In this document: positions 1 through 64,000 of the stretch, one piece after another
How positions within the stretch are numbered: the first letter of the stretch is position 1
Layout of the letters: each line of letters starts with the position of its first letter
DNA from: Natrinema salsiterrestre
GTDB lineage: Archaea > Halobacteriota > Halobacteria > Halobacteriales > Natrialbaceae
Length of the DNA: 64,000 bases
Reading direction: 5' to 3'
Assembly (NCBI RefSeq): GCF_029502005.1
Contig: NZ_JAMQOT010000001.1
Location: forward strand, 992,001-1,056,000
The notes under the pieces: model-generated
Databases searched by the model: none
What the model saw: only the letters and a program-made list of their open reading frames with translations
Told to the model about the DNA's origin: nothing
Position numbers and translations under genes: made by a program

Positions 1-2
1 AC

Positions 3-2045
3 GTCGTCACTGTCCGAGAGGTAGCACTCGACGGCGGGACGTCGACGACGGCCACGCTCGAGTGGGGTAGCGTCGCGGTCCCCGATTCGGTCGATAACAC
101 CACCGTCACAGTCCAGACGAACAGCGACGAGGACACGGCGGAGATCGATGTCGAACCGCTCCTCATGGTGAACGACGTCACGGTCGACGATCCGGTCGCG
201 CAAGGCGAGTCGGTAGCGATCGACGCCGACGTCGAGGGCGTCGCGGGCGATCCCACTCAGAACGTCGTTCTGGAGGACCCGAACGGCGACCGGGTCGCTT
301 CACAGGAGGTCACCGTATCGGACGGTGAGACCGAGACCGTCGAACTCGAGTACGAGACGGACGGGAACGCGATCACGGACCGCGTCACCGTCCGGACCGA
401 CGACGACGAGACGGAGGAAGTCGTCGTGGTCGAACGGGATGGGCCCGACTGTAGTGCGGTTCGCTACGCGGGGAGCGGAACCAGCGACGATCCGTACGAG
501 GTCAGCACCGTCGACCAGCTCCAGTGCATCGATGACGACCTCGATGCGAATTACGAGCTCGTCGATGACATCGACGCCCAGGGGACCGAATACTGGAACG
601 ACGGTGCCGGCTTCGAACCGATTGGCGATCAGGAGAGAGGGGAACGGGAATTCTCGGGTAACTTCGACGGCAACGGGAACGCGATCGAAGGGCTTCACAT
701 CGACCGCCCGGACGAGGACTTCGTCGGGCTGTTTGCCATCAACTCGTATTTCCACGAAACGTGGAGAGGTATCGGCGAAGGATCGAAAATTCACAACCTG
801 CGACTCGAGAACGTTTCGGTCCACGGACGACAGGTCACCGGCGGGCTGGTCGGTGCAGCCGGCGGCACGATCGAGAACGTCCGTGTGAGCGGCGACGTCA
901 CGGCCGAACATCAGGAAGTCGGTGGAATCGTCGGTTCCTCACACAACGCCGATCTGGACAACCGGCTGGTCTCGGAAGCGACGGTCAGCGGCGGAATCCC
1001 GGCCAGAGCAACCCACGGGGTGAGCCATCCCTGGGGTGCCAAGAACATGGGCATCGGCGGCATCGTCGGATCGACCGGGTATAATACCAAAGTATCGACT
1101 GTGTACTCGCAGGCCGACGTTGAGGGGCCGTTCGCCGTCGGCGGCATCGTCGGCTGGACCTCCGACTATGCCAGCGAAAACAAGCAGATGTACTGGGCCG
1201 AAGGAGATATCGAGTTGACGATGACCCAGCCGGAGATCGAATACTACCTGGGTCGGATGGACAGAACCTCTCACACCGATCGGAACACGGGTGGTGCGAT
1301 CTTCGGTCGCGGTGACGACACCAACGACGAATTCGCCGATAGCGTCTACTACAACAGGTACCATCACTCGTCCCCGTTCGGCGAACACGTCATCGGGGAC
1401 GAAATCCACGTCAACGAACGGACCACCGACGAAATGCAAGGGCTCGAGGTCACGGAGAGCGGCAACCTCGGCGAACTGGACTACGAGGAGGATGGCGGTC
1501 CCTGGGTTGCGATTCCCGATGAGTACCCCCGATTCGCCTGGGAGCTCGCCGCCGAGGGCGCCTTCCAAGTCACCATCGACGACGTCGAGAACGTGACCGC
1601 CGGCGAAGCCGCCACGGTCGAGGTCACGGTCACGAGCCTGTACGAGAACAGGGAGGAAACGGACGTCGAACAGACGATCGCCCTCGAGGACCCCGACGGG
1701 CGGACGGTGGACACGGAAACGGTGACCCTCTCGAGCGAACTCGGGGAGACCGACGAGGAAACCATCGATCTCGTCTGGCAGACGGACTCGGAAGACAACG
1801 GGACCGCCGAGGTCAGCGTTCGGAGCGAGGATACGGAAGATTCCGCACCGATCACCATCGAGCCGGCCGAACACGGGCCCGGAGCCTCGCACGGTCCCGG
1901 CGTCGGTCCGGCCCCCGGAGACGGGAGCATCGACGACGACGGCGAACCCGACGTCGGTCCCGGCGAGGCGAGTCGTTCGGGGGGCGGCCCAGCGGGAAGC
2001 GATTCGGATATCGACATCGACGTAGACGTCGTCGAGGTTAACTGA
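3..2045 (+). CDS. Surface protein with GLUG repeats and CARDB-like domains, 5'-truncated
   Basis: The frame is open from base 3 and stops at 2043-2045, so the N-terminus lies outside the window. About 680 residues are visible. Two beta-sandwich (CARDB-like) segments, at roughly 150-450 and 1560-1860, flank a region of GLUG-type repeats (GGLVG, GGIVGS, GGIVGS, GGIVGW) at about 840-1190. GLUG repeats occur in secreted adhesin-like proteins. The last ~55 residues are rich in Gly, Asp and Pro, with no transmembrane anchor or PGF-type sorting motif. Codon use is typical of the window. An extracellular role is inferred; the ligand is unknown. Confidence 0.8.
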   Translation, partial: VVTVREVALDGGTSTTATLEWGSVAVPDSVDNTTVTVQTNSDEDTAEIDVEPLLMVNDVTVDDPVAQGESVAIDADVEGVAGDPTQNVVLEDPNGDRVASQEVTVSDGETETVELEYETDGNAITDRVTVRTDDDETEEVVVVERDGPDCSAVRYAGSGTSDDPYEVSTVDQLQCIDDDLDANYELVDDIDAQGTEYWNDGAGFEPIGDQERGEREFSGNFDGNGNAIEGLHIDRPDEDFVGLFAINSYFHETWRGIGEGSKIHNLRLENVSVHGRQVTGGLVGAAGGTIENVRVSGDVTAEHQEVGGIVGSSHNADLDNRLVSEATVSGGIPARATHGVSHPWGAKNMGIGGIVGSTGYNTKVSTVYSQADVEGPFAVGGIVGWTSDYASENKQMYWAEGDIELTMTQPEIEYYLGRMDRTSHTDRNTGGAIFGRGDDTNDEFADSVYYNRYHHSSPFGEHVIGDEIHVNERTTDEMQGLEVTESGNLGELDYEEDGGPWVAIPDEYPRFAWELAAEGAFQVTIDDVENVTAGEAATVEVTVTSLYENREETDVEQTIALEDPDGRTVDTETVTLSSELGETDEETIDLVWQTDSEDNGTAEVSVRSEDTEDSAPITIEPAEHGPGASHGPGVGPAPGDGSIDDDGEPDVGPGEASRSGGGPAGSDSDIDIDVDVVEVN

Positions 2046-2257
2046 TCCGCCTCCGGCGCGCGGCGTTACGAGTATCCGACGGCGGCTCGGCCGGATCGAA
2101 CTCCGGCCGCTGAAACCCATCGAACCGTTACTTCATCGGTACCGCGATCGAACGGAATATCAGCGAGTACCTGCGACCGCTCCGGCAGTCCGCTCCTACC
2201 AGTGTTCGGCAACAAGCGTTATGCATCAGTAGACCAGTCATTCGTACTGACAGGGGG

Positions 2258-2830
2258 ATGGCGACAACCAGCGAGAGCGAGCCGACTACCGTCGAGACGC
2301 CGGGTAGCGACGACCAGTCACGGGAAGGCGAAATTTTCGACCTCTTGAGCAATCAGCGTCGCCGTTACGCGATCCACTACTGCAAGCGCGAGGACGACCC
2401 CGTGACGCTGGGCGAGCTCGCCGAACACGTCGCCGCCTGGGAACTCGACAAGGAGGTGGCGGCGATCACGTCGGCCGAGCGAAAGCGAGTGTACACGTCG
2501 CTCCAGCAGACGCATCTTCCGACGCTCGAGCGCGCGGACATGATCGAGTTCGACGATCGAACGATCGAGCTCACCGACGAGGCCGCGGAACTGGACGTCT
2601 ACCTCGACGTCGTGCCGGCGGACTCGATTCCGTGGGGGACCTACTATCTGGGGCTGGCCGCAGTCGGATCGGTCGTGATGGCCGGGCTGTGGCTCGAGAT
2701 CGTCCCGACCGAGGCGGTCCCGGAGCTCGGCTGGGCGACGCTGGTGTTCGCGCTGTTCGCCGTCTCGGCGGTCGTCCACGTGGTACAGAATCGACGGATG
2801 CGACTCGGCGAGATGGAGCGGCCACCGTAA
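2258..2830 (+). CDS. DUF7344 winged-helix membrane-anchored regulator
   Basis: This 190-residue protein has an N-terminal winged-helix region (about residues 22-115). It starts with the haloarchaeal DUF7344 pattern FDLLSNQRRRYAIHY and continues with a TLGELAEHVA segment. Two hydrophobic helices follow (about 128-147 and 153-172), then a short basic tail. DUF7344 proteins are thought to be DNA-binding regulators. The C-terminal helices would hold this one at the membrane. The next gene starts two bases after the stop, so they are almost certainly co-transcribed, and the regulator probably controls the secreted DUF1102 neighbour. TTATGC near 2219 is a possible TATA box. Confidence 0.85.
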   Translation: MATTSESEPTTVETPGSDDQSREGEIFDLLSNQRRRYAIHYCKREDDPVTLGELAEHVAAWELDKEVAAITSAERKRVYTSLQQTHLPTLERADMIEFDDRTIELTDEAAELDVYLDVVPADSIPWGTYYLGLAAVGSVVMAGLWLEIVPTEAVPELGWATLVFALFAVSAVVHVVQNRRMRLGEMERPP

Positions 2831-2832
2831 TC

Positions 2833-4167
2833 ATGAACACGGTCGTCAAGCTCGGATTCGTGTTCGTCGCGCTCGGCGCCGTCGCGATGGCCGGGCCCGT
2901 CTTCGGGTTCACCACGATCGCGGCGGACAGGGGCGTATCCGCCGAAACCGCGAGCGATGCGAACGCCCTCGTGGGAATCGAGACGACGGGCGAGACGCCC
3001 GATAAAAAGAACGATGCCGTCATCGTCGAAATCACGAACAACGCGAATCAGGCGTACGATCCGCTCGAGACGGACGTGACGATCGACGACCCGAACGGTG
3101 CACTGGCGGTCAGCAGCGGGTTCGCGACGGCGCTCTCGTCGGGAGACACTACTGGACTGGAGGTGACCTGTGACGGCGGCGGTGACGGCACGGCGACGGT
3201 GACCGTAAACGCGAACGCCGTCGGATCGACGCTGGAAGTGCGAGAGGACAGCTACACCACCGCGGTCGACTACAGCTGTACGGGAAAGGGAAGCAACGCG
3301 AACTTCGAGGTGCGGAATCCGGGGCTCGGGGCCGATACCGACGAACTCGAGTTCGGCCTCGAGAACGTCGGTAGCGATCGGGCCAAGATTCACGGGATCA
3401 GCGTGGACGAAACGACGGCGGAGGCGATTGAAGTCGAAAACGACGGCAACGGAAACCCGCCACCCGTCGAGTTCGGCGGCGCGGAGACCAAAGCCGGTGT
3501 CGTCCGGATCGGCGACGGGGAGTACGACCTGCAGGGGAACGAGAAAGTCGGTGCCGGCGAGACGGTGGCGGTCGGGATCTACGGCTTCCAGACCGGTGCG
3601 GGCGACCCGGTCTCCGTCGAAGGGGAGGACGTGACGATCTCGCTGTACGGGTCGAAGGGGCGGCTCGACAAGGTAACCGTCTCGGTCCCGGTGTTCCCGT
3701 CCGGCGGCGAAGACGTCACGACCGACGGTGACGTGATCCTCGAGGCGGAGGAGACGTCCGGCGGCATCGATGCGGGCGGCGACCTGATCGCAGAGGACAG
3801 CAGCAAGATCGACGGCGCGGTCGACGTGGACGGCGAAGTCGACCTCGGCGGAAGCGTCGAGAGCGTCGACACGATCGACGCGGGCGGCGACGTAACGACC
3901 GGTCTCGAAAGCAGCGTCAAGAACGACGTCACGTCTCGCGACGGAAGTGTCACGACGGGGGAGAAAAGCACGATCAAGGGAACCGTCGACGCCGGCGAAA
4001 ACGCGACCGTCGGAGCGAAAGGAGAGGTCGACGGCGACGTCATCGCCGGCGGTGACGTCGTGCTCCGAGAGGACGCGGTCGTCAAGGGCGACGTCACCGC
4101 CGACGGCTGCGTCACGCTCGAAGCCGGCGCGCAGGTCAAAGGCGAGATCAGCGAAAACTGCGGGTGA
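2833..4167 (+). CDS. Secreted DUF1102 protein with bactofilin-like polymer-forming C-terminus
   Basis: I place the start at the ATG at 2833, two bases after the DUF7344 stop. An in-frame upstream extension would only overlap that gene. The 444-residue protein begins with a signal or anchor helix (residues ~5-28). It continues with the DUF1102-like region, whose GFTTIAADRGVS motif follows the helix, as in haloarchaeal SipW-linked surface proteins. From about residue 300 the sequence changes to short glycine-aspartate repeats such as IDAGGD, VDGDVIAGGD and VVKGDVTADG. This is the right-handed beta-helix pattern of bactofilins (polymer-forming domain). Bactofilins are usually cytoplasmic, so a secreted version is unusual. 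Function is inferred to be cell-surface assembly. Confidence 0.8.
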   Translation: MNTVVKLGFVFVALGAVAMAGPVFGFTTIAADRGVSAETASDANALVGIETTGETPDKKNDAVIVEITNNANQAYDPLETDVTIDDPNGALAVSSGFATALSSGDTTGLEVTCDGGGDGTATVTVNANAVGSTLEVREDSYTTAVDYSCTGKGSNANFEVRNPGLGADTDELEFGLENVGSDRAKIHGISVDETTAEAIEVENDGNGNPPPVEFGGAETKAGVVRIGDGEYDLQGNEKVGAGETVAVGIYGFQTGAGDPVSVEGEDVTISLYGSKGRLDKVTVSVPVFPSGGEDVTTDGDVILEAEETSGGIDAGGDLIAEDSSKIDGAVDVDGEVDLGGSVESVDTIDAGGDVTTGLESSVKNDVTSRDGSVTTGEKSTIKGTVDAGENATVGAKGEVDGDVIAGGDVVLREDAVVKGDVTADGCVTLEAGAQVKGEISENCG

Positions 4168-4386
4168 CCGAGTGAGCGGGGTCGCACGACCGTGCGGTCT
4201 TCTCCGGTACCGATCTCGTCCCGCTCGAGGGGCCTCTCGTGACGTCAGTCGCAGTACGGAAACGGATTACCAGTCAGTTTCTCGGACGAAACCATCATCG
4301 AATCGCTCGGTCACCACAGGTTCGACCCCGGGCGAGCACGCGCCTAACCCGAACGCCTTTTTATCACCGACACCGGATTCCTTCCC
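4168..4386. promoter_or_regulatory. Intergenic region with TATA box for the EMC6-ABCE1 pair
   Basis: This gap has no convincing gene. A TTTTTAT stretch at 4358-4364 lies 23-29 bases before the ATG at 4387. That is the usual position of a TATA box for a leaderless haloarchaeal transcript. Confidence 0.55.
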
Positions 4387-4704
4387 ATGTCGACCGAATC
4401 GATCAGTGACCGGCGCGAGCACATCCGCTCAGTCAGCGTGACGGCGCTGTCCGCGCTGCTGGGCGTCGGTGCGGCGCTGGCCTCCGCGGCCTGGGTCGGG
4501 GTATCCGAGGCAGCGGCCCAGAACACGCAGACGCTCGCGTTCGTCTTCGGCGCGATCTTCGTCCAGTATCTCCTCATCAACGTCTCGGGGATCTACGGCG
4601 AGGACGAGTTCGGGACGAAACACTACCTGTTCATCGCGTTCATGACCTTCGCCCTGTGGTTCGTGACGTGGGGCATCCTGCTCATGTCGGAGTACACGGG
4701 CTAA
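4387..4704 (+). CDS. EMC6-like small membrane protein
   Basis: This 105-residue protein has three predicted transmembrane helices (about residues 18-40, 48-66 and 78-98). Size, topology and its place directly before ABCE1 match the archaeal EMC6-like family. Those proteins are related to a subunit of the eukaryotic ER membrane protein complex, which inserts membrane proteins. The next ATG begins two bases after this stop, indicating a shared transcript with ABCE1. A TATA-like box lies about 25 bases upstream of the start. The family match is by pattern recognition; an insertase-related role is inferred. Confidence 0.7.
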   Translation: MSTESISDRREHIRSVSVTALSALLGVGAALASAAWVGVSEAAAQNTQTLAFVFGAIFVQYLLINVSGIYGEDEFGTKHYLFIAFMTFALWFVTWGILLMSEYTG

Positions 4705-4706
4705 CC

Positions 4707-6521
4707 ATGGCGGACGACAGTATCGCGGTCGTAGACTTAGACCGGTGTCAACCCGACCGGTGTAGCTACGAGTGCAAGAACTACTGCCCGCCGAACCGCA
4801 CGGGGAAGGAGTGCATCACGCTCCGCGGCGAGGACGCAGCGGAGGGCCAGCCCGAACAGATCCACATCTCCGAGGAGATCTGTCTGGGCGAGACCTGCGG
4901 TATCTGCGTCGAGAAGTGTCCCTTCGACGCCATCGAGATCATCAACCTCCCGCAGGAACTGCAGGACGAGCCGGTCCACCGCTACGGTGAGAACGCCTTC
5001 TCGCTGTACGGCCTCCCCGCGCCCCAGGAGGGACAGGTCACCGGCATCCTCGGCCCCAACGGGATCGGGAAGACGACCGCCGTCCGCATCCTCGCCGGCG
5101 AACTCGAGCCCAACCTCGGCCGACACGAGGAGGAGCCGGGGTGGGACGAGGTCCTCGAGGCCTACCGCGGGACCGAACTACAAGACTACATCGCGGACGT
5201 CCGCGACGGGGACATCACGATCGCCCGCAAGCCCCAGTACGTCGACCAGATCCCGAACAGCTTCGACGGGAACACCCGGCAGCTGCTCGAGCGGACCGAC
5301 GAGCGCGGTGCCCTCGACGAGCTGGTCGAGCGGCTCTCGATCGGGCCCGTCATGGAGCAGTCGATCGACGACCTCTCCGGCGGGGAGCTCCAGCGGGTCG
5401 CCATCGCGGCCACGCTCGCCCGGGATACGGACTTCTACTTCCTCGACGAGGTGACGCCGTATCTGGACATCGGCCAGCGCGTGACCGCGGCGCGGTTGAT
5501 CCGCGAACTCGCCGAGGAGGAGGACAAGTCGGTCCTCGTCGTCGAACACGACCTCGCGATCCTGGACCTGCTCGCGGACACGCTCCACGTCGCCTACGGT
5601 GAGCCGGGTGCCTACGGTGTCATCACCTCGCCCAAGTCCGTCCGCAACGGGATCAACGAGTACCTCTCGGGCTATCTCGACAACGAGAACATGCGGATCC
5701 GGCCGAACCCCATCGAGTTCGAGGAGCACGCGCCCCGGAGCGTGACCCGCGCCGATACGCTCGTCGAGTACCCGGACCTCACCAAGAGCTACGGCGACGG
5801 CGAGTTCAGCCTCGAGGTCGAGGGCGGCACGATCCGGGAGAACGAAGTTCTGGGCGTCGTCGGTCCCAACGGGATCGGGAAGTCGACGTTCGCCAAGCTG
5901 CTGACCGGGAACCTCGAGACCGACGAGGGAGACACGGATCTCGACCTCGACATCGCGTACAAACCACAGTACGTCACCATCGACCAGCACATGCGGGTCG
6001 ACGCCTTCCTCTCGTCGATCACCGACCAGTTCGGGTCGTCCTACTGGAACACCGAGATCGCTCAGCCCCTCCAGCTGGAGCGGATCATGGAGCAGAACCT
6101 CTCCGATCTCTCCGGCGGGGAGCGCCAGCGGGTCGCCATCGCGGCCTGCCTCTCCGATTCGGCGGATCTCTACCTGCTCGACGAGCCGTCGGCCCACCTC
6201 GACGTCGAACAGCGGGTCCAGGCCGCGAAGGCCATCCGGCGCTTCGCCGAACAGCAGGACGCCACCGTGATGGTCATCGACCACGACATCTACATGATGG
6301 ATCTGCTCGCAGACCGGCTGATGGTCTTCGACGGCGAACCCGCCGTCCACGGCCGCGCCGGCCAGCCACAGGAGATGCGCGACGGCATGAACGAGTTCCT
6401 CGCGAACCTCGAGGTCACGTTCCGCCGGGACGAGCGCACCTCGCGCCCGCGGATCAACAAGCCCGAGTCACAGCTGGATCGCCAGCAGAAAGACGAAGGC
6501 GAGTACTACTACGCACCGTAA
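4707..6521 (+). CDS. abce1: ABCE1/RLI ribosome-recycling ATPase
   Basis: The start at 4707 gives MADDSIAVVDLDRC and a 604-residue protein, the usual ABCE1 length. The N-terminus carries two [4Fe-4S] cysteine clusters (CQPDRCSYECKNYC and CGICVEKCP). Twin ABC ATPase domains follow, each with a P-loop (GPNGIGKT, GPNGIGKS) and a signature motif (LSGGELQRV, LSGGERQRV). ABCE1 splits ribosomes after termination and takes part in initiation in archaea and eukaryotes. It acts in the cytoplasm on the 30S subunit. All catalytic motifs are present, with no sign of truncation. Confidence 0.98.
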   Translation: MADDSIAVVDLDRCQPDRCSYECKNYCPPNRTGKECITLRGEDAAEGQPEQIHISEEICLGETCGICVEKCPFDAIEIINLPQELQDEPVHRYGENAFSLYGLPAPQEGQVTGILGPNGIGKTTAVRILAGELEPNLGRHEEEPGWDEVLEAYRGTELQDYIADVRDGDITIARKPQYVDQIPNSFDGNTRQLLERTDERGALDELVERLSIGPVMEQSIDDLSGGELQRVAIAATLARDTDFYFLDEVTPYLDIGQRVTAARLIRELAEEEDKSVLVVEHDLAILDLLADTLHVAYGEPGAYGVITSPKSVRNGINEYLSGYLDNENMRIRPNPIEFEEHAPRSVTRADTLVEYPDLTKSYGDGEFSLEVEGGTIRENEVLGVVGPNGIGKSTFAKLLTGNLETDEGDTDLDLDIAYKPQYVTIDQHMRVDAFLSSITDQFGSSYWNTEIAQPLQLERIMEQNLSDLSGGERQRVAIAACLSDSADLYLLDEPSAHLDVEQRVQAAKAIRRFAEQQDATVMVIDHDIYMMDLLADRLMVFDGEPAVHGRAGQPQEMRDGMNEFLANLEVTFRRDERTSRPRINKPESQLDRQQKDEGEYYYAP

Positions 6522-6564
6522 GTCGGTCGACTCGACGCCGGTATTTGCTCTCCGTACGTAGCGG

Positions 6565-7086
6565 TCAGCCGATCAGCCGCTGACAGCTCCCACAGAGGTT
6601 CTCTTCCTTGATGTCGACCTCGCGGACCGTCGGCGAGAAGTTCATGACACAGCGGTTGTTGTCACAGTGCTCGAGCCCGTAGGTGTGGCCGATCTCGTGG
6701 ACGATCTCCTTGCGGACGCGGTCCTCGAAGATGTCGGCGGCGCTCTGATTCGAGAAGCCGCCGTCGCTCGAGGTCTGGAGGCGGTAAGTCGAGACGACGC
6801 TGCCGCTGCCGTCGAGGTAGGCGAGGCCGAAGACGTAGTTTCGGCGACGGTAGAAGAGGTCCTGAGGGGTGATCGCGATGTTCTTCTCGCCGCGGCCAAC
6901 TCGCTCGGCGAGCTGGATGAAGGATTCCGCGGAGTACTGGTTCCGGTCGGAGTCGTAGGCGCCGTTGGGGACCGACTGCGAGTCGTTGACCGACACGTCG
7001 CAGTCGTAGACCGATCGCAACGCGGCGGAGGCCGCCCGCTTGACCTCGGCGGAGACGTTGCCGACCGGCACGATATCGACGAGCAT
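6565..7086 (-). CDS. amzA: Archaemetzincin, zinc metalloprotease
   Basis: The ATG at 7086 gives a 173-residue protein of normal family size. The catalytic zinc motif HEIGHTYGLEH (residues 130-140) is followed by the archaemetzincin cysteines C141, C146 and the pair C165/C168, which bind the second zinc. A basic Arg/Lys-containing strand precedes the site. The protein has no signal peptide and should be cytoplasmic; substrates of the family are poorly known. It is divergent from the UPF0146 gene, with only 39 bp between the two starts. Compare the gene at 18476, which looks like an inactive relative. Confidence 0.95.
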   Translation of the reverse strand: MLVDIVPVGNVSAEVKRAASAALRSVYDCDVSVNDSQSVPNGAYDSDRNQYSAESFIQLAERVGRGEKNIAITPQDLFYRRRNYVFGLAYLDGSGSVVSTYRLQTSSDGGFSNQSAADIFEDRVRKEIVHEIGHTYGLEHCDNNRCVMNFSPTVREVDIKEENLCGSCQRLIG

Positions 7087-7125
7087 AGCAAGGGCTATGG
7101 CCGCGGGTGGCATAAACGTCCCGCC

Positions 7126-7533
7126 GTGGCCCACTCTCGCCGGAATCTCGAGTCGCTGCTCGATCACCTTCTCGAGTACGAGCGAGTGGTCGAAATCGGG
7201 ATCGGCCGCCGAACCAAGCTCGCTCGAGCGCTCGCGGAGCGAGGAGTCGGCGTCACCGCGACCGATATTCACGACCGCGACGTTCCGGACACGATAGGGT
7301 TCGTCCGCGACGACGTCGTCGACCCCGAGCCGTCGATCTACGCGGACGCTGACGCGATCTATGCGCGGAACCTGCCGCCGGAACTCCACCGACCGGCGCT
7401 CGCGGTCGCTCGCGACGCCGACGCCGACTTCCTGTTTACGACCCTCGGCGGCGACCAGCCGGCGGTTCCGGTCGAGCGGACGACGATCGAGGAGGGGACG
7501 CTGTACGTCGCTCGAGCGGTCGAGTCGCCGTAA
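7126..7533 (+). CDS. UPF0146 family protein
   Basis: I chose the GTG at 7126, which gives MAHSRRNLESLLDHL and 135 residues, the usual size. The sequence has the look of a small Rossmann or methyltransferase-like fold (VVEIGIGRRTKLARALAERG) that lacks a complete methyltransferase domain. It ends with a segment like those of archaeal UPF0146 proteins (LFTTLGGDQPAVPVERT). The biochemical role is unknown. It is transcribed away from the archaemetzincin gene. Confidence 0.8.
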   Translation: MAHSRRNLESLLDHLLEYERVVEIGIGRRTKLARALAERGVGVTATDIHDRDVPDTIGFVRDDVVDPEPSIYADADAIYARNLPPELHRPALAVARDADADFLFTTLGGDQPAVPVERTTIEEGTLYVARAVESP

Positions 7534-7613
7534 CGGCCGGACCGCGGTCGACACGACGACGCTGACCGATCGGTTCGAATGAGTTATCAGATCGTGAGTC
7601 GTTTCGAGAAGCG

Positions 7614-8270
7614 ATGGCTGTCGGAATCGACTACGTCTTCGTGGTTGCATTCGTGGTCGTCGTACTCGCGTGGCTCGCCGGCGTCGGCCACCTGCTGTCG
7701 ATCCCGTTTCAACTCGCCGCCGCGCCCGGGACCGTCGTTCACGAATTCGCCCACGAGCAGGCCTGCGATCTCGTCGGCGTTCCCGTCGTCGAGGTCAAAT
7801 ACTTCGGGCTCGGGAATCCGGCGGGGTACGTCCGCCACGGCCAACCCGAACGGTATCGGGAGACGTTCGTGATCAGCGTCGCTCCGTTTCTCGTCAACAC
7901 CGTCATTTCGTTCGTCGCCTTTCTCGGTCTCGCCGCGGTCACGACGATGGCCGCCGATGGTCGATCGTCGCCGCTCGAGCTGCTCGAGGTCCTCCGGAGC
8001 GCCTCGACCACGACGCTCGCGCTGGTAATCGGGCTCGGCTGGGTCGGCCTCGCCGTCGGCGTGAGAGCCTTCCCGAGTTTCGGCGACGCGAACACGCTGT
8101 GGACTCGTTCGCGGTCGGAGTGGCGGCGGTCCCCGATCGTCCTGGTCGGAATCCCCGTCGTCGTCGCCATTTACGTCGTCAATATTCTCTCGTGGCTGTG
8201 GGCCGACCTGCTCTATGCCGTGGGAATCGGGATCGTCGCGTTCGCCGTCGTCGGCACAGTGGGTATCTGA
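7614..8270 (+). CDS. Membrane-embedded HEXXH zincin (M50-like)
   Basis: This 218-residue protein has about five hydrophobic helices. Just after the first lies [12 protein letters not shown], an HEXXH zinc-binding site of the kind found in intramembrane metalloproteases (site-2 protease/M50-like families). The order helix, HEXXH, helices fits such a protein. No PDZ domain is present. Substrate and activity cannot be told from sequence. It lies upstream of the HAD phosphatase gene on the same strand, with 62 bp between them. Confidence 0.75.
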
Positions 8271-8332
8271 ACGCGATCCGCTCGTCCATCGAATTCGGTC
8301 CACTTTATGCCTGCCCGTCCGTTTATCAGGGT

Positions 8333-9214
8333 ATGAACGCAGATGCAGTCGTTCTGGACATCGACGGCGTCCTCGTCGACGTCGCCGACTCCTACCGGCG
8401 GGCGATCGTCGAGTCCGTCGAGGCGGTCTACGACCGGACGATCCGTAAAGACGACATTCAGGAGTTCAAGGACGCCGGCGGGTTCAACAACGACTGGGAG
8501 CTGACGGACGCCGCCGCGCTCTACGTGCTGGCGACCGAGGAGGGGTACGGCGAGTCCCTCGAGGCCTACACCGACGGAATCGCCGCCGCGGGCGGCGGTC
8601 TCGAGGCGGCCGAAACCGTCGTTCGCGAGGCGATCGGCGCGCGGGCGACCCAGCGCGTGACCGGCCGCTGGGATCGCGAGCGGCTCCGCGACGTCTTCCA
8701 GCAACTGTACCTCGGCGACGAACTCTATCGCGGGCTCGAGGGGGGCGATCCCGACCTCGAGCGCGAGACGAGGGGGTTCATCCACGACGAGCCGGTGTTG
8801 CTCGAGTCCGAGACGCGAGAACGGTTGCTCGCGGAGTACGACGTTGGCGTCCTGACCGGGCGACCGGAAGCCGAGGCCGAGATCGCCCTCGAGCGGGTGG
8901 GACTCGACGACGCGGTTCCGGTCGAGCGCCGCTTCACGATGGACGATTGGGAGGAAGGGAAGCCCCATCCCCGCGCGCTGACGACGCTCGCGGAGCGCTT
9001 CGACGCCGCGTCGATCATCTTCGTCGGCGACACGTTGGACGACGTTCGGACGGCAGTCAACGCGAACGAGGCCGATCCCGGTCGGGAGTACCACGGAATC
9101 GGCGTGCTGACCGGCGGATTGACGGGCGAAGCGGGGCGTCGGAAATACGAGCGCGAGGGGGCGCGGGCGGTCCTCGAGTCGATCAACGAGGTACCGGAGT
9201 TCCTCGAGTCGTAG
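8333..9214 (+). CDS. HAD-superfamily phosphatase (TIGR01548-like)
   Basis: The ATG at 8333 gives 293 residues, with TTTATG 24-29 bases upstream as a TATA box. HAD motif I is [17 protein letters not shown]. Motif II is in VGVLTGRP. The motif III lysine is probably K in EEGKPHPRA. Motif IV is [10 protein letters not shown]. The long alpha-helical insertion between motifs I and II is typical of the haloarchaeal TIGR01548-type HAD proteins, often annotated near histidine or phosphoglycolate phosphatases. The substrate is unknown. Confidence 0.9.
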
Positions 9215-9247
9215 CGAATCGTGGAAACGGGCCCCAGCGATCGTTCG

Positions 9248-9697
9248 TCAGGGCTGCTCGCCCGGAAAGCGGACGAACGTCAGCCAGAAGTCCTCGAACG
9301 ACCGGCCGAGTTCGATGAATTCGTCCGGTTCGACCGGCTTCTGAACGTACGCGTTCGCGTGGAGGTCGTACGATCGAGCGATGTCTTCTTCCGACGCCGA
9401 ACTCGTCATCACGATCACCGGGATCGACCGCAGCGCCGCTGCCGACTTGAGTTCGGAGAGGACGTCGGCCCCGTCGATATCGGGCAGTCGGAAGTCGAGC
9501 AGGATCAAGTCCGGACGCGGACTGTCCGCATAGTCGCCGCGCTGGTGGGCGAAATCGAGCGCGTCCGCGCCGTCGCTGACGGTGTGGATTTCACAGGCGA
9601 TGTTCGCGTCGTCGAACGATTCGGAGAACAGACGCACGTCACCGGGATTGGGTTCGATCAGCAAGATCGTGATGGCGTCCTCGATCGGTGGCGACAT
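9248..9697 (-). CDS. Single-domain response regulator
   Basis: This 149-residue protein is a lone receiver domain. The acidic pocket lies near residue 16, the phospho-acceptor Asp is in LILLDFRLPDIDG, the conserved Thr/Ser is in VIVMTSSASEED, and the Lys is in AYVQKPVEPDEF. There is no output domain, as in the many stand-alone receivers paired with haloarchaeal PAS histidine kinases. No partner kinase is adjacent; the nearest in the window is at 46272. Confidence 0.95.
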   Translation of the reverse strand: MSPPIEDAITILLIEPNPGDVRLFSESFDDANIACEIHTVSDGADALDFAHQRGDYADSPRPDLILLDFRLPDIDGADVLSELKSAAALRSIPVIVMTSSASEEDIARSYDLHANAYVQKPVEPDEFIELGRSFEDFWLTFVRFPGEQP

Positions 9698-9839
9698 ACT
9701 ACTCGTTGGATCGGTTCCTAAAAGAGACGTGCGGTTATCGGAGAAGAGAGTGTTCGTTTGAACACTGTCGTTCGGGAGTGACGGTGGCGTGCTCCGACGG
9801 GTCGGCGACTCCCGGAACGGCTGAACCGGTCCGCGGTGC

Positions 9840-10406
9840 TCATCGGTCGGTCGGGTCGTCCAACCGGCGGCACGAGTCGAACCGCTCGTCGGTGAGGTAG
9901 ACGGTTCCGTCGCGAACTGTCACGGCGATCGACTCGAGTGCGTCCCCGCGGCACGGCCCTGCCGTACAGACGCCGTCACCGCACTCGAAGCGCGCGCCGT
10001 GCTCGTGACACACCAGTCGGTCGTCGCGGACGATCGCACCGGAGCCGGGGTCGAGTCGGACCTCCGGCTTGTGGGGGCACGAGTTCCGCCACGCGAACAC
10101 GTCCGTTCCCTCTCGTCGGAGGATCAGTTCCGTCCCGCGGCGATCGCGGCGGGCCTCACACCGGAGCGTGCCGTTCGTCGGAACGTCAGCTAGCGGCGCG
10201 ATGTAGCGGGGGTCCCCGTCCGAGGGTGCGTCTCCATCGTCGGCGCTTCCGTCGGTCTCGTCGCCGCTCGAGTCCCCCTCCCGTCCGCCACCGATGCTGA
10301 ATCGGAACGTCGCGTCGTCGGTCGAGACGTCCCCCTCGTCGTCGTAGATGCGAACGGCCGCCGATTCGTCCGCTCCTTCGAGCGTTACTCGGACGGGATC
10401 AGTCAT
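9840..10406 (-). CDS. Rieske [2Fe-2S] ferredoxin-like protein
   Basis: This 188-residue protein has a Rieske domain at its C-terminal half. The cluster ligands are CPH (in RNSCPHKPE) and CHEH (in LVCHEHGARF), separated by the usual loop. The first ~65 residues are a very acidic, low-complexity stretch (Asp/Gly/Ser) that looks like a linker or halo-adaptation. There is no membrane helix or signal peptide, so this is likely a soluble electron carrier. No oxygenase partner gene is adjacent. Confidence 0.9.
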   Translation of the reverse strand: MTDPVRVTLEGADESAAVRIYDDEGDVSTDDATFRFSIGGGREGDSSGDETDGSADDGDAPSDGDPRYIAPLADVPTNGTLRCEARRDRRGTELILRREGTDVFAWRNSCPHKPEVRLDPGSGAIVRDDRLVCHEHGARFECGDGVCTAGPCRGDALESIAVTVRDGTVYLTDERFDSCRRLDDPTDR

Positions 10407-10534
10407 ACCCGCTTCTTTTCGGCCAACCTAAAAATACGTTCCGGACCGAGTTCGTTCGAACGGGATCGGAGGGTCGACGCTCGGGTTTCGAGAGCGCGCG
10501 GTATCCCTTTAGGGGAGCCGATCGAAGGACGAGT

Positions 10535-10768
10535 ATGGACGATCACGACGTCACCGTCGACGTGGAGGTCGAAGTCGAAGTGGACTCGAACGAACTCGAG
10601 ATCGAGGTCGGAGACGAACGCGAGTTCGAGGGCGAACTCGAGGCCGGCGGCCTGACCATCGAAGTCGAAGCGGAGGTCGAGGTCGAGGGTGAGAGCGAGA
10701 GCGAGAATAGTACAGACGGGGGCGGCGGCGAGGAGGGCGAAGAAGCCGAAGAGACCGAGGAGGACTGA
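10535..10768 (+). CDS. Very acidic Val-Glu repeat small protein
   Basis: This 77-residue protein alternates valine with Glu/Asp (VTVDVEVEVEVD, then TIEVEAEVEVEG) and ends in a Glu/Gly tail. Alternation of this kind favours an amphipathic beta-strand. The ATG is preceded by a CCTTTAGG stretch about 25 bases upstream. I recognise no family. The high GC and acidic bias make it hard to exclude a chance frame, so confidence is moderate. Confidence 0.5.
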   Translation: MDDHDVTVDVEVEVEVDSNELEIEVGDEREFEGELEAGGLTIEVEAEVEVEGESESENSTDGGGGEEGEEAEETEED

Positions 10769-10859
10769 TCGGGCGCGACTCCCGGCGCACGAATCGAACG
10801 CGCTCACGGTTTTCGCGGATGTCGAAAAACGCTATGCACTGGCTCCGGTAGGTGCCCGT

Positions 10860-12521
10860 ATGACCTGGACGGTAATGCCGACGTACGACGACTACGAGAC
10901 GGCCCGCGCGGAGTTCGCGTGGGATCTCCCCGACGAGTACAATCCCGCCGTCGACTTCCTCCGGAAACACGACGACGCGAGTCGAACGGCGCTTCGATAC
11001 GAGGATCCCGAGTCCGGTCTCGAGACCTACTCCTTCGACGATCTCGACGAACGGTCCGATCGCCTCGCCGCCGCGCTCGCGGACCTCGGAATCGAGGCGG
11101 GAGACCGCGTCGGCGTCGTGGTCCCGCAGAAACCACAGAACCCGCTTACACACCTCGCGAACTGGAAGCTGGGCGCGGTCTCCGTGCCGCTTACCGTCCT
11201 CTTCGGTCGCGACGCCCTCCGGTACCGCCTCGCGGACAGCGAGGCGAAGGCGGTCGTCGTCGACCCGAGCGTTCGCGAGACCGTCGACGAGATCCGCGAC
11301 GACTGTCCGGCGCTCGAGCACGTGATCGAACTCGGCGACGGCGATTCAGTCGCGGGCGATGCACACGCCTTCGACGATCTCCTCGCGACCCACGAGCCGG
11401 GGATCGAAGTCTACGACGCCACGCCGGCGACGCCGACGGCGATCATGTACACGAGCGGGTCGACGGGACCGCCGAAGGGGGTCCGACACAGCCACGCGCT
11501 CTGGCTCGGGCGGGCGGCCGCGGCGTACAACTACTTCGATCAGGGGCTCGCGGCGGGCGAAGCCACCGTGTGGACGCCGGCGGACTGGGCGTGGGGCGCG
11601 GCGCTCGGCGGGACCCTCTTCGCCGCGTGGCACCACGGCTGTACCGTCGTCGGCTGGCCTCGCGACGGGTTCGACCCCGAAGCGATCTACGAGCTGCTCG
11701 AGCGTCACGACGTGACCGGGGCCTTCATGCCCCCGACCGCCCTCCGGATGCTGATGGGTCTCGACGATCCCGAGGGCCGGTTCGACCTCTCGCTCGAGAC
11801 GTTCGCCTCGGCCGGCGAACCGCTCACCTCGGAGGTCGTCGACTGGGTCGAGTCGACGTTCGACGACGTCGCGATCAACGAGTTCTACGGCCAGACGGAG
11901 CTCAACCTCGTCGTCGGAAACTCGTCGAGGTGGTTCGACACGCAGCCGGGCAGCATGGGCAAGCCCCTCCCCGGCTACGAGATCGCCGTCCTCGACCCCG
12001 ACACGCACGAGCGACTCGAGCGCGGCGAGGTCGGCGAACTCGCTGTTCGGCCGGGCGATCGCCGCGTCTTCTTCGACGAGTACCACGGCCTGCCGGAGAA
12101 GACGGCGAGCAAGCGGACCGAAGACGGATGGTTCCTGACCGACGACCTCGTCGAGCGCGACGACGACGGTTACGTCTGGTTCGTCTCTCGAGCCGACGAC
12201 GTCATCCTCACCAGCGGCTACCGCGTCGGCCCGATGGAGGTCGAGGACGTGATCCTCGTCCACGAGGCCGTCGAGCAGGTCGGCGTCGTCGGGGTTCCGG
12301 ATGACACCCGCGGCGAGGCGATCAAGGCGTTCGTCAAACCCGCCGTCGACGACTACGACCCCGACACGCTTCGCACGGAGATTCGCGACCTGGTTCGGGA
12401 CCGACTGGCGGAGTACGAGTACCCGCACCAACTCGAGTTCGTCGAGACGGTGCCGACGACGACGACGGGCAAGATTCGCCGTCGCTCCCTGCGAGAGCGC
12501 GAGGGAATCGCCGAGGAGTGA
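10860..12521 (+). CDS. Acyl-CoA synthetase (AMP-forming, medium-chain type)
   Basis: The ATG at 10860 gives 553 residues. The AMP-binding motif is YTSGSTGPPKG. Motif A8 is TGWFLTDD-like (EDGWFLTDDLVERDDDGYVWF). The C-terminal hinge and catalytic lysine are in PTTTTGKIRRRSL. The overall pattern, including the WTPADWAWG and EFYGQTELNL segments, resembles ACSM/medium-chain acyl-CoA synthetases. The enzyme would activate a carboxylic acid to acyl-CoA in the cytoplasm. The exact substrate is unknown, and there are no beta-oxidation genes beside it. Confidence 0.93.
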   Translation: MTWTVMPTYDDYETARAEFAWDLPDEYNPAVDFLRKHDDASRTALRYEDPESGLETYSFDDLDERSDRLAAALADLGIEAGDRVGVVVPQKPQNPLTHLANWKLGAVSVPLTVLFGRDALRYRLADSEAKAVVVDPSVRETVDEIRDDCPALEHVIELGDGDSVAGDAHAFDDLLATHEPGIEVYDATPATPTAIMYTSGSTGPPKGVRHSHALWLGRAAAAYNYFDQGLAAGEATVWTPADWAWGAALGGTLFAAWHHGCTVVGWPRDGFDPEAIYELLERHDVTGAFMPPTALRMLMGLDDPEGRFDLSLETFASAGEPLTSEVVDWVESTFDDVAINEFYGQTELNLVVGNSSRWFDTQPGSMGKPLPGYEIAVLDPDTHERLERGEVGELAVRPGDRRVFFDEYHGLPEKTASKRTEDGWFLTDDLVERDDDGYVWFVSRADDVILTSGYRVGPMEVEDVILVHEAVEQVGVVGVPDDTRGEAIKAFVKPAVDDYDPDTLRTEIRDLVRDRLAEYEYPHQLEFVETVPTTTTGKIRRRSLREREGIAEE

Positions 12522-12598
12522 GCGCGCCCGGCTCGATCCGTCTCGCACCGCCGTCGAGAACGTCAACAGACCGTCAGAACGACGATACGCGGACGCGG

Positions 12599-12605
12599 TT
12601 TTATT
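12599..12605 (+). promoter_or_regulatory. TATA-like box of the UspA gene
   Basis: TTTTATT lies 25-31 bases before the ATG at 12630, fitting a leaderless transcript. Confidence 0.5.
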
Positions 12606-12629
12606 GTCTCCCCATCCGAACGCCCCGCT

Positions 12630-13052
12630 ATGCACCGCGTGTTGATACCCGTCGATACCAACGAAGATCGTGCGCTGGCACAGGTCGACTACGTGACATC
12701 GCTTCCGAACGCCGAGGAAGCGGTCGAGGCCTACATCCTGTTCGTCTTCACCGAGAACAGCGACGACCTGCCCCAGGAGTTCGAGAAATTCAAATCGGCC
12801 TCGCGGATCGGCTCCGTCCGCCGCGCACAGGAGGCCCTCGAGGAAGCCGGCGTCGAGGTGACGATCCTCGAGGACAGCGGCGACACCGAAGACGACATTC
12901 TCTCGGAAGCGGACGCCTACGACGTCGACTCGATCGTTCTCGGCGGCCGGAAGCGCTCGCCCGTGGGGAAAGCGATCTTCGGAAGCGTCGCCCAGGGGAT
13001 CATTCTCAGCTCCGACCGACCGGTGGTCGTCACCGGAAGCGGCGAGGAGTAG
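12630..13052 (+). CDS. Universal stress protein (UspA family)
   Basis: This 140-residue protein is a single Usp domain. The nucleotide-binding loop is complete: a GGRKRS segment, then G and S at the usual spacing in KAIFGSVAQGII, and DRPVVV at the end. It is therefore probably an ATP-binding Usp. It stands alone on its own promoter, downstream of the acyl-CoA synthetase. Confidence 0.95.
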   Translation: MHRVLIPVDTNEDRALAQVDYVTSLPNAEEAVEAYILFVFTENSDDLPQEFEKFKSASRIGSVRRAQEALEEAGVEVTILEDSGDTEDDILSEADAYDVDSIVLGGRKRSPVGKAIFGSVAQGIILSSDRPVVVTGSGEE

Positions 13053-13178
13053 GTCGACTGCCGGCGGACGAGCGGTCAGTTTTCCGACCCCCGACTCGGG
13101 GACCGCAGGGACGTCTGCTGGAGCCGTCCATGTTCCCGCCGGCAGCCATCTTATCCGGATCGCTACCGAGTGTCCGGT

Positions 13179-14015
13179 ATGGAGATTCGGGAGCCGAAAG
13201 CGGACGAGGCGGCGCGGATTCGGGAGGTCGTCGACAGCTCGATGACGACCTCGTTCAGGCTCAGTCCGGGACAGATCGACGGGATCACCGACGACCAGTT
13301 CGGGGACGACTCCGTCGACGAGAAGAGAGACGACGAGGACACCCTGCTTCACGTCGCCGAGAGCGGCGAGGACATCGAGGGCGCGACCATCACGGGATTC
13401 GTCGAAGGGCGACTCGAGGACGGACGGGGCGAGGTGAACTGGCTGTTCGTCGACCCGGAACACCGAGGGCAAGGGATCGGGACGGAGCTGTACGAGACCG
13501 CGACGGAGACGCTCCGCGATCGCGGTGCCGAACACGTCTGCGTCACCGTCCTCGAGGCCAACACCGAGGGCCACCAGTTCGTCGAACGGTTCGGCCTCGA
13601 GCACGACGGCGACCGTCGCATCGAGGTCGCCGGCGAGTCGCTCGTGAAATACGTTTACACGGATTCTGACGTCGACGTGGATCTCCCCGCGGAGTCCAAC
13701 GCGGACTCGGCGGACGACGAGGACGCGGACTCGGCGGAGTTCCCCGAAACCGAGACGACGGACGGCCAGCTGACGGCGACGAGCGACGACGGGAAGACGG
13801 TGTACGTCGCCCGCGAGGAAGAAGAATCCGGCACCGCAGCGTCGTTTTTCGTCACCTACGAGGACGAGGACCGCGCGGAGCAGTACGGCTTCTACTGCGC
13901 GAACTGCGGCTCCCTCGACGTCTCGATGGCGGAGATGGACCGTCTCGAGTGCAGTGACTGCGGCAACGCACACGCGGAGCGATCCGAGGAGTCGTACGAC
14001 GACTCGCACCTGTAG
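13179..14015 (+). CDS. GNAT acetyltransferase with C-terminal DUF5816-type zinc ribbon
   Basis: The ATG at 13179 gives 278 residues; a GTG nine bases earlier is an alternative. Residues ~1-155 are a GNAT domain with the acetyl-CoA motif HRGQGIGTELYETA. An acidic linker leads to a C-terminal region with two CxxC knuckles (YCANCGS and LECSDCGN), the haloarchaeal DUF5816-like zinc ribbon. The acceptor substrate is unknown. The fusion suggests that the zinc ribbon selects a protein or nucleic-acid target. Confidence 0.88.
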   Translation: MEIREPKADEAARIREVVDSSMTTSFRLSPGQIDGITDDQFGDDSVDEKRDDEDTLLHVAESGEDIEGATITGFVEGRLEDGRGEVNWLFVDPEHRGQGIGTELYETATETLRDRGAEHVCVTVLEANTEGHQFVERFGLEHDGDRRIEVAGESLVKYVYTDSDVDVDLPAESNADSADDEDADSAEFPETETTDGQLTATSDDGKTVYVAREEEESGTAASFFVTYEDEDRAEQYGFYCANCGSLDVSMAEMDRLECSDCGNAHAERSEESYDDSHL

Positions 14016-14085
14016 TCGCCGCGAAAGCCGCCGAATCGTCCCGGTAGCCTCGAGTCGGTCCCTCGAGACCGAAGCCGACCCCGCG

Positions 14086-14592
14086 TTATTTCGCGAAGAT
14101 GCTGTCGGCCGTCGCCGCACCGACGACGCTGAAGACCGACCCCACGGTCACGGCTTTGAACGAGGTCACGGCGCGCTCACAGGAAGTCGCGACGCGCTCG
14201 AAGAAGGGGCCGGAGGACCCGAACAGAGCTTCGGGGCCACAATCGGCCACGGCGTCCGGGAGGAACGTTCCGGGGGCACCGAAGAGGAGGGCGAGCACGG
14301 ACACCGAGCCGAACGTGACGACCATCAGCGAAATGAAACGGAGCGGAACGCCAGCCACCTCCTGTTCGTCGTCGAGGTCGCGGGTCGTGTCCGCCTTGTA
14401 CAGCGCCGCGTAGCCGATCGAGAAGACGATCGCGACGATCACGAGCGCCTGCGAGATGTGCATGTTCCCTGCGAGCACCCAGACCTCCTCCGTAACCACG
14501 AACGGACCCGCGAGCAGGAACCCGCCGACGGTCTGCTGGGCCGAGTCCGCGAGCCGAAAGTCGCGCGGACGGCGCGGGCGTCGGAGTTTCAT
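14086..14592 (-). CDS. DUF2391-like integral membrane protein
   Basis: This 168-residue protein has a basic N-terminus and four hydrophobic segments (about residues 22-42, 47-66, 85-105 and 143-165). The pattern resembles the DUF2391/TIGR02587 family of integral membrane proteins of unknown function. It is the last gene of a minus-strand run with the membrane genes at 14643 and 15435. Confidence 0.7.
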   Translation of the reverse strand: MKLRRPRRPRDFRLADSAQQTVGGFLLAGPFVVTEEVWVLAGNMHISQALVIVAIVFSIGYAALYKADTTRDLDDEQEVAGVPLRFISLMVVTFGSVSVLALLFGAPGTFLPDAVADCGPEALFGSSGPFFERVATSCERAVTSFKAVTVGSVFSVVGAATADSIFAK

Positions 14593-14642
14593 ACCGGAGG
14601 ATTGCGGTGAAACGGTAAAACGCTCCCGTTCGACGAATTCCG

Positions 14643-15383
14643 TTAGACGAACAGCAAGAGGAGAGCGTAGCCGGCCGTTCCGGCGGCGAACGCCCAGAAC
14701 CGGCTCTCCCGATCCGCGGGCAGTTCCTCCTTGATCACGTTCAGAACGATCCCGCCGGCCAGGAAGGGCACGAACACGGCGAGGAGGAGTTCGGCGTCCT
14801 CGAGGACGTATCCGCCGGCGAATCCGGCGATCACCGCCGCGGACAGCAGCCAGCGAGCGCGGCGGTGATACGCCGAGCCGTGGTGTGCCCGAAGACTGTC
14901 GTCCGTGACGAGAAGGTGCAACGCCATCGTGACGAAAAAGGGGAGCACGCTACCGAGTTCGCGGTCCCACAGGAGGTAGCCGATTATCGCGTTGTAGGCC
15001 GCGAACGATCCGACGTGGATCCAGAAGACGCCGCTGCCGGCTGCGTCGTCGTTTCGCCTCGACCGGCCGTTGGTCCGGCGAACGAGTTGTTCGAGGCCGT
15101 AGTAGACGACGAATCCGAAGAGCGCGATCAGATAGCCGTGGTGTTCGGCGGCGATCGTCGCCGTCCCGTAGCCCTCGAGCGTCGCGGCGGCCGCCCCGAT
15201 CTCGGGGAGGAGGTGGACGAACACGTACGCGACCGAGACGCCGCCGGCGGCGGACAGCCACCCGCTACGGGGAATCCGGCCGCCGACTCCGAGGCGGTCG
15301 GCGAAGAGGTGAACGAGCGCGAGGGCGACCGCGAGCGCGGGAGTGAGTGCGGCTTCGAGAGCGACCGAGCCGAGAGAGACCAT
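14643..15383 (-). CDS. Multi-pass membrane protein, possibly ZIP-related
   Basis: This 246-residue protein has about eight hydrophobic helices. It has a VFVHLLPEIG motif in helix 2 (residues ~54-63) and histidine pairs (AEHH, RAHH) in loops. HLLPE-like motifs occur in ZIP metal transporters, but the full ZIP metal-site pattern is not visible. I treat it as a membrane protein of uncertain, possibly metal-related, function. Confidence 0.7.
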   Translation of the reverse strand: MVSLGSVALEAALTPALAVALALVHLFADRLGVGGRIPRSGWLSAAGGVSVAYVFVHLLPEIGAAAATLEGYGTATIAAEHHGYLIALFGFVVYYGLEQLVRRTNGRSRRNDDAAGSGVFWIHVGSFAAYNAIIGYLLWDRELGSVLPFFVTMALHLLVTDDSLRAHHGSAYHRRARWLLSAAVIAGFAGGYVLEDAELLLAVFVPFLAGGIVLNVIKEELPADRESRFWAFAAGTAGYALLLLFV

Positions 15384-15434
15384 CGCTCTATGACGTATAC
15401 CGGCGACGGAAATGTAGGTTCGTGACCGGTCCGT

Positions 15435-15825
15435 TCAGTCGTCGGCGCTGTGGGGTCGCTCGCCACCGGTCGACATCGCGTCGCCGATCGTCCCCGCCGT
15501 CCGCCGAACCAGCCGACCGAACGCGCGGCGGCTGACGAATAACACTATCCCGAGCATGTCGATCCCGCCCCCGAGCGGGACGAGGAACGCCCAGAACGTC
15601 GCAAGCAGCCGCCCACGCGAGCAGGAACGCCGACCCGAGAACGGCGAGTCCGGTCAGAATTACGGTCCAGAACGTGGACAGCGTGCGGACGACGGCCGGT
15701 GCCTGAGACTCGAGCCCACCGACTGCCGCGAGCCAAGGGAGGAGGCCGGTGGCCCCCACGACGGCGACTCTGGGGAGTGTCAGTGCGACCGTGGCCGATA
15801 TCGAGCCGGGCGCTCGTCGTCTCAT
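15435..15825 (-). pseudogene. Small membrane protein gene with a one-base frameshift
   Basis: The first part, from the ATG at 15825, encodes two hydrophobic helices. At about 15612-15614 (a CCC run on the + strand) the reading must shift by one base. It then continues as LLATFWAFLVPLGGGIDML, then GIVLFVSRRAFGRLVRR, and stops at 15435-15437. Both halves have coding character, and removing one base of the GGG run joins them into a 129-residue, three- to four-helix protein. Without the shift the frame runs into arginine-rich nonsense and past the natural stop. It is either a recently broken gene or a sequencing error in a homopolymer. Confidence 0.75.
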
Positions 15826-15882
15826 GGAATCGTCCAGGAACGCATACCCATCGACCTCCCGGACGTGAGACGATGCTGCCTG

Positions 15883-16548
15883 CTACTGCTGCGGAGCGCG
15901 CTCTTCGTAGGGCTGAACGACCACGAATCCCTCCGAGCCCGTGAATTCGAGCTGGTAGGTTTCCTCGGAAGACTGGCCGATCATGTTCGAGAAGGCGCGA
16001 TCCACGTGGCTTCCGGGCGTCGTCCCGCTCCAGGCGACGGTCGCACCGGGATCGGTCCTGACCGGCGGCCGCAAGACCAGCGGCTCGCCGTGGGTCGTGA
16101 TCGCGACGCTGCCGGGGCCCTCGAGGAAGACGTTCGTCATGCCGCCGGCCGAGAAGCCCGCGATGCTCTCGACGGTTCGAATCTCGTAGTCGACTGACGA
16201 CTCGAAGGCGAGTACGTCGGTGCCGTTGACCGAAATCGACTGGTCCGCGTCGAGATCGAGGATCTGGATCTTCTTCTCCTGATCGGCGAGATAGAGGTGG
16301 CCGCTCCCGGTCGCCTCCATCACGGGCGTCCCTTCTCCCGTCGCTTTCTCCTTGAGGAATCCCGTGATCCCGCCCTCGGCGGAGGACTTCCCCTCGAACG
16401 AGATGTCTCCGTCGTAGGCGATCATCGATCCGGCCTTCGCGATCACGGACCCGTCGAGGGCGACGTCCAGCAGTTTGCCGTTCTCGAGTTGAAACGTGTC
16501 ACCGCCCGCCTCGGGTTCGTTCGTGCTGACGAATTCGTCGACGTTCAT
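15883..16548 (-). CDS. AIM24 family protein
   Basis: I prefer the ATG at 16548 (MNVDEFVSTNEP); a start at 16575 would add nine residues. The protein has 221 residues of glycine-rich beta-strands typical of the AIM24/TIGR00266 fold (VIAKAGSMIAYDGDISFEGK, GSGHLYLAD, FLEGPGSVAITTHG). The mitochondrial relative AIM24 affects inner-membrane organisation. The archaeal role is unknown. No membrane helix is seen. Confidence 0.9.
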   Translation of the reverse strand: MNVDEFVSTNEPEAGGDTFQLENGKLLDVALDGSVIAKAGSMIAYDGDISFEGKSSAEGGITGFLKEKATGEGTPVMEATGSGHLYLADQEKKIQILDLDADQSISVNGTDVLAFESSVDYEIRTVESIAGFSAGGMTNVFLEGPGSVAITTHGEPLVLRPPVRTDPGATVAWSGTTPGSHVDRAFSNMIGQSSEETYQLEFTGSEGFVVVQPYEERAPQQ

Positions 16549-16645
16549 GGTGTATCGAGCCGGAATTCGGCTCACCGACCTCGTTTGTCGCGATCGGTCA
16601 AATAGGTACTCGTGTATCAGCTTCGGGACAGCCCGGTCCGACCGA

Positions 16646-18241
16646 TCAGGCCTCGTCTCGGATGAAGTCGGCCGCCTTCTCCGCGATCATCGTCGTCGGC
16701 GCGTCCGTGTTGCCGCTCGTGATCGTCGGCATCACCGAGGCGTCGATCACGCGAAGCCCCTCGAGTCCCCGGACTCGCAGCCGATCGTCGACGACGGCCA
16801 TCTCGTCGTCGCCCATCTTGCAGGTGCCGACGGGGTGGTACAGCGTCTCGGCGTACTCGCGGATGTACTCGATCAGTTCGTCGTCGCTCCGGACGTCCGA
16901 CCCCGGCAGTATCTCCTCGCCGCGGTACTCGTCGAACGGCTCGGACCGCAGGATCTCGCGGACCAGTTTGACGCCCTCGAGCAGCACCTCGAGGTCCTCG
17001 CCCTCGGTCAGATACTGGGGATCGATGGCCGGGTCGTCGAAGGGGTCCGCGGAGGCGAGCGTGATCCGACCGCGGCTCTCGGGCCGCAGTCGGAGCGCGT
17101 TGAGCGAGAACCCGTGCCCGTCGGGGTTCTCGAGTCCGTGTTCGACGAAGTGCGACGGGGCGAAGTGGAACTGAATGTCTGGTGTGTCGGCGTCCTCGGA
17201 GACGGTCGCGAACCCGCCGGCCTCGCCGACGTTCGACGTCAGCGGCCCCTTCTTCAGCAGCAGGAATTTGAGGAGGTTCCAGATCGATTCTGCGTCGGCG
17301 AGGGTGATCGATTTCTCGCACTCGTAGCCGACGCCGGCCTGCAGGTGGTCCTGCAGGTTTCGGCCGACGCCGGGGAGGTCCTCGACGACGTCGATGTCGT
17401 GTTCGGCGAGGTGGTCGGCCGGGCCGACGCCGGAGAGGAGGAGCAACTGCGGGGAGTTGATCGCGCCGGCCGAGAGGACGACGTCCTCGGCCGCGTCGAC
17501 GGTCGCGGGACTGCCGTCGGCATCGTCGCGCGCGTACTCGACGCCGACGGCCTCCCGTCCGTCGAACCGGACCCGCGTCACCCGCGCCCCCGTCACCGCA
17601 GTCAGATTCGGGCGGTCCAGCACCGGCTTCAGGTACGCGTCGGCGGCACTGTGTCGACGGCCGTCCTCCTGTGTCACCTGATAGAGTCCGACGCCCGCCT
17701 GATCGCCGACGTTGAAATCACCGTTGTGTGGCAGCCCTGTTGCCTGCCCGGCCTCGACGAACGCCTCGCTGAGCCCGTTCGGTGACCGGGGATCGGCCAC
17801 GTTCCGCGGCCCGCCCGTTCCGTGGTACTCCGAGGCGCCGCGTTCGTTGTGCTCGGCTCGCTTGAAATACGGCAGCACGTCCTCGTACCCCCATCCCTCG
17901 TTGCCCAGCTCCGCCCAATGGTCGTAGTCCTCGGCCTGTCCCCGAACGTAGATCATCGCGTTGATCGAACTCGAGCCGCCGAGAGTCTTCCCGCGGGGCC
18001 AATAGAGCTCCCGGTCGCGGAGTTCCGACTGCGGTTCGGTGTGATAGTTCCAGTCGACTGCCGATTGGAACAGCTCCGAGAACGCCGCCGGAATCCCGAT
18101 TTCGCGCTGCTCGTCGGGCTCTCCGGCCTCGAGCAACAGCACCTCGGTGTCGGCGTCGGCAGAGAGTCGGTTCGCGAGCACACAGCCCGCCGGCCCCGCG
18201 CCGACGATGACGTAGTCGTACCACCGCCCAGCCCCTGTCAT
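16646..18241 (-). CDS. GMC-family FAD oxidoreductase (choline-dehydrogenase-like)
   Basis: This 531-residue protein has a complete GMC layout. The FAD-binding motif is VIVGAGPAGCVLANRL, the GMC signature 1 is in GKTLGGSSSINAMIYVRG, and the signature 2 region is around LSAGAINSPQLL. The C-terminal catalytic segments are YHPVGTCKMG and NTDAPTTMIAEKAAD. Family members oxidise alcohols such as choline. Choline-to-betaine conversion would suit a halophile, but no betaine-aldehyde dehydrogenase lies nearby, so the substrate is open. A short palindrome sits directly before the start codon. Confidence 0.92.
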   Translation of the reverse strand: MTGAGRWYDYVIVGAGPAGCVLANRLSADADTEVLLLEAGEPDEQREIGIPAAFSELFQSAVDWNYHTEPQSELRDRELYWPRGKTLGGSSSINAMIYVRGQAEDYDHWAELGNEGWGYEDVLPYFKRAEHNERGASEYHGTGGPRNVADPRSPNGLSEAFVEAGQATGLPHNGDFNVGDQAGVGLYQVTQEDGRRHSAADAYLKPVLDRPNLTAVTGARVTRVRFDGREAVGVEYARDDADGSPATVDAAEDVVLSAGAINSPQLLLLSGVGPADHLAEHDIDVVEDLPGVGRNLQDHLQAGVGYECEKSITLADAESIWNLLKFLLLKKGPLTSNVGEAGGFATVSEDADTPDIQFHFAPSHFVEHGLENPDGHGFSLNALRLRPESRGRITLASADPFDDPAIDPQYLTEGEDLEVLLEGVKLVREILRSEPFDEYRGEEILPGSDVRSDDELIEYIREYAETLYHPVGTCKMGDDEMAVVDDRLRVRGLEGLRVIDASVMPTITSGNTDAPTTMIAEKAADFIRDEA

Positions 18242-18254
18242 GATATACCATATC
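18242..18254. promoter_or_regulatory. Palindrome at the start of the GMC oxidoreductase gene
   Basis: GATATACCATATC is a perfect 5-3-5 inverted repeat touching the ATG (18241, minus strand). It lies between that ATG and a TTTATGATG element about 35 bases upstream. The position suits a repressor operator. This is inference from position and symmetry only. Confidence 0.4.
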
Positions 18255-18475
18255 GTTCGTGGGAACCATCATAAACGTTTCAACGAATGTCGCGGCGGCT
18301 GTCGTGAGCGGACGTCGCCACGGTCTCGAGAAGAGGGGGCCCTACACCTCGGTTTTCAGACCGATCGAGGGGGAGTCCGGACGGAGACCACGCGAACGCA
18401 GCGAGTCCGTCCGTTCCTGACTGAAGCCGACGGACACCGAAATGTATTTCTCGTCACCTCTCAGTTGCGAATATA

Positions 18476-19489
18476 ATGACCGTCTTTCCCCACGGCAACA
18501 CACCTCGTACCGTGGTGATACCGGTCGGCGATCCGTCGCCGGCGGCGTGTGAGGAAGTCGCCAAAGCGCTCCGCGAGACGTTCGAATTTCCGGTTCCGAT
18601 TCGGGATTCGATCGGAGCGCCTCCCCGAACCGATTCGAACGCCCACGTCGGGCGGGGGTTCCTCGAGTACCTCCGAGGCGAAACGCCGGACGCGGACCTG
18701 GCCGTCGGCGTCACCGACGAGCGGATCAAAATGAGCCGCGACCAGACCGCGCTGTTCGGCGTCGCGGGCGAGTTCGATAGGGTCGGTGTCGTCTCGACGG
18801 CTCGACTGCTCGAGGGCCGCGAACCGACCGCTCTCGAGCGCGAGCGGCTGGCCAAAGAGGCTCGCTCCGTCGTCGGCACGATGCTCGGACTGCGGACGTA
18901 CCTGCATACGCGCCGCGAGGATCGGCCGTGTGTCGTCGCACCCGGAGAGACCCGCCGTCAGCTGGATTCAGCACCGACGACCTACTGCGAGGACTGCCGG
19001 AACGCGCTCACGGACGACGCGACGTATCCGAAGCCGCCGGCCCCCGGCGACTGGACCGTCCGAACGCGTGCCGAGTCCGACGCGAGCGGTCCCGAAGCGG
19101 ACGGCGATCGCCGGACGTGGGTGGACTATCTCCTGGCACCGATCGGGTTCGCCGTCATCGCGGTGATCGAGTTCGTCGCACTGTCGGGGCCCGTCGTCGA
19201 TCGCCTCCCGCGTCCCGGTACCGGGTCCGCTCGAGATCTCCCGGAATCAGCACACGAGATCTATCGGGCCGTCACGTTCTGGGCGAACGCCGTTCTCTAT
19301 CTCGGCTCCGCGTTCTGCTGGTTGTTCGTCACCGTGTCCGTCCACGACCGGATTTTCGGCCCGGATCTCTCCGACGGCGTCGCTATCGGGCTCCTGTTAC
19401 TGAGCGTCGCGCTCGGGGTGTTCACGGCCTGGTTCGTGAAAGGGATCGTCGGCGGTCTCCGATTCGTCGCCGCCGAGGAGTGGTCGTAG
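18476..19489 (+). CDS. Inactive archaemetzincin-like domain fused to a three-helix membrane domain
   Basis: Residues 10-175 of this 337-residue protein follow the archaemetzincin at 6565 segment by segment. TVVIPVGDPS matches VDIVPVGNVS, and FGVAGEFDRVGVVSTARL matches FGLAYLDGSGSVVSTYRL. The helix before the active site also aligns. Where the active protein has HEIGHTYGLEH, this one has SVVGTMLGLRT (131-141): the glycine remains but all three zinc histidines and the catalytic glutamate are gone. CVV (152) and CEDC (171-174) correspond to the second-zinc cysteines. Three transmembrane helices follow (about 222-241, 265-289 and 302-325). It is probably a membrane-tethered, non-catalytic binding protein. 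Confidence 0.7.
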   Translation: MTVFPHGNTPRTVVIPVGDPSPAACEEVAKALRETFEFPVPIRDSIGAPPRTDSNAHVGRGFLEYLRGETPDADLAVGVTDERIKMSRDQTALFGVAGEFDRVGVVSTARLLEGREPTALERERLAKEARSVVGTMLGLRTYLHTRREDRPCVVAPGETRRQLDSAPTTYCEDCRNALTDDATYPKPPAPGDWTVRTRAESDASGPEADGDRRTWVDYLLAPIGFAVIAVIEFVALSGPVVDRLPRPGTGSARDLPESAHEIYRAVTFWANAVLYLGSAFCWLFVTVSVHDRIFGPDLSDGVAIGLLLLSVALGVFTAWFVKGIVGGLRFVAAEEWS

Positions 19490-19490
19490 G

Positions 19491-20255
19491 TCAGGCACCA
19501 AGCAGGTACTGCGCGATCCCGGTCAGCCAGAGGAACGCCGCGAGGCCGACGACGCCCTCGAGCACGCCAAGCGAGACGCTCTCGAGCAGAACCCGCCGCC
19601 GCTCGGCGAGCAGCGTCTCCGGCGATTTATCGGAGACCACACCGCCGCCGTCTTCCTGTGCCGTCACGAGCACGCGCTTCTCGTCGCTCGCGGCCCGGGC
19701 GTCGTCCGGCACCGCGCGACCGTAGACGAACACCTCGTCGCCGGGCGCGAGGTACTCGTAGGCGAACCGTCGATCGCGTTCCAGCCCCTGCGAGGGCACC
19801 CCCTTCATTTCGGCGAACGCGGCGAGATCGTCGGCGATGGGCTCGTGACTGGCGATCTCCGTCGACCACTGGCGATCCGCCGAGAGGTCCAGCCGAAGTT
19901 CGGACGCGTCGACGCGGACGCGTGCCTCGTCGCCGGTCTCGAGGAGGAACGAGGGGCCGACCCGCTCGTCGACGTGGGCCGTCTCGAGTTTGTTCGTGTC
20001 GTCGACGGTCACGTCGTAAAACAGGGCCCGCTCGCGGCCGCCGAACGGGACCTGCTCCGGCTGCCCGTCGGGTCGACCGGTCCCCACGAGCGCGGTCTTC
20101 CCGAACGCGACCGACTCGAGCGCCGAACGGGGCCGGTCGACGATCGCGGCCCGTTCCTCGTACCGTTCGAACCCGGAGAGAACGGTCTCGATTCCGACCA
20201 CGACGAGCAAGCCCGAACCGAGCACCAGCCCCGCGTAGAGAAGGATCGCGAGCAT
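19491..20255 (-). CDS. GIDE (MULAN-like) domain membrane protein
   Basis: This 254-residue protein has an N-terminal helix, a ~170-residue beta-rich middle and a C-terminal hydrophobic hairpin. The middle region (FGKTALVGTGRPDG, FLLETGDEARVRVD, YEYLAPGDEVFVYGRA) matches the GIDE/BAM-like domain between the two membrane helices of MULAN-type E3 ligases. No RING domain is present, as in other prokaryotic homologues. Its ATG overlaps the stop of the LemA gene (TAATG), so the two are translationally coupled. Confidence 0.8.
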   Translation of the reverse strand: MLAILLYAGLVLGSGLLVVVGIETVLSGFERYEERAAIVDRPRSALESVAFGKTALVGTGRPDGQPEQVPFGGRERALFYDVTVDDTNKLETAHVDERVGPSFLLETGDEARVRVDASELRLDLSADRQWSTEIASHEPIADDLAAFAEMKGVPSQGLERDRRFAYEYLAPGDEVFVYGRAVPDDARAASDEKRVLVTAQEDGGGVVSDKSPETLLAERRRVLLESVSLGVLEGVVGLAAFLWLTGIAQYLLGA

Positions 20256-20839
20256 TACGTCTCGGTCGTCGCCCCGCCGTCGAGGCGGTCACCGACGTCG
20301 ACGCCCTCGTGGGCGCCGCGAGACGCGACGAACGGCTGCCGGCGGGTGAACCCGCGACGGGCGGCGAACACCGACTCCGGAAACGTGTTCAACAGGACGT
20401 TGTACGCGGCGACGGCCTCGTTGTACCGCTCGCGGCGGTCCTCGATCCGCTGCTCGAGGCGCTGGATCGAGTCCGAAAGCTCCTCGAACCGATCGTTCGA
20501 CGCCAGCTCCGGGTATTCGTCCGACAGCGCGTACACTTCCCGTGCCGTTTCCCGAAGCGAGACCGCGACCGATGCGGCCTCTTCCGGCGATTGCGCGTCG
20601 ATCGCCCCCTCGCGGGCCTCGATGAGACCCTCGAGCAGATCCCGTTCGTGGGAGACGTGCTCGTTCGTCAGATCGATCAGTTGCTCGAGTTCCGATCGTC
20701 GCCGTTCCAGCAGGACTTCGATGTCGGCCCAGGTCTTCTCGCAGCGCTCGTGGGCCTCCGCGAGCCGCGCCTGCGCGTGTGAGAGATACCTGACGACGCT
20801 GTACCCGACGACGAGGGCCCCGAACCCCGCGATCACCAC
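20255..20839 (-). CDS. lemA: LemA family protein
   Basis: This 194-residue protein has an N-terminal helix (about residues 2-18) followed by a long helical bundle. LemA landmarks are the ERRRSELEQLIDL segment, HERDLLEGLIEAR, and YNEAVAAYNVLLNTFPESVFA. The start is one of two adjacent GTG codons; no ATG is available. An AT-rich stretch at about 20868-20885 supplies a promoter. Together with the overlapping GIDE gene it forms a LemA-GIDE membrane pair seen in other prokaryotes. The function of the pair is unknown. Confidence 0.85.
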   Translation of the reverse strand: MVIAGFGALVVGYSVVRYLSHAQARLAEAHERCEKTWADIEVLLERRRSELEQLIDLTNEHVSHERDLLEGLIEAREGAIDAQSPEEAASVAVSLRETAREVYALSDEYPELASNDRFEELSDSIQRLEQRIEDRRERYNEAVAAYNVLLNTFPESVFAARRGFTRRQPFVASRGAHEGVDVGDRLDGGATTET

Positions 20840-21130
20840 CCCGAAGAGATTTATCTTTTCCCACAGTTCTCGTCCAATTAATTATATGTTCTGTTACGCT
20901 TCGCTACCGCAACGATCGATCGACTGCCGACGGAGCGGCGGCGCTGCAGGGACGATTGCGGTCACCGACACGGTTCCTCCTCGTCTCGAGACGGTCACAC
21001 CGAGCCGATTTCGCGTGTCCTCGAGGGAGAGGGACGAGCCGGGCTTTAGTACCGGGATCGACCGAGTGCGCCTCCGGACTTCAACGACCTGAACGTGTAA
21101 CGCGACACGGGAACTGCGGCCGCGGCGAAG
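20840..21130. other. Divergent intergenic region between lemA and the LEA-2 gene
   Basis: About 290 bp without a supported gene. An AT-rich block at 20868-20890 (TTAATTATATG on the + strand) probably carries the lemA TATA box. The rest is GC-rich, with no repeat or RNA structure that I can see. Confidence 0.5.
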
Positions 21131-22225
21131 GTGCGGGAGATGGTCCGTCGGAGAACGTGGCTGGTCGTCCTCGTCGCGCTCGGCCTCGTCACCGCGAGCG
21201 TCGCCTACGGCGTCGTCGCACTCGACCGGCCGCAGGTCGAATCGGTCGACAACGAGTGGGGGACCGTTACGAGCGAGCGGACCGAAGTCGAAACCCGAAT
21301 CGGCGTCGACGATCCGCGGCTGTTGCGCCTCGGAGACGCGGCGGCGGACGTCTCGTATACGGTCTCGCTGAACGATCTCGAGATCGCTTCGGAACGCAAA
21401 CGACGGATCGACGCCGCCGGCGACGACGCGAACGTCACCGTCTCGACGTGGCTCGACAACGACGACATTCCGGCGTGGTGGGCCTCCCACGTCAGGCGGA
21501 ACGAGACGACGACGGTGCGGGTCGAACCGGACGTCGTCGTCGAATACGCGGGCCTCCGACTCCCGGCGGAAGAGTGGACCCGAACTCGCACCGTCCGGAC
21601 GGACCTGCTCGAGCCCCTCCGACTCACGGAGCGCCGCGAGGTCCGGGCCGGTGGCCAGCTACTGTTCGTGGTCAACGAGACGGACGCCCAGTGGGGGACG
21701 GCCACGACCAACCGAACGCCGATCGACGCGTCGGCGACGGTCACGAACCCGACGCCGATCCCGATCCCGATCACGGAGGTCAGATACGCGGTCCGGCTGA
21801 ACGGCGTCCCCGTCGGGCAGGGCGTCGCCGGCGAGCAGACCCTCCTCCCGCCGAACAGCACGCGGACGCTCGCGGCCACCGCCGCGATCGACACCGACGA
21901 ACTAGACGAGTGGTGGGTCACCCACCTCCGGAACGACGAGACCTCGACCCTGACCGTCGATTTCACCGCGACCCTCGAGTACGCCGGCTTCGAGCGGGAG
22001 GTCCCGCTGGATTTCCTCTCGTACAACCGGACGTTTCGGACCGATATGCTCGGCTCGGCGGACGCCGGGACGGTCGACTCGTCGGGGAACCAGGGGTCGG
22101 CCGCTGCTCGAAACAGGAGTGTCGGTATCGACGGCACGTCGCGGTCGAGTCCGCCGGATTCGGAACCCGCGCCGCCGGGTATGGTCGAACTTTTTGGAAC
22201 GCCGGTCCGAACGACTCGAGTATGA
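21131..22225 (+). CDS. Membrane-anchored protein with two LEA-2/WHy-like domains
   Basis: The start is the GTG at 21131 or the ATG at 21140; the latter gives 361 residues. An N-terminal helix (about residues 8-30) anchors the protein with its bulk outside. Two similar halves follow, each containing a WGT...(I/V) turn, a WLD/WWVTHLRNDET-type segment and an EYAGF/EYAGL strand. This is the pattern of tandem LEA14-type (WHy) domains. LEA-2 proteins are linked to desiccation and osmotic stress. Its stop overlaps the next start (ATGA). Confidence 0.75.
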   Translation: MREMVRRRTWLVVLVALGLVTASVAYGVVALDRPQVESVDNEWGTVTSERTEVETRIGVDDPRLLRLGDAAADVSYTVSLNDLEIASERKRRIDAAGDDANVTVSTWLDNDDIPAWWASHVRRNETTTVRVEPDVVVEYAGLRLPAEEWTRTRTVRTDLLEPLRLTERREVRAGGQLLFVVNETDAQWGTATTNRTPIDASATVTNPTPIPIPITEVRYAVRLNGVPVGQGVAGEQTLLPPNSTRTLAATAAIDTDELDEWWVTHLRNDETSTLTVDFTATLEYAGFEREVPLDFLSYNRTFRTDMLGSADAGTVDSSGNQGSAAARNRSVGIDGTSRSSPPDSEPAPPGMVELFGTPVRTTRV

Positions 22226-22683
22226 CCGAGTTCCGCGGGACCTGGACCGAGGACGAAACCGGCGCGTTCCTGCAGGAGACGACGGTTCCGATCCGGATCG
22301 CGACGCACAGACCCGACGGCTCCCTGTGGCTGGTGACGCTGTGGTATCGCTATCGCGACGGCGTCCTCGAGTGTGCGACGCGGGCGAACGCGGACGTGGT
22401 TCGCTTCCTCCGCGACGATCCCGAGATCGCCTTCGATATCTCGACGAATCGGATCCCCTACCGCGGAATCAGGGGGAACGGGACCGTCGAGATCGACGAC
22501 GACGGCAGACCAGTCCTGCGAGACCTCGTCGAGCGCTACCTCGGCGGGACGGACTCCTCGCTCGCCGAGTGGTTGCTCGACGAGGACCGCGACGAGGTCG
22601 CGATCCGGATCGAGCCCCGGGAGAGCTACAGCTGGGACTACAGCGAGCGGATGGGGGCGGGCTCGAGCGGGAAATCCGAATAG
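22222..22683 (+). CDS. Pyridoxamine 5'-phosphate oxidase-like (split-barrel FMN) protein
   Basis: This 153-residue protein starts at an ATG overlapping the previous stop by four bases. The sequence FRGTWTEDETGAFLQETT, then PDGSLWLVTLWYRYRDGVLECAT, has the strand order of split-barrel FMN- or F420-binding proteins of the PNPOx-like family. The cofactor and substrate cannot be told. Translational coupling to the LEA-2 gene is clear, but a shared function is not. Confidence 0.8.
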   Translation: MTEFRGTWTEDETGAFLQETTVPIRIATHRPDGSLWLVTLWYRYRDGVLECATRANADVVRFLRDDPEIAFDISTNRIPYRGIRGNGTVEIDDDGRPVLRDLVERYLGGTDSSLAEWLLDEDRDEVAIRIEPRESYSWDYSERMGAGSSGKSE

Positions 22684-22710
22684 CGGCCGCTCAAGGGGCG
22701 AGATGGTCGA

Positions 22711-24195
22711 TCAGCGGCCGTTGAGGACGTGCTCCGCGGCGATCTCGCTTCCGAGGACGCAGGCCACGGTCCCGAGTCCCGGCCACGTCGTATCGCCCGC
22801 GAGGTAGAAGCCGTCGATACCGATATCCTGGGGAACGGCCCGCTGGTTAGTGTTCTCGAGAGTCTGCTTGTATCCGCCGACTGCCCCGCGCGGTCGACTC
22901 GCGAACCCTTCGTACGTTACCGGCGTTCCGATCTCGTACACCGCCGGATCGGTCGCGAGATCCGGATAGACGGTCCGTGCGCGCGATATCAATTGCCGCC
23001 CCGCGGCCTCCTTCTTTCGTTCGTAGGTCGCCGGCTCGAGGTTCTGCCAGGGATCGACGTCGCAGTGCGTCGAAAGCATGACGGCGCGGTAGCCCGCCGG
23101 TGCGCTCGTTCGGTCGTCGGGGTCGGAGACGGAGACGAACATGTTGTTTCCGTTCCCCAGCGGTTCGTCGTAGTCCGTCAGTATCTGGTGGTGCGTTACC
23201 TCGCGACCGTCGACCGCTGCCGCCGGGACGCCGAGAAACACGACGATCGCTCCGCCCTCGTGGGCGCGCACCATCGCGATGTGCTCGTCCAACCTGTCGC
23301 CGACGATAGTCGGAGCGATCTCTCTCGTGAGAGTAATCGGGACCGCGCTGACGACCTGTTCCGCGGAGAACTGATCCGTCGCCGTCCCGAGCGAGAAGTT
23401 TCCGCGGGCACCGGTCACGTCGGTTACCGTCTGTCCCGTCGCGATCGTCCCCCCGATATCGACGTACTGCTCCGCAAACGACGTCCAGAAGCCGTACATT
23501 CCACCCGTCGCCCGTCCGAGTCCCGTTCGTCGGATCGTGATACCGAGGATCGAGTTGAGTAACGGCGCGTCCTCGATCGTCGAGTGAACCGTGTCTTCGA
23601 CCAGCATGGCGATCAGGTTGCGAAGCGGAGCGTCGTCGTAGACGCCGTACTTCTCCAGTGCGTCCGCCACGGTCCACCGGAGATACCGTACCAGCGGGAG
23701 TCCGGCCACGCCGACCGCCCTCGCGTTTCTGATGAGATCGCCGAGCGACTGAATCGGGAGTTTCACGCCGCTCCGAGTGATTCGCCAGAGGGTTTCGGAC
23801 AGTTCGTCCACGAAGGCGTAAAACGCCAGATGGCAGTCGTCGTCGCCGAGCTTGGCTCGTCGTTCCGCGTCCCATTTCTCCTGATTGCGATACAGTCGAA
23901 CCGTCCGGTCGGGCAGCCACGCGTCGTAGGCGTCCTGCAACTCGATGGCTGGCGGTTCGAACCCGACCTCGTCCAGTAGCTGGCCGCCGATACCCCCCGG
24001 GCTGAAATCGACCAGCGTGGTCGCACCGACATCGAACGTGAACCCGTCCTGGCGATAATACCCGGCACAGCCGCCGATCCGGTCGTGTCGTTCCAGCACG
24101 ACCGTCGACAACCCCCGGGCTTGTACCCGTGCTGCAGTGCTCATTCCCGCGACACCGCCCCCGATAACGGCGACGTCGAAGCTGTGATCAGTCAT
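22711..24195 (-). CDS. CrtI/CrtISO-type FAD-dependent desaturase or isomerase
   Basis: This 494-residue protein has an N-terminal FAD motif (VAVIGGGVAGMSTAARVQARG), then ERHDRIGGCAGYY and the C-terminal FYLAGDTTWPGLGTVACVLG, which are phytoene desaturase/carotenoid isomerase landmarks. Haloarchaea make bacterioruberin, and members of this family act in that pathway. No phytoene synthase or other carotenoid gene is adjacent, so the substrate is unproven. Confidence 0.85.
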   Translation of the reverse strand: MTDHSFDVAVIGGGVAGMSTAARVQARGLSTVVLERHDRIGGCAGYYRQDGFTFDVGATTLVDFSPGGIGGQLLDEVGFEPPAIELQDAYDAWLPDRTVRLYRNQEKWDAERRAKLGDDDCHLAFYAFVDELSETLWRITRSGVKLPIQSLGDLIRNARAVGVAGLPLVRYLRWTVADALEKYGVYDDAPLRNLIAMLVEDTVHSTIEDAPLLNSILGITIRRTGLGRATGGMYGFWTSFAEQYVDIGGTIATGQTVTDVTGARGNFSLGTATDQFSAEQVVSAVPITLTREIAPTIVGDRLDEHIAMVRAHEGGAIVVFLGVPAAAVDGREVTHHQILTDYDEPLGNGNNMFVSVSDPDDRTSAPAGYRAVMLSTHCDVDPWQNLEPATYERKKEAAGRQLISRARTVYPDLATDPAVYEIGTPVTYEGFASRPRGAVGGYKQTLENTNQRAVPQDIGIDGFYLAGDTTWPGLGTVACVLGSEIAAEHVLNGR

Positions 24196-24601
24196 GATGA
24201 AGCGACGACGAATCGCGGTACCGATCGACGACCGACCGCGTCACCGATCGTTTCGCAGGTGGTCGAGCTCGTTCCTCGCCGATTGAGACGAGCGAGAACG
24301 TCGTCGTCAGCGTTCTCTTCGTCCGTAGTGGTTGATCTATTATCTCATTTCAGGTATAAATAATGCGTGGCTGCTACCGTCGCTTGCTCGGAGGGGACGG
24401 CGGAACGATCGGAAGGCGGGTCTCGAGTCGGTTTCCGACCCGTCGCTCTCTCGAGCCATCTGGAAGCGGCCGCGGTGGTTCGAACCACCACCGGACACCC
24501 CGAACGAGAACGGACAGTCGGCTAATCTGCAATTACGCCTGTCTGTCTCGTCAACGGTGATTGAACTATATTGTACTCGCGACGCTAAATCGAACGGGCC
24601 A
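24196..24601. other. Intergenic region with promoters
   Basis: About 400 bp. The stretch 24330-24364 is AT-rich (TATTATCTCATTTC, then GGTATAAATAATG) and looks like a promoter. A TATATTG at about 24568 lies near 30 bases before the zinc-ribbon start at 24602. Short open frames here are arginine/serine-rich and not convincing. Confidence 0.5.
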
Positions 24602-24856
24602 ATGAGTACTGAAACCTCCACACGAGGTGACCGAACGACGTGCGACGAGTGTGGCCTGCCGTACTACGCCGACGAGAACGACGCCTGTCCGTATTGCGAG
24701 CACGCGTCTCCCAACGCACACCCGAGCTCGAAGTCGACGGAGCCGGAACCGAGACCGGCGGACACGAACACCACAGACGCGACATCGGACGAGTCCAAAC
24801 AATCACTCATTCGACAGATTTCGGATAGAGTCCGAAAGGTACTGGGCGGCGGGTAG
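24602..24856 (+). CDS. Small zinc-ribbon protein
   Basis: This 84-residue protein has an N-terminal ribbon CDECGLPYY, then CPYCEH (two CxxC knuckles, residues ~13-32). A Ser/Thr/Pro/Glu-rich linker and a basic helical tail (IRQISDRVRKVLGG) follow. A TATA-like TATATTG lies about 30 bases upstream. It may be a nucleic-acid- or protein-binding adaptor; I recognise no named family. Confidence 0.75.
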   Translation: MSTETSTRGDRTTCDECGLPYYADENDACPYCEHASPNAHPSSKSTEPEPRPADTNTTDATSDESKQSLIRQISDRVRKVLGGG

Positions 24857-24863
24857 CGCCGTC

Positions 24864-26246
24864 TCAGTCGTCGGCGCTTGGCTTGACGGCCTTTTTCCCG
24901 TCGGATTCGTCCCCGCGCGGGAAGTTATCGATCGTCTCCTCGCGGAACGCTTCCTCGTCGAACTCGTACTCGCCGTCGAGGAACTCGAGCAGCGTGTGCG
25001 TGTCGCGCATGGCGTTCTTGAGGCACGTCGAGGCGCCCGGTGACGGCGTGATGTTGAAGATGACGTCGTCGCCGACGATCTTGGCCTCGCCCATGTCCAG
25101 GGACTTGTTCTTCGTGTCGACGATCTGCGGCCGGACGCCGCCGTACCCCTTCGCGCGCTCGATGTCCTCGAGTTCGACGCTCGGGACGACCTTCTGGACG
25201 TGTGGCAGGAACTGCTTCCGGCCGACGTTCGGGAGGTCGTAGAGGAGGTTCTTGAGCACGTACGGCAGCAGGATCCGATCGGAGAGGATGTTGGCGTAGC
25301 TCAGGAACGCCGCCGCGTTCAGCCCGAAGACGTCGAAGAAGTCCTTTACCGTCGAGATGCGGCCGCGCTCGAGGGCCGGAACGAGTTTCGCGGTCGGTCC
25401 GAACCGCGTGATAGACGAGTCGTGGACGTCCGCGTCCCCGTGGACCGCGGCGAAGGGCAGCTTCTTCATCTGGAGCGTGTAGACTTTGCCGTTCAGGAGG
25501 TCGTCCGCGAGGAAGAAGCTCCCCGCGATGGGGAGCAGGACCTTGTCCTGGCCGTAGCCGAGTTCCTTCGCCATCTGGAGGCTGTGCGAGCCGGCGGCGA
25601 CGACGGTGGCGTCACAGTCGAAGCGGCCGGCGTCGGTCTCGATCGTGTACCCCTCGAGCGTCGGCGTGATGTCCGTCACTTCCGTGCCGGTGAAGACGTC
25701 GACCGACGCCTCGGCTTCCGCCTCCGCGACGAACGACTTCGTCGTCTCGCCGTAGTCGACGACGTAGCCGTCCGGCGTCTGCAGGGCGAGCATGTCCTTG
25801 GCGGGATCGCGACCCTCGACGACCTTGGGTTCGATCTCGCCGATCTCCTCCCGCTCGATCGGTCGGAGCTTCGGGAAGAGGTCGCCGAACCCCTCGTCCT
25901 CGTAGCGCTCCTCGAGCTCCGCGACCTCCTCGTCGCCGACGCCGAGGACCATCTTGCTGCGCTTGGCGTGCATCTCCCGGTCGGGGTCGTGGTTCTCCAG
26001 ATACCCCGCGAGGAGCTCCGCCCCCTCTTTGACCTCTTCGGCCTTCTCGAGCGTGTAGTTGGTCTCGATGTCCCCGAAGTGCAGCGTCTGGGAGTTGTTC
26101 GTGTGGTGGGAGTTGATCGCCGCGATCTCCGACTCCTTCTCGATCAGCGCGATCGAGTCGATGTCGGTGAACTTCGCGGTCGTGTACAGGAGTGACGCGC
26201 CACTGATACCGCCGCCGACGATTACTAAGTCGTATTTACCAGACAT
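24864..26246 (-). CDS. mqo: Malate:quinone oxidoreductase
   Basis: The start at 26246 gives MSGKYDLVIVGGGISGASLLY and 460 residues. An in-frame start 54 bases upstream has no supporting family sequence. It has the FAD-binding N-terminus, the AINSHHTNNSQTLHFGDIETN segment characteristic of Mqo, and a C-terminal ITPSPGASTCLKNA. Mqo oxidises malate to oxaloacetate at the membrane and passes electrons to quinone, a TCA-cycle step. It stands alone. Confidence 0.93.
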   Translation of the reverse strand: MSGKYDLVIVGGGISGASLLYTTAKFTDIDSIALIEKESEIAAINSHHTNNSQTLHFGDIETNYTLEKAEEVKEGAELLAGYLENHDPDREMHAKRSKMVLGVGDEEVAELEERYEDEGFGDLFPKLRPIEREEIGEIEPKVVEGRDPAKDMLALQTPDGYVVDYGETTKSFVAEAEAEASVDVFTGTEVTDITPTLEGYTIETDAGRFDCDATVVAAGSHSLQMAKELGYGQDKVLLPIAGSFFLADDLLNGKVYTLQMKKLPFAAVHGDADVHDSSITRFGPTAKLVPALERGRISTVKDFFDVFGLNAAAFLSYANILSDRILLPYVLKNLLYDLPNVGRKQFLPHVQKVVPSVELEDIERAKGYGGVRPQIVDTKNKSLDMGEAKIVGDDVIFNITPSPGASTCLKNAMRDTHTLLEFLDGEYEFDEEAFREETIDNFPRGDESDGKKAVKPSADD

Positions 26247-26751
26247 TATTGATCGTATGGGTCGGTATATCAATCGCTCGACTCCAGCCCTATAACTCAT
26301 ATTTTTCTGATCGAGGTCTCGACGACTGCCGAAACCCCTATCGACGACTGTAAGCCGACCGCGAGATCTCGGCTGCGAGTCAGACGATCGACCGATAGAC
26401 TGGCCTCACTCGCCAGCTATCGATCGTTCACGGTTCTCTGACGCTCCGCGGTCGCGTCGTCGCTCCCGGCACTCGTCTCGAGAGCCTCGTCGTCGTTCGA
26501 CCCGCTGGTATCGACATTCGACGTATCGGCGATCGATCCGCCTCGAGTGGGGAACAGGACCCGTCGAGCGACGCCGACTCGCCGTCAGTGAGATTTTTCG
26601 GCACACCCTGCGTCGAACGCCCGCGAACGGCTCGCCCGGAGCGATATCCAGTCCAGCGCCGAGCCGCGGTATCGACGGGCCTGTCGTCCAGCGACCGACG
26701 CCGATCGGACGGAGGCGACTAGCCTTTAGGTGCGGGCCGCCAGGAACACAC
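26247..26751. other. Intergenic region, ~500 bp, with a possible gene remnant
   Basis: The first 60 bases are AT-rich and carry the mqo promoter. The middle holds a possible degraded minus-strand gene (see 26417-26584). A CCTTTAGG block at about 26723 lies some 25 bases before the methyltransferase start. Nothing else is supported. Confidence 0.5.
26417..26584 (-). pseudogene. Possible 3' remnant of an acidic-protein gene
   Basis: In one minus-strand frame, 26584 down to the TAG at 26417-26419, the translation reads VLFPTRGGSIADTSNVD and then SNDDEALETSAGSDDATAE. This has the acidic composition of real haloarchaeal C-termini. No start codon is available in this frame. The likely N-terminal half continues in another frame (CRKISLTASRR). 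It may be a frameshifted or decayed gene. Confidence is low because it rests on composition alone. Confidence 0.25.
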
Positions 26752-27375
26752 GTGAATTCCAAGGAGGTCCACCGCCAGTGGGCAGAACGGTCCGGAGAGT
26801 ACTCGCCGGAATACTACGCCTCGTACGGCTCGGACCACCGCAGCGAGTCGATCCGCAGCCGTCTCGAGCGTTTCGTCGACCGAGACGCGTCCGTCCTCGA
26901 GCTGGGCTGTAGTTCGGGCCGGCACCTCGCGTACCTCTCCGAACACGGCTTCGACGATCTGGCCGGGATCGACGTCAACGACGACGCGTTCGACGTGATG
27001 GCGGAGAGCTACCCCGAGCTCGCCGCCGCCGGCACGTTCTACCACGGGACGATCGAAGACGTCGTCGCGGCGTTCGACGACGGTCGGTTCGACGTCGTCT
27101 ACTCGGTCGAGACGCTCCAGCACATCCACCCGGACAGCGAGTGGGTACTCGAGGACATCGCACGGATCACCGACGACCTCCTCGTCACGATCGAGAACGA
27201 AGGGGACGACAACCGCCAGCAGTCGGGTGCGCCCGACGTGAGCTACGTCAACGACGACTTCCCCCTCTACCACCGCGACTGGAAGCGGGTGTTTACCGAG
27301 CTGGGATTCGCCGAGATCGACGTCGAATCCGGCACTCGCGATACCGTCCGTACGTTCCGCCCTCCGAGCGAGTAA
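26752..27375 (+). CDS. Class I SAM-dependent methyltransferase
   Basis: This 207-residue protein begins at a GTG. The SAM-binding motif I is SVLELGCSSGRHLAYLSEHG. The acidic residue of motif II is in LAGIDVNDDAF. The post-motif region is FDVVYSVETLQHIHPD. The substrate is not evident; the compact single domain resembles small-molecule methyltransferases. It lies alone between two minus-strand genes. Confidence 0.88.
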   Translation: MNSKEVHRQWAERSGEYSPEYYASYGSDHRSESIRSRLERFVDRDASVLELGCSSGRHLAYLSEHGFDDLAGIDVNDDAFDVMAESYPELAAAGTFYHGTIEDVVAAFDDGRFDVVYSVETLQHIHPDSEWVLEDIARITDDLLVTIENEGDDNRQQSGAPDVSYVNDDFPLYHRDWKRVFTELGFAEIDVESGTRDTVRTFRPPSE

Positions 27376-27529
27376 TCCGCCCGCTGATCGTCTCGAGCGG
27401 TCGATTCGGTGACCAATTCACCGACCACTCTGTCGCCCTACCGGGCCGTCCGCGATCCGCAAAAACGAGCCGCAATGCTCGAACGGGTCCGACGGACGAA
27501 TACTATCGAATCCGCCGGCTCACCGGGTA

Positions 27530-28285
27530 TCATTCGTCCGAGTTCGCTGGCACCGGTTCCTCTTGCCCACCCTGCTCCGAATCGTTCTCGTCCGTTTCGT
27601 CCGATTCCCCGGCAGGTGATTCGCCGTCGGCCGCGCCGCCGACCGTCTTTTCGACTTCCTTGCTCACCGTCTCCTCGACCGTCTTGGTCACGTCCTCGCT
27701 GACGGTCTCCCCGACTTTTTCCGCCACGTTGTCGACTTCCTTGCTCACCGTATCGCTCACCGTCTCCTCGACTTCCTTGCTTACCGTGTCGCTCACCGTC
27801 TCCTCGACTTCCTTGCTTACCGTATCGCTCACCGTCTCTTCGACCTCTTTGCTCACCGTGTCACTTACCGTCTCCTCGACCTCTTTGCTTACCGTGTCGC
27901 TCACCGTCTCCTCGACTTCCTTGCTTACCGTGTCGCTCACCGTCTCCTCGACTTCCTTGCTTACCGTATCGCTCACCGTCTCTTCGACCTCTTTGCTCAC
28001 CGTGTCGCTCACCGTCTCCTCGACGCCCTTGCTGACCGTCTCTTCGACTTCTTTACTTACCGTGTCACTGACCGTCTGTTCGACCCGCTCGGCCACTTCG
28101 GTCGTCATCCAGTCGGGATCGAACCGGGCCATCTTCCACACGACGTGGATGACGTAGGAGGCCAGTACGCCGAGGCCGAACGCCACCCCGACACCCGTCC
28201 CGACCGCGACGATGAGCGCGACCGCAGCGAAGATCATCACGCCGTACGCGAGGTCGACCAGGAAATCGACGCGTGTCGGGTTCAT
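27530..28285 (-). CDS. Membrane-anchored protein with a 12-residue tandem repeat helix
   Basis: The start at 28285 gives MNPTRVDFLVDLAYG and 251 residues. Two hydrophobic helices (about residues 10-30 and 32-50) are followed by a long run of the 12-residue unit VEETVSDTVSKE. There are eight consecutive units, then (N-terminal to these) one short unit ending SKG and one variant starting VEQT. The C-terminus is a Gly/Glu/Asp tail. Valines fall every fourth residue (positions 1, 5 and 9 of each unit). This predicts a long amphipathic helix with a slowly drifting hydrophobic stripe, not a standard heptad coiled coil. No family is recognised. Confidence 0.8.
   Translation of the reverse strand: MNPTRVDFLVDLAYGVMIFAAVALIVAVGTGVGVAFGLGVLASYVIHVVWKMARFDPDWMTTEVAERVEQTVSDTVSKEVEETVSKGVEETVSDTVSKEVEETVSDTVSKEVEETVSDTVSKEVEETVSDTVSKEVEETVSDTVSKEVEETVSDTVSKEVEETVSDTVSKEVEETVSDTVSKEVDNVAEKVGETVSEDVTKTVEETVSKEVEKTVGGAADGESPAGESDETDENDSEQGGQEEPVPANSDE
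27734..28085 (-). repeat. 36-bp coding tandem repeat
   Basis: Eight 36-bp units plus one shortened and one variant unit encode the VEETVSDTVSKE repeats. Units differ mostly at silent third positions. The pattern of silent changes in units around 27787-27860 recurs at 27931-28004, 144 bp (four units) away. That suggests duplication of a four-unit block. Confidence 0.85.
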
Positions 28286-28477
28286 TGCGGACACCGTTCG
28301 AAAAATTCGGCACAACCGATTGCTACGTGCATTACCGAATGACAGTGCTCCAGCCGAAAAAACTCGTCTACTCGGCGCTGGGTTCGGAGACCGTACTACC
28401 GAGTCCGAACAGCCGTCCCGTCACAGTTCCGACGGACGGCACCCCGATCGGATCCCCCCTTCAGTCGACCGTCGATA

Positions 28478-30031
28478 TCACGCCTGTACGATCGACCACC
28501 GCTGGGTATCGTCGCCGGTCCACTCGGACTGGTGGACGTTCGCTCCGTTCTCGGTCGACGTCCCCCCGACCGCCAGCACGAGCCCGCTGTTGACGTTCGT
28601 GACGGTGTGCGTACCGTCCTCGCGTTCCGCGAGCTCCCAGCGCTGGTTGTCGCCGCCGTGTCGCTCCCACTGGTGGACGTTCGCACCGACGGCGGTCGAG
28701 GCACCGTCGACGTCGAGGGCCTTGTGGCTGTGGACGGCGACGATCTCGTAGCGTCCGTCGTCGATCTCCTCGAGCCGCCAGCGCTGGTTCGCCTGCCCGA
28801 GATCGTCCCACTGCTGGACGTTTGCGCCGTTCTCAGGGGAGACGCCGTCGACGTCGAGTACCTTCCCGCTGTGAGCGTTGACCAGCGTGTACGTGTCGCG
28901 TCTGGCGACGGTATCGAAACCGAGCTCGAGCCCCATGTGGTCGGAAAGATAGTTCGGACTGCCGTCCTCGTCGGAGAACTCGAGGGGGTCCCCCTTCTCT
29001 CGCCAGAACGAGGCCCGTTTCATCCCGCTGACGTCGAGTTCGAACGTGTGGTCGGGTTTGGGCTCCTCGACCAGGACGTAATCGATCCGGTTCCCCGCGT
29101 CGCTGCTGTCGGCTTCGTTACAGTAGTACGGCCGGTCACCGTCGGGGTCGACGAGACAGCCCTCACCGAACGCGTCGTCGTTCGTTCCGGCGGCTCCGGG
29201 TTCCGGATCCCCGCCGTGGACCTCCCAGGCGTCGTACATCCCGAGTTCGTTCATCAGACCGACGAGGTGATCGTACTCGTCCCGTTCTCGAGCGATGTTG
29301 AAGTCGCCCATCACCATCGTGACGTTCTCGGGCCGCGCGGTCGATTCGATGAACGCGATTAGCTCCTCGACCTGATTCCCTCGCGCCTCGTACCGATCCG
29401 TCGGCGTGTCATCGCAGAACGGCAAGCCGCCGCCCGCGAACAGATGAGTCGAGTACAGATCGACGTTGCCGGGGCCGACGTTGATCTCGGTGTGCAACAC
29501 CCCTTTCCGCGCGTAGTAGTCGGAATCGCACCACTCCGCGCCTTTTTCGTCGAACTCCATTTCGGTCGTGGAGACGATCAGACGGTCGGCCCTGTCGCCC
29601 GTCAGGAACGTCTGGAGGCCGCTTCCGGGCCCGACGTCGTTCCACTCCGCCGTCGGACCGACGCGGTCGCGGTGGGTAGCACCGCCCGCATCGAGCCCGT
29701 CTCGGACACCGTTCCGGAACCCGTCGCCGAAGACCTCACAGAGCCCCGCGATGTCGTAACCGTTCGCCGCCAGCGCCTCGCCGATTTCGAACGCGCGCTC
29801 GTCGGGCTCGGGCGCGCTCTCGACGGTTGCGCCGAGGATCGATACCTCGAGCAGCCACGCGTTCCACGCGAGGAGCCGGTGGTCGGGCTCTCCGGGCGGC
29901 GTCGCGCCGGCGGTCGACGAGCCGAGCGTCAGCCCCAGTAGGCCCGCGGTCGTGGCTCCCGCCCCACTGCGCAACAGGTCTCGTCGACTGCCGACGAACG
30001 GCGCATCCCCAGTATTGGTATCGTTTGCCAT
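28478..30031 (-). CDS. Tat-exported nuclease/phosphatase-fold enzyme with ricin-B lectin domain
   Basis: This 517-residue protein starts with a Tat signal (SRRDLLRSGAGATTAGLLGL). An endonuclease/exonuclease/phosphatase domain follows, with LLAWNAW, a CEVFG acidic residue, MVMGDFNIARE, NRIDYVLV and LSDHMGLEL. Family members include sphingomyelinases, phosphodiesterases and DNases. Residues ~385-517 form a ricin-B (beta-trefoil) lectin with three repeats, each containing a QRW motif. The protein is probably secreted folded and binds a glycan. The substrate (lipid headgroup, nucleic acid or sugar phosphate) cannot be assigned. Confidence 0.88.
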   Translation of the reverse strand: MANDTNTGDAPFVGSRRDLLRSGAGATTAGLLGLTLGSSTAGATPPGEPDHRLLAWNAWLLEVSILGATVESAPEPDERAFEIGEALAANGYDIAGLCEVFGDGFRNGVRDGLDAGGATHRDRVGPTAEWNDVGPGSGLQTFLTGDRADRLIVSTTEMEFDEKGAEWCDSDYYARKGVLHTEINVGPGNVDLYSTHLFAGGGLPFCDDTPTDRYEARGNQVEELIAFIESTARPENVTMVMGDFNIARERDEYDHLVGLMNELGMYDAWEVHGGDPEPGAAGTNDDAFGEGCLVDPDGDRPYYCNEADSSDAGNRIDYVLVEEPKPDHTFELDVSGMKRASFWREKGDPLEFSDEDGSPNYLSDHMGLELGFDTVARRDTYTLVNAHSGKVLDVDGVSPENGANVQQWDDLGQANQRWRLEEIDDGRYEIVAVHSHKALDVDGASTAVGANVHQWERHGGDNQRWELAEREDGTHTVTNVNSGLVLAVGGTSTENGANVHQSEWTGDDTQRWSIVQA

Positions 30032-30200
30032 TATTAGAAACCGATACGTTCTTCGCCGAAATAATGTGTAGTCGTTTGGCCGGAAATAAACGGTTACTTT
30101 TCCGTACGGGTGGGTCGGACGCGGAGCGACGGCCCGCTAACCGGACCCCATCCTCGAGCGGACGCAACGTTTTGCGTCGTGACATCGTAGGACGCGGCGG

Positions 30201-30596
30201 ATGGACGCCGAACGCTGGTGGCCGCCGTTCGTCGAGGTCGCGGCGCTCGTGTGGATCGTGCTGTTCGTCGTCGACGTCGCGGTCGCCTTCGACTTGCTCG
30301 TCGTCTCCGAGTCGCTCGCAGCGACGATTCGGAGCGTCCTCCGGTGGCTCCTCGTCGTTTTCCTCCTCGACGTCGCACTCCTCTATCGGTGGTCGGACCA
30401 GAGTCCCGGACGGTTCGTCCGCTCGAACTGGTTCCTCATCCTCACCGTGGTCCCGTGGTTCCGACCGTTTCGACTCCTCCGTATCGGCCGGTCGATCCGC
30501 GCACTGCGCCTCCTCACCGGGTCACGCCGAGTCGGCTCGTTCCTCAACAAGATCCGTCGGAAGTGTCACAGTCTGTGGCATCGACTACGCGAGTGA
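30201..30596 (+). CDS. Voltage-sensor-like four-helix membrane protein without a pore
   Basis: This 131-residue protein has four hydrophobic segments (about residues 12-34, 43-63, 72-86 and 88-106). The last has arginines at 88, 91, 94, 97, 100 and 103, an exact RxxRxxRxxRxxRxxR S4 pattern. The segment before it (SNWFLILTVVPW) resembles S3 of archaeal voltage-gated potassium channels. There is no S5-pore-S6 or TVGYG filter, so it is a voltage-sensor domain alone. It could be a proton-channel-like protein, a regulator or a channel remnant. Its 3' end overlaps the convergent DUF389 gene by 12 bp. Confidence 0.65.
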   Translation: MDAERWWPPFVEVAALVWIVLFVVDVAVAFDLLVVSESLAATIRSVLRWLLVVFLLDVALLYRWSDQSPGRFVRSNWFLILTVVPWFRPFRLLRIGRSIRALRLLTGSRRVGSFLNKIRRKCHSLWHRLRE

Positions 30597-31958
30597 GGGC
30601 CGCGACGAGAGCGGCAGCCGCTCGTCGACCTGCCACCACGCGCCCCGCCCGTCGTCGGCGTCACCGACTGCCGCCGCGCGCTGGTAGTCGACGAACCGAA
30701 CGTCGACGCTGACGGACCGGTCCGTCTCCGCACTCATCTCGGTCCAGAGTTCGTCCGCCAGTCCGTCGTGTTCGAGGCCGCTCGAGCGCCCCACGGTCAC
30801 CGTCACCGAGACGTCGTCGCTGAACGCGCTCGCGTCGTTGTACTCGGTCGCGACGCCGGCGAGCTCCAGCGAACCGTACTCGGGGTCGTCGAGCACCGCC
30901 TGAACGTCGTCGTTTACCTGCTGTTCGAATACGAGGTGCTGGTACGTCCCGACGGCGGTCACCGCGACGACGACCAGAAACAACAAGACGATGACGGCGT
31001 ACGCGCCCGTGCGGAGCGATACGGCGGCGTTCTCGCGGACGTTGCGGATGACCGACGAGCGGTAGCCCAGCGCGATGAGCGTGAGATACGCGGTGAGGTT
31101 GATGAACACGATGTTCATCAGGAGCAAGACGACCGCGCCCGCGATGACGATCGGTTCGCCCCAGGCCGTCCCGATGCCGGCCACGGCGGCGGCCGGGACG
31201 ATGGCCGCGGCGACGGCGACGCCGGCGAGGGAGACGGGGAGATCGGTCGCGAGCGCGAGCGCACCGGCGAACCCGGCGAAGATGGCGATGACGAGCGTCA
31301 GGAGATTCGGCGTGACGAACGCGCCGACCTGACCGATGCGACCGATGTCCAGCGTCGGCGGGACGAACCCGCTCCGTCGCAGGAACACGCTCATCGCGAT
31401 CGCACCGACGTACGCGACGACGAGCCCCGCCACTTGCGACGTGGCGCTGTCGACGACCATCTCGCGGTCGCTGATGACGGCACCCACGCTCGCGGAGAGC
31501 GTCGACCCCGCGAACGGCGCGATCACCATCGCACCCACGATGACGATGGCCGAGTCCAGCAGGAGGCCGCCGACGGCGACGATCGCGCTCGCGATCGCGA
31601 ACGCGAGGTACGTCGCCGTGTCCGGCGTCAGGTCCTCCGCCCGCTCTCGGATCTCGGCGTGTGACGCGCCGCGCTCGCCTTTCGGCCCCTCGACGTAGCG
31701 GTCCGTCATCTCCTCGACGTCGGGGACGTTCGCCCGGTCGACGTCCGTGACGACGGTGTAGGTGTCTTCGCCGAGTCCGGCATCGTACAGCCGCTCGAGT
31801 ACCGTCTCGACGGCCCCCGACGGGACCGGGACGTTCGCCAGACGTCCGTCGCGACGGCCGTCCGCGTCGACGAAGACGAACTGCACGTCCATCTCCGACA
31901 GCGTCTCCCGTACCGCGTCGCGGTCCTCGCTGGGAACGAAGACCTGAATGAGCCGCAT
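30585..31958 (-). CDS. DUF389/TIGR00341 membrane protein
   Basis: The ATG at 31958 (MRLIQVFVPSEDRDAV) gives 457 residues. An N-terminal soluble ferredoxin-like domain (~1-90) is followed by about eight membrane helices (with GAMVIAPFAGSTL and TPNLLTLVIAIFAGFAGAL) and a C-terminal soluble tail. This is the TIGR00341/DUF389 architecture; transport function is suspected but unproven. A 16-base perfect palindrome overlaps the start codon, which suggests repression by a dimeric regulator. Confidence 0.88.
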   Translation of the reverse strand: MRLIQVFVPSEDRDAVRETLSEMDVQFVFVDADGRRDGRLANVPVPSGAVETVLERLYDAGLGEDTYTVVTDVDRANVPDVEEMTDRYVEGPKGERGASHAEIRERAEDLTPDTATYLAFAIASAIVAVGGLLLDSAIVIVGAMVIAPFAGSTLSASVGAVISDREMVVDSATSQVAGLVVAYVGAIAMSVFLRRSGFVPPTLDIGRIGQVGAFVTPNLLTLVIAIFAGFAGALALATDLPVSLAGVAVAAAIVPAAAVAGIGTAWGEPIVIAGAVVLLLMNIVFINLTAYLTLIALGYRSSVIRNVRENAAVSLRTGAYAVIVLLFLVVVAVTAVGTYQHLVFEQQVNDDVQAVLDDPEYGSLELAGVATEYNDASAFSDDVSVTVTVGRSSGLEHDGLADELWTEMSAETDRSVSVDVRFVDYQRAAAVGDADDGRGAWWQVDERLPLSSRPSLA

Positions 31959-31973
31959 ACCGACCGGTCGGTA
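31958..31973. promoter_or_regulatory. 16-bp perfect palindrome over the DUF389 start codon
   Basis: TACCGACCGGTCGGTA is self-complementary over all 16 bases. It begins at the first base of the DUF389 ATG and extends upstream, toward an A/T-richer GCAAAAGG stretch. The location suits an operator. Confidence 0.5.
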
Positions 31974-32207
31974 CACACGCCTTTTGCTAACAGCCTACTA
32001 CGGCCGATAACAGTGAGCATATGCGGGACACCGGGACGGGTCGCGTTCGTTCCGTCAGCGTCGGGAACGTTCGCGTGACGACCGGACAGGCCTCGGGAAC
32101 GGGAGCGATCGAAGGGGCCGCGTCCGTCCGGTAGTCATGTCGATTTCGATGACTGTGTGTTTCGAACGAAGAGGCTTTACACCCATCTGGTGCGTTAGCT
32201 AGTTGCT

Positions 32208-32378
32208 ATGGCCGGACTCCTACAGCGAACCGCGGAGGGAATCGACAGCCTGTCCCGATCGGTCTGGGACGACTCGAGTCAGCTCGAGAAGGCGATCATC
32301 GCCGTCGTCCTCATCGTTACCGGGGCGGCGATCCCCGTCGTTCCGATCGTCCTGATCGCCCGGTACATCGCCAACTGA
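32208..32378 (+). CDS. 56-residue single-helix membrane protein
   Basis: This short gene starts at the ATG at 32208 and stops at 32376-32378. An amphipathic N-terminus (MAGLLQRTAEGIDSLSR) is followed by an acidic segment (VWDDSSQLEKA) and one long hydrophobic helix rich in Ile, Val and Pro, ending with ARYIAN. GGCTTTACACCC about 28 bases upstream is a promoter candidate. The composition fits small haloarchaeal membrane proteins. The function is unknown. Confidence 0.7.
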   Translation: MAGLLQRTAEGIDSLSRSVWDDSSQLEKAIIAVVLIVTGAAIPVVPIVLIARYIAN

Positions 32379-32490
32379 GAGTGTGACAGTGCGGGCGGTT
32401 CCGCTCACAGAAACGTGTCCTCGGCACTCACGATACACAATCTATCCATAGTGACTGTGTGTAGCGCGTCTATAGACGGCGCTCGTTCTG

Positions 32491-32976
32491 TCACCGTTCG
32501 TCCAGTATCCGGATGCCGCGCTCCACGACTGCCTCGGTCACGAAGAGACTGGTCTCACGCTGGAGTGCGCGCATACGCGATGCTGCGTCGTCTCTGTCGA
32601 GGAATTCGCGGCCGTAACCGAGCGCGATGATGCCGATAGAACCGCGTACCTCGACGCCCGCGTCGGATGCTGCCTCTCGGGCGGCGAGGTCGTCGGTTAG
32701 GAGAACGACTCCCCGGTCTTCAGCGACTGCAATCGCGGCGCGTTCTCCGGCGTCGAGTTCTTCAGTTCCGACTCGACTTTCGTCGGCTTCGACGAGTTCG
32801 TACGAGAGGTCGGCCAATCCGTCCGGAACACCACTGGCGTCGACCTCTTTATAGACCGTCTCCGGAACGAAGAGCGTGTCAAACGTCGCGAACAGTTCGA
32901 GCGAATCGATTTCGGCGAGATGAATGAGCGGTCCCGCGTCCGAGACAGCCGCGAGCGTCACGCGTTCAAACCCCAA
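32491..32976 (-). CDS. PIN-domain toxin-like ribonuclease
   Basis: This 161-residue protein has PIN landmarks: VSDAGPLIHL near the N-terminus (first catalytic Asp), the central ELDAGERAAIAVA (Glu/Asp), and VVLLTDDLAAREAA (third acidic site). It resembles the DUF3368/VapC-like branch. Its first 19 bases overlap the end of the upstream small gene, the usual layout of a toxin-antitoxin pair. PIN toxins cleave RNA, commonly tRNA. Confidence 0.85.
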   Translation of the reverse strand: MGFERVTLAAVSDAGPLIHLAEIDSLELFATFDTLFVPETVYKEVDASGVPDGLADLSYELVEADESRVGTEELDAGERAAIAVAEDRGVVLLTDDLAAREAASDAGVEVRGSIGIIALGYGREFLDRDDAASRMRALQRETSLFVTEAVVERGIRILDER

Positions 32977-33209
32977 TCGACGTCTTCCTCGACGAGCTCA
33001 CGCTCTCGCTCCGCTCGCTCGACTTTCGTCCGACCGACACGTTCGATTGCTTCCTCGCGGTCGAGTTCGCCGTCGAAGTACCGCGTGAGAACGAGATCTT
33101 CCCACAGGCCCTCGAGACCGCGTTCGAGTGCCCGCTCGAATACTTCGGACTCCGGAAGGCCGCGGGCTTCAGCGATTTCTCGAACTCGATCGGAGATTTC
33201 GGCGGCCAT
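32958..33209 (-). CDS. Antitoxin partner of the PIN toxin
   Basis: The ATG at 33209 gives 83 residues, MAAEISDRVREIAEARGLPE. An N-terminal helical segment resembling a ribbon-helix-helix or UPF0175-type antitoxin (SEVFERALERGLEGL) is followed by an acidic, helical tail that would wrap the toxin. It ends inside the PIN gene and is clearly translated with it. Confidence 0.75.
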   Translation of the reverse strand: MAAEISDRVREIAEARGLPESEVFERALERGLEGLWEDLVLTRYFDGELDREEAIERVGRTKVERAERERELVEEDVDWGLNA

Positions 33210-33476
33210 ACGGTATGATTGCTCGGCAACGTTCTTAAATCCGTGTCCGCCCGAACAGCGAGAATCCGACCGTGGTCTCTGTCTACTGTGGCCACTACCA
33301 GATTTCCCATAGACTCGCTCTCCCGTCAGAGATAGCGGCCTCGGCACTCATAGGGCTCGTCACGACCGGATGCCGAGTCCGGCTCGGAGCGGGTGCATCG
33401 TCATCGGCCACGTGACGCTACGGTGGTCGCTCCAAAGACGGTTTGGATTCGCCAGAAATTGACGCGATGCCTCGAG

Positions 33477-33701
33477 TTACGACCCGTGCTCCGTCGTCTC
33501 GTTCGCGAAGGCCGCGTTCCACTCGTCGATCAGGTTCTCGAGTCGCGCCGAGTTCCGGTGGGAGAACGTCCGCGGGGCGCGGTCGGTGGCCGTTCGCGGG
33601 TCCTCGGTGACGGGAGCCGAGGGGGGCGTCTGCGTGCGGGTCGAGGTTCGGTTCGGTGTCGATTCGGCGTCGGTCGTTGATTGCAGGCGTTGTGTGCTCA
33701 T
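33477..33701 (-). CDS. Hypothetical 74-residue Ser/Thr-rich protein
   Basis: MSTQRLQSTTDAESTPNRTS begins a low-complexity N-terminus. A short conserved-looking C-terminal helix (RLENLIDEWNAAFANET) follows. Such tails occur in small haloarchaeal proteins, but I cannot name a family. A TTTATAA on the same strand lies about 110 bases upstream. Confidence is moderate. Confidence 0.45.
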   Translation of the reverse strand: MSTQRLQSTTDAESTPNRTSTRTQTPPSAPVTEDPRTATDRAPRTFSHRNSARLENLIDEWNAAFANETTEHGS

Positions 33702-34057
33702 GTCGGTCGGGTAGTGGATATCGTCGAAAATCGGTACTCGTCGTCGGAAACGAACTCAGACTGCTACGTGTACGACCGACATCTCTACTCACCCTTTCCG
33801 GCTACTCCGTTATAAAAGTTCATGATAGATATCGGCTCTGTGGGATGGTGTCTGAAAACAAGGACCATGGTAGAAGTTGCCAAAGCACAGTGGATTGCCG
33901 ACGGTGGCGAACCCGTCGAATTACAGCGGCTCGAGCCGGTATACAGTCGTCGAGCCCGTTACTAACCGACGAGTGCTCGGCAGTCCGCTCGTCCCCTCAC
34001 CGACTGCCCCGATCCGATACCTTGAGAACCCGCGGTCGAGTCCCCACGCGTAACACG
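33702..34057. other. Intergenic region with a strong TATA box
   Basis: About 355 bp. TATAAAA at 33811-33817 is the clearest TATA box in this part. No convincing gene starts at the expected distance on the + strand. A 32-codon frame from 33867 to 33965 is possible but weak. The stretch 33815-33900 is less GC-rich than its surroundings. It may serve the minus-strand gene at 33701 or an unseen RNA. Confidence 0.4.
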
Positions 34058-34747
34058 ATGCCGAGCGACGAGCGAGACGGGGACGTCGATGAGCCGGACG
34101 TGAGCTTCGTGGTCCCGGCGCGAAACGAGGGCGACTACCTCCGGGGAACCCTCGGGAGCCTCGCCGCGCTGGACACCGACTACGCCGCCGAGGTGATCGT
34201 CGTCGACGGCGACTCGAGCGACGATACGCGGGCGATCGCCCGCGAGTACGGTGCGACCGTCCTCCAGGAAGGCGGCTCGAGCATCGCGGTCGCCCGGAAT
34301 ATGGGGGCCGATCGCGCGACCGGCGAGTGGCTCGCCTTCGTGGATGCGGACACGCGGGTGCGGGCGAACTACCTCACCGAACTGCTCGGCTTCGTCGAGG
34401 CGAACGGACTCGCGGCCGCGAGTTCGTACTGCCGGATCACCGGTCCCCACCGATCGGTGCTGATGGAACTCACGATCAACCACGTGTTCTCCCGGCTCGA
34501 GCGGCCGATTCTGCCGGGATTCAACTGTCTCGTCCACCGGCGGGCGTTCGAGGAGATCGGTGGCTTTCCCGAGGTGGCCAACGAGGACACGGCGTTCAGT
34601 CGAGCGCTCGCCCGTCGCCTGCCGACGGCGTACTGTCCGAACGTCCTGGTCGAGAGTTCGGGTCGGCGGATCGCCGACCAGGGGTTGACCGGAACGCTGT
34701 GGCACTACCTCTCCCTGGACGTCGAGCGCCTCCGTGCGGAGTACTGA
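34058..34747 (+). CDS. Family 2 glycosyltransferase
   Basis: The ATG at 34058 gives 229 residues; longer in-frame versions have non-coding composition. The GT-A fold is clear: VSFVVPARNEGDYLRGTL, VIVVDGDSSDDT, ARNMGADRATGEWLAFVDADT (the DxD motif is DAD), and later GGFPEVANEDTAF. It transfers a sugar from a nucleotide-sugar, probably in surface glycan or glycolipid synthesis. No other glycan gene is adjacent. Confidence 0.9.
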   Translation: MPSDERDGDVDEPDVSFVVPARNEGDYLRGTLGSLAALDTDYAAEVIVVDGDSSDDTRAIAREYGATVLQEGGSSIAVARNMGADRATGEWLAFVDADTRVRANYLTELLGFVEANGLAAASSYCRITGPHRSVLMELTINHVFSRLERPILPGFNCLVHRRAFEEIGGFPEVANEDTAFSRALARRLPTAYCPNVLVESSGRRIADQGLTGTLWHYLSLDVERLRAEY

Positions 34748-34817
34748 GAACTACGCGGTGGGAAGTCAGTGCTGTCGCTACTCGAGGCGACGGTGAAAGA
34801 AGGCGGCCGATGCCGCG

Positions 34818-34979
34818 TTACGAGACGAACGTCAGCAGCTGGACCAGCACGCCCATCAGGAGGCCGAACGCGATGACCGTCTTCGGATCGATACGGATGG
34901 CGTTCGAGTCCTCGGAGTCGAAGTACCGGACGAGTCCGGCACTGGACATCAGCCCGCCAGTGTTCTGTCCTTTATCCAT
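34818..34979 (-). CDS. secG: SecG/Sec61-beta, preprotein translocase subunit
   Basis: This short gene runs from the ATG at 34979 to the TAA at 34818-34820. It encodes 53 residues: [20 protein letters not shown], a short acidic hinge, [18 protein letters not shown] and a final hydrophobic stretch. This is the typical archaeal Sec61-beta: a soluble N-terminus and one C-terminal membrane helix. It forms the SecYEG channel with SecY and SecE, which are not in the window. The start is preceded by a run typical of leaderless genes. Confidence 0.92.
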
Positions 34980-35097
34980 ACCCGTATCTACGTCCCCCCG
35001 GAACTAAACCTTTCGACCGGCAGCGTCGTCGATCACGGCAACGTAATGGGAGTGGGAAACCCTTATGCGCAGCGCGCGGTAAGTAGCGCTGAACCGT

Positions 35098-35367
35098 ATG
35101 ACTGTCACACTCAAGGACTTCTACGCGGACTGGTGTGGCCCCTGCAAGACCCAGGACCCGATCCTCGAGGAGCTCGAGGACGACTGGGCGGGCCGATTCG
35201 AAGTCGAGAAAGTAAACGTCGACGAACAGCAAGATGTCGCCAACGAGTACCAGGTTCGATCGCTGCCGACTCTCATCATCGAGAACGACGACGGCATCGT
35301 CGAGCGCTTCGTCGGCGTCACCCAGCGCGACGACATCGAGGACGCCCTCGAGTCCGCCGGCGCGTAA
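35098..35367 (+). CDS. Small thioredoxin
   Basis: This 89-residue protein has the active site FYADWCGPCKTQDP and the cis-proline in RSLPTLIIEND. It is shorter than a typical thioredoxin at the N-terminus: the catalytic motif begins at residue ~11, so the first strand and helix of the usual fold are missing. It would be a cytoplasmic disulfide reductase or a redox partner. It lies alone, near npdG. Confidence 0.93.
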   Translation: MTVTLKDFYADWCGPCKTQDPILEELEDDWAGRFEVEKVNVDEQQDVANEYQVRSLPTLIIENDDGIVERFVGVTQRDDIEDALESAGA

Positions 35368-35508
35368 CACCGTCGCATCTTCTCCCGATTTACGCTCGAC
35401 CAGCGAGAGCGGTAGCAATCCCGACTCGAATGGCCCCTCGAGCGACAGCGCCGGCGAAAACGGGATCGGTCGAAACGGGACCCGTCGCTCACCTCGAGTC
35501 GGTATCGC

Positions 35509-36177
35509 CTAGATCCACTTCACGCCCACGTCGTGCATGTCCTCGTTGTACTTCGCGATGTTGATGACCAGCGGCGTGACGCTCTCGACTTCGGCCGCGT
35601 TGGCCAGCGGGCCGGCCTCGAGCGCGCGCAGCCCGTCGATCTCGTTCGCGACCGACAGGACGGTGTCTCCGGCGTCGTCGTCGTCCGCGACGACGAGCGT
35701 GTCGAGATCGAGGTCGTTCTCGAGGTTCGACAGGGCGTCGGCGGCGAGGTTGTGGAAGGCACCGACGACCGGTACGTCGTCGGGGGCTCGCCCGGCGACG
35801 AGCTGGGTGACGCTGCCTGCCTCGGGCGGATGGTAGTGGAGCCCGTCCTGGTCGCCCTGCATGCCGACGGCGGGCGTGACGAGGATCGAGTCCGCGTCGA
35901 GGCTGTCGGCGACCGCTTCGACGGTGTCGCCGACGTAGTACGGCGGAACGCTCAGAATGACGATATCCGCCCGATCGGCCGCCATCTCGTTGCCGAAGCC
36001 CTTGATGTCGACCTCGTCGGTGCGGTCCGCGAGCTCGTCCTCGTAGTCCGCGACCGCGTCGCGGGCCTTCTCGGGATCCCGCGACCCGATGAGGATCTCG
36101 TGGTTCGTATCGCGTGCAAACCGCAGCGCGAGTCCCTCGCCGATATCGCCGGTGCCGCCGAGTAGTGCAATTCGCAT
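35509..36177 (-). CDS. npdG: F420-dependent NADP reductase
   Basis: The ATG at 36177 gives 222 residues. AATAAAA at 36202-36208, read on the minus strand, is the TATA box 25-31 bases upstream. The N-terminal Rossmann motif is IALLGGTGDIGEGLALR. The NADP-selective loop is IGSRDPEKA. The C-terminal part (VGAFHNLAADAL) fits F420H2:NADP oxidoreductase. The enzyme moves hydride between coenzyme F420 and NADP in the cytoplasm. Confidence 0.9.
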   Translation of the reverse strand: MRIALLGGTGDIGEGLALRFARDTNHEILIGSRDPEKARDAVADYEDELADRTDEVDIKGFGNEMAADRADIVILSVPPYYVGDTVEAVADSLDADSILVTPAVGMQGDQDGLHYHPPEAGSVTQLVAGRAPDDVPVVGAFHNLAADALSNLENDLDLDTLVVADDDDAGDTVLSVANEIDGLRALEAGPLANAAEVESVTPLVINIAKYNEDMHDVGVKWI

Positions 36178-36327
36178 ACCCGCCTCTCCGGACGGCACCC
36201 GAATAAAAGGGCCGGAGATCGGCCGATATCGCCGGGTTCTCGGACGGCGTCGACGAACCGTCTCGGACTCTCGGATCCACCGGACATCTGACGCTCGCCG
36301 AGTAGTTCTCGAGTTCAAAGCCCGCGT

Positions 36328-36585
36328 TCAGGGCGCGTCGTCCTCGGTCGGGTTCATCGCCGACCCCAGACCGCTGTCGTACGCGTCGCGCTCTTCGACC
36401 TCGCGAATCCGCTGCTCGAGCCGCGTCTCCACTTCCTGCCGCCGGTCCTCGTCGACGTCAGGGTTGTTCGACAGATCACGGACGTCCTGGCGGGCGGTCC
36501 GCAACACGGCGACGGCTTCCTCGGTCTCGAGGTCGGCCGCGCGATCGAGCGCGCGCTCGACGTCCGCGAGCGTGGTCTCTGTCAT
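36328..36585 (-). CDS. Conserved haloarchaeal helical protein, function unknown
   Basis: The ATG at 36585 gives 85 residues: MTETTLADVERALDRAADLE. It is a charged, all-helical small protein (EEAVAVLRTARQDVRDLSN, RRQEVETRLEQRIREVEER) with an acidic tail. The size and pattern suggest a small conserved haloarchaeal family. No motif points to a function. Confidence 0.7.
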   Translation of the reverse strand: MTETTLADVERALDRAADLETEEAVAVLRTARQDVRDLSNNPDVDEDRRQEVETRLEQRIREVEERDAYDSGLGSAMNPTEDDAP

Positions 36586-36940
36586 AGCGGCCCTTCCGCG
36601 GGAACACGGATCAACGACCGGCCGGAAAGCGCCACGTCGGCGGCTCGAGTCCGTCGCCGGGGCTTCCGTTACCCGGCCGGTCATACGGTACCGGACGAGA
36701 GGCCGGTGGCGTCCCGGAGCCGCTGGTTCGGGGCGCTCGCCGTTCGGGGCACGTAAGTACCGCCTGCATGCTCACCGGACATCTTGATACGGCGAATCGT
36801 ATTGAGGATGTGTTGAATATGGATTTCGTCGCGTCTCCGAGTCGTCACTGGCGGCGTTTCACGACCGTTACTGACCGCGTTCGGGGAGACGACGACACCG
36901 AGCCGTGGCGGCCGGCTCGGGGAGGAGGTGGTCTCCGAAT
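36586..36940. other. Intergenic region before the cytochrome oxidase gene
   Basis: About 355 bp with no supported gene. The stretch 36777-36830 is AT-richer and may hold the oxidase promoter. A GGAGGAGG stretch at 36921-36928 is a good ribosome-binding site for the ATG at 36941, so this transcript is probably not leaderless. Confidence 0.5.
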
Positions 36941-39406
36941 ATGAGTGATTTCCCGCCGCGGACGACGATCAAGCGGTGGCTGGTGACGACCAACCACAAG
37001 GACGTCGGCGTCCTCTATCTGGGGACGGCGCTGTTCTTCCTCGTCGCCGGCGGCGTCCTCGCACTGCTGTTCCGCGCCCACCTGTGGGAGGCCGGCGGCA
37101 CCGGGCTGCTCGGCAACACCGAGTACAATCAGTCGGTCTCGATCCACGGCCTCCTGATGGTGTTCTGGTTCCTCTCCCCGTTCGGGTTCGGCTTCGCGAA
37201 CTACTTCGTCCCCTTACAGATCGGGGCGAAGGATCTGGCGTTCCCGCGGCTGAACGCGTTGAGTTACTGGTTTTACCTGTTCTCGGGCGTTCTCGTCTTG
37301 CTCTCGTTCTTCCAGGGAGTCACGTGGGCCAACGGCTGGTACATGTACGCGCCGCTGAACGTCCCGATCTACAACCCCGGCTACACGCTGACGATGGGTG
37401 GGAACACGACCATCCTCGCACTGACCCTGTTCGTCATGTCGGTCACCCTCGGCTCGGTGAACTTCCTCACGACGATCCACCGCTGCCGTGCGGAAGGCAT
37501 GGGCCTCTGGAACATGCCGCTGTTCACGTGGAGCATCCTGCTGACCGTCTGGATGATGCTGTTCGCCTTCGCGGCGCTGCTTGCGGCACTCATCCTCCTG
37601 TTGACCGACCGCCTCCTGCTGACCCAGTACTACTCCTCGACGGCGGAGGGCTCGAGCCTCCTGTGGGGTCACCTGTTCTGGTTCTTCGGGCATCCGGAGG
37701 TCTACATCGTCTTCTTCCCGTCGCTGGGGATCATGTTCGAGACGTTCCAGACCTTCTGCGGCCGACGCCTCGTCGGCCGGAAGTGGGTCATCATCGCGAT
37801 GGTCCTCGTCGCGGTGCAGTCGTTCCTCGTCTGGATGCACCACATGTTCCTGACGACGATCAATCTCCCCATCAAGACGCTCTTCATGGCGACGACGATC
37901 GGCATCTCGCTGCCCTTCGACCTGATGGTCTTCTCGCTGATCTACACGATGCTCAAGGGGCGGGTGCGCTTTACCACCCCCTTCCTGTTCAACCTCGGCG
38001 CGCTCGTCCTGTTCATCATCGGCGGCATTACCGGCGTCTTCCTCGGTGCCGTCGTACTGGACTACTCGTTCCGCGGGACCTACTGGGTCGTCGCCCACTT
38101 CCACTACGTGATGGTCGCGGGCGTCACCGCACTGATCGGCGGACTCTACTACTGGTGGCCGAAGATCACCGGGAAGATGTACTCCGAGCGACTCGGGAAG
38201 CTCAGCTTCGCCGTCTACTTCGTCGGCTTCAACCTGCTGTACTTCCCGATGTTCATCGTCTGGGAGACGCCGCGTCGCGTCTTCCACTACGGGGAGGGCG
38301 CACAGCTCTACCACCAGGCGGCGACCGTCGGGGCGTACGTGCTCGCCCTCTCGGTCCTGCTCGTCTTCGTCACCCTCGCGAAGAGTTACGCCACGGGTCC
38401 CGACGCGCCCGATAACCCGTGGGCGTACTCGCGGACCGCCGAGTGGGCGACCACCTCACCGCCCCCGCTCGAGAACTGGCCGAGCCGCCCCAGCTACGCC
38501 AGCGGGAAACTCGAGTTCGTCGACGATTCGACCGCCACCGACGGCGGTGCGGCCGCACACGAGCGCGTCGGCGAAGCCGAGTCGCTCGAGGGAGACCACG
38601 AGGATCACGCGAGCATCTGGCCCCTCGGTATCGGGTTCGGCATGTTCGTCACGTTCCTCGGACTGTCGGGGATGACCCCCTACGTCGCCGAGTTCGCCAC
38701 CGCGCGCGGCGCGGAGGTGTCGGGCGTCGGCTCGACCAACGTCCTCTATCCGGTGCTCTCGCTCGTCGGCGTCGGGATCCTCGGGTTCACGCTCTTCGAA
38801 TACGGCCGCGAGCGGTTCAACGCGCCCCAGATGGCCATCGCCGAGCGCTGGCCGTTCGAGGGCGTCGGCACGACCAAGACCGGCGTCTGGATCTTCCTGG
38901 CCTCGGACGTCGTCGTCTTCGGGGCCGTCATCGGCGCGTACGTCTTCTTGCGACTTCATACCGGCTGGGGAGAGATCGAGCCCGTGCCGCCGTCGGAGAT
39001 CATCGGTCTCGTCAACACCTACGTCCTCCTGACCTCGAGTTTCACGGTCGTCCTCGCGCTGGTGATGGCCGAACGGGAGCACAAGGGCGGGCTGCTGGCG
39101 TCGATGGGAGCCACCCTGCTACTCGGGTTCACGTTCCTCGGCGTCAAGGGCTACGAGTGGAGTCAGGAGTTCGCCCACGACATCTACTGGTTCACCGACC
39201 TCGAGTACTCGATGTACTTCGTGACGACCGGCCTTCACGCCCTCCACGTCATCCTCGGGCTGCTCATCGCCGGGTTCATGCTCTACCGCATCGCGGCCGT
39301 CGACGCCTACCTCCGGGACAGTCGACCCGTCGAGTTCTTCGGGCTCTACTGGCACTTCGTCGACATCGTCTGGGTGATCCTGTTCCCGCTGTTCTACCTC
39401 GTGTAG
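36941..39406 (+). CDS. Fused cytochrome c oxidase subunits I+III
   Basis: The ATG at 36941 follows a GGAGG site and gives 821 residues. Residues ~1-500 are subunit I. Heme-ligand H69 is in SIHG. Cu-B/heme ligands are H251 with Y255 in GHPEVY, H300/H301, and H386/H388 in AHFHYV. The D-channel Asp is D98 (GAKDLAFPR), and E253 is present. Residues ~610-821 are a subunit III-like helical domain. The K-channel segment reads GISLPFDLMVF, so the usual Lys seems to be Met (~329). No subunit II gene is adjacent. It is a membrane terminal oxidase of respiration. Confidence 0.95.
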   Translation: MSDFPPRTTIKRWLVTTNHKDVGVLYLGTALFFLVAGGVLALLFRAHLWEAGGTGLLGNTEYNQSVSIHGLLMVFWFLSPFGFGFANYFVPLQIGAKDLAFPRLNALSYWFYLFSGVLVLLSFFQGVTWANGWYMYAPLNVPIYNPGYTLTMGGNTTILALTLFVMSVTLGSVNFLTTIHRCRAEGMGLWNMPLFTWSILLTVWMMLFAFAALLAALILLLTDRLLLTQYYSSTAEGSSLLWGHLFWFFGHPEVYIVFFPSLGIMFETFQTFCGRRLVGRKWVIIAMVLVAVQSFLVWMHHMFLTTINLPIKTLFMATTIGISLPFDLMVFSLIYTMLKGRVRFTTPFLFNLGALVLFIIGGITGVFLGAVVLDYSFRGTYWVVAHFHYVMVAGVTALIGGLYYWWPKITGKMYSERLGKLSFAVYFVGFNLLYFPMFIVWETPRRVFHYGEGAQLYHQAATVGAYVLALSVLLVFVTLAKSYATGPDAPDNPWAYSRTAEWATTSPPPLENWPSRPSYASGKLEFVDDSTATDGGAAAHERVGEAESLEGDHEDHASIWPLGIGFGMFVTFLGLSGMTPYVAEFATARGAEVSGVGSTNVLYPVLSLVGVGILGFTLFEYGRERFNAPQMAIAERWPFEGVGTTKTGVWIFLASDVVVFGAVIGAYVFLRLHTGWGEIEPVPPSEIIGLVNTYVLLTSSFTVVLALVMAEREHKGGLLASMGATLLLGFTFLGVKGYEWSQEFAHDIYWFTDLEYSMYFVTTGLHALHVILGLLIAGFMLYRIAAVDAYLRDSRPVEFFGLYWHFVDIVWVILFPLFYLV

Positions 39407-39514
39407 CGCGGTCGATGCCGTTTTTCCGCACGCGGTGAGCGAAGAGACCTCGAGGCGATCCGCCGATCGGAGGAGATCAACCGAATACAAGGAGATCCCC
39501 GTCGAACGAGGCGT

Positions 39515-40282
39515 ATGGAACTCTCGAGCATCGTCGATCGACTCGACGAGGAGTTGCGAACCGCCGACTACGCCGACCTCGACGCCAGCGCGAACGGGCT
39601 GCAGGTCGGCCCGGAGGAGGCCGAGATCGAACGCGTCGCGGTCGCCGTCGACGGGGTCCGTGAGACGTTCGACCGCGCGATCGAGGCCGACGCCGATCTG
39701 CTCGTCGTCCACCACGGGCTCTCGTGGGGCGGCTTCGACCGCGTGACCGGCCGGACCTACGACCGGATCGCCCCGCTGATCGAGCACGACCTCGCGCTGT
39801 ACGTCTCCCACCTCCCGCTGGACGGCCACCAGAAGCTGGGCAACGCCGCCGGCGTCGCCGACCTGCTCGACCTCGAAGATCGGGAGCCCTTCGGCGAACT
39901 CGGTCCCGAGTACATCGGGCAGCGCGGAACGGCGGCCGATCCATACGATCCCGAGGAGCTGCGCCAGCGCCTCGAGACGGATCTCGAGACCGGCGGCCAG
40001 CCGGTCCAGCACCTCGCGTTCGGCCCGGACGAGATCGAGGACGTCGCGATCGTCACCGGCAGCGGCATCGACTGGCTCGACGAGGCCGTCGCCGCTGATG
40101 CGGACGCGCTGGTGACCGGCGAGGGGAAGGGGAAAGCCTACCACGAGGCCCAGGAGGCCGGTATTCACGTGTTCCTCGCGGGCCACTACGCGACGGAGAC
40201 GTTCGGCGTGCGGGCGCTGCAGGAGCGAGTGGAAGAGTGGGGGCTCGAGACGACGTTCCTCGATGTGCCGACCGGGCTGTAA
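39515..40282 (+). CDS. Nif3-like dinuclear metal-centre protein (DUF34)
   Basis: This 255-residue protein has family marks: DASANGLQVG, LLVVHHGLSWGG (metal-binding histidines), LYVSHLPLDGHQKLGNA, VTGSGIDWLDEA, and the late HYATETFGV. Nif3/YbgI proteins form toroidal hexamers with two metals per subunit. They have been linked to GTP cyclohydrolase-type chemistry or metal insertion, but the role is unsettled. Confidence 0.93.
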   Translation: MELSSIVDRLDEELRTADYADLDASANGLQVGPEEAEIERVAVAVDGVRETFDRAIEADADLLVVHHGLSWGGFDRVTGRTYDRIAPLIEHDLALYVSHLPLDGHQKLGNAAGVADLLDLEDREPFGELGPEYIGQRGTAADPYDPEELRQRLETDLETGGQPVQHLAFGPDEIEDVAIVTGSGIDWLDEAVAADADALVTGEGKGKAYHEAQEAGIHVFLAGHYATETFGVRALQERVEEWGLETTFLDVPTGL

Positions 40283-40412
40283 GCGGGGCTGGTCCCGATC
40301 GGTGTCGAGGATCGTCTCGTACTCGTCGATCGGGCGGCGATTTACGCGGGCTGAACTCGCAAGGGAATGGTCTATGTTAGCATATAACGTGAGACTGGGC
40401 GGGTGGGAGAGA

Positions 40413-40832
40413 ATGGCAACAACCACGGGAGACCCGAAAGCCCTCGTCACCGAGTACGCGGAAATTTGGAACGATCAGGAGTTCGAACGGTTCTCGGATA
40501 CCGTGGCCGACTCGTTCACCTTCACGTCCCCGACCAGCGGGACGATACGGGGCCGCGAAAACGTCGAAGCGTACGCCCGCGACGTCGCGGCGGCGTTTCC
40601 CGACTTCGAGATAACCGTCCACGAGATGCTCGCGGGCGAGAATCTAGTTATGACCGAAAGTACGATCTCGGGCACTCACGAGGGAGCGTTCGACGGGATC
40701 CCGGCGACCAACGAAACCGTCGAGATCCGAGACATGGCGAAGTTCGTCGTCGAAGACGGCAAACTGCAGGACGAGCATACGTTCTTCGACCGACACGAGT
40801 TTCTCGGCCAGCTCGGACTCCTCGAGGAGTGA
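40413..40832 (+). CDS. SnoaL-like polyketide cyclase/ester cyclase family protein
   Basis: This 139-residue protein starts at the ATG at 40413, preceded by a TATA-like CATATAACG about 30 bases upstream. The cone-shaped NTF2-like fold is suggested by EIWNDQEFERFSDTV, GRENVEAYARDVAAAFPDF and FVVEDGKLQDEHTFFD. Such proteins act on small molecules; the substrate is unknown. Confidence 0.8.
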   Translation: MATTTGDPKALVTEYAEIWNDQEFERFSDTVADSFTFTSPTSGTIRGRENVEAYARDVAAAFPDFEITVHEMLAGENLVMTESTISGTHEGAFDGIPATNETVEIRDMAKFVVEDGKLQDEHTFFDRHEFLGQLGLLEE

Positions 40833-41028
40833 GGCCGTCGGTTCTTTCGATCGCCGTCCCCGGTATCGAGAGCGTCGCGGGAGAATCGGCTGCGGACGAG
40901 ATCCGTCACCAGAACTCGCGAAGCGCCGAGGGGCAGTAACGACCCTCGAGAACGCACCGCTGCGCGCTCGGATAACCGAGGGGAAGCGAACCGCGGCGTT
41001 CAAACCGCTGGCTCGCGGATACGAGGAC

Positions 41029-42069
41029 ATGACCGAGGATCACGACCACGAGGGAGACGGCCACCACGACCCCGATCGGGACACCTTCTCGCACGATCCC
41101 GTCGGCCACGCGGAGGTCCGAGCCGGAATGACCGTCGGCGAGCTCGCGGACGAGTACGGCAACGCGGGCGTCGGCGCGGCGGACCTCCACGAGGCCGTCG
41201 ACGTGACCGAGGCGATGTTCGACGACGACGTGACCGTCTTCTTCGGCCTCGCGGGCGCGATGGTTCCGACGGGAATGCGCGCGATCGTCGCCGACCTGAT
41301 CCGGGACGGCTACATCGACGTGCTGGTCACGACCGGCGCGAATCTCACTCACGATTCGATCGAGGCCATCGGCGGGAAACACCACCACGGCGCGGCCCAC
41401 GCCGAGGGGAAGACCGAACGCGAACACGACGAGACGCTCCGAGACGAGGGCGTCGACCGTATCTACAACGTCTACCTGCCACAGGAGTTCTTCGCGACCT
41501 TCGAGTCGCACCTGCGCGAGGAGGTCTTTCCAGTGCTCGAGGAGGAGGGCGTCGTCCCCATCCAGCGACTCACGGAGGAACTCGGCCGCGCGAACGCCGA
41601 GATCAACGAGCGCGAGGACGTCGACGAGGACGCCGGCATCGCCGCTGCAGCATACGAGAACGACGTACCGATCTACTGTCCCGCGATTCAGGACTCCGTG
41701 CTCGGCCTGCAGGCCTGGATGTACTCCCAGACCTCGGACTTCTCGCTGGACGCGCTGGCGGACATGACCGGCCTCACCGACATCGCCTACGACACCGAGG
41801 AAGCCGGCGCGTTCGTCGTCGGCGGCGGCGTCCCCAAGAACTTCACCCTGCAGACGATGCTCGTCACCCCCGGCGCGTACGACTACGCCGTCCAGCTAAC
41901 CATGGACCCCAAACAGACCGGCGGCCTCTCCGGCGCGACGCTGGACGAAGCCCGCTCGTGGGGCAAACTCGAGACGGACGCCGACAACGTCTCCGTCTAC
42001 GCCGACGCGACGATCACGCTGCCGCTCGTGGTCGCCGCGGCTCGAGAACGGCTGGAAAATCGATCCTAA
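41029..42069 (+). CDS. dys: Deoxyhypusine synthase
   Basis: This 346-residue protein has family motifs: VTTGANLTHD (NAD-binding), the IQDSVLGLQ region, and GGGVPKNF with the catalytic lysine. It converts one lysine of aIF5A to deoxyhypusine using spermidine (or, in some archaea, agmatine) in the cytoplasm. The first ~25 residues are His/Asp-rich. aIF5A is not in the window. Confidence 0.95.
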   Translation: MTEDHDHEGDGHHDPDRDTFSHDPVGHAEVRAGMTVGELADEYGNAGVGAADLHEAVDVTEAMFDDDVTVFFGLAGAMVPTGMRAIVADLIRDGYIDVLVTTGANLTHDSIEAIGGKHHHGAAHAEGKTEREHDETLRDEGVDRIYNVYLPQEFFATFESHLREEVFPVLEEEGVVPIQRLTEELGRANAEINEREDVDEDAGIAAAAYENDVPIYCPAIQDSVLGLQAWMYSQTSDFSLDALADMTGLTDIAYDTEEAGAFVVGGGVPKNFTLQTMLVTPGAYDYAVQLTMDPKQTGGLSGATLDEARSWGKLETDADNVSVYADATITLPLVVAAARERLENRS

Positions 42070-42209
42070 CCCCGACAGCACCCGCTGGCGTCCAGTCGAC
42101 TCGGATCGTTCGACCACTGGATGCCCTCGAACGGTCGCAAATCTCTATTGAAACTGTATCGGTTGACTCGGTAACTACAGATACGAACGTATCTGCGGTA
42201 GCATGGGTT

Positions 42210-42527
42210 CTACATCGTTCCGCCGCTTTTATCGGGTTTTGGATCCGTGATTTTTACCGAATCTCCGTTTCGCACTTGAACGGCACATCCCTCGTGGGTG
42301 AATTCCACAGATACATCCGATGAGACACGCTGTGAATGTCGCATCAGTTCGTTCAGCGCCTCCGAGTTGATACTATCGTATAGCGGATCAAGGTCACATT
42401 CAGGAGTTCCCTGTACAGCGGAAATTCCTCGTATTACAGTCTGTACTATGGATTCCTTTGGTTGTTCTTCTACAAGGATTACCGATCCGCCGTCTGCGGC
42501 TACCTGATGTGGATTATAGTAGTCCAT
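42210..42527 (-). CDS. Low-GC HalOD1 output-domain protein
   Basis: This 105-residue protein has the HalOD1 pattern: a helix with ESIVQTVIRGISAVQG, then DLDPLYDSINSEALNELM, then a VSVEFTHEGCAVQVRNGDSV strand. HalOD1 is a haloarchaeal stand-alone output domain of signalling systems. Base use is unlike the neighbours: 22 of 60 bases in 42421-42480 are G or C, whereas most of the window is far above half. An AT-rich promoter lies upstream. It was probably acquired recently, or sits in a hypervariable island. A high-GC relative is at 51678. Confidence 0.8.
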   Translation of the reverse strand: MDYYNPHQVAADGGSVILVEEQPKESIVQTVIRGISAVQGTPECDLDPLYDSINSEALNELMRHSQRVSSDVSVEFTHEGCAVQVRNGDSVKITDPKPDKSGGTM

Positions 42528-42867
42528 TTAATAGTAAAATCGATTATAGCCGTATCAGATCTTTCCCTTGACATACAGGCTGTGATTTTCTGGGTGAACG
42601 TCTCTCAGACAGTGAGCGGTACATCTATCACCTGTACTTGCCGCGGGTTTCACATCCAACTCTGAGCGAAAAGCTGTACTACCAACTACTACTAACAAAT
42701 CGTATGGTAGCCAAATTTTCACGCTAAACTGGCCAATCGACGTGCGATGGCGCGCGCTGTCCGCGAGGCGCGACCATCGGGAGCGCCTCGGAAGCGAACG
42801 GAGAGCAAAGCGATCCGTGAGCAGACCGATCGAGCGATAGTGAGGGCGGCTGATATCACTGCGCGAG
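42528..42867. other. AT-rich to GC-rich transition, no gene
   Basis: 42528-42720 is unusually AT-rich and contains the promoter of the HalOD1 gene. 42720-42867 is GC-rich with short inverted motifs and leads into the first 142-bp element. Long open frames here on the minus strand are Arg/Ser-rich and not credible genes. Confidence 0.5.
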
Positions 42868-43009
42868 GGATGAGCGAACGAACGGAGTGAGTGAGCGGTA
42901 GCGCGGAACCGCAGGTTCCGCGAACCATCCGAACGGGCGCTGCGCGCCCGTGAGGAGAAATCGGCTGGGGAGGGCGTGGCGATTCCGTGGTGCCACGGTA
43001 GCAGAACGC
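42868..43009 (+). repeat. 142-bp structured element, copy 1
   Basis: This is the plus-strand copy of an inverted pair (copy 2 at 43845-43986). It starts GGATGAGCGA and ends GCAGAACGC. Hairpin 1 is GCGGAACC-GCA-GGTTCCGC (42903-42921). The invariant spacer GAACCATCCGA follows. Hairpin 2 is ACGGGCGC-TGC-GCGCCCGT (42933-42951). The ~55-base 3' part is identical in both copies and includes the CCGTGGTGCCACGG palindrome. Confidence 0.9.
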
Positions 43010-43115
43010 TCGCTTCACCCGTATTCCAGTTACAGAGAGTTCGACACGTTCGGGACTGCTCGAGCCACGACCGGAGAACTACCGACCGAAATCGGATAGA
43101 TACGGTCCCGTTTGC

Positions 43116-43303
43116 ATTAGTTATAAGTCGATCCGCGAGAACGTTCAATCGGAGCGAGTCTCCGAACGTGTGAACGGAGGGGGCTGCATCGAAACGCCCC
43201 GGGTGTCCAAGCACCCGAGGCTCGCTTCCAAACCCGAGAGGGTCTCGAAGCATGACCGCATACATCCTACCGGGATATAAACGTCCCGCACGACAGTGGA
43301 ATC
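43116..43303 (-). ncRNA. Structured element A, candidate small RNA divergent from the zinc-ribbon gene
   Basis: Read on the minus strand, this 188-nt block aligns with 52375-52556. The first 38 bases match at 31 positions and include the TATA-like TTTATATC. Two stem-loops follow: CGGGTG-loop-CACCCG (43200-43217) and GGGGC-loop-GCCCC (43180-43200). Both copies end in CTTATAACTAAT. Indels between the copies shift the frame, so a protein is unlikely. Transcription start about 25 bases after the TATA box would begin inside the block, before the stems. Being an RNA is inferred. Confidence 0.45.
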
Positions 43304-43367
43304 AACCCTCACAACCAGCGACAGCGCCCGATCGCGGGGACCGCCCGTATCGCCGCCGGAGGCTCCA

Positions 43368-43598
43368 ATGAGCGACGAGCGCGCCGACCCCACGAGCAGC
43401 GAGCCGTCCGCCCCCACCGACGACGTGCCGTACTCGCTCGAGCGGGCGCGGGAGCGCTTCGACCCCGCACTCCCCGACTGCCCCCTCTGTGGCACCCCCA
43501 TCTGGGCCGTCTCGGTTATCGGCCCGCTCGAGGCCAGCGCCGCCCCCTGCGGCTGTACGGTCACGCCCGGTCTCCTCGAGACCGACCGCGAGTACTGA
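43368..43598 (+). CDS. Small CPxCG-type zinc-ribbon protein
   Basis: The ATG at 43368 has a GGAGG ribosome-binding site five bases upstream (43358-43362), unusual in a genome of mostly leaderless genes. The 76 residues end in a zinc ribbon: CPLCGTPIWAVSVIG, then APCGCTVTPG (CPLC plus CGC). An acidic N-terminus precedes a PYSLERARERFDP helix. Similar small haloarchaeal zinc-ribbon proteins have regulatory roles. It is divergent from element A. A broken relative is at 52145-52311 beside element B. Confidence 0.75.
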   Translation: MSDERADPTSSEPSAPTDDVPYSLERARERFDPALPDCPLCGTPIWAVSVIGPLEASAAPCGCTVTPGLLETDREY

Positions 43599-43844
43599 CT
43601 CGCGGGGGATCGTCGCGGCTCGAGGGCGGGCTCGAGTCCCGACGGACAGTCGGGTATCCGACGGTAGTCGGTCGGGAGTAGGGGGGCCACCACCGTTCGA
43701 CCACCGCGATCCTCGCGGCGACCGCTGCTGTCGGATAGTCGGTCCGGAATCGGGATTGAACCGAATTGGGGGTCCGAGTATGGTAGCGCCGTCCGGTTCG
43801 GACGAATTGAACCGGGTACTCGAGACGGACGAGAGAGACGGAAC
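43599..43844. other. Gap between the zinc-ribbon gene and repeat copy 2
   Basis: About 245 bp. No gene is supported. A short AT-richer segment near 43750 has no clear motif. Open frames on both strands are rich in Arg, Pro and Ser. Confidence 0.5.
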
Positions 43845-43986
43845 GCGTTCTGCTACCGTGGCACCACGGAATCGCCACGCCCTCCCCAGCCGATTTCTAC
43901 TCACGGACGCTTCGCGTCCGTTCGGATGGTTCGCGGGACCATCGGTCCCGCGCTAACGCTCGGTCGCGTCGCTCCCTCGCTCATCC
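43845..43986 (-). repeat. 142-bp structured element, copy 2 (inverted)
   Basis: This is the minus-strand copy, exactly the length of copy 1 and alignable without gaps. Hairpin 1 has stem GCGGGACC/GGTCCCGC (43933-43951). Hairpin 2 has stem ACGGACGC/GCGTCCGT (43903-43921). Relative to copy 1, each stem differs by one base pair changed on both arms; the loops differ freely. Outside the 142 bases the flanks do not match. Confidence 0.9.
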
Positions 43987-44164
43987 ACAGGAAGACGCGG
44001 AGCGTCTTCCTCGCCTTCGTTCACAAGTTCACGAAGACCTCGCACGGTATCGAGCCGCGGTTCACTCGCCGTTCACCGCGGCGCAGCGTGCGCCACCGCA
44101 CGGTGGTAATCAGTCAACGGAGCGACGGCGTTCCGTGTCCATCCGGTCGGCCAACCGATAGCGT
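43987..44164. repeat. Additional hairpins next to copy 2
   Basis: A 10-bp stem with a three-base loop lies at 43989-44011 (AGGAAGACGC-GGA-GCGTCTTCCT). A 6-bp stem with loop GCG lies at 44080-44094 (GGCGCA/TGCGCC). A CCACC/GGTGG hairpin lies at 44093-44106. No gene is present. Confidence 0.7.
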
Positions 44165-44240
44165 ATGCTAGAAACCGTGCGACGGGCTGTCTCTCGTTTC
44201 AATCAGCCTACTTTTCATCCATTAGCAAAAACGTTCGTCC

Positions 44241-44837
44241 GTGACTGCGATCGTCTTCGATCTGGACGGGACGCTGCTCTGCACCGACCGAGCGTACCGC
44301 GACGTACTGGCGAGCGCGATCGCGGAGGTTCGCGGAGACGCTCCCGACGAATGGCTCGAGGCCTACGACGAGACGTTCTTCGAGCTGTTTTCGGCCTGCG
44401 AACCCGACCCCGTACGGCGGGCCTTCGGGCGGATCGACGGCTGTTCCGATCCGGAAGCGTACGCGAACGCGCTCCGCGAGGCGGAAATCGAGTCGCTGTC
44501 CCCGCCGGAAACCGTTCACGACGACCTCGAGCGATTGGCCGAATCGTTCGAGCTCGGGGTGCTCACGAACGGCGTTCGCGAGTGGCAGCTGGCGAAGCTT
44601 CGAGCATACGACCTCGAGACGTATTTCGACGCGATCGTCGCTTCCTACGAAGTCGGTTCGCACAAGCCGGACGCGGCACCGTATCGGGCGCTCGAGGAGC
44701 GACTGCCGGCGGATCGGTACGGGATGGTCGGGGATAGCGAGGGCGACGTCGACGGGGCGAAGAACGCCGGTTGGTCCGCGTACCGGTACGATGGCGGTGG
44801 CTTCGCTCCTCTCCCCGCGGGACTCTTTCAGTACTGA
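44241..44837 (+). CDS. HAD-family hydrolase
   Basis: This 198-residue protein begins at a GTG. HAD motif I is AIVFDLDGTLLCTD, motif II is in GVLTNGV, the motif III lysine is in VGSHKPDAAPY, and motif IV is GMVGDSEGDVDGAK. It resembles phosphoglycolate phosphatase-like HAD-IA proteins. The substrate is unknown. It is the first ordinary gene after the repeat-rich island. Confidence 0.9.
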   Translation: MTAIVFDLDGTLLCTDRAYRDVLASAIAEVRGDAPDEWLEAYDETFFELFSACEPDPVRRAFGRIDGCSDPEAYANALREAEIESLSPPETVHDDLERLAESFELGVLTNGVREWQLAKLRAYDLETYFDAIVASYEVGSHKPDAAPYRALEERLPADRYGMVGDSEGDVDGAKNAGWSAYRYDGGGFAPLPAGLFQY

Positions 44838-44869
44838 TCCCCGACGAGCGCCTCCGTTACGGAACTGCG

Positions 44870-45253
44870 TCAGTACGTCTCATACGATGCCGAGCCGATA
44901 TCGATCCGAACGAGCGTGTTGTCGGCGTACGCCTCGGCGTCCGCGTCGTACTTCTCGTTGATCCGGCGACGAGCCGCCGCGGTCTCCGCCGCGTCGTCGA
45001 CGACCGTCGCGGTGCCAAGCAGCGTCACCATCCACTCGGTCCGCCCGGCCTCGTCTTTCTGTACCGAGAGGGCGACCTGCGGATTCTCCCTGATATTCGC
45101 CAGCTTCCGGCCCGTCGTCACGATCTCGACGATCCCGTCGGCGTACCGGTACCAGACCGGCGCGACGTGGGGCCGCCCGTCCACGCTGGTCGCCAGATGC
45201 GCCATCAGCGGCTCGCTCTCGAGCAGTCGTGCCGCGCGGGATGGGACCGTCAC
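44870..45253 (-). CDS. Pyridoxamine 5'-phosphate oxidase-like protein
   Basis: I take the GTG at 45253 as the start (MTVPSRAARLLESEP), giving 127 residues. The split-barrel pattern is clear: AHLATSVDGRPHVAPVWYRY, GRKLANIRENPQVALSV, TVVDDAAETAAARRRINEKY. The family includes FMN- or F420-dependent reductases and heme-binding proteins. The cofactor is not deducible. Confidence 0.85.
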   Translation of the reverse strand: MTVPSRAARLLESEPLMAHLATSVDGRPHVAPVWYRYADGIVEIVTTGRKLANIRENPQVALSVQKDEAGRTEWMVTLLGTATVVDDAAETAAARRRINEKYDADAEAYADNTLVRIDIGSASYETY

Positions 45254-45480
45254 GATACCGTTCCGGACGGCGATCGCAAAAAACGATGCCCATGCACTGA
45301 CAGCCGTTGACAGTCGGATCAGGGGGATCGTCCTCGAGTGCCGTCGCTTCGACGGCGAGAGGCGAGCGCGCCACTGTCTCCACGGACCGAGTTCGGACGA
45401 CACGACCCAGCGGACGCCTTCATTTCGCCCCCGAATACCATATTCCAAAGACTTTTGGTAGTCTCTCATACACTTCTCGT

Positions 45481-46086
45481 ATGCGTTATAAGGTCATTGC
45501 GGCGCTGGCTACCCTGTGGTTGCTCGCGATGCCGTCCGTCGTGGCGGCTCAGACGGGAATCGACTGGATCTCCGGCGATTACCCGACGTACCAGGTGATG
45601 GCCGTCGAGTTCGCGGTGACGACGGGAGTCGGACTCGGGATCTTCGCGTTCTTTCCCGACTGGGGACACCAGGCGGTTCGGACGGCCCGGCAGAGTACCG
45701 TGTTCTCGTTCGTCGTTGGAATTCCCGGCGTGCTTTCCATCTGGGTGCTCTGGCTGGCATCGCTCGCCCTGATCGCGACGGTCGTCGGAATGATCGTCGG
45801 GGTCCCCCTCGCGGTATTCTCGTTCGTGTTCGATGTGGTGTGGGAGACCGTCGGATACGTCGCCGTCGGAACCGTTCTCGGCGCACGCCTCTGGACGGAC
45901 AACGTGTGGCTCGGCTGCTTCGTCGGTGGAGTCCTGAGCGCCGTTCTGGTACCGATACCGTACCTCGGAACCCTGATCGGGATCCTCGTCGCGATGCTCG
46001 GCATCGGTGCCAGCCTCCGCGTGACGCTCGGCGCCGGCGGCGTCGACAGTCGCGAGCGATCGGTTCCGCCCGCTCACCGGACGTGA
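45481..46086 (+). CDS. Multi-pass membrane protein with signal peptide
   Basis: The ATG at 45481 gives 201 residues. An N-terminal signal (MRYKVIAALATLWLLAMPSV, then VAAQ) is followed by four hydrophobic segments. The large Gly/Val/Leu-rich stretches resemble small permease-like or scaffold membrane proteins. No family is recognised. It is divergent from the PNPOx-like gene. Confidence 0.75.
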   Translation: MRYKVIAALATLWLLAMPSVVAAQTGIDWISGDYPTYQVMAVEFAVTTGVGLGIFAFFPDWGHQAVRTARQSTVFSFVVGIPGVLSIWVLWLASLALIATVVGMIVGVPLAVFSFVFDVVWETVGYVAVGTVLGARLWTDNVWLGCFVGGVLSAVLVPIPYLGTLIGILVAMLGIGASLRVTLGAGGVDSRERSVPPAHRT

Positions 46087-46271
46087 CTCGGACGGCCTCT
46101 CGGTTCTGTCGCGATTCCCACTGTGGGTCTCGACACCGGTGACGCGGGCCGAGGTATCCCGTTGCACTCGAGAGTCGACGTCTCATCGCGGGCGGTCGCG
46201 GACTTCGCTCTCGAGTAGCCACACTGCTTATTACGCCGTCTTCCGTTTGCGCTACGTATTCAGGAGGTTCT

Positions 46272-48575
46272 ATGACTGGGCCGACCGCCACACCGGCCGA
46301 AGCCGCTCCCAGCGGACGAGCCATTACGGTGATCTTCGTCGGCGAGGGCGGGACGGCCGACGACGCGATTCCGAACGCACTCGAGCGGGCGAGCGACCGC
46401 CTGACGGTCGAGAACGTTACCGACGAGGCCGCGGTGCGCGAGCGCGTTCGGACGGGACGCGCGGACTGTCTCGTGAGCCGACCGTCGGCGGCGGACCCCG
46501 ATCACTGTCCGTTTCTCGAGCTGGTCCGGACGGAAGACCCGCAGCTACCGCTCTTCTTCGTCACCGACGGCCGGGACGAAGCGACTGCGAGCGACCTGCT
46601 CGAGGCCGGCGCGACGGGCTGCGTCTCCGAATCGGTCGCGCTCGACGGGACCCGGCTCGCGACGCGAATCGAGCGGGCGATCGAACGGCGAACGGAGCGA
46701 CGAGACCTCGAGGCGGCGGCGACCCGGTTTCGAGCGTTCACCGAGAACGCCTCGTTCGTCGTCCTCACGGCTGACGACGACGGCGTCGTCCGGTACGCGA
46801 ACGACACCGTCGAGACGGTCCTCGGGTACGAGCCGACCGAACTCGTCGGGGAGCGTCTCACCACGTTGATTCCGGACCGGTACCAGAACCGACACCGCGA
46901 GGCGATCGCGCGCTATCTGGAGACCGGGGAGCGGGGGCTCGATTGGGACTGGATCGAACTGTCCGCTCGCCACGCCGAGGGCCACGAGGTCCCGGTCGGG
47001 ATCTCGTTCGGCGAGGCCGTCGTCGACGGTGATCACCTCTTTACCGCCGTCATCAGGGACGTTACGGACCGCAAGCGCCTCGAACGCGAACGCGAGGCCA
47101 CCCTCGAGCGGATCGCCGACGCCTTCGTTTCGGTCGACACCGACTGGAAGTACACCTACGTCAACGAGCAGGCGGTCGAACTCTTCGACCGGCCCCGCGA
47201 GGAACTCATCGGGGCGAAGATGCGGTCGGTGTTCCCCGCCATCGTCGACAGCGAGATCGAGCGCCAGCTCGAACGAGCCGTCGCCGACCAGACCGCCGTC
47301 AGCTTCACCGAGTACGCCGGCCCCCTCGAGAAGTGGCTGGAGATTCGGGCGTACCCGTCCGAGGACGGCCTCTCGATCTTCGTTACCGACGTCTCCGACC
47401 GGATTCGGGCCGAGGAGGAACTCGAGGCGAGCGTCACGGCGCTGCAAGCGCTGTACGATATCTCGACGAGAACCGACGCGTCGCTCGAAGAGAAGCTCCC
47501 GGACCTGCTCGACCTCGGCTGCGAGTACCTGGACCTCTCCTACGGATTCATGACCCGGATCGATCTCGACGAGCGCACGCAGACCGTCGTCGAGTCTCGG
47601 AGCGATCATCCGCTCCTCCAGCGGGGAGAATCCTGTCCGCTCTCCGAGGCCTACTGTCGGAAGACGATCAAGACCCACGAGCTCGTCACCGTGGCGAACG
47701 CACCCGACGAGGGGTGGACCGGCGATCCCGCCTACGAGCTGTTCGAACTCGGCAGCTACGTCGGCGCGAAGGTGACCGTCGACGGCACCATCTGGGGCAC
47801 CCTCTGTTTCGCCTCGAGCGACCCCCGCGAGGGCGACGGCTTCTCCGCCGCCGAACGATCGCTGGTCAAGCTGATGGCCAAGTGGGTCAGTTACGAGACC
47901 GAACGCGCCCAGTCCCGCGAGACCCTCGAGCGGCAGAACGATCGGCTCCAGGAGTTCACGAGCGTCGTCAGTCACGACCTGCGGAACCCCCTGAACGTCG
48001 CCCAGGGATCGCTGGAACTCGCTCGAGCGGGCGACCGGTCCCAGCTCGAGGCCTGCGAGGAGGCCCTCGACAGGATGGAGACGCTGATCGAGGAGTTGCT
48101 CAGGCTGGCCGAACAGGGGGCGACGACGGCCGACGGCGAGCCGGTCTCGGTCCGCGAGCTCGCGACCAAGGCCTGGACGACGGTCGACACCGGCGACGCC
48201 GCCCTCGACGTCGAGGGGGAGCCCTGGATCGAGGCCGATCCCGACCGGTTCCGGCAGCTACTCGAGAACCTGTTCCGAAACGCCCTCGATCACGGGATCC
48301 CCGACGGCGGTACCAGCGCCGATCTGACAGTGTCCGTCGGTGACTGCGAGGACGGAATCTACGTCGCGGACACCGGGCGCGGGATTCCCCCGGACGAGCG
48401 CGAGGAGGTCTTCGACGTCGGCTACACCACGGCCGAAGACGGGACCGGGTTCGGGCTCGGCATCGTCACGCGGGTCGCCGAGGCCCACGGCTGGGACCTC
48501 GCGGTAACGGAAAGCGAGTCCGGCGGCGCTCGCTTCGAGCTGACCGGCGTCGCTCGACCGCGCGAGGGTCGCTGA
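46272..48575 (+). CDS. PAS-PAS-GAF sensor histidine kinase with a degenerate receiver
   Basis: This 767-residue protein has a strong AGGAGGT site just before the ATG. Residues ~17-140 have a receiver-like fold, but the acceptor site reads RADCLVSRP: no Asp where the phosphate should go. PAS domains follow at ~150-268 and ~275-385, then a GAF domain at ~395-548. HisKA has H568 in VVSHDLRNPL. HATPase has ENLFRNALDHG, DTGRGIPP and GTGFGLGI. There is no membrane helix, so it senses cytoplasmic signals. No partner regulator is adjacent. Confidence 0.93.
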   Translation: MTGPTATPAEAAPSGRAITVIFVGEGGTADDAIPNALERASDRLTVENVTDEAAVRERVRTGRADCLVSRPSAADPDHCPFLELVRTEDPQLPLFFVTDGRDEATASDLLEAGATGCVSESVALDGTRLATRIERAIERRTERRDLEAAATRFRAFTENASFVVLTADDDGVVRYANDTVETVLGYEPTELVGERLTTLIPDRYQNRHREAIARYLETGERGLDWDWIELSARHAEGHEVPVGISFGEAVVDGDHLFTAVIRDVTDRKRLEREREATLERIADAFVSVDTDWKYTYVNEQAVELFDRPREELIGAKMRSVFPAIVDSEIERQLERAVADQTAVSFTEYAGPLEKWLEIRAYPSEDGLSIFVTDVSDRIRAEEELEASVTALQALYDISTRTDASLEEKLPDLLDLGCEYLDLSYGFMTRIDLDERTQTVVESRSDHPLLQRGESCPLSEAYCRKTIKTHELVTVANAPDEGWTGDPAYELFELGSYVGAKVTVDGTIWGTLCFASSDPREGDGFSAAERSLVKLMAKWVSYETERAQSRETLERQNDRLQEFTSVVSHDLRNPLNVAQGSLELARAGDRSQLEACEEALDRMETLIEELLRLAEQGATTADGEPVSVRELATKAWTTVDTGDAALDVEGEPWIEADPDRFRQLLENLFRNALDHGIPDGGTSADLTVSVGDCEDGIYVADTGRGIPPDEREEVFDVGYTTAEDGTGFGLGIVTRVAEAHGWDLAVTESESGGARFELTGVARPREGR

Positions 48576-48620
48576 TCCCGTGGCGCGAAGCTTTTTACTG
48601 CACCGTCCATATCCGCGGCC

Positions 48621-49244
48621 ATGTCACTGACTGCGGGCGTCGTCGCGGTTCAGGGCGACGTCGAGGAACACGCCGCCGCCATCGAACGCGCCGCGGCGGC
48701 CCGCGGCCGCGAGGTCACGGTCCGCGAGATCCGCGACTCGGGAATCGTCCCGGACTGCGACCTGCTGGCGATGCCCGGCGGCGAGTCGACGACCATCTCC
48801 CGACTGCTCCACAGCGAGGGGATCGCCCCCGAGGTTCGGGAGCACGTCGCCGCCGGCAAACCCCTCCTCGCCACCTGTGCCGGCCTGATCGTCGCCTCGA
48901 GCGACGCCGGCGACGACCGGGTCGAGGAACTCGGACTGCTCGACGTCACGGTCGAGCGAAACGCCTTCGGCCGCCAGAAGGACAGCTTCGAAGCGCCGCT
49001 CGACGTCGCGGGCCTCGACGAGCCGTATCCGGCGGTCTTCATTCGCGCACCGGCCATCGACGACGTCGCCAGCGGGGACGCCGAGGTGCTGGCGTCGTGG
49101 GACGGTCGCCCGGTCGCCGTGAAACAGGGACCGGTCGTCGGCACCGCCTTCCACCCGGAACTGACCCCCGATAGCCGCATCCACGGGCTGGCCTTCTTCC
49201 GGAACGACGACGCCGACGTCCCAGCGGGCGAGCGGGCGCGGTAA
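48621..49244 (+). CDS. pdxT: Pyridoxal 5'-phosphate synthase glutaminase subunit PdxT
   Basis: This 207-residue class-I-type glutaminase has the GGESTTISRL motif, the nucleophile Cys in LLATCAGLIV, and the His-Glu pair in GTAFHPELT. PdxT releases ammonia from glutamine for PdxS, which builds vitamin B6 (PLP). pdxS is not adjacent. CTTTTTACT at 48590-48598 is a TATA box for the ATG at 48621. Confidence 0.95.
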   Translation: MSLTAGVVAVQGDVEEHAAAIERAAAARGREVTVREIRDSGIVPDCDLLAMPGGESTTISRLLHSEGIAPEVREHVAAGKPLLATCAGLIVASSDAGDDRVEELGLLDVTVERNAFGRQKDSFEAPLDVAGLDEPYPAVFIRAPAIDDVASGDAEVLASWDGRPVAVKQGPVVGTAFHPELTPDSRIHGLAFFRNDDADVPAGERAR

Positions 49245-49359
49245 TCTGCACTGCGCGGTGAGAACTGCCCCGCGCGGTGAGACGGACTCGATCACCGCTC
49301 GAGGGCGGACCGAAGCCGGCGACTGTTTTATCTCGTCCCGCGGCGTGGACTGGGCGTAC

Positions 49360-50352
49360 ATGTCGAGCGAACACGACGCGGCCGATTACGAGGTGACCGC
49401 CAGCGACGAGACGACCCACAGCGCCTGGGACAATAGCCTCGAGCCGGTGCAAACGGTCGAGCCCGGCGACGTCGTCTGCTTCACCTGCGAGGACTCGACG
49501 GGCGGACAGCTCGGCCCTGACTCGACGGTCGCCGACGTCGCCGAGCTCGATATCGACCGAGTCCACACGCTGACCGGGCCCGTCGCGATCGAGGGCGTTC
49601 GACCGGGCGACGTCCTCGAGGTCGAACTGCTCGCGGTCGATCACCAGGGGTGGGGGTACACGCTGGTCCTCCCGGGCGAGGCGGAACTGGGCGTCCTGGC
49701 CGACGAGTTTCCGGAGCCGGCGCTGTACGTCTGGGAGTTCGAGGGCGGCGACGACGGCGACGTCGCTCGGTTCGCGAACGGCATCGAGGTGCCGCTCGAT
49801 CCGTTCCCCGGCATCATGGGCGTCGCGCCCGCCGAAGACGGCACGCACGAGACGTTCCCGCCGCGGTCGGTCGGCGGGAATATGGACATCAAACAGCTCA
49901 CGGCGGGCTCGACGCTGTATCTGCCCGTCGCGGTCGACGGGGCGCTGTTCAGCGTCGGCGACGGTCACGCCGCCCAGGGCGACGGCGAAGTCTGCGGGAC
50001 CGGCATCGAGGCACCGATGACCGTCACCTGTCGATTCGACCGCCGAACGGACCTGTCGATCGACCAGCCCCAGTTCGAGACCGCCGGACCGTTTACCCCG
50101 ACCGGTCGGGACGAGCCGATGTACGGCACGACGGGGATCGCGGACGACCTGCTGACCGCGACCAGAGCGGCCGTCCGGAACATGATCGACCACCTCGTCG
50201 ACGAGCGCGGACTCGAGCGGAGCGAGGCCTACGTCCTGTGTTCAGTGGCCGTCGACCTGAAGATAAACGAGGTGGTCAACGCCCCGAACTGGGTCGTCTC
50301 CGCGTACCTCCCGGAAAGCCTCTTTCCGGCGGACCGGCGTCGGTCGACGTGA
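49360..50352 (+). CDS. Acetamidase/formamidase family protein
   Basis: The ATG at 49360 gives 330 residues; TTTTATC lies about 30 bases upstream. Family segments are TEDSTGGQLG-like (FTCEDSTGGQLGP), PFPGIMGVAP, FPPRSVGGNMDIKQL, SVGDGHAAQGDGEV and CSVAVDLKINEVVNAPNW. FmdA-type enzymes hydrolyse short amides to acid and ammonia. The sequence is complete. Confidence 0.92.
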   Translation: MSSEHDAADYEVTASDETTHSAWDNSLEPVQTVEPGDVVCFTCEDSTGGQLGPDSTVADVAELDIDRVHTLTGPVAIEGVRPGDVLEVELLAVDHQGWGYTLVLPGEAELGVLADEFPEPALYVWEFEGGDDGDVARFANGIEVPLDPFPGIMGVAPAEDGTHETFPPRSVGGNMDIKQLTAGSTLYLPVAVDGALFSVGDGHAAQGDGEVCGTGIEAPMTVTCRFDRRTDLSIDQPQFETAGPFTPTGRDEPMYGTTGIADDLLTATRAAVRNMIDHLVDERGLERSEAYVLCSVAVDLKINEVVNAPNWVVSAYLPESLFPADRRRST

Positions 50353-50420
50353 CGGGGCGGGACCGACACAGTGGGTCCGACCGGTGGTAGGCATATATTC
50401 GTCGGCACCGTATCGGAGAC

Positions 50421-50504
50421 ATGTACCAGTATCGAGCCACTGAGCCGTCGGGCGATCGACGCGAGGTGAGCCCCGCGGACGGCGAGCGGACGGGAACGCG
50501 ATGA
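50421..50504 (+). CDS. Leader ORF overlapping the Bat-like regulator gene
   Basis: A 27-codon frame (MYQYRATEPSGDRREV...) starts 22-28 bases after a CATATATT TATA box (50392-50399), so it would be the leaderless first cistron. Its TGA overlaps the ATG at 50501 (ATGA). It could couple or limit translation of the regulator. The peptide matches nothing that I know. Confidence 0.45.
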   Translation: MYQYRATEPSGDRREVSPADGERTGTR

Positions 50505-51634
50505 CGGACGCGCGGCCGCGGGACGGTCACGACGACGGATCGAACGAGAACGAGTCGCCGGAGGCGCTTCCCGAGGGCCTCGCGCGACGGCTCTTCGACG
50601 CGTGTCCGGTCGGAACCGTCGTGATCGATTCGGCGGGTAGCGTCGCCTTCGCGAACGAACGCGCCTCGGAGGCGCTCGGACTCCCGCGCGAGGAGATCGT
50701 CGGCCGACCGTTCGATCCCTCCGAGTGGGCCGTCTCCTACGACGACGGAACGCCGGTCCCCGTGGACGACCACCCCGTCACGCGCGTCTTCGAGACGGGA
50801 ACACCCCAGTTCGGGTTCGAACACTGGATCGAACTCCCGAACGGAGCCGAACGGTGGTTCTCGAGCAACGCCGCACCCCTGTTCGACGAGAGCGGCGGCG
50901 TCGAGTACGCCGTCGTCGCGTTCGAGGACGTGACGTCGTTGAAGCGACGCGAGAAGCGCCTGACCAGCGACCACGTCAGACTGCTCGAGTTCCGCACGGA
51001 CGAGTCGGCGGTCCCGCCCTCGATCCGGGTCGACGACGGCGAAACGCGGATCGAAATCGACTCCGTCGTCTCGCTGCCGGACGGAACGACCGTCCAGTAC
51101 ATGGGAACGTCGGACCTCGCTGCGAGCGACTTCGTCACCGCCGTCGAAGAGGTCCCCCACTACCTCGACGTGCGGTTGCTCAGTTCGGTCGGCGGTCACA
51201 ACCGAGTCGAAGCGCACTCGGAATCGGAGACGGTCGCCCACGTGTTCTCGTCGCTCGGCGGTCGCCCCCGCGAGATCGTCGTCGCGCCCGACGAAGTCAG
51301 GTTCCGCGGCGAACTCCCCGGCGACGTGGACCACCGGAAGGCCGCGGACGGGATTCGGCGGTTCCACGACACCGTCGAACTGGTGTCCGAGGAACTCGTC
51401 TACTCGCCCTCGCTCCTGTACGATATCGTCGCCGATGCGCTCACCGACCGGCAGTTGGCCACGCTCGATGCCGCCTACTTCAGCGGGTACTTCGACACGC
51501 CGCGGTCGAGCACCGGTGACGAGCTGGCAGACCGGTTTGGCGTCACCCGCCAGACGTTCAACCAGCACCTCCGCAAGGCGGAGCAGACCGTCTTCCAGCA
51601 CCTCTTCGAGAAGTCCGGCGCGGACGCTGACTAG
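50501..51634 (+). CDS. PAS-containing Bat-like (bacterio-opsin activator type) regulator
   Basis: This 377-residue protein has an N-terminal PAS domain (~27-150: VGTVVIDSAGSVAFANERAS, then AVVAFEDVTSLKR). A central bacterioopsin-activator-type region (~155-300) and a C-terminal HTH_10 domain follow (TDRQLATLDAAYFSGYFD, TGDELADRFGVTRQTFNQH). Bat proteins sense light or redox through PAS and activate transcription. The target is unknown. HalOD1 lies just downstream. Confidence 0.92.
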   Translation: MTDARPRDGHDDGSNENESPEALPEGLARRLFDACPVGTVVIDSAGSVAFANERASEALGLPREEIVGRPFDPSEWAVSYDDGTPVPVDDHPVTRVFETGTPQFGFEHWIELPNGAERWFSSNAAPLFDESGGVEYAVVAFEDVTSLKRREKRLTSDHVRLLEFRTDESAVPPSIRVDDGETRIEIDSVVSLPDGTTVQYMGTSDLAASDFVTAVEEVPHYLDVRLLSSVGGHNRVEAHSESETVAHVFSSLGGRPREIVVAPDEVRFRGELPGDVDHRKAADGIRRFHDTVELVSEELVYSPSLLYDIVADALTDRQLATLDAAYFSGYFDTPRSSTGDELADRFGVTRQTFNQHLRKAEQTVFQHLFEKSGADAD

Positions 51635-51677
51635 TCAGTGCCACCGCTTAGAACGTCGGCTGGGATACTGGCTCTCA

Positions 51678-52007
51678 ATGAGCAATGACACGGCCCACTC
51701 CGACTCGCCTTCCGCTCGATCGCTCGGCACTGACAGTTCGGCGTACGATCCCATCGGGGACTCGTCTCACAGTCAATTCGACGACGGGTCCGAGGTAATC
51801 CTCGCGATCGTCGACGCCGTGGCCGCCGCGACGGATCGCGACCTCACCGCGATGTCGCCCCTCTACGATACCGTCGATCCGGAGTCGCTCACCGACCTGG
51901 TGACCTCCGCTCGAGACCGACCCATCGAGGTTTCCTTTACGTACGAAGGCTGTCGGGTGACCGTCTCGAGCGACGGGGGCGTCGTCGTCGACCCGGCGGA
52001 GAACTGA
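51678..52007 (+). CDS. HalOD1 output-domain protein
   Basis: This 109-residue protein has a disordered Ser/Asp-rich N-terminus and a HalOD1 domain: VILAIVDAVAAATDRDL, SPLYDTVDPESLTDLV, VSFTYEGCRVTVSSDG. It follows the Bat-like regulator by 43 bp on the same strand, and the two may act together. It is a normal-GC relative of the gene at 42210. Confidence 0.9.
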   Translation: MSNDTAHSDSPSARSLGTDSSAYDPIGDSSHSQFDDGSEVILAIVDAVAAATDRDLTAMSPLYDTVDPESLTDLVTSARDRPIEVSFTYEGCRVTVSSDGGVVVDPAEN

Positions 52008-52144
52008 ACGCCCGCGAATCGCGGGTTCGAAGCCCGTCTCGGGACCGAGGGCGAACTCGGACGGATCGAATCCGCGTGCGAAAAATCGACTCGCCGGAGA
52101 GCCCCCACTCTCCCGTTCCCGTGACTCGAGCCGACCGACCCCGG

Positions 52145-52311
52145 TTACTCGGAATCGGGCGACTCGAGCGCGCCCGGTGCGACCCGGCAGCCACACGGCG
52201 CGACGACGGCGGTGATCGGCCCGCTGGTGGCCGTCATCGTCGCCGGATTCCCGCAGCCGGGACAGGCGGGAAGCGCACCGGTGCGGCCGAATCGGCGTCG
52301 TCAGCAGGCAT
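52145..52311 (-). pseudogene. Frameshifted zinc-ribbon gene, relative of the gene at 43368
   Basis: The ATG at 52311 with a GGAGG site starts MPADDADSAAPV. The zinc ribbon ALPACPGCGNPATMTATSG, then APCGCRVAPG, lies in another frame and ends at the TAA at 52145-52147. The 167-nt span is not a multiple of three, and the ribbon frame has a stop and no start upstream. Compared with the intact gene, the PYSLERARERFDP segment is missing. It looks like a decayed copy by deletion plus frameshift. Confidence 0.65.
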
Positions 52312-52374
52312 GTGGCCTCCGACGGATGAGACGCGAGAGTGCGGGTTTCACCGCTGTTGCTCCGCGTAAGAGGC

Positions 52375-52556
52375 GATACGACAGTCGTGCGGGACGGTTA
52401 TATCTCGGTGAGATGTACGGAATCACGGCTTCGACCTGCACCGATGGAAGCCACGTCTCGGGTGCTCTAACACCCGGGGCATTTCGGCGCATGCCCCCTG
52501 CGGCGGAGTGGAGCGTCGCTTCCGTTCTAATCGTTGCGAGCGGACTTATAACTAAT
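52375..52556 (+). ncRNA. Structured element B, candidate small RNA
   Basis: This is the plus-strand relative of element A. It has the same 38-base start with TATA-like GTTATATC, two stem-loops, and a CTTATAACTAAT end. The stem-loops are CGGGTG-loop-CACCCG (52459-52476) and GGGGCAT-loop-ATGCCCC (52476-52497). The second stem is longer than in A because both arms changed. It lies 63 bp from the start of the frameshifted zinc-ribbon gene; the gap in the A copy is 64 bp. Confidence 0.45.
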
Positions 52557-52686
52557 ACTATATAGTCCGGAATAGTCCCGGTCGACTCGGAAAACGCCAG
52601 CGGATCGCCGCGGCCGTCTCGAGGGGGCCTCCCTGCATGCATTCGCGACCGGACATGTTTTCTCCCTGCTTCCCGACGGTCTGAGT

Positions 52687-53154
52687 ATGCAGGCATCCAT
52701 CGACGCGGTTCGCGTCGCGGGGACGCCCCAGGGGCCGGTCCCGGTGGTCGTCCTCGCCATCGAGGGCGAGGACGACGTCGTGCCGATCTTCATCGGCTTC
52801 AGCGAGGCGACCAGCATCGCCCGCGGCCTCGAGGCCGAAGATATCGGACGACCGCTGACCCACGACCTCCTCCTGGACGTCATGGAGGAACTCGGGAGTC
52901 GAATCGACCGCGTCGTCGTCAACGAGATCAAGGAACGGGGCGACGGGCAGGGCGGGACCTACATCGCAGACATTCATCTCGAGACGCCTCGCGGCGAGAC
53001 GGTCGTCGACGCCCGCCCGAGCGATTCCCTCGCACTGGCCGCCCGGACGAACGCGCCGGTCGAAGTGGCCGAGGAGGTCTTCGCGGACAGCCGAGACGAC
53101 AGGGAAAAGTTCGACGAACTCGAAGACATCCGCAACGTGTCGGGTGAGCTCTAG
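52687..53154 (+). CDS. Bifunctional nuclease family protein (DUF151)
   Basis: This 155-residue protein has typical DUF151/BFN sequence: VPIFIGFSEATSIARGLEAE, RPLTHDLLLDVMEELG, and DARPSDSLALAARTNAPV. Related plant and bacterial proteins cleave RNA and DNA; the archaeal substrate is unknown. Its stop is directly followed by the hisE start, with no gap, so they share a transcript. Confidence 0.92.
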   Translation: MQASIDAVRVAGTPQGPVPVVVLAIEGEDDVVPIFIGFSEATSIARGLEAEDIGRPLTHDLLLDVMEELGSRIDRVVVNEIKERGDGQGGTYIADIHLETPRGETVVDARPSDSLALAARTNAPVEVAEEVFADSRDDREKFDELEDIRNVSGEL

Positions 53155-53439
53155 ATGGACGACGTGCTCGCGGACCTGTTCGCCGTCATCGAAGACCGGA
53201 AGGAAACGCTGCCCGAGGACTCCTACACCGCCTCGCTGTTCACCCACGAGAAAGGCGAGAACGAAGTGCTGGAGAAACTCGGCGAGGAGACGACCGAGCT
53301 CGTGCTCGCCGCGAAGGACGACGACCGCGAGGAGATCGCCCACGAGAGCGCCGACATCGTCTACCACCTGCTCGTCCTGCTCGCGATGAAGGACATGGAG
53401 CTGTCGGACCTCGAGGCGGAACTCGAGGCGCGGCGCTGA
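53155..53439 (+). CDS. hisE: Phosphoribosyl-ATP diphosphatase
   Basis: This 94-residue MazG-like helical protein has SYTASLFTHEKGENEVLEKL, then EETTELVLAAKDDD and HESADIVYHLLVLL, the metal-binding acidic residues of HisE. It removes pyrophosphate from PR-ATP in the second step of histidine synthesis. No other his gene is present; the coupling to the DUF151 gene is common in haloarchaea. Confidence 0.95.
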   Translation: MDDVLADLFAVIEDRKETLPEDSYTASLFTHEKGENEVLEKLGEETTELVLAAKDDDREEIAHESADIVYHLLVLLAMKDMELSDLEAELEARR

Positions 53440-53457
53440 CGCGAAACGAGGGGATTC

Positions 53458-54540
53458 TCAGTCGAAGCCGCTGATCAACGTCACCAGCCACTGGGCCGGG
53501 TCCGGCCGGTCGCGCACCTCGACGCGGTCGACCCACTTCACCCACTGGAACCCCCTGCGACCGGGTGCGACGAGGCGGAGCGGCGCGCCGTGGCCGTGGC
53601 TCAACCGCTCGCCGCCGACGCGGGTCGCGAGCAGCGCGTCGCGGGCTTCGTCGATCGGTAGCGTCCATCGGTAGCCGGTCGCGGAGACGAACCGGACGTG
53701 CGTGGCGTCCGCCTCGGCGTCGACTCGCTCGAGCAAGTCACCGACCCGAATCCCGCCCCACCGCTGGACCGTGTACCAGCCGCTCGTACAGTCCAGCAGC
53801 GCCTCGCGCTCGGCGTCGGGGTCGATCTCGTCGAACGCCAGTTCGGTCGGCGACGCGACCAGCCCGTCGACGGACAGCGCCCAGGAGTCCCGATCGATCG
53901 GGTCGGGGTCGTCGGCCACCCACGAGGTGACCGGGAACGCGGCGTTCCCCGCGCCCTCTCGGGGTTGCGAACCGGTGAACCGGCGATCGTGACCGCCGGT
54001 GTCGAGGACCGCGTTCGCAAGCGCTTGCAAACGGACGAGGACGGCACCGCCGACGAGCAACCCGGCAAAGCGGATGGCGGTCCGTCGTCCCTCGAGGTCG
54101 ACCCGCCGCGGGGGCCGGAACCGAGTGGACAGGTGTGCGATCAGCAGCGGAACGAGTGCGAGACCGAAGCCGACGTGGACCGAGAGGAGCGTCCAGTAGG
54201 CGATCCGGACGTCGAGTCCGGCGACCCAGAGGAATCCCGTCGACAGCGAACCGAGGGCCGCGACGGCGGTGAGTACGGAGAGGGCGGTCGACGGCATCCA
54301 GCGGTCGCGGTCGAGCACCCGGTGCCGAACGCGGTACAGCTTGAACGCGAGCAAGGCGACGATGGTCACCCCCGCGATGCGGTGGAACGCGAAGACCGGC
54401 CACCCCGACGGTCGGCCGACGGTAAATGAGAGCAGCCCGCTCGCGACCTCGAGGGAGACGAGGGCGAACAGCGACCAGTCGACGAGCCGCGGTGTCGGCT
54501 GGACGCGGGCGAGCACCGCGCGGAGTCGTTCCTCGCTCAT
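53458..54540 (-). CDS. Membrane-anchored molybdopterin (sulfite-oxidase-fold) enzyme
   Basis: The ATG at 54540 gives 360 residues. Residues ~18-200 contain about five membrane helices with histidines (FAFHRIAGV, LLSVHVGFG, LLIAHLS) like a cytochrome b561-type anchor. Residues ~215-360 form a sulfite-oxidase-type molybdopterin domain. It has the probable Mo-binding Cys in ALLDCTSGWYTVQRWGG, and GERLSHGHGAPLRLVAPGRRG. The soluble domain is shorter than in classic sulfite oxidase. It resembles YedY-like reductases fused to their heme partner. It is oriented away from the MoxR cluster. Confidence 0.85.
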   Translation of the reverse strand: MSEERLRAVLARVQPTPRLVDWSLFALVSLEVASGLLSFTVGRPSGWPVFAFHRIAGVTIVALLAFKLYRVRHRVLDRDRWMPSTALSVLTAVAALGSLSTGFLWVAGLDVRIAYWTLLSVHVGFGLALVPLLIAHLSTRFRPPRRVDLEGRRTAIRFAGLLVGGAVLVRLQALANAVLDTGGHDRRFTGSQPREGAGNAAFPVTSWVADDPDPIDRDSWALSVDGLVASPTELAFDEIDPDAEREALLDCTSGWYTVQRWGGIRVGDLLERVDAEADATHVRFVSATGYRWTLPIDEARDALLATRVGGERLSHGHGAPLRLVAPGRRGFQWVKWVDRVEVRDRPDPAQWLVTLISGFD

Positions 54541-54775
54541 CAGCCGACGTACGGTCGCGCGGACAAAGAACCCTCCCGTGGACGCCGTCGGAGTCCGTGC
54601 GCCCCGCGACCGCGGTCGACGGACTCGACTGACGGTTCCGAGCGTTCGCCCTCGAGCCGCCTCGACAATCGACCGAACGCGAACGTGTACTTTCATTGTG
54701 GGGTAGGTTCCATACTCACTCATTGAGCTAGCGACAGGTCGGCGGCCGGGCCGACCGCGAACGGAGTGACGCCAC
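54541..54775. promoter_or_regulatory. Divergent promoter region
   Basis: 235 bp between two outward-facing genes. An AT-richer segment at about 54685-54730 (TACTTTCATTG, then CATACTCACTCATTG) probably holds the promoter of the MoxR-linked cluster. No gene is seen. Confidence 0.4.
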
Positions 54776-56992
54776 GTGTCCGACGATTCCACCACCGACG
54801 ACGCCGCGGGCGGGGCCGACTACCGGCAGGTCTCGTTCGTCGTACTGGCGGGCCTCGCGCTCGTGCTTGCGGCCGTGTTCGCACCCGGCATGGCCGGCGG
54901 GAGCGACGGGGGCTCGAGTCCCGGATTCGAGTTCGACCTGGATGGCGACCCGTCGGAGGTCGAGACCGAACCCACCGAACCCACCGACGACGGCGTCGAC
55001 GAGCCGGGTGAGGGGTTCGACTGGCGGAAACTGCTCGAGTGGCTCGACTTCCGCCCTGACGACGGCGACGGCGGCGATCGCCCGACCGAGGTCGAAGAAC
55101 CACAGTGCGTGATCACCCTGGATCGAAAGCCGGTCCCCGGCCGCGACGTGACGGCGACGATCCGGTACGAGGGCGAGCCGCTCGTCGACACGCCGGTGTG
55201 GTTCGGCGACCGGCGGGTCGGAGAGACGGACCGCGCCGGCCGGGTGACCGGTGAAGTGCCGTACGTCGAGGAACTGGTCGTCCGGGTCGGCGCCGCGACC
55301 GACGCGACGTGTCGCGGCGGGACGCCCACGGCACGGTCCTCGAGCGCGGGCGTCCCGGGAGCAGTAGCCCCACCGACGGACCAGTCGGGAACGATCGCCG
55401 CTCGAACGGCGGCCGCGACGGCGGTGGCGATACCGGCTCCGCTCGCGGCGAGTACGCAGGACGGTGACTCGGAGAACGGGACGGCCACCTACGCGGTCGA
55501 CGGGGAGGTCGAACTGCGCGTCGACGGCGACCCCTACCCCGGTGAAACGGTCACCGTCACCGCAGCGATCGAGGGCGAGCCGATGACGGAAGCAACCGTT
55601 TCCGTCGACGGGACGGCGGTCGGCGAGACGGACGGCAGCGGGAGGGCCGCGGTGACGGTTCCGGACGACGGCACCGACGCGTTCGAACTCGAGGTCGCCC
55701 GCGGCGACTTCGCGGGGACGACGACCGTCGACGTGCTGTTGCTCGAGGCGGCGTTCTCCCCCGACGGGCTCGCGCCGGTTCCCGGCAGCCCCGGTGCGGT
55801 CGAAGCGACGATCGACGGCGAGCCGGTCGAGGGTGCAGAGGTGACCGTCGGCGGCGAGTACGTCGGGGCGACAGGAGCCGACGGCCGACTGGCCACCGGA
55901 CTGCCGCTCGATCCGACGACGACGGTGACGGTCAGCACGGAGCGACAGACCGCGAGCGTCTCGCTCGTCGGTGCCTACGGCGGAGGCGTTCTCCTCGTCG
56001 CGCTCGTCGTCGCCGGACTGGCCGCGCTCGCCTACCGCAGGCACGGTCGTCGCGGGCCGCTCACGGTCTTCGGGGCCGCGTCGATACTCGTCGCGGTACT
56101 CGTCATCGAGGCGTTCTACGGACGAACGGGCGGCCTCGCCGCCCTCGGTGTCGTGGCGCTGCTCGGACTCGCCGTCGTGCTGACGCGGTCGGACAGGGAG
56201 GTTACCAGACCCACTACCGACGATCTTCCATCGGTTCGCGACCGCCTGAACCGACTCGAGTCGCGGCTCGTCGCCCTCGCGTTACGAGTCGTGGACCGGG
56301 TCGAGGCGCTGCTCGCGCGGGGGTACTCGCTGGCCGCCGCCGTCCGCGAGTGGCTCCGGTCGCTGCCGCGGTCGGGACGAGCGCTCTGGAAGCGGTTCGC
56401 GGGCTGGCTGGGGACGCTCCCGAGCCGTCTCCGATCCGGACTCGAGGCGCCGGGCGGGCTCCCGACTCGAGCGATTGCAGCCGGGGTCGGAGCTATCCCG
56501 CTGATCGCGGGCGGCTACGTCGTCGACGGCGTCCGGGGGGCGATCCTCGTCACGGTGGCGCTCGCCGTCGCCGGTGTCGTGCTGTTCCGATCCGACGAGG
56601 ACGCGACTGACCCGACGGCATCGGACGACGATCGAATGGCGGAGGAGTCCACGGTGTTCGACGCCGGAGAGAACGGCTCGAGGGACGACCGGCGTTCGTT
56701 CCGCGAACTCTGGCGAGCCTTCGCGCGGCGAGTCGCGCCGCGACGCTGGCGAACCCGAACCCCCGGCGAGATCGAGCGGCGCGCGCTCTCGAAGGGCTAT
56801 CCGCGCGAACCGGTTCGGGAGCTGACGACGCTCTTCCGCGAGGTGGAGTACGGCGGGCGCCCCCGCTCGAGCGCCCGTCGGGAACGCGCGGCCGACGCGT
56901 ACGAGGCCGTCGAGCGGGCTCGAGACCGGGGCGACGGCGAGTCAGCGGACGGTACCGAGCAGGAGGAACCCGCCACGGAGGGACAGTCGTGA
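54776..56992 (+). CDS. DUF4129-type membrane protein of the MoxR cluster
   Basis: This 738-residue protein starts at a GTG. A helix at ~20-40 is followed by an acidic linker and two or three Ig-like beta domains (ITLDRKPVPGRDVTATIRY, DPYPGETVTVTAAI, then VEATIDGEPVEGAEVTVGG). Hydrophobic helices lie at ~400-470 and ~565-605. A C-terminal domain (EIERRALSKGYPREPVREL) matches DUF4129. It is the first of four genes joined end to end. DUF4129 proteins in other prokaryotes accompany DUF58 and transglutaminase proteins on the cell surface. Confidence 0.8.
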   Translation: MSDDSTTDDAAGGADYRQVSFVVLAGLALVLAAVFAPGMAGGSDGGSSPGFEFDLDGDPSEVETEPTEPTDDGVDEPGEGFDWRKLLEWLDFRPDDGDGGDRPTEVEEPQCVITLDRKPVPGRDVTATIRYEGEPLVDTPVWFGDRRVGETDRAGRVTGEVPYVEELVVRVGAATDATCRGGTPTARSSSAGVPGAVAPPTDQSGTIAARTAAATAVAIPAPLAASTQDGDSENGTATYAVDGEVELRVDGDPYPGETVTVTAAIEGEPMTEATVSVDGTAVGETDGSGRAAVTVPDDGTDAFELEVARGDFAGTTTVDVLLLEAAFSPDGLAPVPGSPGAVEATIDGEPVEGAEVTVGGEYVGATGADGRLATGLPLDPTTTVTVSTERQTASVSLVGAYGGGVLLVALVVAGLAALAYRRHGRRGPLTVFGAASILVAVLVIEAFYGRTGGLAALGVVALLGLAVVLTRSDREVTRPTTDDLPSVRDRLNRLESRLVALALRVVDRVEALLARGYSLAAAVREWLRSLPRSGRALWKRFAGWLGTLPSRLRSGLEAPGGLPTRAIAAGVGAIPLIAGGYVVDGVRGAILVTVALAVAGVVLFRSDEDATDPTASDDDRMAEESTVFDAGENGSRDDRRSFRELWRAFARRVAPRRWRTRTPGEIERRALSKGYPREPVRELTTLFREVEYGGRPRSSARRERAADAYEAVERARDRGDGESADGTEQEEPATEGQS

Positions 56993-57852
56993 GAGCGCGC
57001 TACCAGCTGCTGGTCGCCCTGTTCGGACTGGCGCTCGTCGCGATCGGGGCGATCCTGGGAGTCGCCGGCTCCCCGGGGACGGACGGCGCCGGCGCGGCCG
57101 GCGTCCTGATCGCACTCGTCGCACTCGCCCTCGGACTCTGGAAGGTCCGGGGCTCGCTCGATACGACCGCGGACGCGCCGGCGGTGCCCTGGGCGCCCGA
57201 CGAGCCGTTCGCGAACCCGGCCCCCGAGCGGACCGACCGCGACCCCGCGCTCTCGAGCGACGCGTTCGCCGGCGTGATCCGGACGGCCGGCGAGGAGGCT
57301 CGCAGTTCGGGGACGATCGACGACGGCATCGCGGTCGTCCGGCCGCCGCTCCGGGAGGCGCTGCTGGACGCCCTCGAGCAAAGTGGCCGGTCGCGGTCGG
57401 CGGCCGAGGCGGCGCTCGCGGACGGGAGCTGGACCGACGATCGGGTCGCCGCCAGCGTCCTCGCGGCGGAGATCGAGCCGCCGATCCGTCCGTTCCGCGA
57501 GCGCCTTCGCGCGTGGCTGTACCCCGAACGGGTCGTCCGTCAGCGCGCTCGCCGGGCGACGAGTGCGGTCGCCGAGGCCGCCAACGACGCCCTGCCGACG
57601 GTACCGGGCCAGACCGCCCCGCGAAACGTGCCCGTTCTCCGGCCGCGTCTCGAGGACCTCCGGCGCGGATCGGACGGCCGACTCCAGCGGGCCGTCGAGC
57701 CCCGGGCGACCGCTCGCGGACCGCAGCCGGTTCGTCCTCGAACGGGGGGAGACGCCGAACGACAGGACGGAAACCGAGGCGAGAACGACGGCGAGCGTGA
57801 GACTCGAGACGATGGCACCCGAGACGCCGACGAGGCGGTGACCGGCCGATGA
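56989..57852 (+). CDS. DUF7269-like membrane protein of the MoxR cluster
   Basis: This 287-residue protein begins at a GTG overlapping the previous stop (GTGA). Two hydrophobic helices lie at the N-terminus (about residues 6-25 and 32-50). A soluble helical domain follows (VIRTAGEEARSSGTIDDGIAVV, then PLREALLDALEQSG), with a polar, charged tail. This gene type sits beside DUF58 genes in haloarchaea. No catalytic motif is visible. Confidence 0.75.
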   Translation: MRARYQLLVALFGLALVAIGAILGVAGSPGTDGAGAAGVLIALVALALGLWKVRGSLDTTADAPAVPWAPDEPFANPAPERTDRDPALSSDAFAGVIRTAGEEARSSGTIDDGIAVVRPPLREALLDALEQSGRSRSAAEAALADGSWTDDRVAASVLAAEIEPPIRPFRERLRAWLYPERVVRQRARRATSAVAEAANDALPTVPGQTAPRNVPVLRPRLEDLRRGSDGRLQRAVEPRATARGPQPVRPRTGGDAERQDGNRGENDGERETRDDGTRDADEAVTGR

Positions 57853-59402
57853 TCGACCGACAGCAGCGCTGGCGCGGGGCCGTCGCGGCGACGATCGCGC
57901 TCGCGGTCGCCGGGGTGATCGACGGAAACCAGATCCTCCTGCTCGGTGCCGTCATTCCGCTGGCGTTCGTCGCCTACGGCTCGCTGACCGGCGTTCGGTT
58001 CCCCGACGAACTCGCCGCGACCAGGACCGTGACGCCGACGCCCGCGCCCCCCGGTCGACCCGTTACGGTCGCCCTGAAAATCGTCAATGACTCCGATCGG
58101 ACGATTACCGATCTCCGCGTCGCCGACGGCGTCCCCGCCGAAATCGCCGTCCTCGAGGGATCGCCGCGGGGCGGCGCGACGCTCGAGCCGGGTGAGAAAC
58201 TCACCGTTGAATACGTCGTCGTCGCTCGCCACGGCGAGTACGAGTTCGACCCGCCCCAGTGTCGGGTCCGCGGGCTCGGGGCGAGCGCGATGGCGACGGT
58301 GGGACTGTCGGTGTCGGGCGATCGGGCGGTCGTCTGTCGGCTCGACGCCGACGCGCCGCCGATCGAGGAGGACGGGTCGGGGCGCGTCGGGCAACTCACG
58401 ACCGACGACCCCGGCGAGGGGCTCACCTTTCACTCGACCCGCGAGTACCGCCCCGACGACCCCGCGGAGCGGATCGACTGGCGCCACTACGCGAAACGCG
58501 GGACCCTCGCGACGGTCAACTACGAACGACAGGTCTCCGCGACGGTCGTGCTGGTCCTCGACGCGCGAGTCCAGAGCCGGGTCGTCGCCGGCCCCGGACA
58601 GCCCACCACGGTCGAATACGGTGCCTACGCCGCGACCAGAGCGCTGACCGACCTTCTCGAGCGCGGCCACGACGTCGGGATCGCCGTCATCGGAACGGAC
58701 GGCCCCGGACCGGCCGGCTGCCACTGGCTCGAGCCAGCGAGCGGAGTCGAACAGCGAACGCGCGCGCTCGACGTGCTCCGGACGGCGACCGAGGACGACG
58801 GATCGACGACCGACCGCAGTTCGGACGCGTATCGGTCCGCACTCCGCCGACGGAATCGAACGACCCACCAGGTGCGCAAGGTGCTCGAGCTCGTCCCGGC
58901 GAACGCACAGCTCGCGCTGTTCTCGCCGGTTCTCGACGATCAGCCCGTGGATGCGGTCGAGACGTGGCGCGGTGCTGGCCTGCCGGTCGCCCTCCTCTCG
59001 CCCGACGTGATCCCGGAAAACACCGTCAGCGGCCAGTACGAACAGACGCGCCGTCGAACGCGGCTGGCCCGCTGTCAGGCCGCCGGCGCGCGCACCGTCG
59101 ACTGGCGACGCGGGACGCCGCTCCCGCTGATCATCGAACGCGCCTTCGCCGCCGACGTGCGCCTCTCGAGTTCGCGACTGAGCGGGGCCGGCGGTGGAAA
59201 TCGCTCGAGCGGTGGACTCGACGGCGGCGACTCGAGCAGTGAGATCGACGGAAGCGACTCGACCGAAAGCGAACCCGCCGAAAGTGCGAGCGGGCCGACA
59301 CGCGTGGACGGAACGACGGAAATCGGGACGGACGGCGGATCGAGCGACGACCCCGGGTCGGCTTCGGCAACCGAGCCGCAGCGACGGGGAGGTGACGAGT
59401 AG
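57849..59402 (+). CDS. DUF58 domain protein
   Basis: This 517-residue protein overlaps the previous stop by four bases (ATGA). Two N-terminal helices are followed by a beta domain with the DUF58 hallmark FHSTREYRPDDPAERIDWRHY. A von Willebrand A-like fold follows (VLVLDARVQSRV and RGHDVGIAVIG), then a Gly/Ser/Asp-rich tail. DUF58 proteins work with MoxR ATPases, probably in assembling or activating envelope complexes. The MIDAS motif is not complete in this reading. Confidence 0.88.
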   Translation: MIDRQQRWRGAVAATIALAVAGVIDGNQILLLGAVIPLAFVAYGSLTGVRFPDELAATRTVTPTPAPPGRPVTVALKIVNDSDRTITDLRVADGVPAEIAVLEGSPRGGATLEPGEKLTVEYVVVARHGEYEFDPPQCRVRGLGASAMATVGLSVSGDRAVVCRLDADAPPIEEDGSGRVGQLTTDDPGEGLTFHSTREYRPDDPAERIDWRHYAKRGTLATVNYERQVSATVVLVLDARVQSRVVAGPGQPTTVEYGAYAATRALTDLLERGHDVGIAVIGTDGPGPAGCHWLEPASGVEQRTRALDVLRTATEDDGSTTDRSSDAYRSALRRRNRTTHQVRKVLELVPANAQLALFSPVLDDQPVDAVETWRGAGLPVALLSPDVIPENTVSGQYEQTRRRTRLARCQAAGARTVDWRRGTPLPLIIERAFAADVRLSSSRLSGAGGGNRSSGGLDGGDSSSEIDGSDSTESEPAESASGPTRVDGTTEIGTDGGSSDDPGSASATEPQRRGGDE

Positions 59403-60851
59403 ATGTCCCTCGCCGGCCCCCGCCTCGATCGACCGTCCGCGATCGGCGACGAGGGGCGGCCGCGGGCCGCGAGCCTCTGGATCGCCAGCCTGATCGTCGT
59501 CGCCATCGTCGGCGTCGTCGGCCTCGAGATCGGCGAGTCGTCGCTGTTGCCGACGCTGGGCCTCGTCGTCGGGCTGAGCGTCGCCGGCGTCGGCCTGCTC
59601 GAGCGCGACGGGTTCGTCAGCCAGGTCGTCGCTCACGGGTTCCTCATGACGTTCGGGACGGCGTTCGCGCTGGTCGTGCTCGCAGCGCCGTTTGTCACTC
59701 GAGCCGGGCTCGCGGCGAGCGGATGCGCGCTCGCACTCGCCGGAATCGGAGCGGCCTGGGCCGACGTCGGCGGTGACGAGCTGAAACCCGCCGCAGTCGG
59801 GACCGTGATCGGCTACGTGACGATGCTGTGCTCGGCGATACTCGTGACGGTCCTGATCGGCATCGTCCTCTTCGGCTGGTCGGTTCTGACGACCATAACG
59901 GGGGTTTCGACGCCGGTCGCGTCCGTCATGGGCTTCTTCCTGATCCTGGCGGGCACCGGTGGCGTCGTCCGACTGGCGCTCCGGTGGCTCCCGGTTCGAC
60001 AGTTGACGCCGCGGGACCGGCGGCCGGAAATCGAACGGCGACTCGCCGCCCTCCGACGGCGGCTGCTGTATACCGTCGTCGGATCGATCGGCGGGCTCGT
60101 CGGCACCGCTCTCCTCGTGATTGTAGCTCCTTCCGGTCTGATAGCGGGCGTCCCGTTGCTGGCGAGCGCGCTCGGCGCGCTCTCGTCGCCGGTCGTCGTC
60201 TGGCCGATCGTGGCCGTCGGCGGGATCGCGCTCCTCGCCGGCATCGGTGCGGTCCTGCTCCGCCGGATGAGCAAGGAGGTCACCGCGCGGACGACGCGCC
60301 GGAGCGCCGCGATCGTCGTCGGCGTCGCGCTCTCGGTACCGTTCCTCCTTGGACTGTTCCTTTTCGTCGCGGGCATCGGGGCCGCCAGCGGGGCCTTCGT
60401 GATCGGAGCGGCGCTGGTCGTCGGTCTGTTGCTGGGCCCGCTCGCGGTCGCGTTCGTGCTCGGGAGCGCCGTCGTCGGTGTCGCACTCGGAGTGCTCCCC
60501 AGACGGGCGATGGGGCCGACGATCGCCGCGCTGGGGCTCGTCGTCGCCGCGATCGGAGTGGGACGGGGAAACCCCCTCGTCGTCTTCGCCTGCATCGCCG
60601 GCGCGATCGTCGTCTGGGACAGCGCGACGTACGGACTCGGGCTGACGGCTGAACTCGGCCACCTGCCCGAAACCCGCCGGCTCGAGCTGTTCCACGGTGC
60701 CGTCACCGTCGGCCTCGCCGTCGCGAGCGTGGTCGTCGTCACCGCCCTCGAGTTGCTCCGCGCCGGCCTCTTCGCCGGCGGCGGCGCGACCGGCGGCGTC
60801 GTCCTCGTCGTGGTGGGCGCACTGCTCCTGTTGATTCCGTTGCGCGGCTAG
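59403..60851 (+). CDS. DUF7519-like multi-helix membrane protein
   Basis: This 482-residue protein starts directly after the DUF58 stop. It has about twelve hydrophobic helices and a short loop region around RDRRPEIERRLAALRRRLLY. It is hydrophobic throughout, with Gly/Ala/Val-rich segments. Such genes accompany DUF58/MoxR clusters in haloarchaea. No transporter motif is recognised. Confidence 0.75.
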   Translation: MSLAGPRLDRPSAIGDEGRPRAASLWIASLIVVAIVGVVGLEIGESSLLPTLGLVVGLSVAGVGLLERDGFVSQVVAHGFLMTFGTAFALVVLAAPFVTRAGLAASGCALALAGIGAAWADVGGDELKPAAVGTVIGYVTMLCSAILVTVLIGIVLFGWSVLTTITGVSTPVASVMGFFLILAGTGGVVRLALRWLPVRQLTPRDRRPEIERRLAALRRRLLYTVVGSIGGLVGTALLVIVAPSGLIAGVPLLASALGALSSPVVVWPIVAVGGIALLAGIGAVLLRRMSKEVTARTTRRSAAIVVGVALSVPFLLGLFLFVAGIGAASGAFVIGAALVVGLLLGPLAVAFVLGSAVVGVALGVLPRRAMGPTIAALGLVVAAIGVGRGNPLVVFACIAGAIVVWDSATYGLGLTAELGHLPETRRLELFHGAVTVGLAVASVVVVTALELLRAGLFAGGGATGGVVLVVVGALLLLIPLRG

Positions 60852-60931
60852 GGGCGGAGCCGGCGGCCCGACCTGATCCGCCGCGCGGACTCGAGGGGAG
60901 GCTTCTTGGGCATATAGATTCACTGTCGTGT

Positions 60932-62164
60932 ATGGACGAGACGAACGCGACGCCCGACGACGCCGCGCGCGCCGTCAGACGCGTCGTCGAACGCATCGAG
61001 GAAGCCGCCGTCGTCGACCGCGAAGTCCTCCACGCCATGCTCTCGGCGGTGCTGGCCCGGGGCCACGTCCTGCTCGAGGACGTGCCGGGGACGGGGAAGA
61101 CGGTCACGGCGCGAGTGATCGCGGAGGCGATGGGACTCGAGTTCAAGCGGATCCAGTTCACGCCCGACCTGCTGCCCTCGGACGTGACCGGGTCGACGAT
61201 CTACGACGAGGAGACCGGCGAGTTCGAGTTCGCGAAGGGCCCCATCTTCACCAACGTCGTCCTGGCCGACGAGATCAACCGCGCGCCGCCGAAGACCCAG
61301 GCGGCGCTGCTCGAGGCCATGGAGGAAGGCCAGGTGAGCGTCGACGGGACGACGTACGACCTGCCGGAGCCGTTCCTGGTCGTCGCGACCCAGAACCCGA
61401 TCGAACAGGAGGGGACCTTCCGCCTGCCCGAGGCCCAGCGCGACCGGTTCAGCGTCAAGACCTCGCTCGGCTACCCCGACCTCGAGGGCGAGATGGGGCT
61501 GCTCGAGCGCCGAGCGAACCGCCGGTCGCTCTCGCCGAGCGTCGACCCGGCCGTCCGACCGGACGCGGTCCGTCTCCTGCAGGACATGACGGAGGACGTC
61601 ACCGTCGACGAGAAGGTCCGCCGCTACATCGTCGAACTCGCGCGGCAGACGCGGGCGGATCAGCGGGCCGAGATCGGCGTCTCGCCGCGAGGCGTCCAGC
61701 GAGTGTTCGAGGCGGCCCGCGCCGCGGCGCTGATCGACGGCCGGTCGTACGTGACGCCGGACGACGTCAAGCACCTCGCCCAGTCGACGATGGCCCACCG
61801 GATCGTGCTCACGACCGAGGCGACCGTCGAGGGCGTCGAGGGCAGTGCCGTCGTCCGCCACGCCCTGAACGCGGTCGACGTCCCGGCGGTCGCACCGGGC
61901 CCGGACGAGCCCGCTCCGGCGTCCGAACCGGACCTCGACACCGGCTCCGAAGACCCCGCTACGGACTCCGAGCCCTCGTCCGAACGAGACTCGGACGGCG
62001 ACCCCGAATCAGTGCCCGGATCAGATCCGAACCCCGACACCGGCTCCGAAACGACGCCCGCGTCCGGGCGCGGGGATGCCACCGAACGGGGCGACGGCTC
62101 GAGTCACACGCGAGACGGACACGAGGAACCCCGAAGCGACGACGAGTTCGATTGGGCTCGATAA
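60932..62164 (+). CDS. MoxR-type AAA+ ATPase
   Basis: This 410-residue protein has its own promoter (CATATAG at 60911-60917). Walker A is LLEDVPGTGKTVTAR. Walker B is VVLADEINRAPPKTQAALLEAM. Sensor 1 is VVATQNPIEQEGTFRLPEAQ, with the arginine finger region in RDRFSVK. The last ~100 residues are a disordered Ser/Asp/Glu/Pro-rich tail not found in typical MoxR. It probably remodels the DUF58 partner using ATP in the cytoplasm. Confidence 0.95.
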   Translation: MDETNATPDDAARAVRRVVERIEEAAVVDREVLHAMLSAVLARGHVLLEDVPGTGKTVTARVIAEAMGLEFKRIQFTPDLLPSDVTGSTIYDEETGEFEFAKGPIFTNVVLADEINRAPPKTQAALLEAMEEGQVSVDGTTYDLPEPFLVVATQNPIEQEGTFRLPEAQRDRFSVKTSLGYPDLEGEMGLLERRANRRSLSPSVDPAVRPDAVRLLQDMTEDVTVDEKVRRYIVELARQTRADQRAEIGVSPRGVQRVFEAARAAALIDGRSYVTPDDVKHLAQSTMAHRIVLTTEATVEGVEGSAVVRHALNAVDVPAVAPGPDEPAPASEPDLDTGSEDPATDSEPSSERDSDGDPESVPGSDPNPDTGSETTPASGRGDATERGDGSSHTRDGHEEPRSDDEFDWAR

Positions 62165-62241
62165 TCCGAGTACGGCCCCAGCAGAGTGCTTGCAACCGCC
62201 CGTCATAGCTTCATACCGGTCGCTGCTGTCGCCAGTAGTGC

Positions 62242-62589
62242 ATGGCACTACAACAGCTCGAGCACGCCGACGACCACATGCAGGAGTGTATCGACAACTG
62301 CCTCGAGGCCGCACAGGCCTGCGAGTGGTGTGCCGACGAGTGCGCCGGCGAGGGCGAGGAGATGGCCCGCTGTCTCCGGCTCTGCCGGGACGTGGCGGAC
62401 ATCGCGTCGCTGCACGCGCGATTCATGGCTCGCAACTCGGGCTACCATGGGGAACTGGGCGAACTCTGTGCGGATCTCTGCGAGGAGTGCGCCGAGGAGT
62501 GCGAGCAACACGACCACGACCACTGTCAGGCCTGCGCCGAGATTCTGCCGAAGTGCGCCGAGAGCTGCCGGGAGATGGCGTCGGCCTGA
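62242..62589 (+). CDS. Cysteine-rich four-helix copper-binding protein
   Basis: This 115-residue protein has repeating Cys motifs along helices: CIDNCLEAAQACEWCADEC, CLRLCRDV, LCADLCEECAEECEQHDHDHC, CAEILPKCAESC. The pattern fits the four-helix-bundle copper-binding family (DUF326/Csp-like), which stores many Cu(I) ions inside the bundle. There is no signal peptide, so it is a cytosolic copper store. The stop is followed by a convergent gene. Confidence 0.9.
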   Translation: MALQQLEHADDHMQECIDNCLEAAQACEWCADECAGEGEEMARCLRLCRDVADIASLHARFMARNSGYHGELGELCADLCEECAEECEQHDHDHCQACAEILPKCAESCREMASA

Positions 62590-62657
62590 GGCCCGAGACG
62601 GAAGCCACGGACGGACTCGCGCACGGTCGATCGTGACGATCTCGTGTGACGTCCCGA

Positions 62658-63029
62658 TCAGGAACTGACCGCCGCACCGACGATCCCCGCGACCGCGCTC
62701 TCGAGGGCCATCACGAGCGAGATCGCGACGGCGAGCGCGAAGATGCCGACGCCCGCAACACCGGTGACTGCACCCCCAATGGGACCGATCGCGAGCCCGG
62801 CGATACCGACGGCGACGCCGACGAGGAGGCCGCCGATGATCCCGCCGAGCGCGCCCGCGAGCAGTCCGTGCCAGAACCCGCTTCCGAGGCCGCCGCCGGC
62901 CATGTAGCCCGCGACGAAGCCGCCTGCCAGTCCCGCCGCGATCTGGCCGATCCCCGGCACAACCAGTCCGATGATTCCGAGCACGGTCGCGACGACGAAC
63001 CCGACGAAGACAGCACGCCAGTCTGTCAT
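62658..63029 (-). CDS. DUF5518 small membrane protein
   Basis: The ATG at 63029 gives 123 residues: MTDWRAVFVGFVVATVLGII. It is glycine-rich, with three or four hydrophobic helices (GGFVAGYMAGGGLGSGFWHG, then LAGALGGIIGGLLVG). This is the pattern of haloarchaeal DUF5518 proteins. The function is unknown. Confidence 0.85.
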   Translation of the reverse strand: MTDWRAVFVGFVVATVLGIIGLVVPGIGQIAAGLAGGFVAGYMAGGGLGSGFWHGLLAGALGGIIGGLLVGVAVGIAGLAIGPIGGAVTGVAGVGIFALAVAISLVMALESAVAGIVGAAVSS

Positions 63030-63170
63030 GGGTGATCGTAAACCGGCGATGGGGATAAGGTCGCGGCGGACACCTGCTGTCCTGGACAGCCGCGACTCGA
63101 GTCGAGGGCACCGACGAGCCCGCGTCTCGACGAGACAACGCACTGGTATCCGGCCCATAACGAACGCCCT

Positions 63171-63177
63171 TTATGAT
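63171..63177 (+). promoter_or_regulatory. TATA-like box of the NOG1 gene
   Basis: TTTATGA lies 21-27 bases before the ATG at 63198, as expected for a leaderless transcript. Confidence 0.45.
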
Positions 63178-63197
63178 CCGGCGCTCTAGTTGTGGAC

Positions 63198-64000
63198 ATG
63201 ATTTTCGAAGACCTTCCGACGACGCCCACGTCGGAAGAGCTGATCGACAAAGCGTTCTCGCGGGCGGCGCGGGCCGGCAAGGCCAAAGGCGGCCTCGAGG
63301 CCCAGCAGTCGATGCTCCAGACGGCGGCCAACATCATTTCGGACAACCTCGAGAACGTGGTCACGGCGTGGCCCGACTTCGAGTACGAGGACGACGTCCA
63401 CCCGTTCTACTACGAGCTGGCGGACGCGATCGTCGACGTGGACGAGCTCCGACAGGCGCTGTCGGAGGTCATGTGGGCCAGCCGGAAGGCCCGCGAGATT
63501 CACGAGGAGTACCAGCCGCGGCTGCGAAAGACCGACGTGGACACGGCGCGCAAGCACCGCAAACAGGCCTTCGCCCGCCTCGCGGACATCGTCGAGCAGG
63601 TCGACGACCACCTGTTGTATATCAACAAATCGCGCAACGACCTGCGCGACCTGCCGGAGATCAACCCCGACGAGCCGACGATCGTCGTCGCCGGCTACCC
63701 CAACGTGGGCAAGTCCTCGTTCGTCAACGACGTCACGAACGCGCGCGGCGAGACCGCGTCCTACCCCTTCACCACGAAGGGGATCGGCGTCGGCCACTTC
63801 GAGCGCGACCACATCCGGTATCAGATCGTCGATACGCCGGGCCTGCTCGACCGCCCGCCGCAGGACCGCAACGAGATCGAATCGCAGGCCGTCAGCGCCA
63901 TCGAGCACCTCGCCGACTGCATGCTCGTCGTGGTCGACCCCACCGCCGAGTGCGGGTATCCGATCGACTCGCAGCTCGAGCTCCGGGACGCGATCTCGGC
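63198..64000 (+). CDS. NOG1-family GTPase, 3'-truncated by the window
   Basis: 267 residues are visible before the window ends. The N-terminal helical region MIFEDLPTTPTSEELIDKAF is typical of archaeal NOG1. The GTPase domain starts with G1 VVAGYPNVGKSSFVN. G2 is around SYPFTTKGI, and G3 is IVDTPGLLDRP. The G4/NKxD motif should lie just beyond the end. NOG1 helps assemble the large ribosomal subunit. Confidence 0.95.
   Translation, partial: MIFEDLPTTPTSEELIDKAFSRAARAGKAKGGLEAQQSMLQTAANIISDNLENVVTAWPDFEYEDDVHPFYYELADAIVDVDELRQALSEVMWASRKAREIHEEYQPRLRKTDVDTARKHRKQAFARLADIVEQVDDHLLYINKSRNDLRDLPEINPDEPTIVVAGYPNVGKSSFVNDVTNARGETASYPFTTKGIGVGHFERDHIRYQIVDTPGLLDRPPQDRNEIESQAVSAIEHLADCMLVVVDPTAECGYPIDSQLELRDAIS

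Follow-up and report, generated by a model that had tools for sequence, protein, structure and literature searches.

A gene for a small zinc-ribbon protein in Natrinema salsiterrestre lies back to back with a short element that resembles a structured RNA. The arrangement raises the questions of what the element is, which strand it would be read from, and how it bears on the gene beside it. The locus lies in a 64,000-nucleotide stretch of contig NZ_JAMQOT010000001.1, and this whole stretch is referred to here as the window. The original prediction described positions 43116-43598 as a zinc-ribbon gene paired with a structured element, forming a module present twice in the window.

Distribution of the element

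The alignment of the two window copies was as described, and their near-identical start is real. The two elements (approximately 43116-43304 on the minus strand and 52366-52556 on the plus strand) are not a special pair of loci, however, but members of one large family. When copy 1 was used as a BLASTN query against its own genome, 25 matches were obtained at E < 1e-12, and a consensus query gave 28, far from a module present twice. Within the genus Natrinema, 27 of 29 genomes had matches, with 1 to 28 copies apiece. A covariance model trained on 18 copies (R1) matched copy 1 at 43178-43260 (minus strand, 79.6 bits) and copy 2 at 52418-52498 (plus strand, 59.6 bits). In a search of the Halobacteria, R1 had matches in 111 of 391 genomes, representing 50 of 86 genera; its E-values are approximate, and some isolated matches with the lowest scores may be due to chance. 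Distant members were found in Haladaptatus (many copies, on the chromosome and on plasmids), Halalkalicoccus, Halorussus, Halocatena, Actinarchaeum, and others. Two nonhalobacterial matches (L155 and L168; 23 to 25 bits, E of 3e-4 to 9e-4 within a preselected set) were judged to be chance. Rfam holds no family for the element; the only Rfam match in the window is an sR-tMet C/D box RNA (RF02163) elsewhere, at 33337-33409.

Relatives are also carried by plasmids and temperate viruses. A DNA-similarity search of phages returned no matches, and the viral relatives emerged only via synteny. On a plasmid of Natrinema sp. SYSU A 869 (NZ_CP082247.1, position 465787) and in NC_015667.1 (position 37111), the gene tables list no gene at the place of the zinc-ribbon open reading frame (ORF), and the short genes of the module may often go unannotated. 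Many of the copies in Halocatena pleomorpha (G376; L120, L129, L147, L171, and L180) lie at contig ends, which suggests that near-identical repeats surround the module in that genome.

The zinc-ribbon gene recurs with the element

Both components of the predicted locus were confirmed. The zinc-ribbon gene occupies 43368-43598 on the plus strand, has a GGAGG site at 43358-43362, and encodes an acidic protein of 76 residues with the pattern CPLCG...PCGC; the element recognized by R1 faces away from it. In an alignment of 47 zinc-ribbon sequences, C38, C41, P60, C61, and C63 are invariant. The family is under purifying selection (pN/pS of 0.40, pooled from two species between which pS for the gene is 0.21). 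Comparison of the protein with Pfam, NCBIfam, PHROGs, and PADLOC gave nothing above the cutoff. At the second locus, 52145-52556, the element recurs as had been claimed, but an intact zinc-ribbon gene does not. The gene (52145-52311, minus strand) is frameshifted, and its CPGCG frame lacks a start and is interrupted upstream by a TGA; the orthologue in the sister genome G019 (L223) is intact.

All 25 copies in the genome of the window have a back-to-back CPxCG...PCGC ORF of approximately 50 to 100 amino acids, 23 of them intact, 1 frameshifted, and 1 decayed. It is the only gene that recurs consistently among the 25 neighborhoods, the next commonest gene clusters being present at 5 loci. HalOD1 genes, to which attention had been drawn because they lie near both window copies, showed no recurrence in these neighborhoods; their association was rejected, and we regard the proximity as a coincidence. 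The association with the zinc-ribbon gene also holds in other haloarchaea, since a divergent zinc-ribbon ORF was found at 100 of 110 distinct Natrialbaceae elements. A second zinc ribbon (CxxC..GWWLCDDC) lies downstream of the first at 16 of the 110 (for example, L018 and L041). At L015 and its orthologue L226, the zinc gene has decayed in both species, yet the two RNAs share 96% identity and their loops have hardly changed, which sets them apart from most orthologous pairs.

A basic ORF precedes the zinc-ribbon gene

The original prediction argued for RNA rather than protein. This is correct for the element's own strand but overlooked a basic ORF on the opposite strand, adjoining the element. 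In copy 1, the ORF spans 43252-43371 (plus strand) and encodes a 39-amino-acid basic peptide, MTAYILPGYKRPARQWNQPSQPATAPDRGDRPYRRRRLQ, and its stop overlaps the ATG of the zinc-ribbon gene. In copy 2, it spans 52301-52426 (minus strand), with 41 codons and a GTG start that is ATG in the orthologue. The ORF is mostly 33 to 41 codons long, begins MxxYILPGYKRPAR..., and has a median net charge of +7. Of 106 family copies, 103 keep its frame open across 33 codons, whereas the other frames are open in 11 and 0; the distance from its stop to the zinc-ribbon start is +1 to +14 nt in 98 of 99 cases. Selection on the ORF is weak (pN/pS of 0.67), and therefore the frame and the stop-start overlap are the strongest argument for it. 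Neither protein of the operon matched a known family in database profile searches.

The conserved CATG at the 5' end of the element is the start codon of this ORF on the opposite strand, and so the palindrome that had been noted as a TATA-containing start partly encodes PGYKRP. The palindrome is indeed promoter-like, but it also belongs to the coding sequence of the ORF that had been missed.

The folded RNA and its strand

The copy 1 RNA is placed at 43150-43251 on the minus strand, with a predicted +1 at 43251 and a 3' end near 43150, the ends being taken from the spacing of the AT boxes. It comprises hairpin HP1 (43224-43251), hairpin HP2 (43196-43221, with the loop CTTGGA at 43206-43211), and a 3' hairpin that includes strand c (43150-43164). 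The copy 2 RNA lies at 52427-52523 on the plus strand, with a predicted +1 at 52427 and an HP2 loop, CTCTAA, that is the same in the orthologue L223. Natrialbaceae RNAs share a sequence-conserved hairpin, CTCGGGTG..CACCCGGGGC.

The copy 1 RNA folds with z = -3.67, and fold energy alone did not separate the strands (z of about -3.2 and -3.7). The strands were separated by noncanonical pairs in HP2: in 151 copies, G.U occurs 217 times and A.C once, as counted in a separate best-hairpin search that favors pairs and treats mismatch types alike except for G.U. This asymmetry assigns the fold to the strand that runs away from the zinc gene, and an RNA on the zinc-gene strand was rejected. Covariation was assessed in 80 distinct R1-matched sequences, mostly from outside the Natrialbaceae, in an alignment that was fitted to R1 and hence is biased towards the model. 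It contained 168 double-change cells, against 49 ± 7.6 after shuffling, and none of 500 shuffles reached 168. In the same 80 sequences, pairing was 96% in the true register and 42 to 51% in slid registers. A structured RNA with hairpins on the strand originally named is therefore upheld. The alternative that the element is a protein-coding gene on its own strand was rejected by the covariation, the G.U count, and the pattern of indels.

The conserved RNA fold is possibly bistable. Segment alpha (GUCUC) can pair with beta (GGGGC), extending HP2, or with a downstream segment, delta (GAGAC), in which case beta pairs with gamma (GCCCC). Similarly, the 3' arm of HP1 (b) has two alternative partners, a and c, the latter a copy lying downstream. 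Comparison with a between-sequence permutation gave, for the distant group, z values of 10.0 (a:b), 11.1 (alpha:beta), 9.0 (alpha:delta), 3.3 (beta:gamma), and 7.1 (b:c), which are upper bounds, as relatedness is ignored. In the Natrialbaceae group, where variation is lower, only a:b and beta:gamma clearly beat permutation. Minimum-energy folding puts window copy 1 in the first state (alpha:beta) and the Haladaptatus-type L104 in the second. Mutually exclusive pairings with covariation support are what might be expected of an attenuator, in which the element would be the leader of a downstream gene and the alternative pairings its switch, and a winged-helix gene does follow the RNA in Haladaptatus. 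The Natrialbaceae copies have no recurring downstream gene, and we consider an attenuator very improbable.

Predicted promoters place the RNA across the mRNA leader

Two AT boxes flank the RNA, and both promoters are predictions read from these boxes only. The first lies 21 to 27 nt before the conserved CAT in both groups, strongly AT rich in the Natrialbaceae and weaker in the distant group. In copy 1, it lies within the palindrome CGGGATATAAACGTCCCG (43271-43288), which contains a TATA-like box (TTTATA on the minus strand) about 27 nt from the RNA +1; its counterpart in copy 2 is CGGGACGGTTATATCTCG (52390-52407). The palindrome is compensated in L029/L030 (CGAGAC..GTCTCG). The second box, 24 to 30 nt past strand c, is strong in both groups. 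In copy 1, it corresponds to a predicted TATA box (TTATAAG, 43121-43127, plus strand) of the operon mRNA, which would start near 43149, and in copy 2 to a predicted TATA box of that mRNA at 52545-52551 (minus strand). The two copies do share CTTATAACTAAT, which had been taken for the end of the element; a better reading is an opposite-strand TATA box for the mRNA of the gene itself.

If the first box acts as a TATA box, the RNA +1 would be the base after CAT, one base before the opposing start codon; if the second does, the operon mRNA would start at the RNA 3' end. From these two predicted start positions, the RNA would be complementary to the entire leader, which in copy 1 would span 43149-43251 (plus strand).

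The abutting arrangement extends to the distant loci, where the neighbor gene starts at that CAT in 53 of 62 cases counted by hand and encodes a SWIM or other zinc protein. On the other side, most Haladaptatus copies have a winged-helix gene following the RNA. At L066 and L103, a winged-helix gene and a PIN-domain-like gene come after the RNA as a VapBC-like pair.

The predicted layout is that of T_ant of phage phiH

The original prediction knew of no description of such a module. This overlooked the antisense pair T_ant/T1 of Halobacterium phage phiH, which has the same layout and whose neighbor gene has orthologues that adjoin the RNA in viruses SNJ2 and BJ1. The pair was described by Stolt and Zillig in 1993 (cited in PMC6210493 and PMC4284463); the account given here follows the annotated phiH record and reviews. 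T_ant was the first antisense RNA described in haloarchaea (PMC6210493), and its pairing with T1 makes T1 a substrate for host RNases (reviewed in PMC4284463). In the phiH1 record, T_ant starts at 38732 (minus strand), the opposing gene has its ATG at 38733 (plus strand), and T1 starts at 38582 (plus strand). T_ant and its phiCh1 homologue resemble the RNAs predicted here in being 100 to 150 nt long, with a 5' end one base before the first start codon of the opposing transcript, a 3' end at the start of that transcript, and an AT box just beyond, both ends being predicted in our case. The closing pairing of the RNA's two ends (b:c) is kept as well, with covariation between phiH and phiCh1 (GAGCAGG/CCTGCTC and GAGCAAG/CTTGCTC).

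The gene opposite T_ant, encoding a PadR-like protein, belongs to one family (phrog_4278) with BJ1 gp21 and SNJ2 gp03, and both SNJ2 and BJ1 carry the RNA in the gap next to this gene. In BJ1, the gap between gp21 and a winged-helix gene contains CATGG, HP1, HP2 with the loop CUCCAA, and the AT box; in SNJ2, R1 gives a weak match (13.2 bits) in the corresponding gap. The winged-helix protein next to the distant copy L103 is a relative of phiH Imm (33% identity, E = 1e-7), although another winged-helix protein tested showed no detectable relation to Imm. As R1 had no matches in phiH1 or BJ1 and only the weak one in SNJ2, the proposed tie to T_ant is homology by position and architecture and not by sequence. 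We propose that the element works like T_ant; common descent with it is no more than likely.

The Natrialbaceae copies differ from T_ant in their number, which reaches about 28 in a genome, and in their location on plasmids as well as chromosomes; they oppose a basic-peptide and zinc-ribbon operon and have the hairpin described above, which T_ant lacks. They also have no adjoining repressor or Imm-type gene and no phrog_4278 neighbor, which counts against a T_ant-type reading.

Loops change rapidly and modules come and go

In 12 orthologous or probably orthologous pairs from genomes G000 and G019, the HP2 stem differed at 1 of 240 positions and the loop at 25 of 80, with the zinc-gene pS of 0.21 as a yardstick. 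The loop was unchanged in six pairs and largely replaced in five, and the upper part of HP1 is likewise exchanged, with compensation. In Actinarchaeum halophilum, two near-identical copies about 4.3 kb apart (L106 and L123) have completely different HP2 loops (TTTGTGG and CGCCAA) and almost no other difference. Within one genome, 24 of 25 loops are distinct. The single coincidence in 581 within-genome pairs is about what loop composition predicts, which does not point to avoidance of shared loops, and insulation between copies is put forward as a hypothesis only.

Loops that track invaders would be expected if the RNAs acted in trans as an immunity repertoire against plasmids and viruses with the same leader, much as T_ant protects a phiH lysogen. 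The wholesale loop replacement in orthologues and in the L106/L123 duplicates fits this idea, as does the presence of relatives on plasmids and temperate viruses. Matching targets were not identified, however; an antisense RNA always fits its own leader, so that insulation or a lack of constraint also explains loop change, and loop coincidences are near the composition expectation. We consider such a repertoire unlikely.

For about 10 modules of G000, there is an orthologous copy in G019 between flanks that match on both sides. At two further sites that were tested, G019 lacks the module, as do G010 and G017 at one of the two; the occupied and empty sites measure 1,005 versus 239 bp and 1,102 versus 219 and 82 bp. 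Tandem copies lie about 475 to 494 bp apart in three genomes. The whole copy 1 module is flanked by a 142-nt inverted repeat (42868-43009 and 43845-43986; 87% complementary, with 835 nt between the arms), and modules L018 and L022 have comparable repeats next to them; the repeat flanking copy 1 may belong to a dispersed repeat family, distinct from the module, that occurs near such sites. Dispersed copies, absence at the two orthologous sites, and the long inverted repeats would suit a nonautonomous mobile element or the end of an insertion sequence. Clean transposon-type borders were not found at module sites, though, and there were no terminal inverted repeats of the module itself, target duplications, or associated transposase to indicate the IS200/IS605 or other insertion-sequence end that had been raised as an alternative. 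The matching flanks of the approximately 10 shared modules also speak against mobility, and selection on the zinc gene and the fold already largely excludes it, leaving it scarcely credible. Of the explanations first offered, a regulator with its own RNA and a toxin-antitoxin locus come close to the best one, whereas the mobile unit has only presence/absence polymorphism behind it.

Proposed function of the module

The module is probably a dispersed cis-antisense module of the T_ant type that would control the basic-peptide and zinc-ribbon operon. The sequence itself shows the family with its strand and fold, the covariation, the association with the genes, the positions of the boxes, the overlap of the ORFs, and synteny with phiH-type viruses; production of the two RNAs, their pairing, and its outcome are inferred. 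One promoter would yield an mRNA whose leader of about 100 nt precedes the sequences for the basic peptide (mostly 33 to 41 amino acids) and then the acidic zinc-ribbon protein. A promoter on the opposite strand, near the first start codon, would yield the folded RNA, which would extend back as far as the site where the mRNA begins. Pairing of this RNA with the leader, probably initiated at the exposed hairpin loops, would block translation or make the leader accessible to RNase, in the way reported for T_ant and T1 of phiH. The RNA also maintains a fold of its own, conserved G.U pairs included; simple antisense pairing would not need this, and it counts against an antisense reading.

In plasmid copy-control systems such as ColE1 RNAI/RNAII and IncFII CopA/CopT, conserved stems are combined with fast-changing loops that could set pairing specificity. 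The present family has the same combination; unlike those systems, it has no downstream replication gene, and its target would be a two-ORF operon.

The same RNA mechanism with an addiction function added would make the module an archaeal toxin-antitoxin locus, in which the basic peptide or the zinc ribbon would be toxic and the antisense RNA, with or without the acidic partner, would restrain the toxin. A small peptide with a median net charge of +7, stop-start coupled to an acidic protein, is consistent with this, as are the many, tandem, and decayed copies, the presence or absence of modules between species, and the HTH and PIN genes downstream in Halalkalicoccus and at L103. Type I systems of the hok/sok and bsrG/SR4 kind likewise have small coupled ORFs under an antisense RNA, here predicted to overlap fully, several paralogous copies, and competing folds. 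They differ in that our operon contains a second, zinc-binding protein and in that the peptide is basic and not of the small hydrophobic type given as usual for type I toxins (PMC6563280). Neither protein matches a known family. Toxicity is hypothetical, and we regard a toxin-antitoxin function as possible but doubtful.

We suggest more tentatively that the Natrialbaceae modules, as many as 28 per genome, could be toxin-antitoxin-like loci under antisense-RNA control, the first of this kind in archaea (or else an antisense immunity repertoire), with loops diversifying so that each RNA recognizes only its own message. The modules bear on the question of such loci existing in archaea. The isolated halovirus antisense RNA of 1993 now looks like a large, fast-changing, class-wide family with members on plasmids and in temperate viruses and with an expansion in Natrialbaceae genomes, where dozens of copies lie opposite an undescribed basic-peptide and zinc-ribbon operon. 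Archaeal antisense control thereby becomes testable with many natural replicates within one cell, and the contrast between loops and stems is a natural experiment in how paralogous antisense RNAs stay apart.
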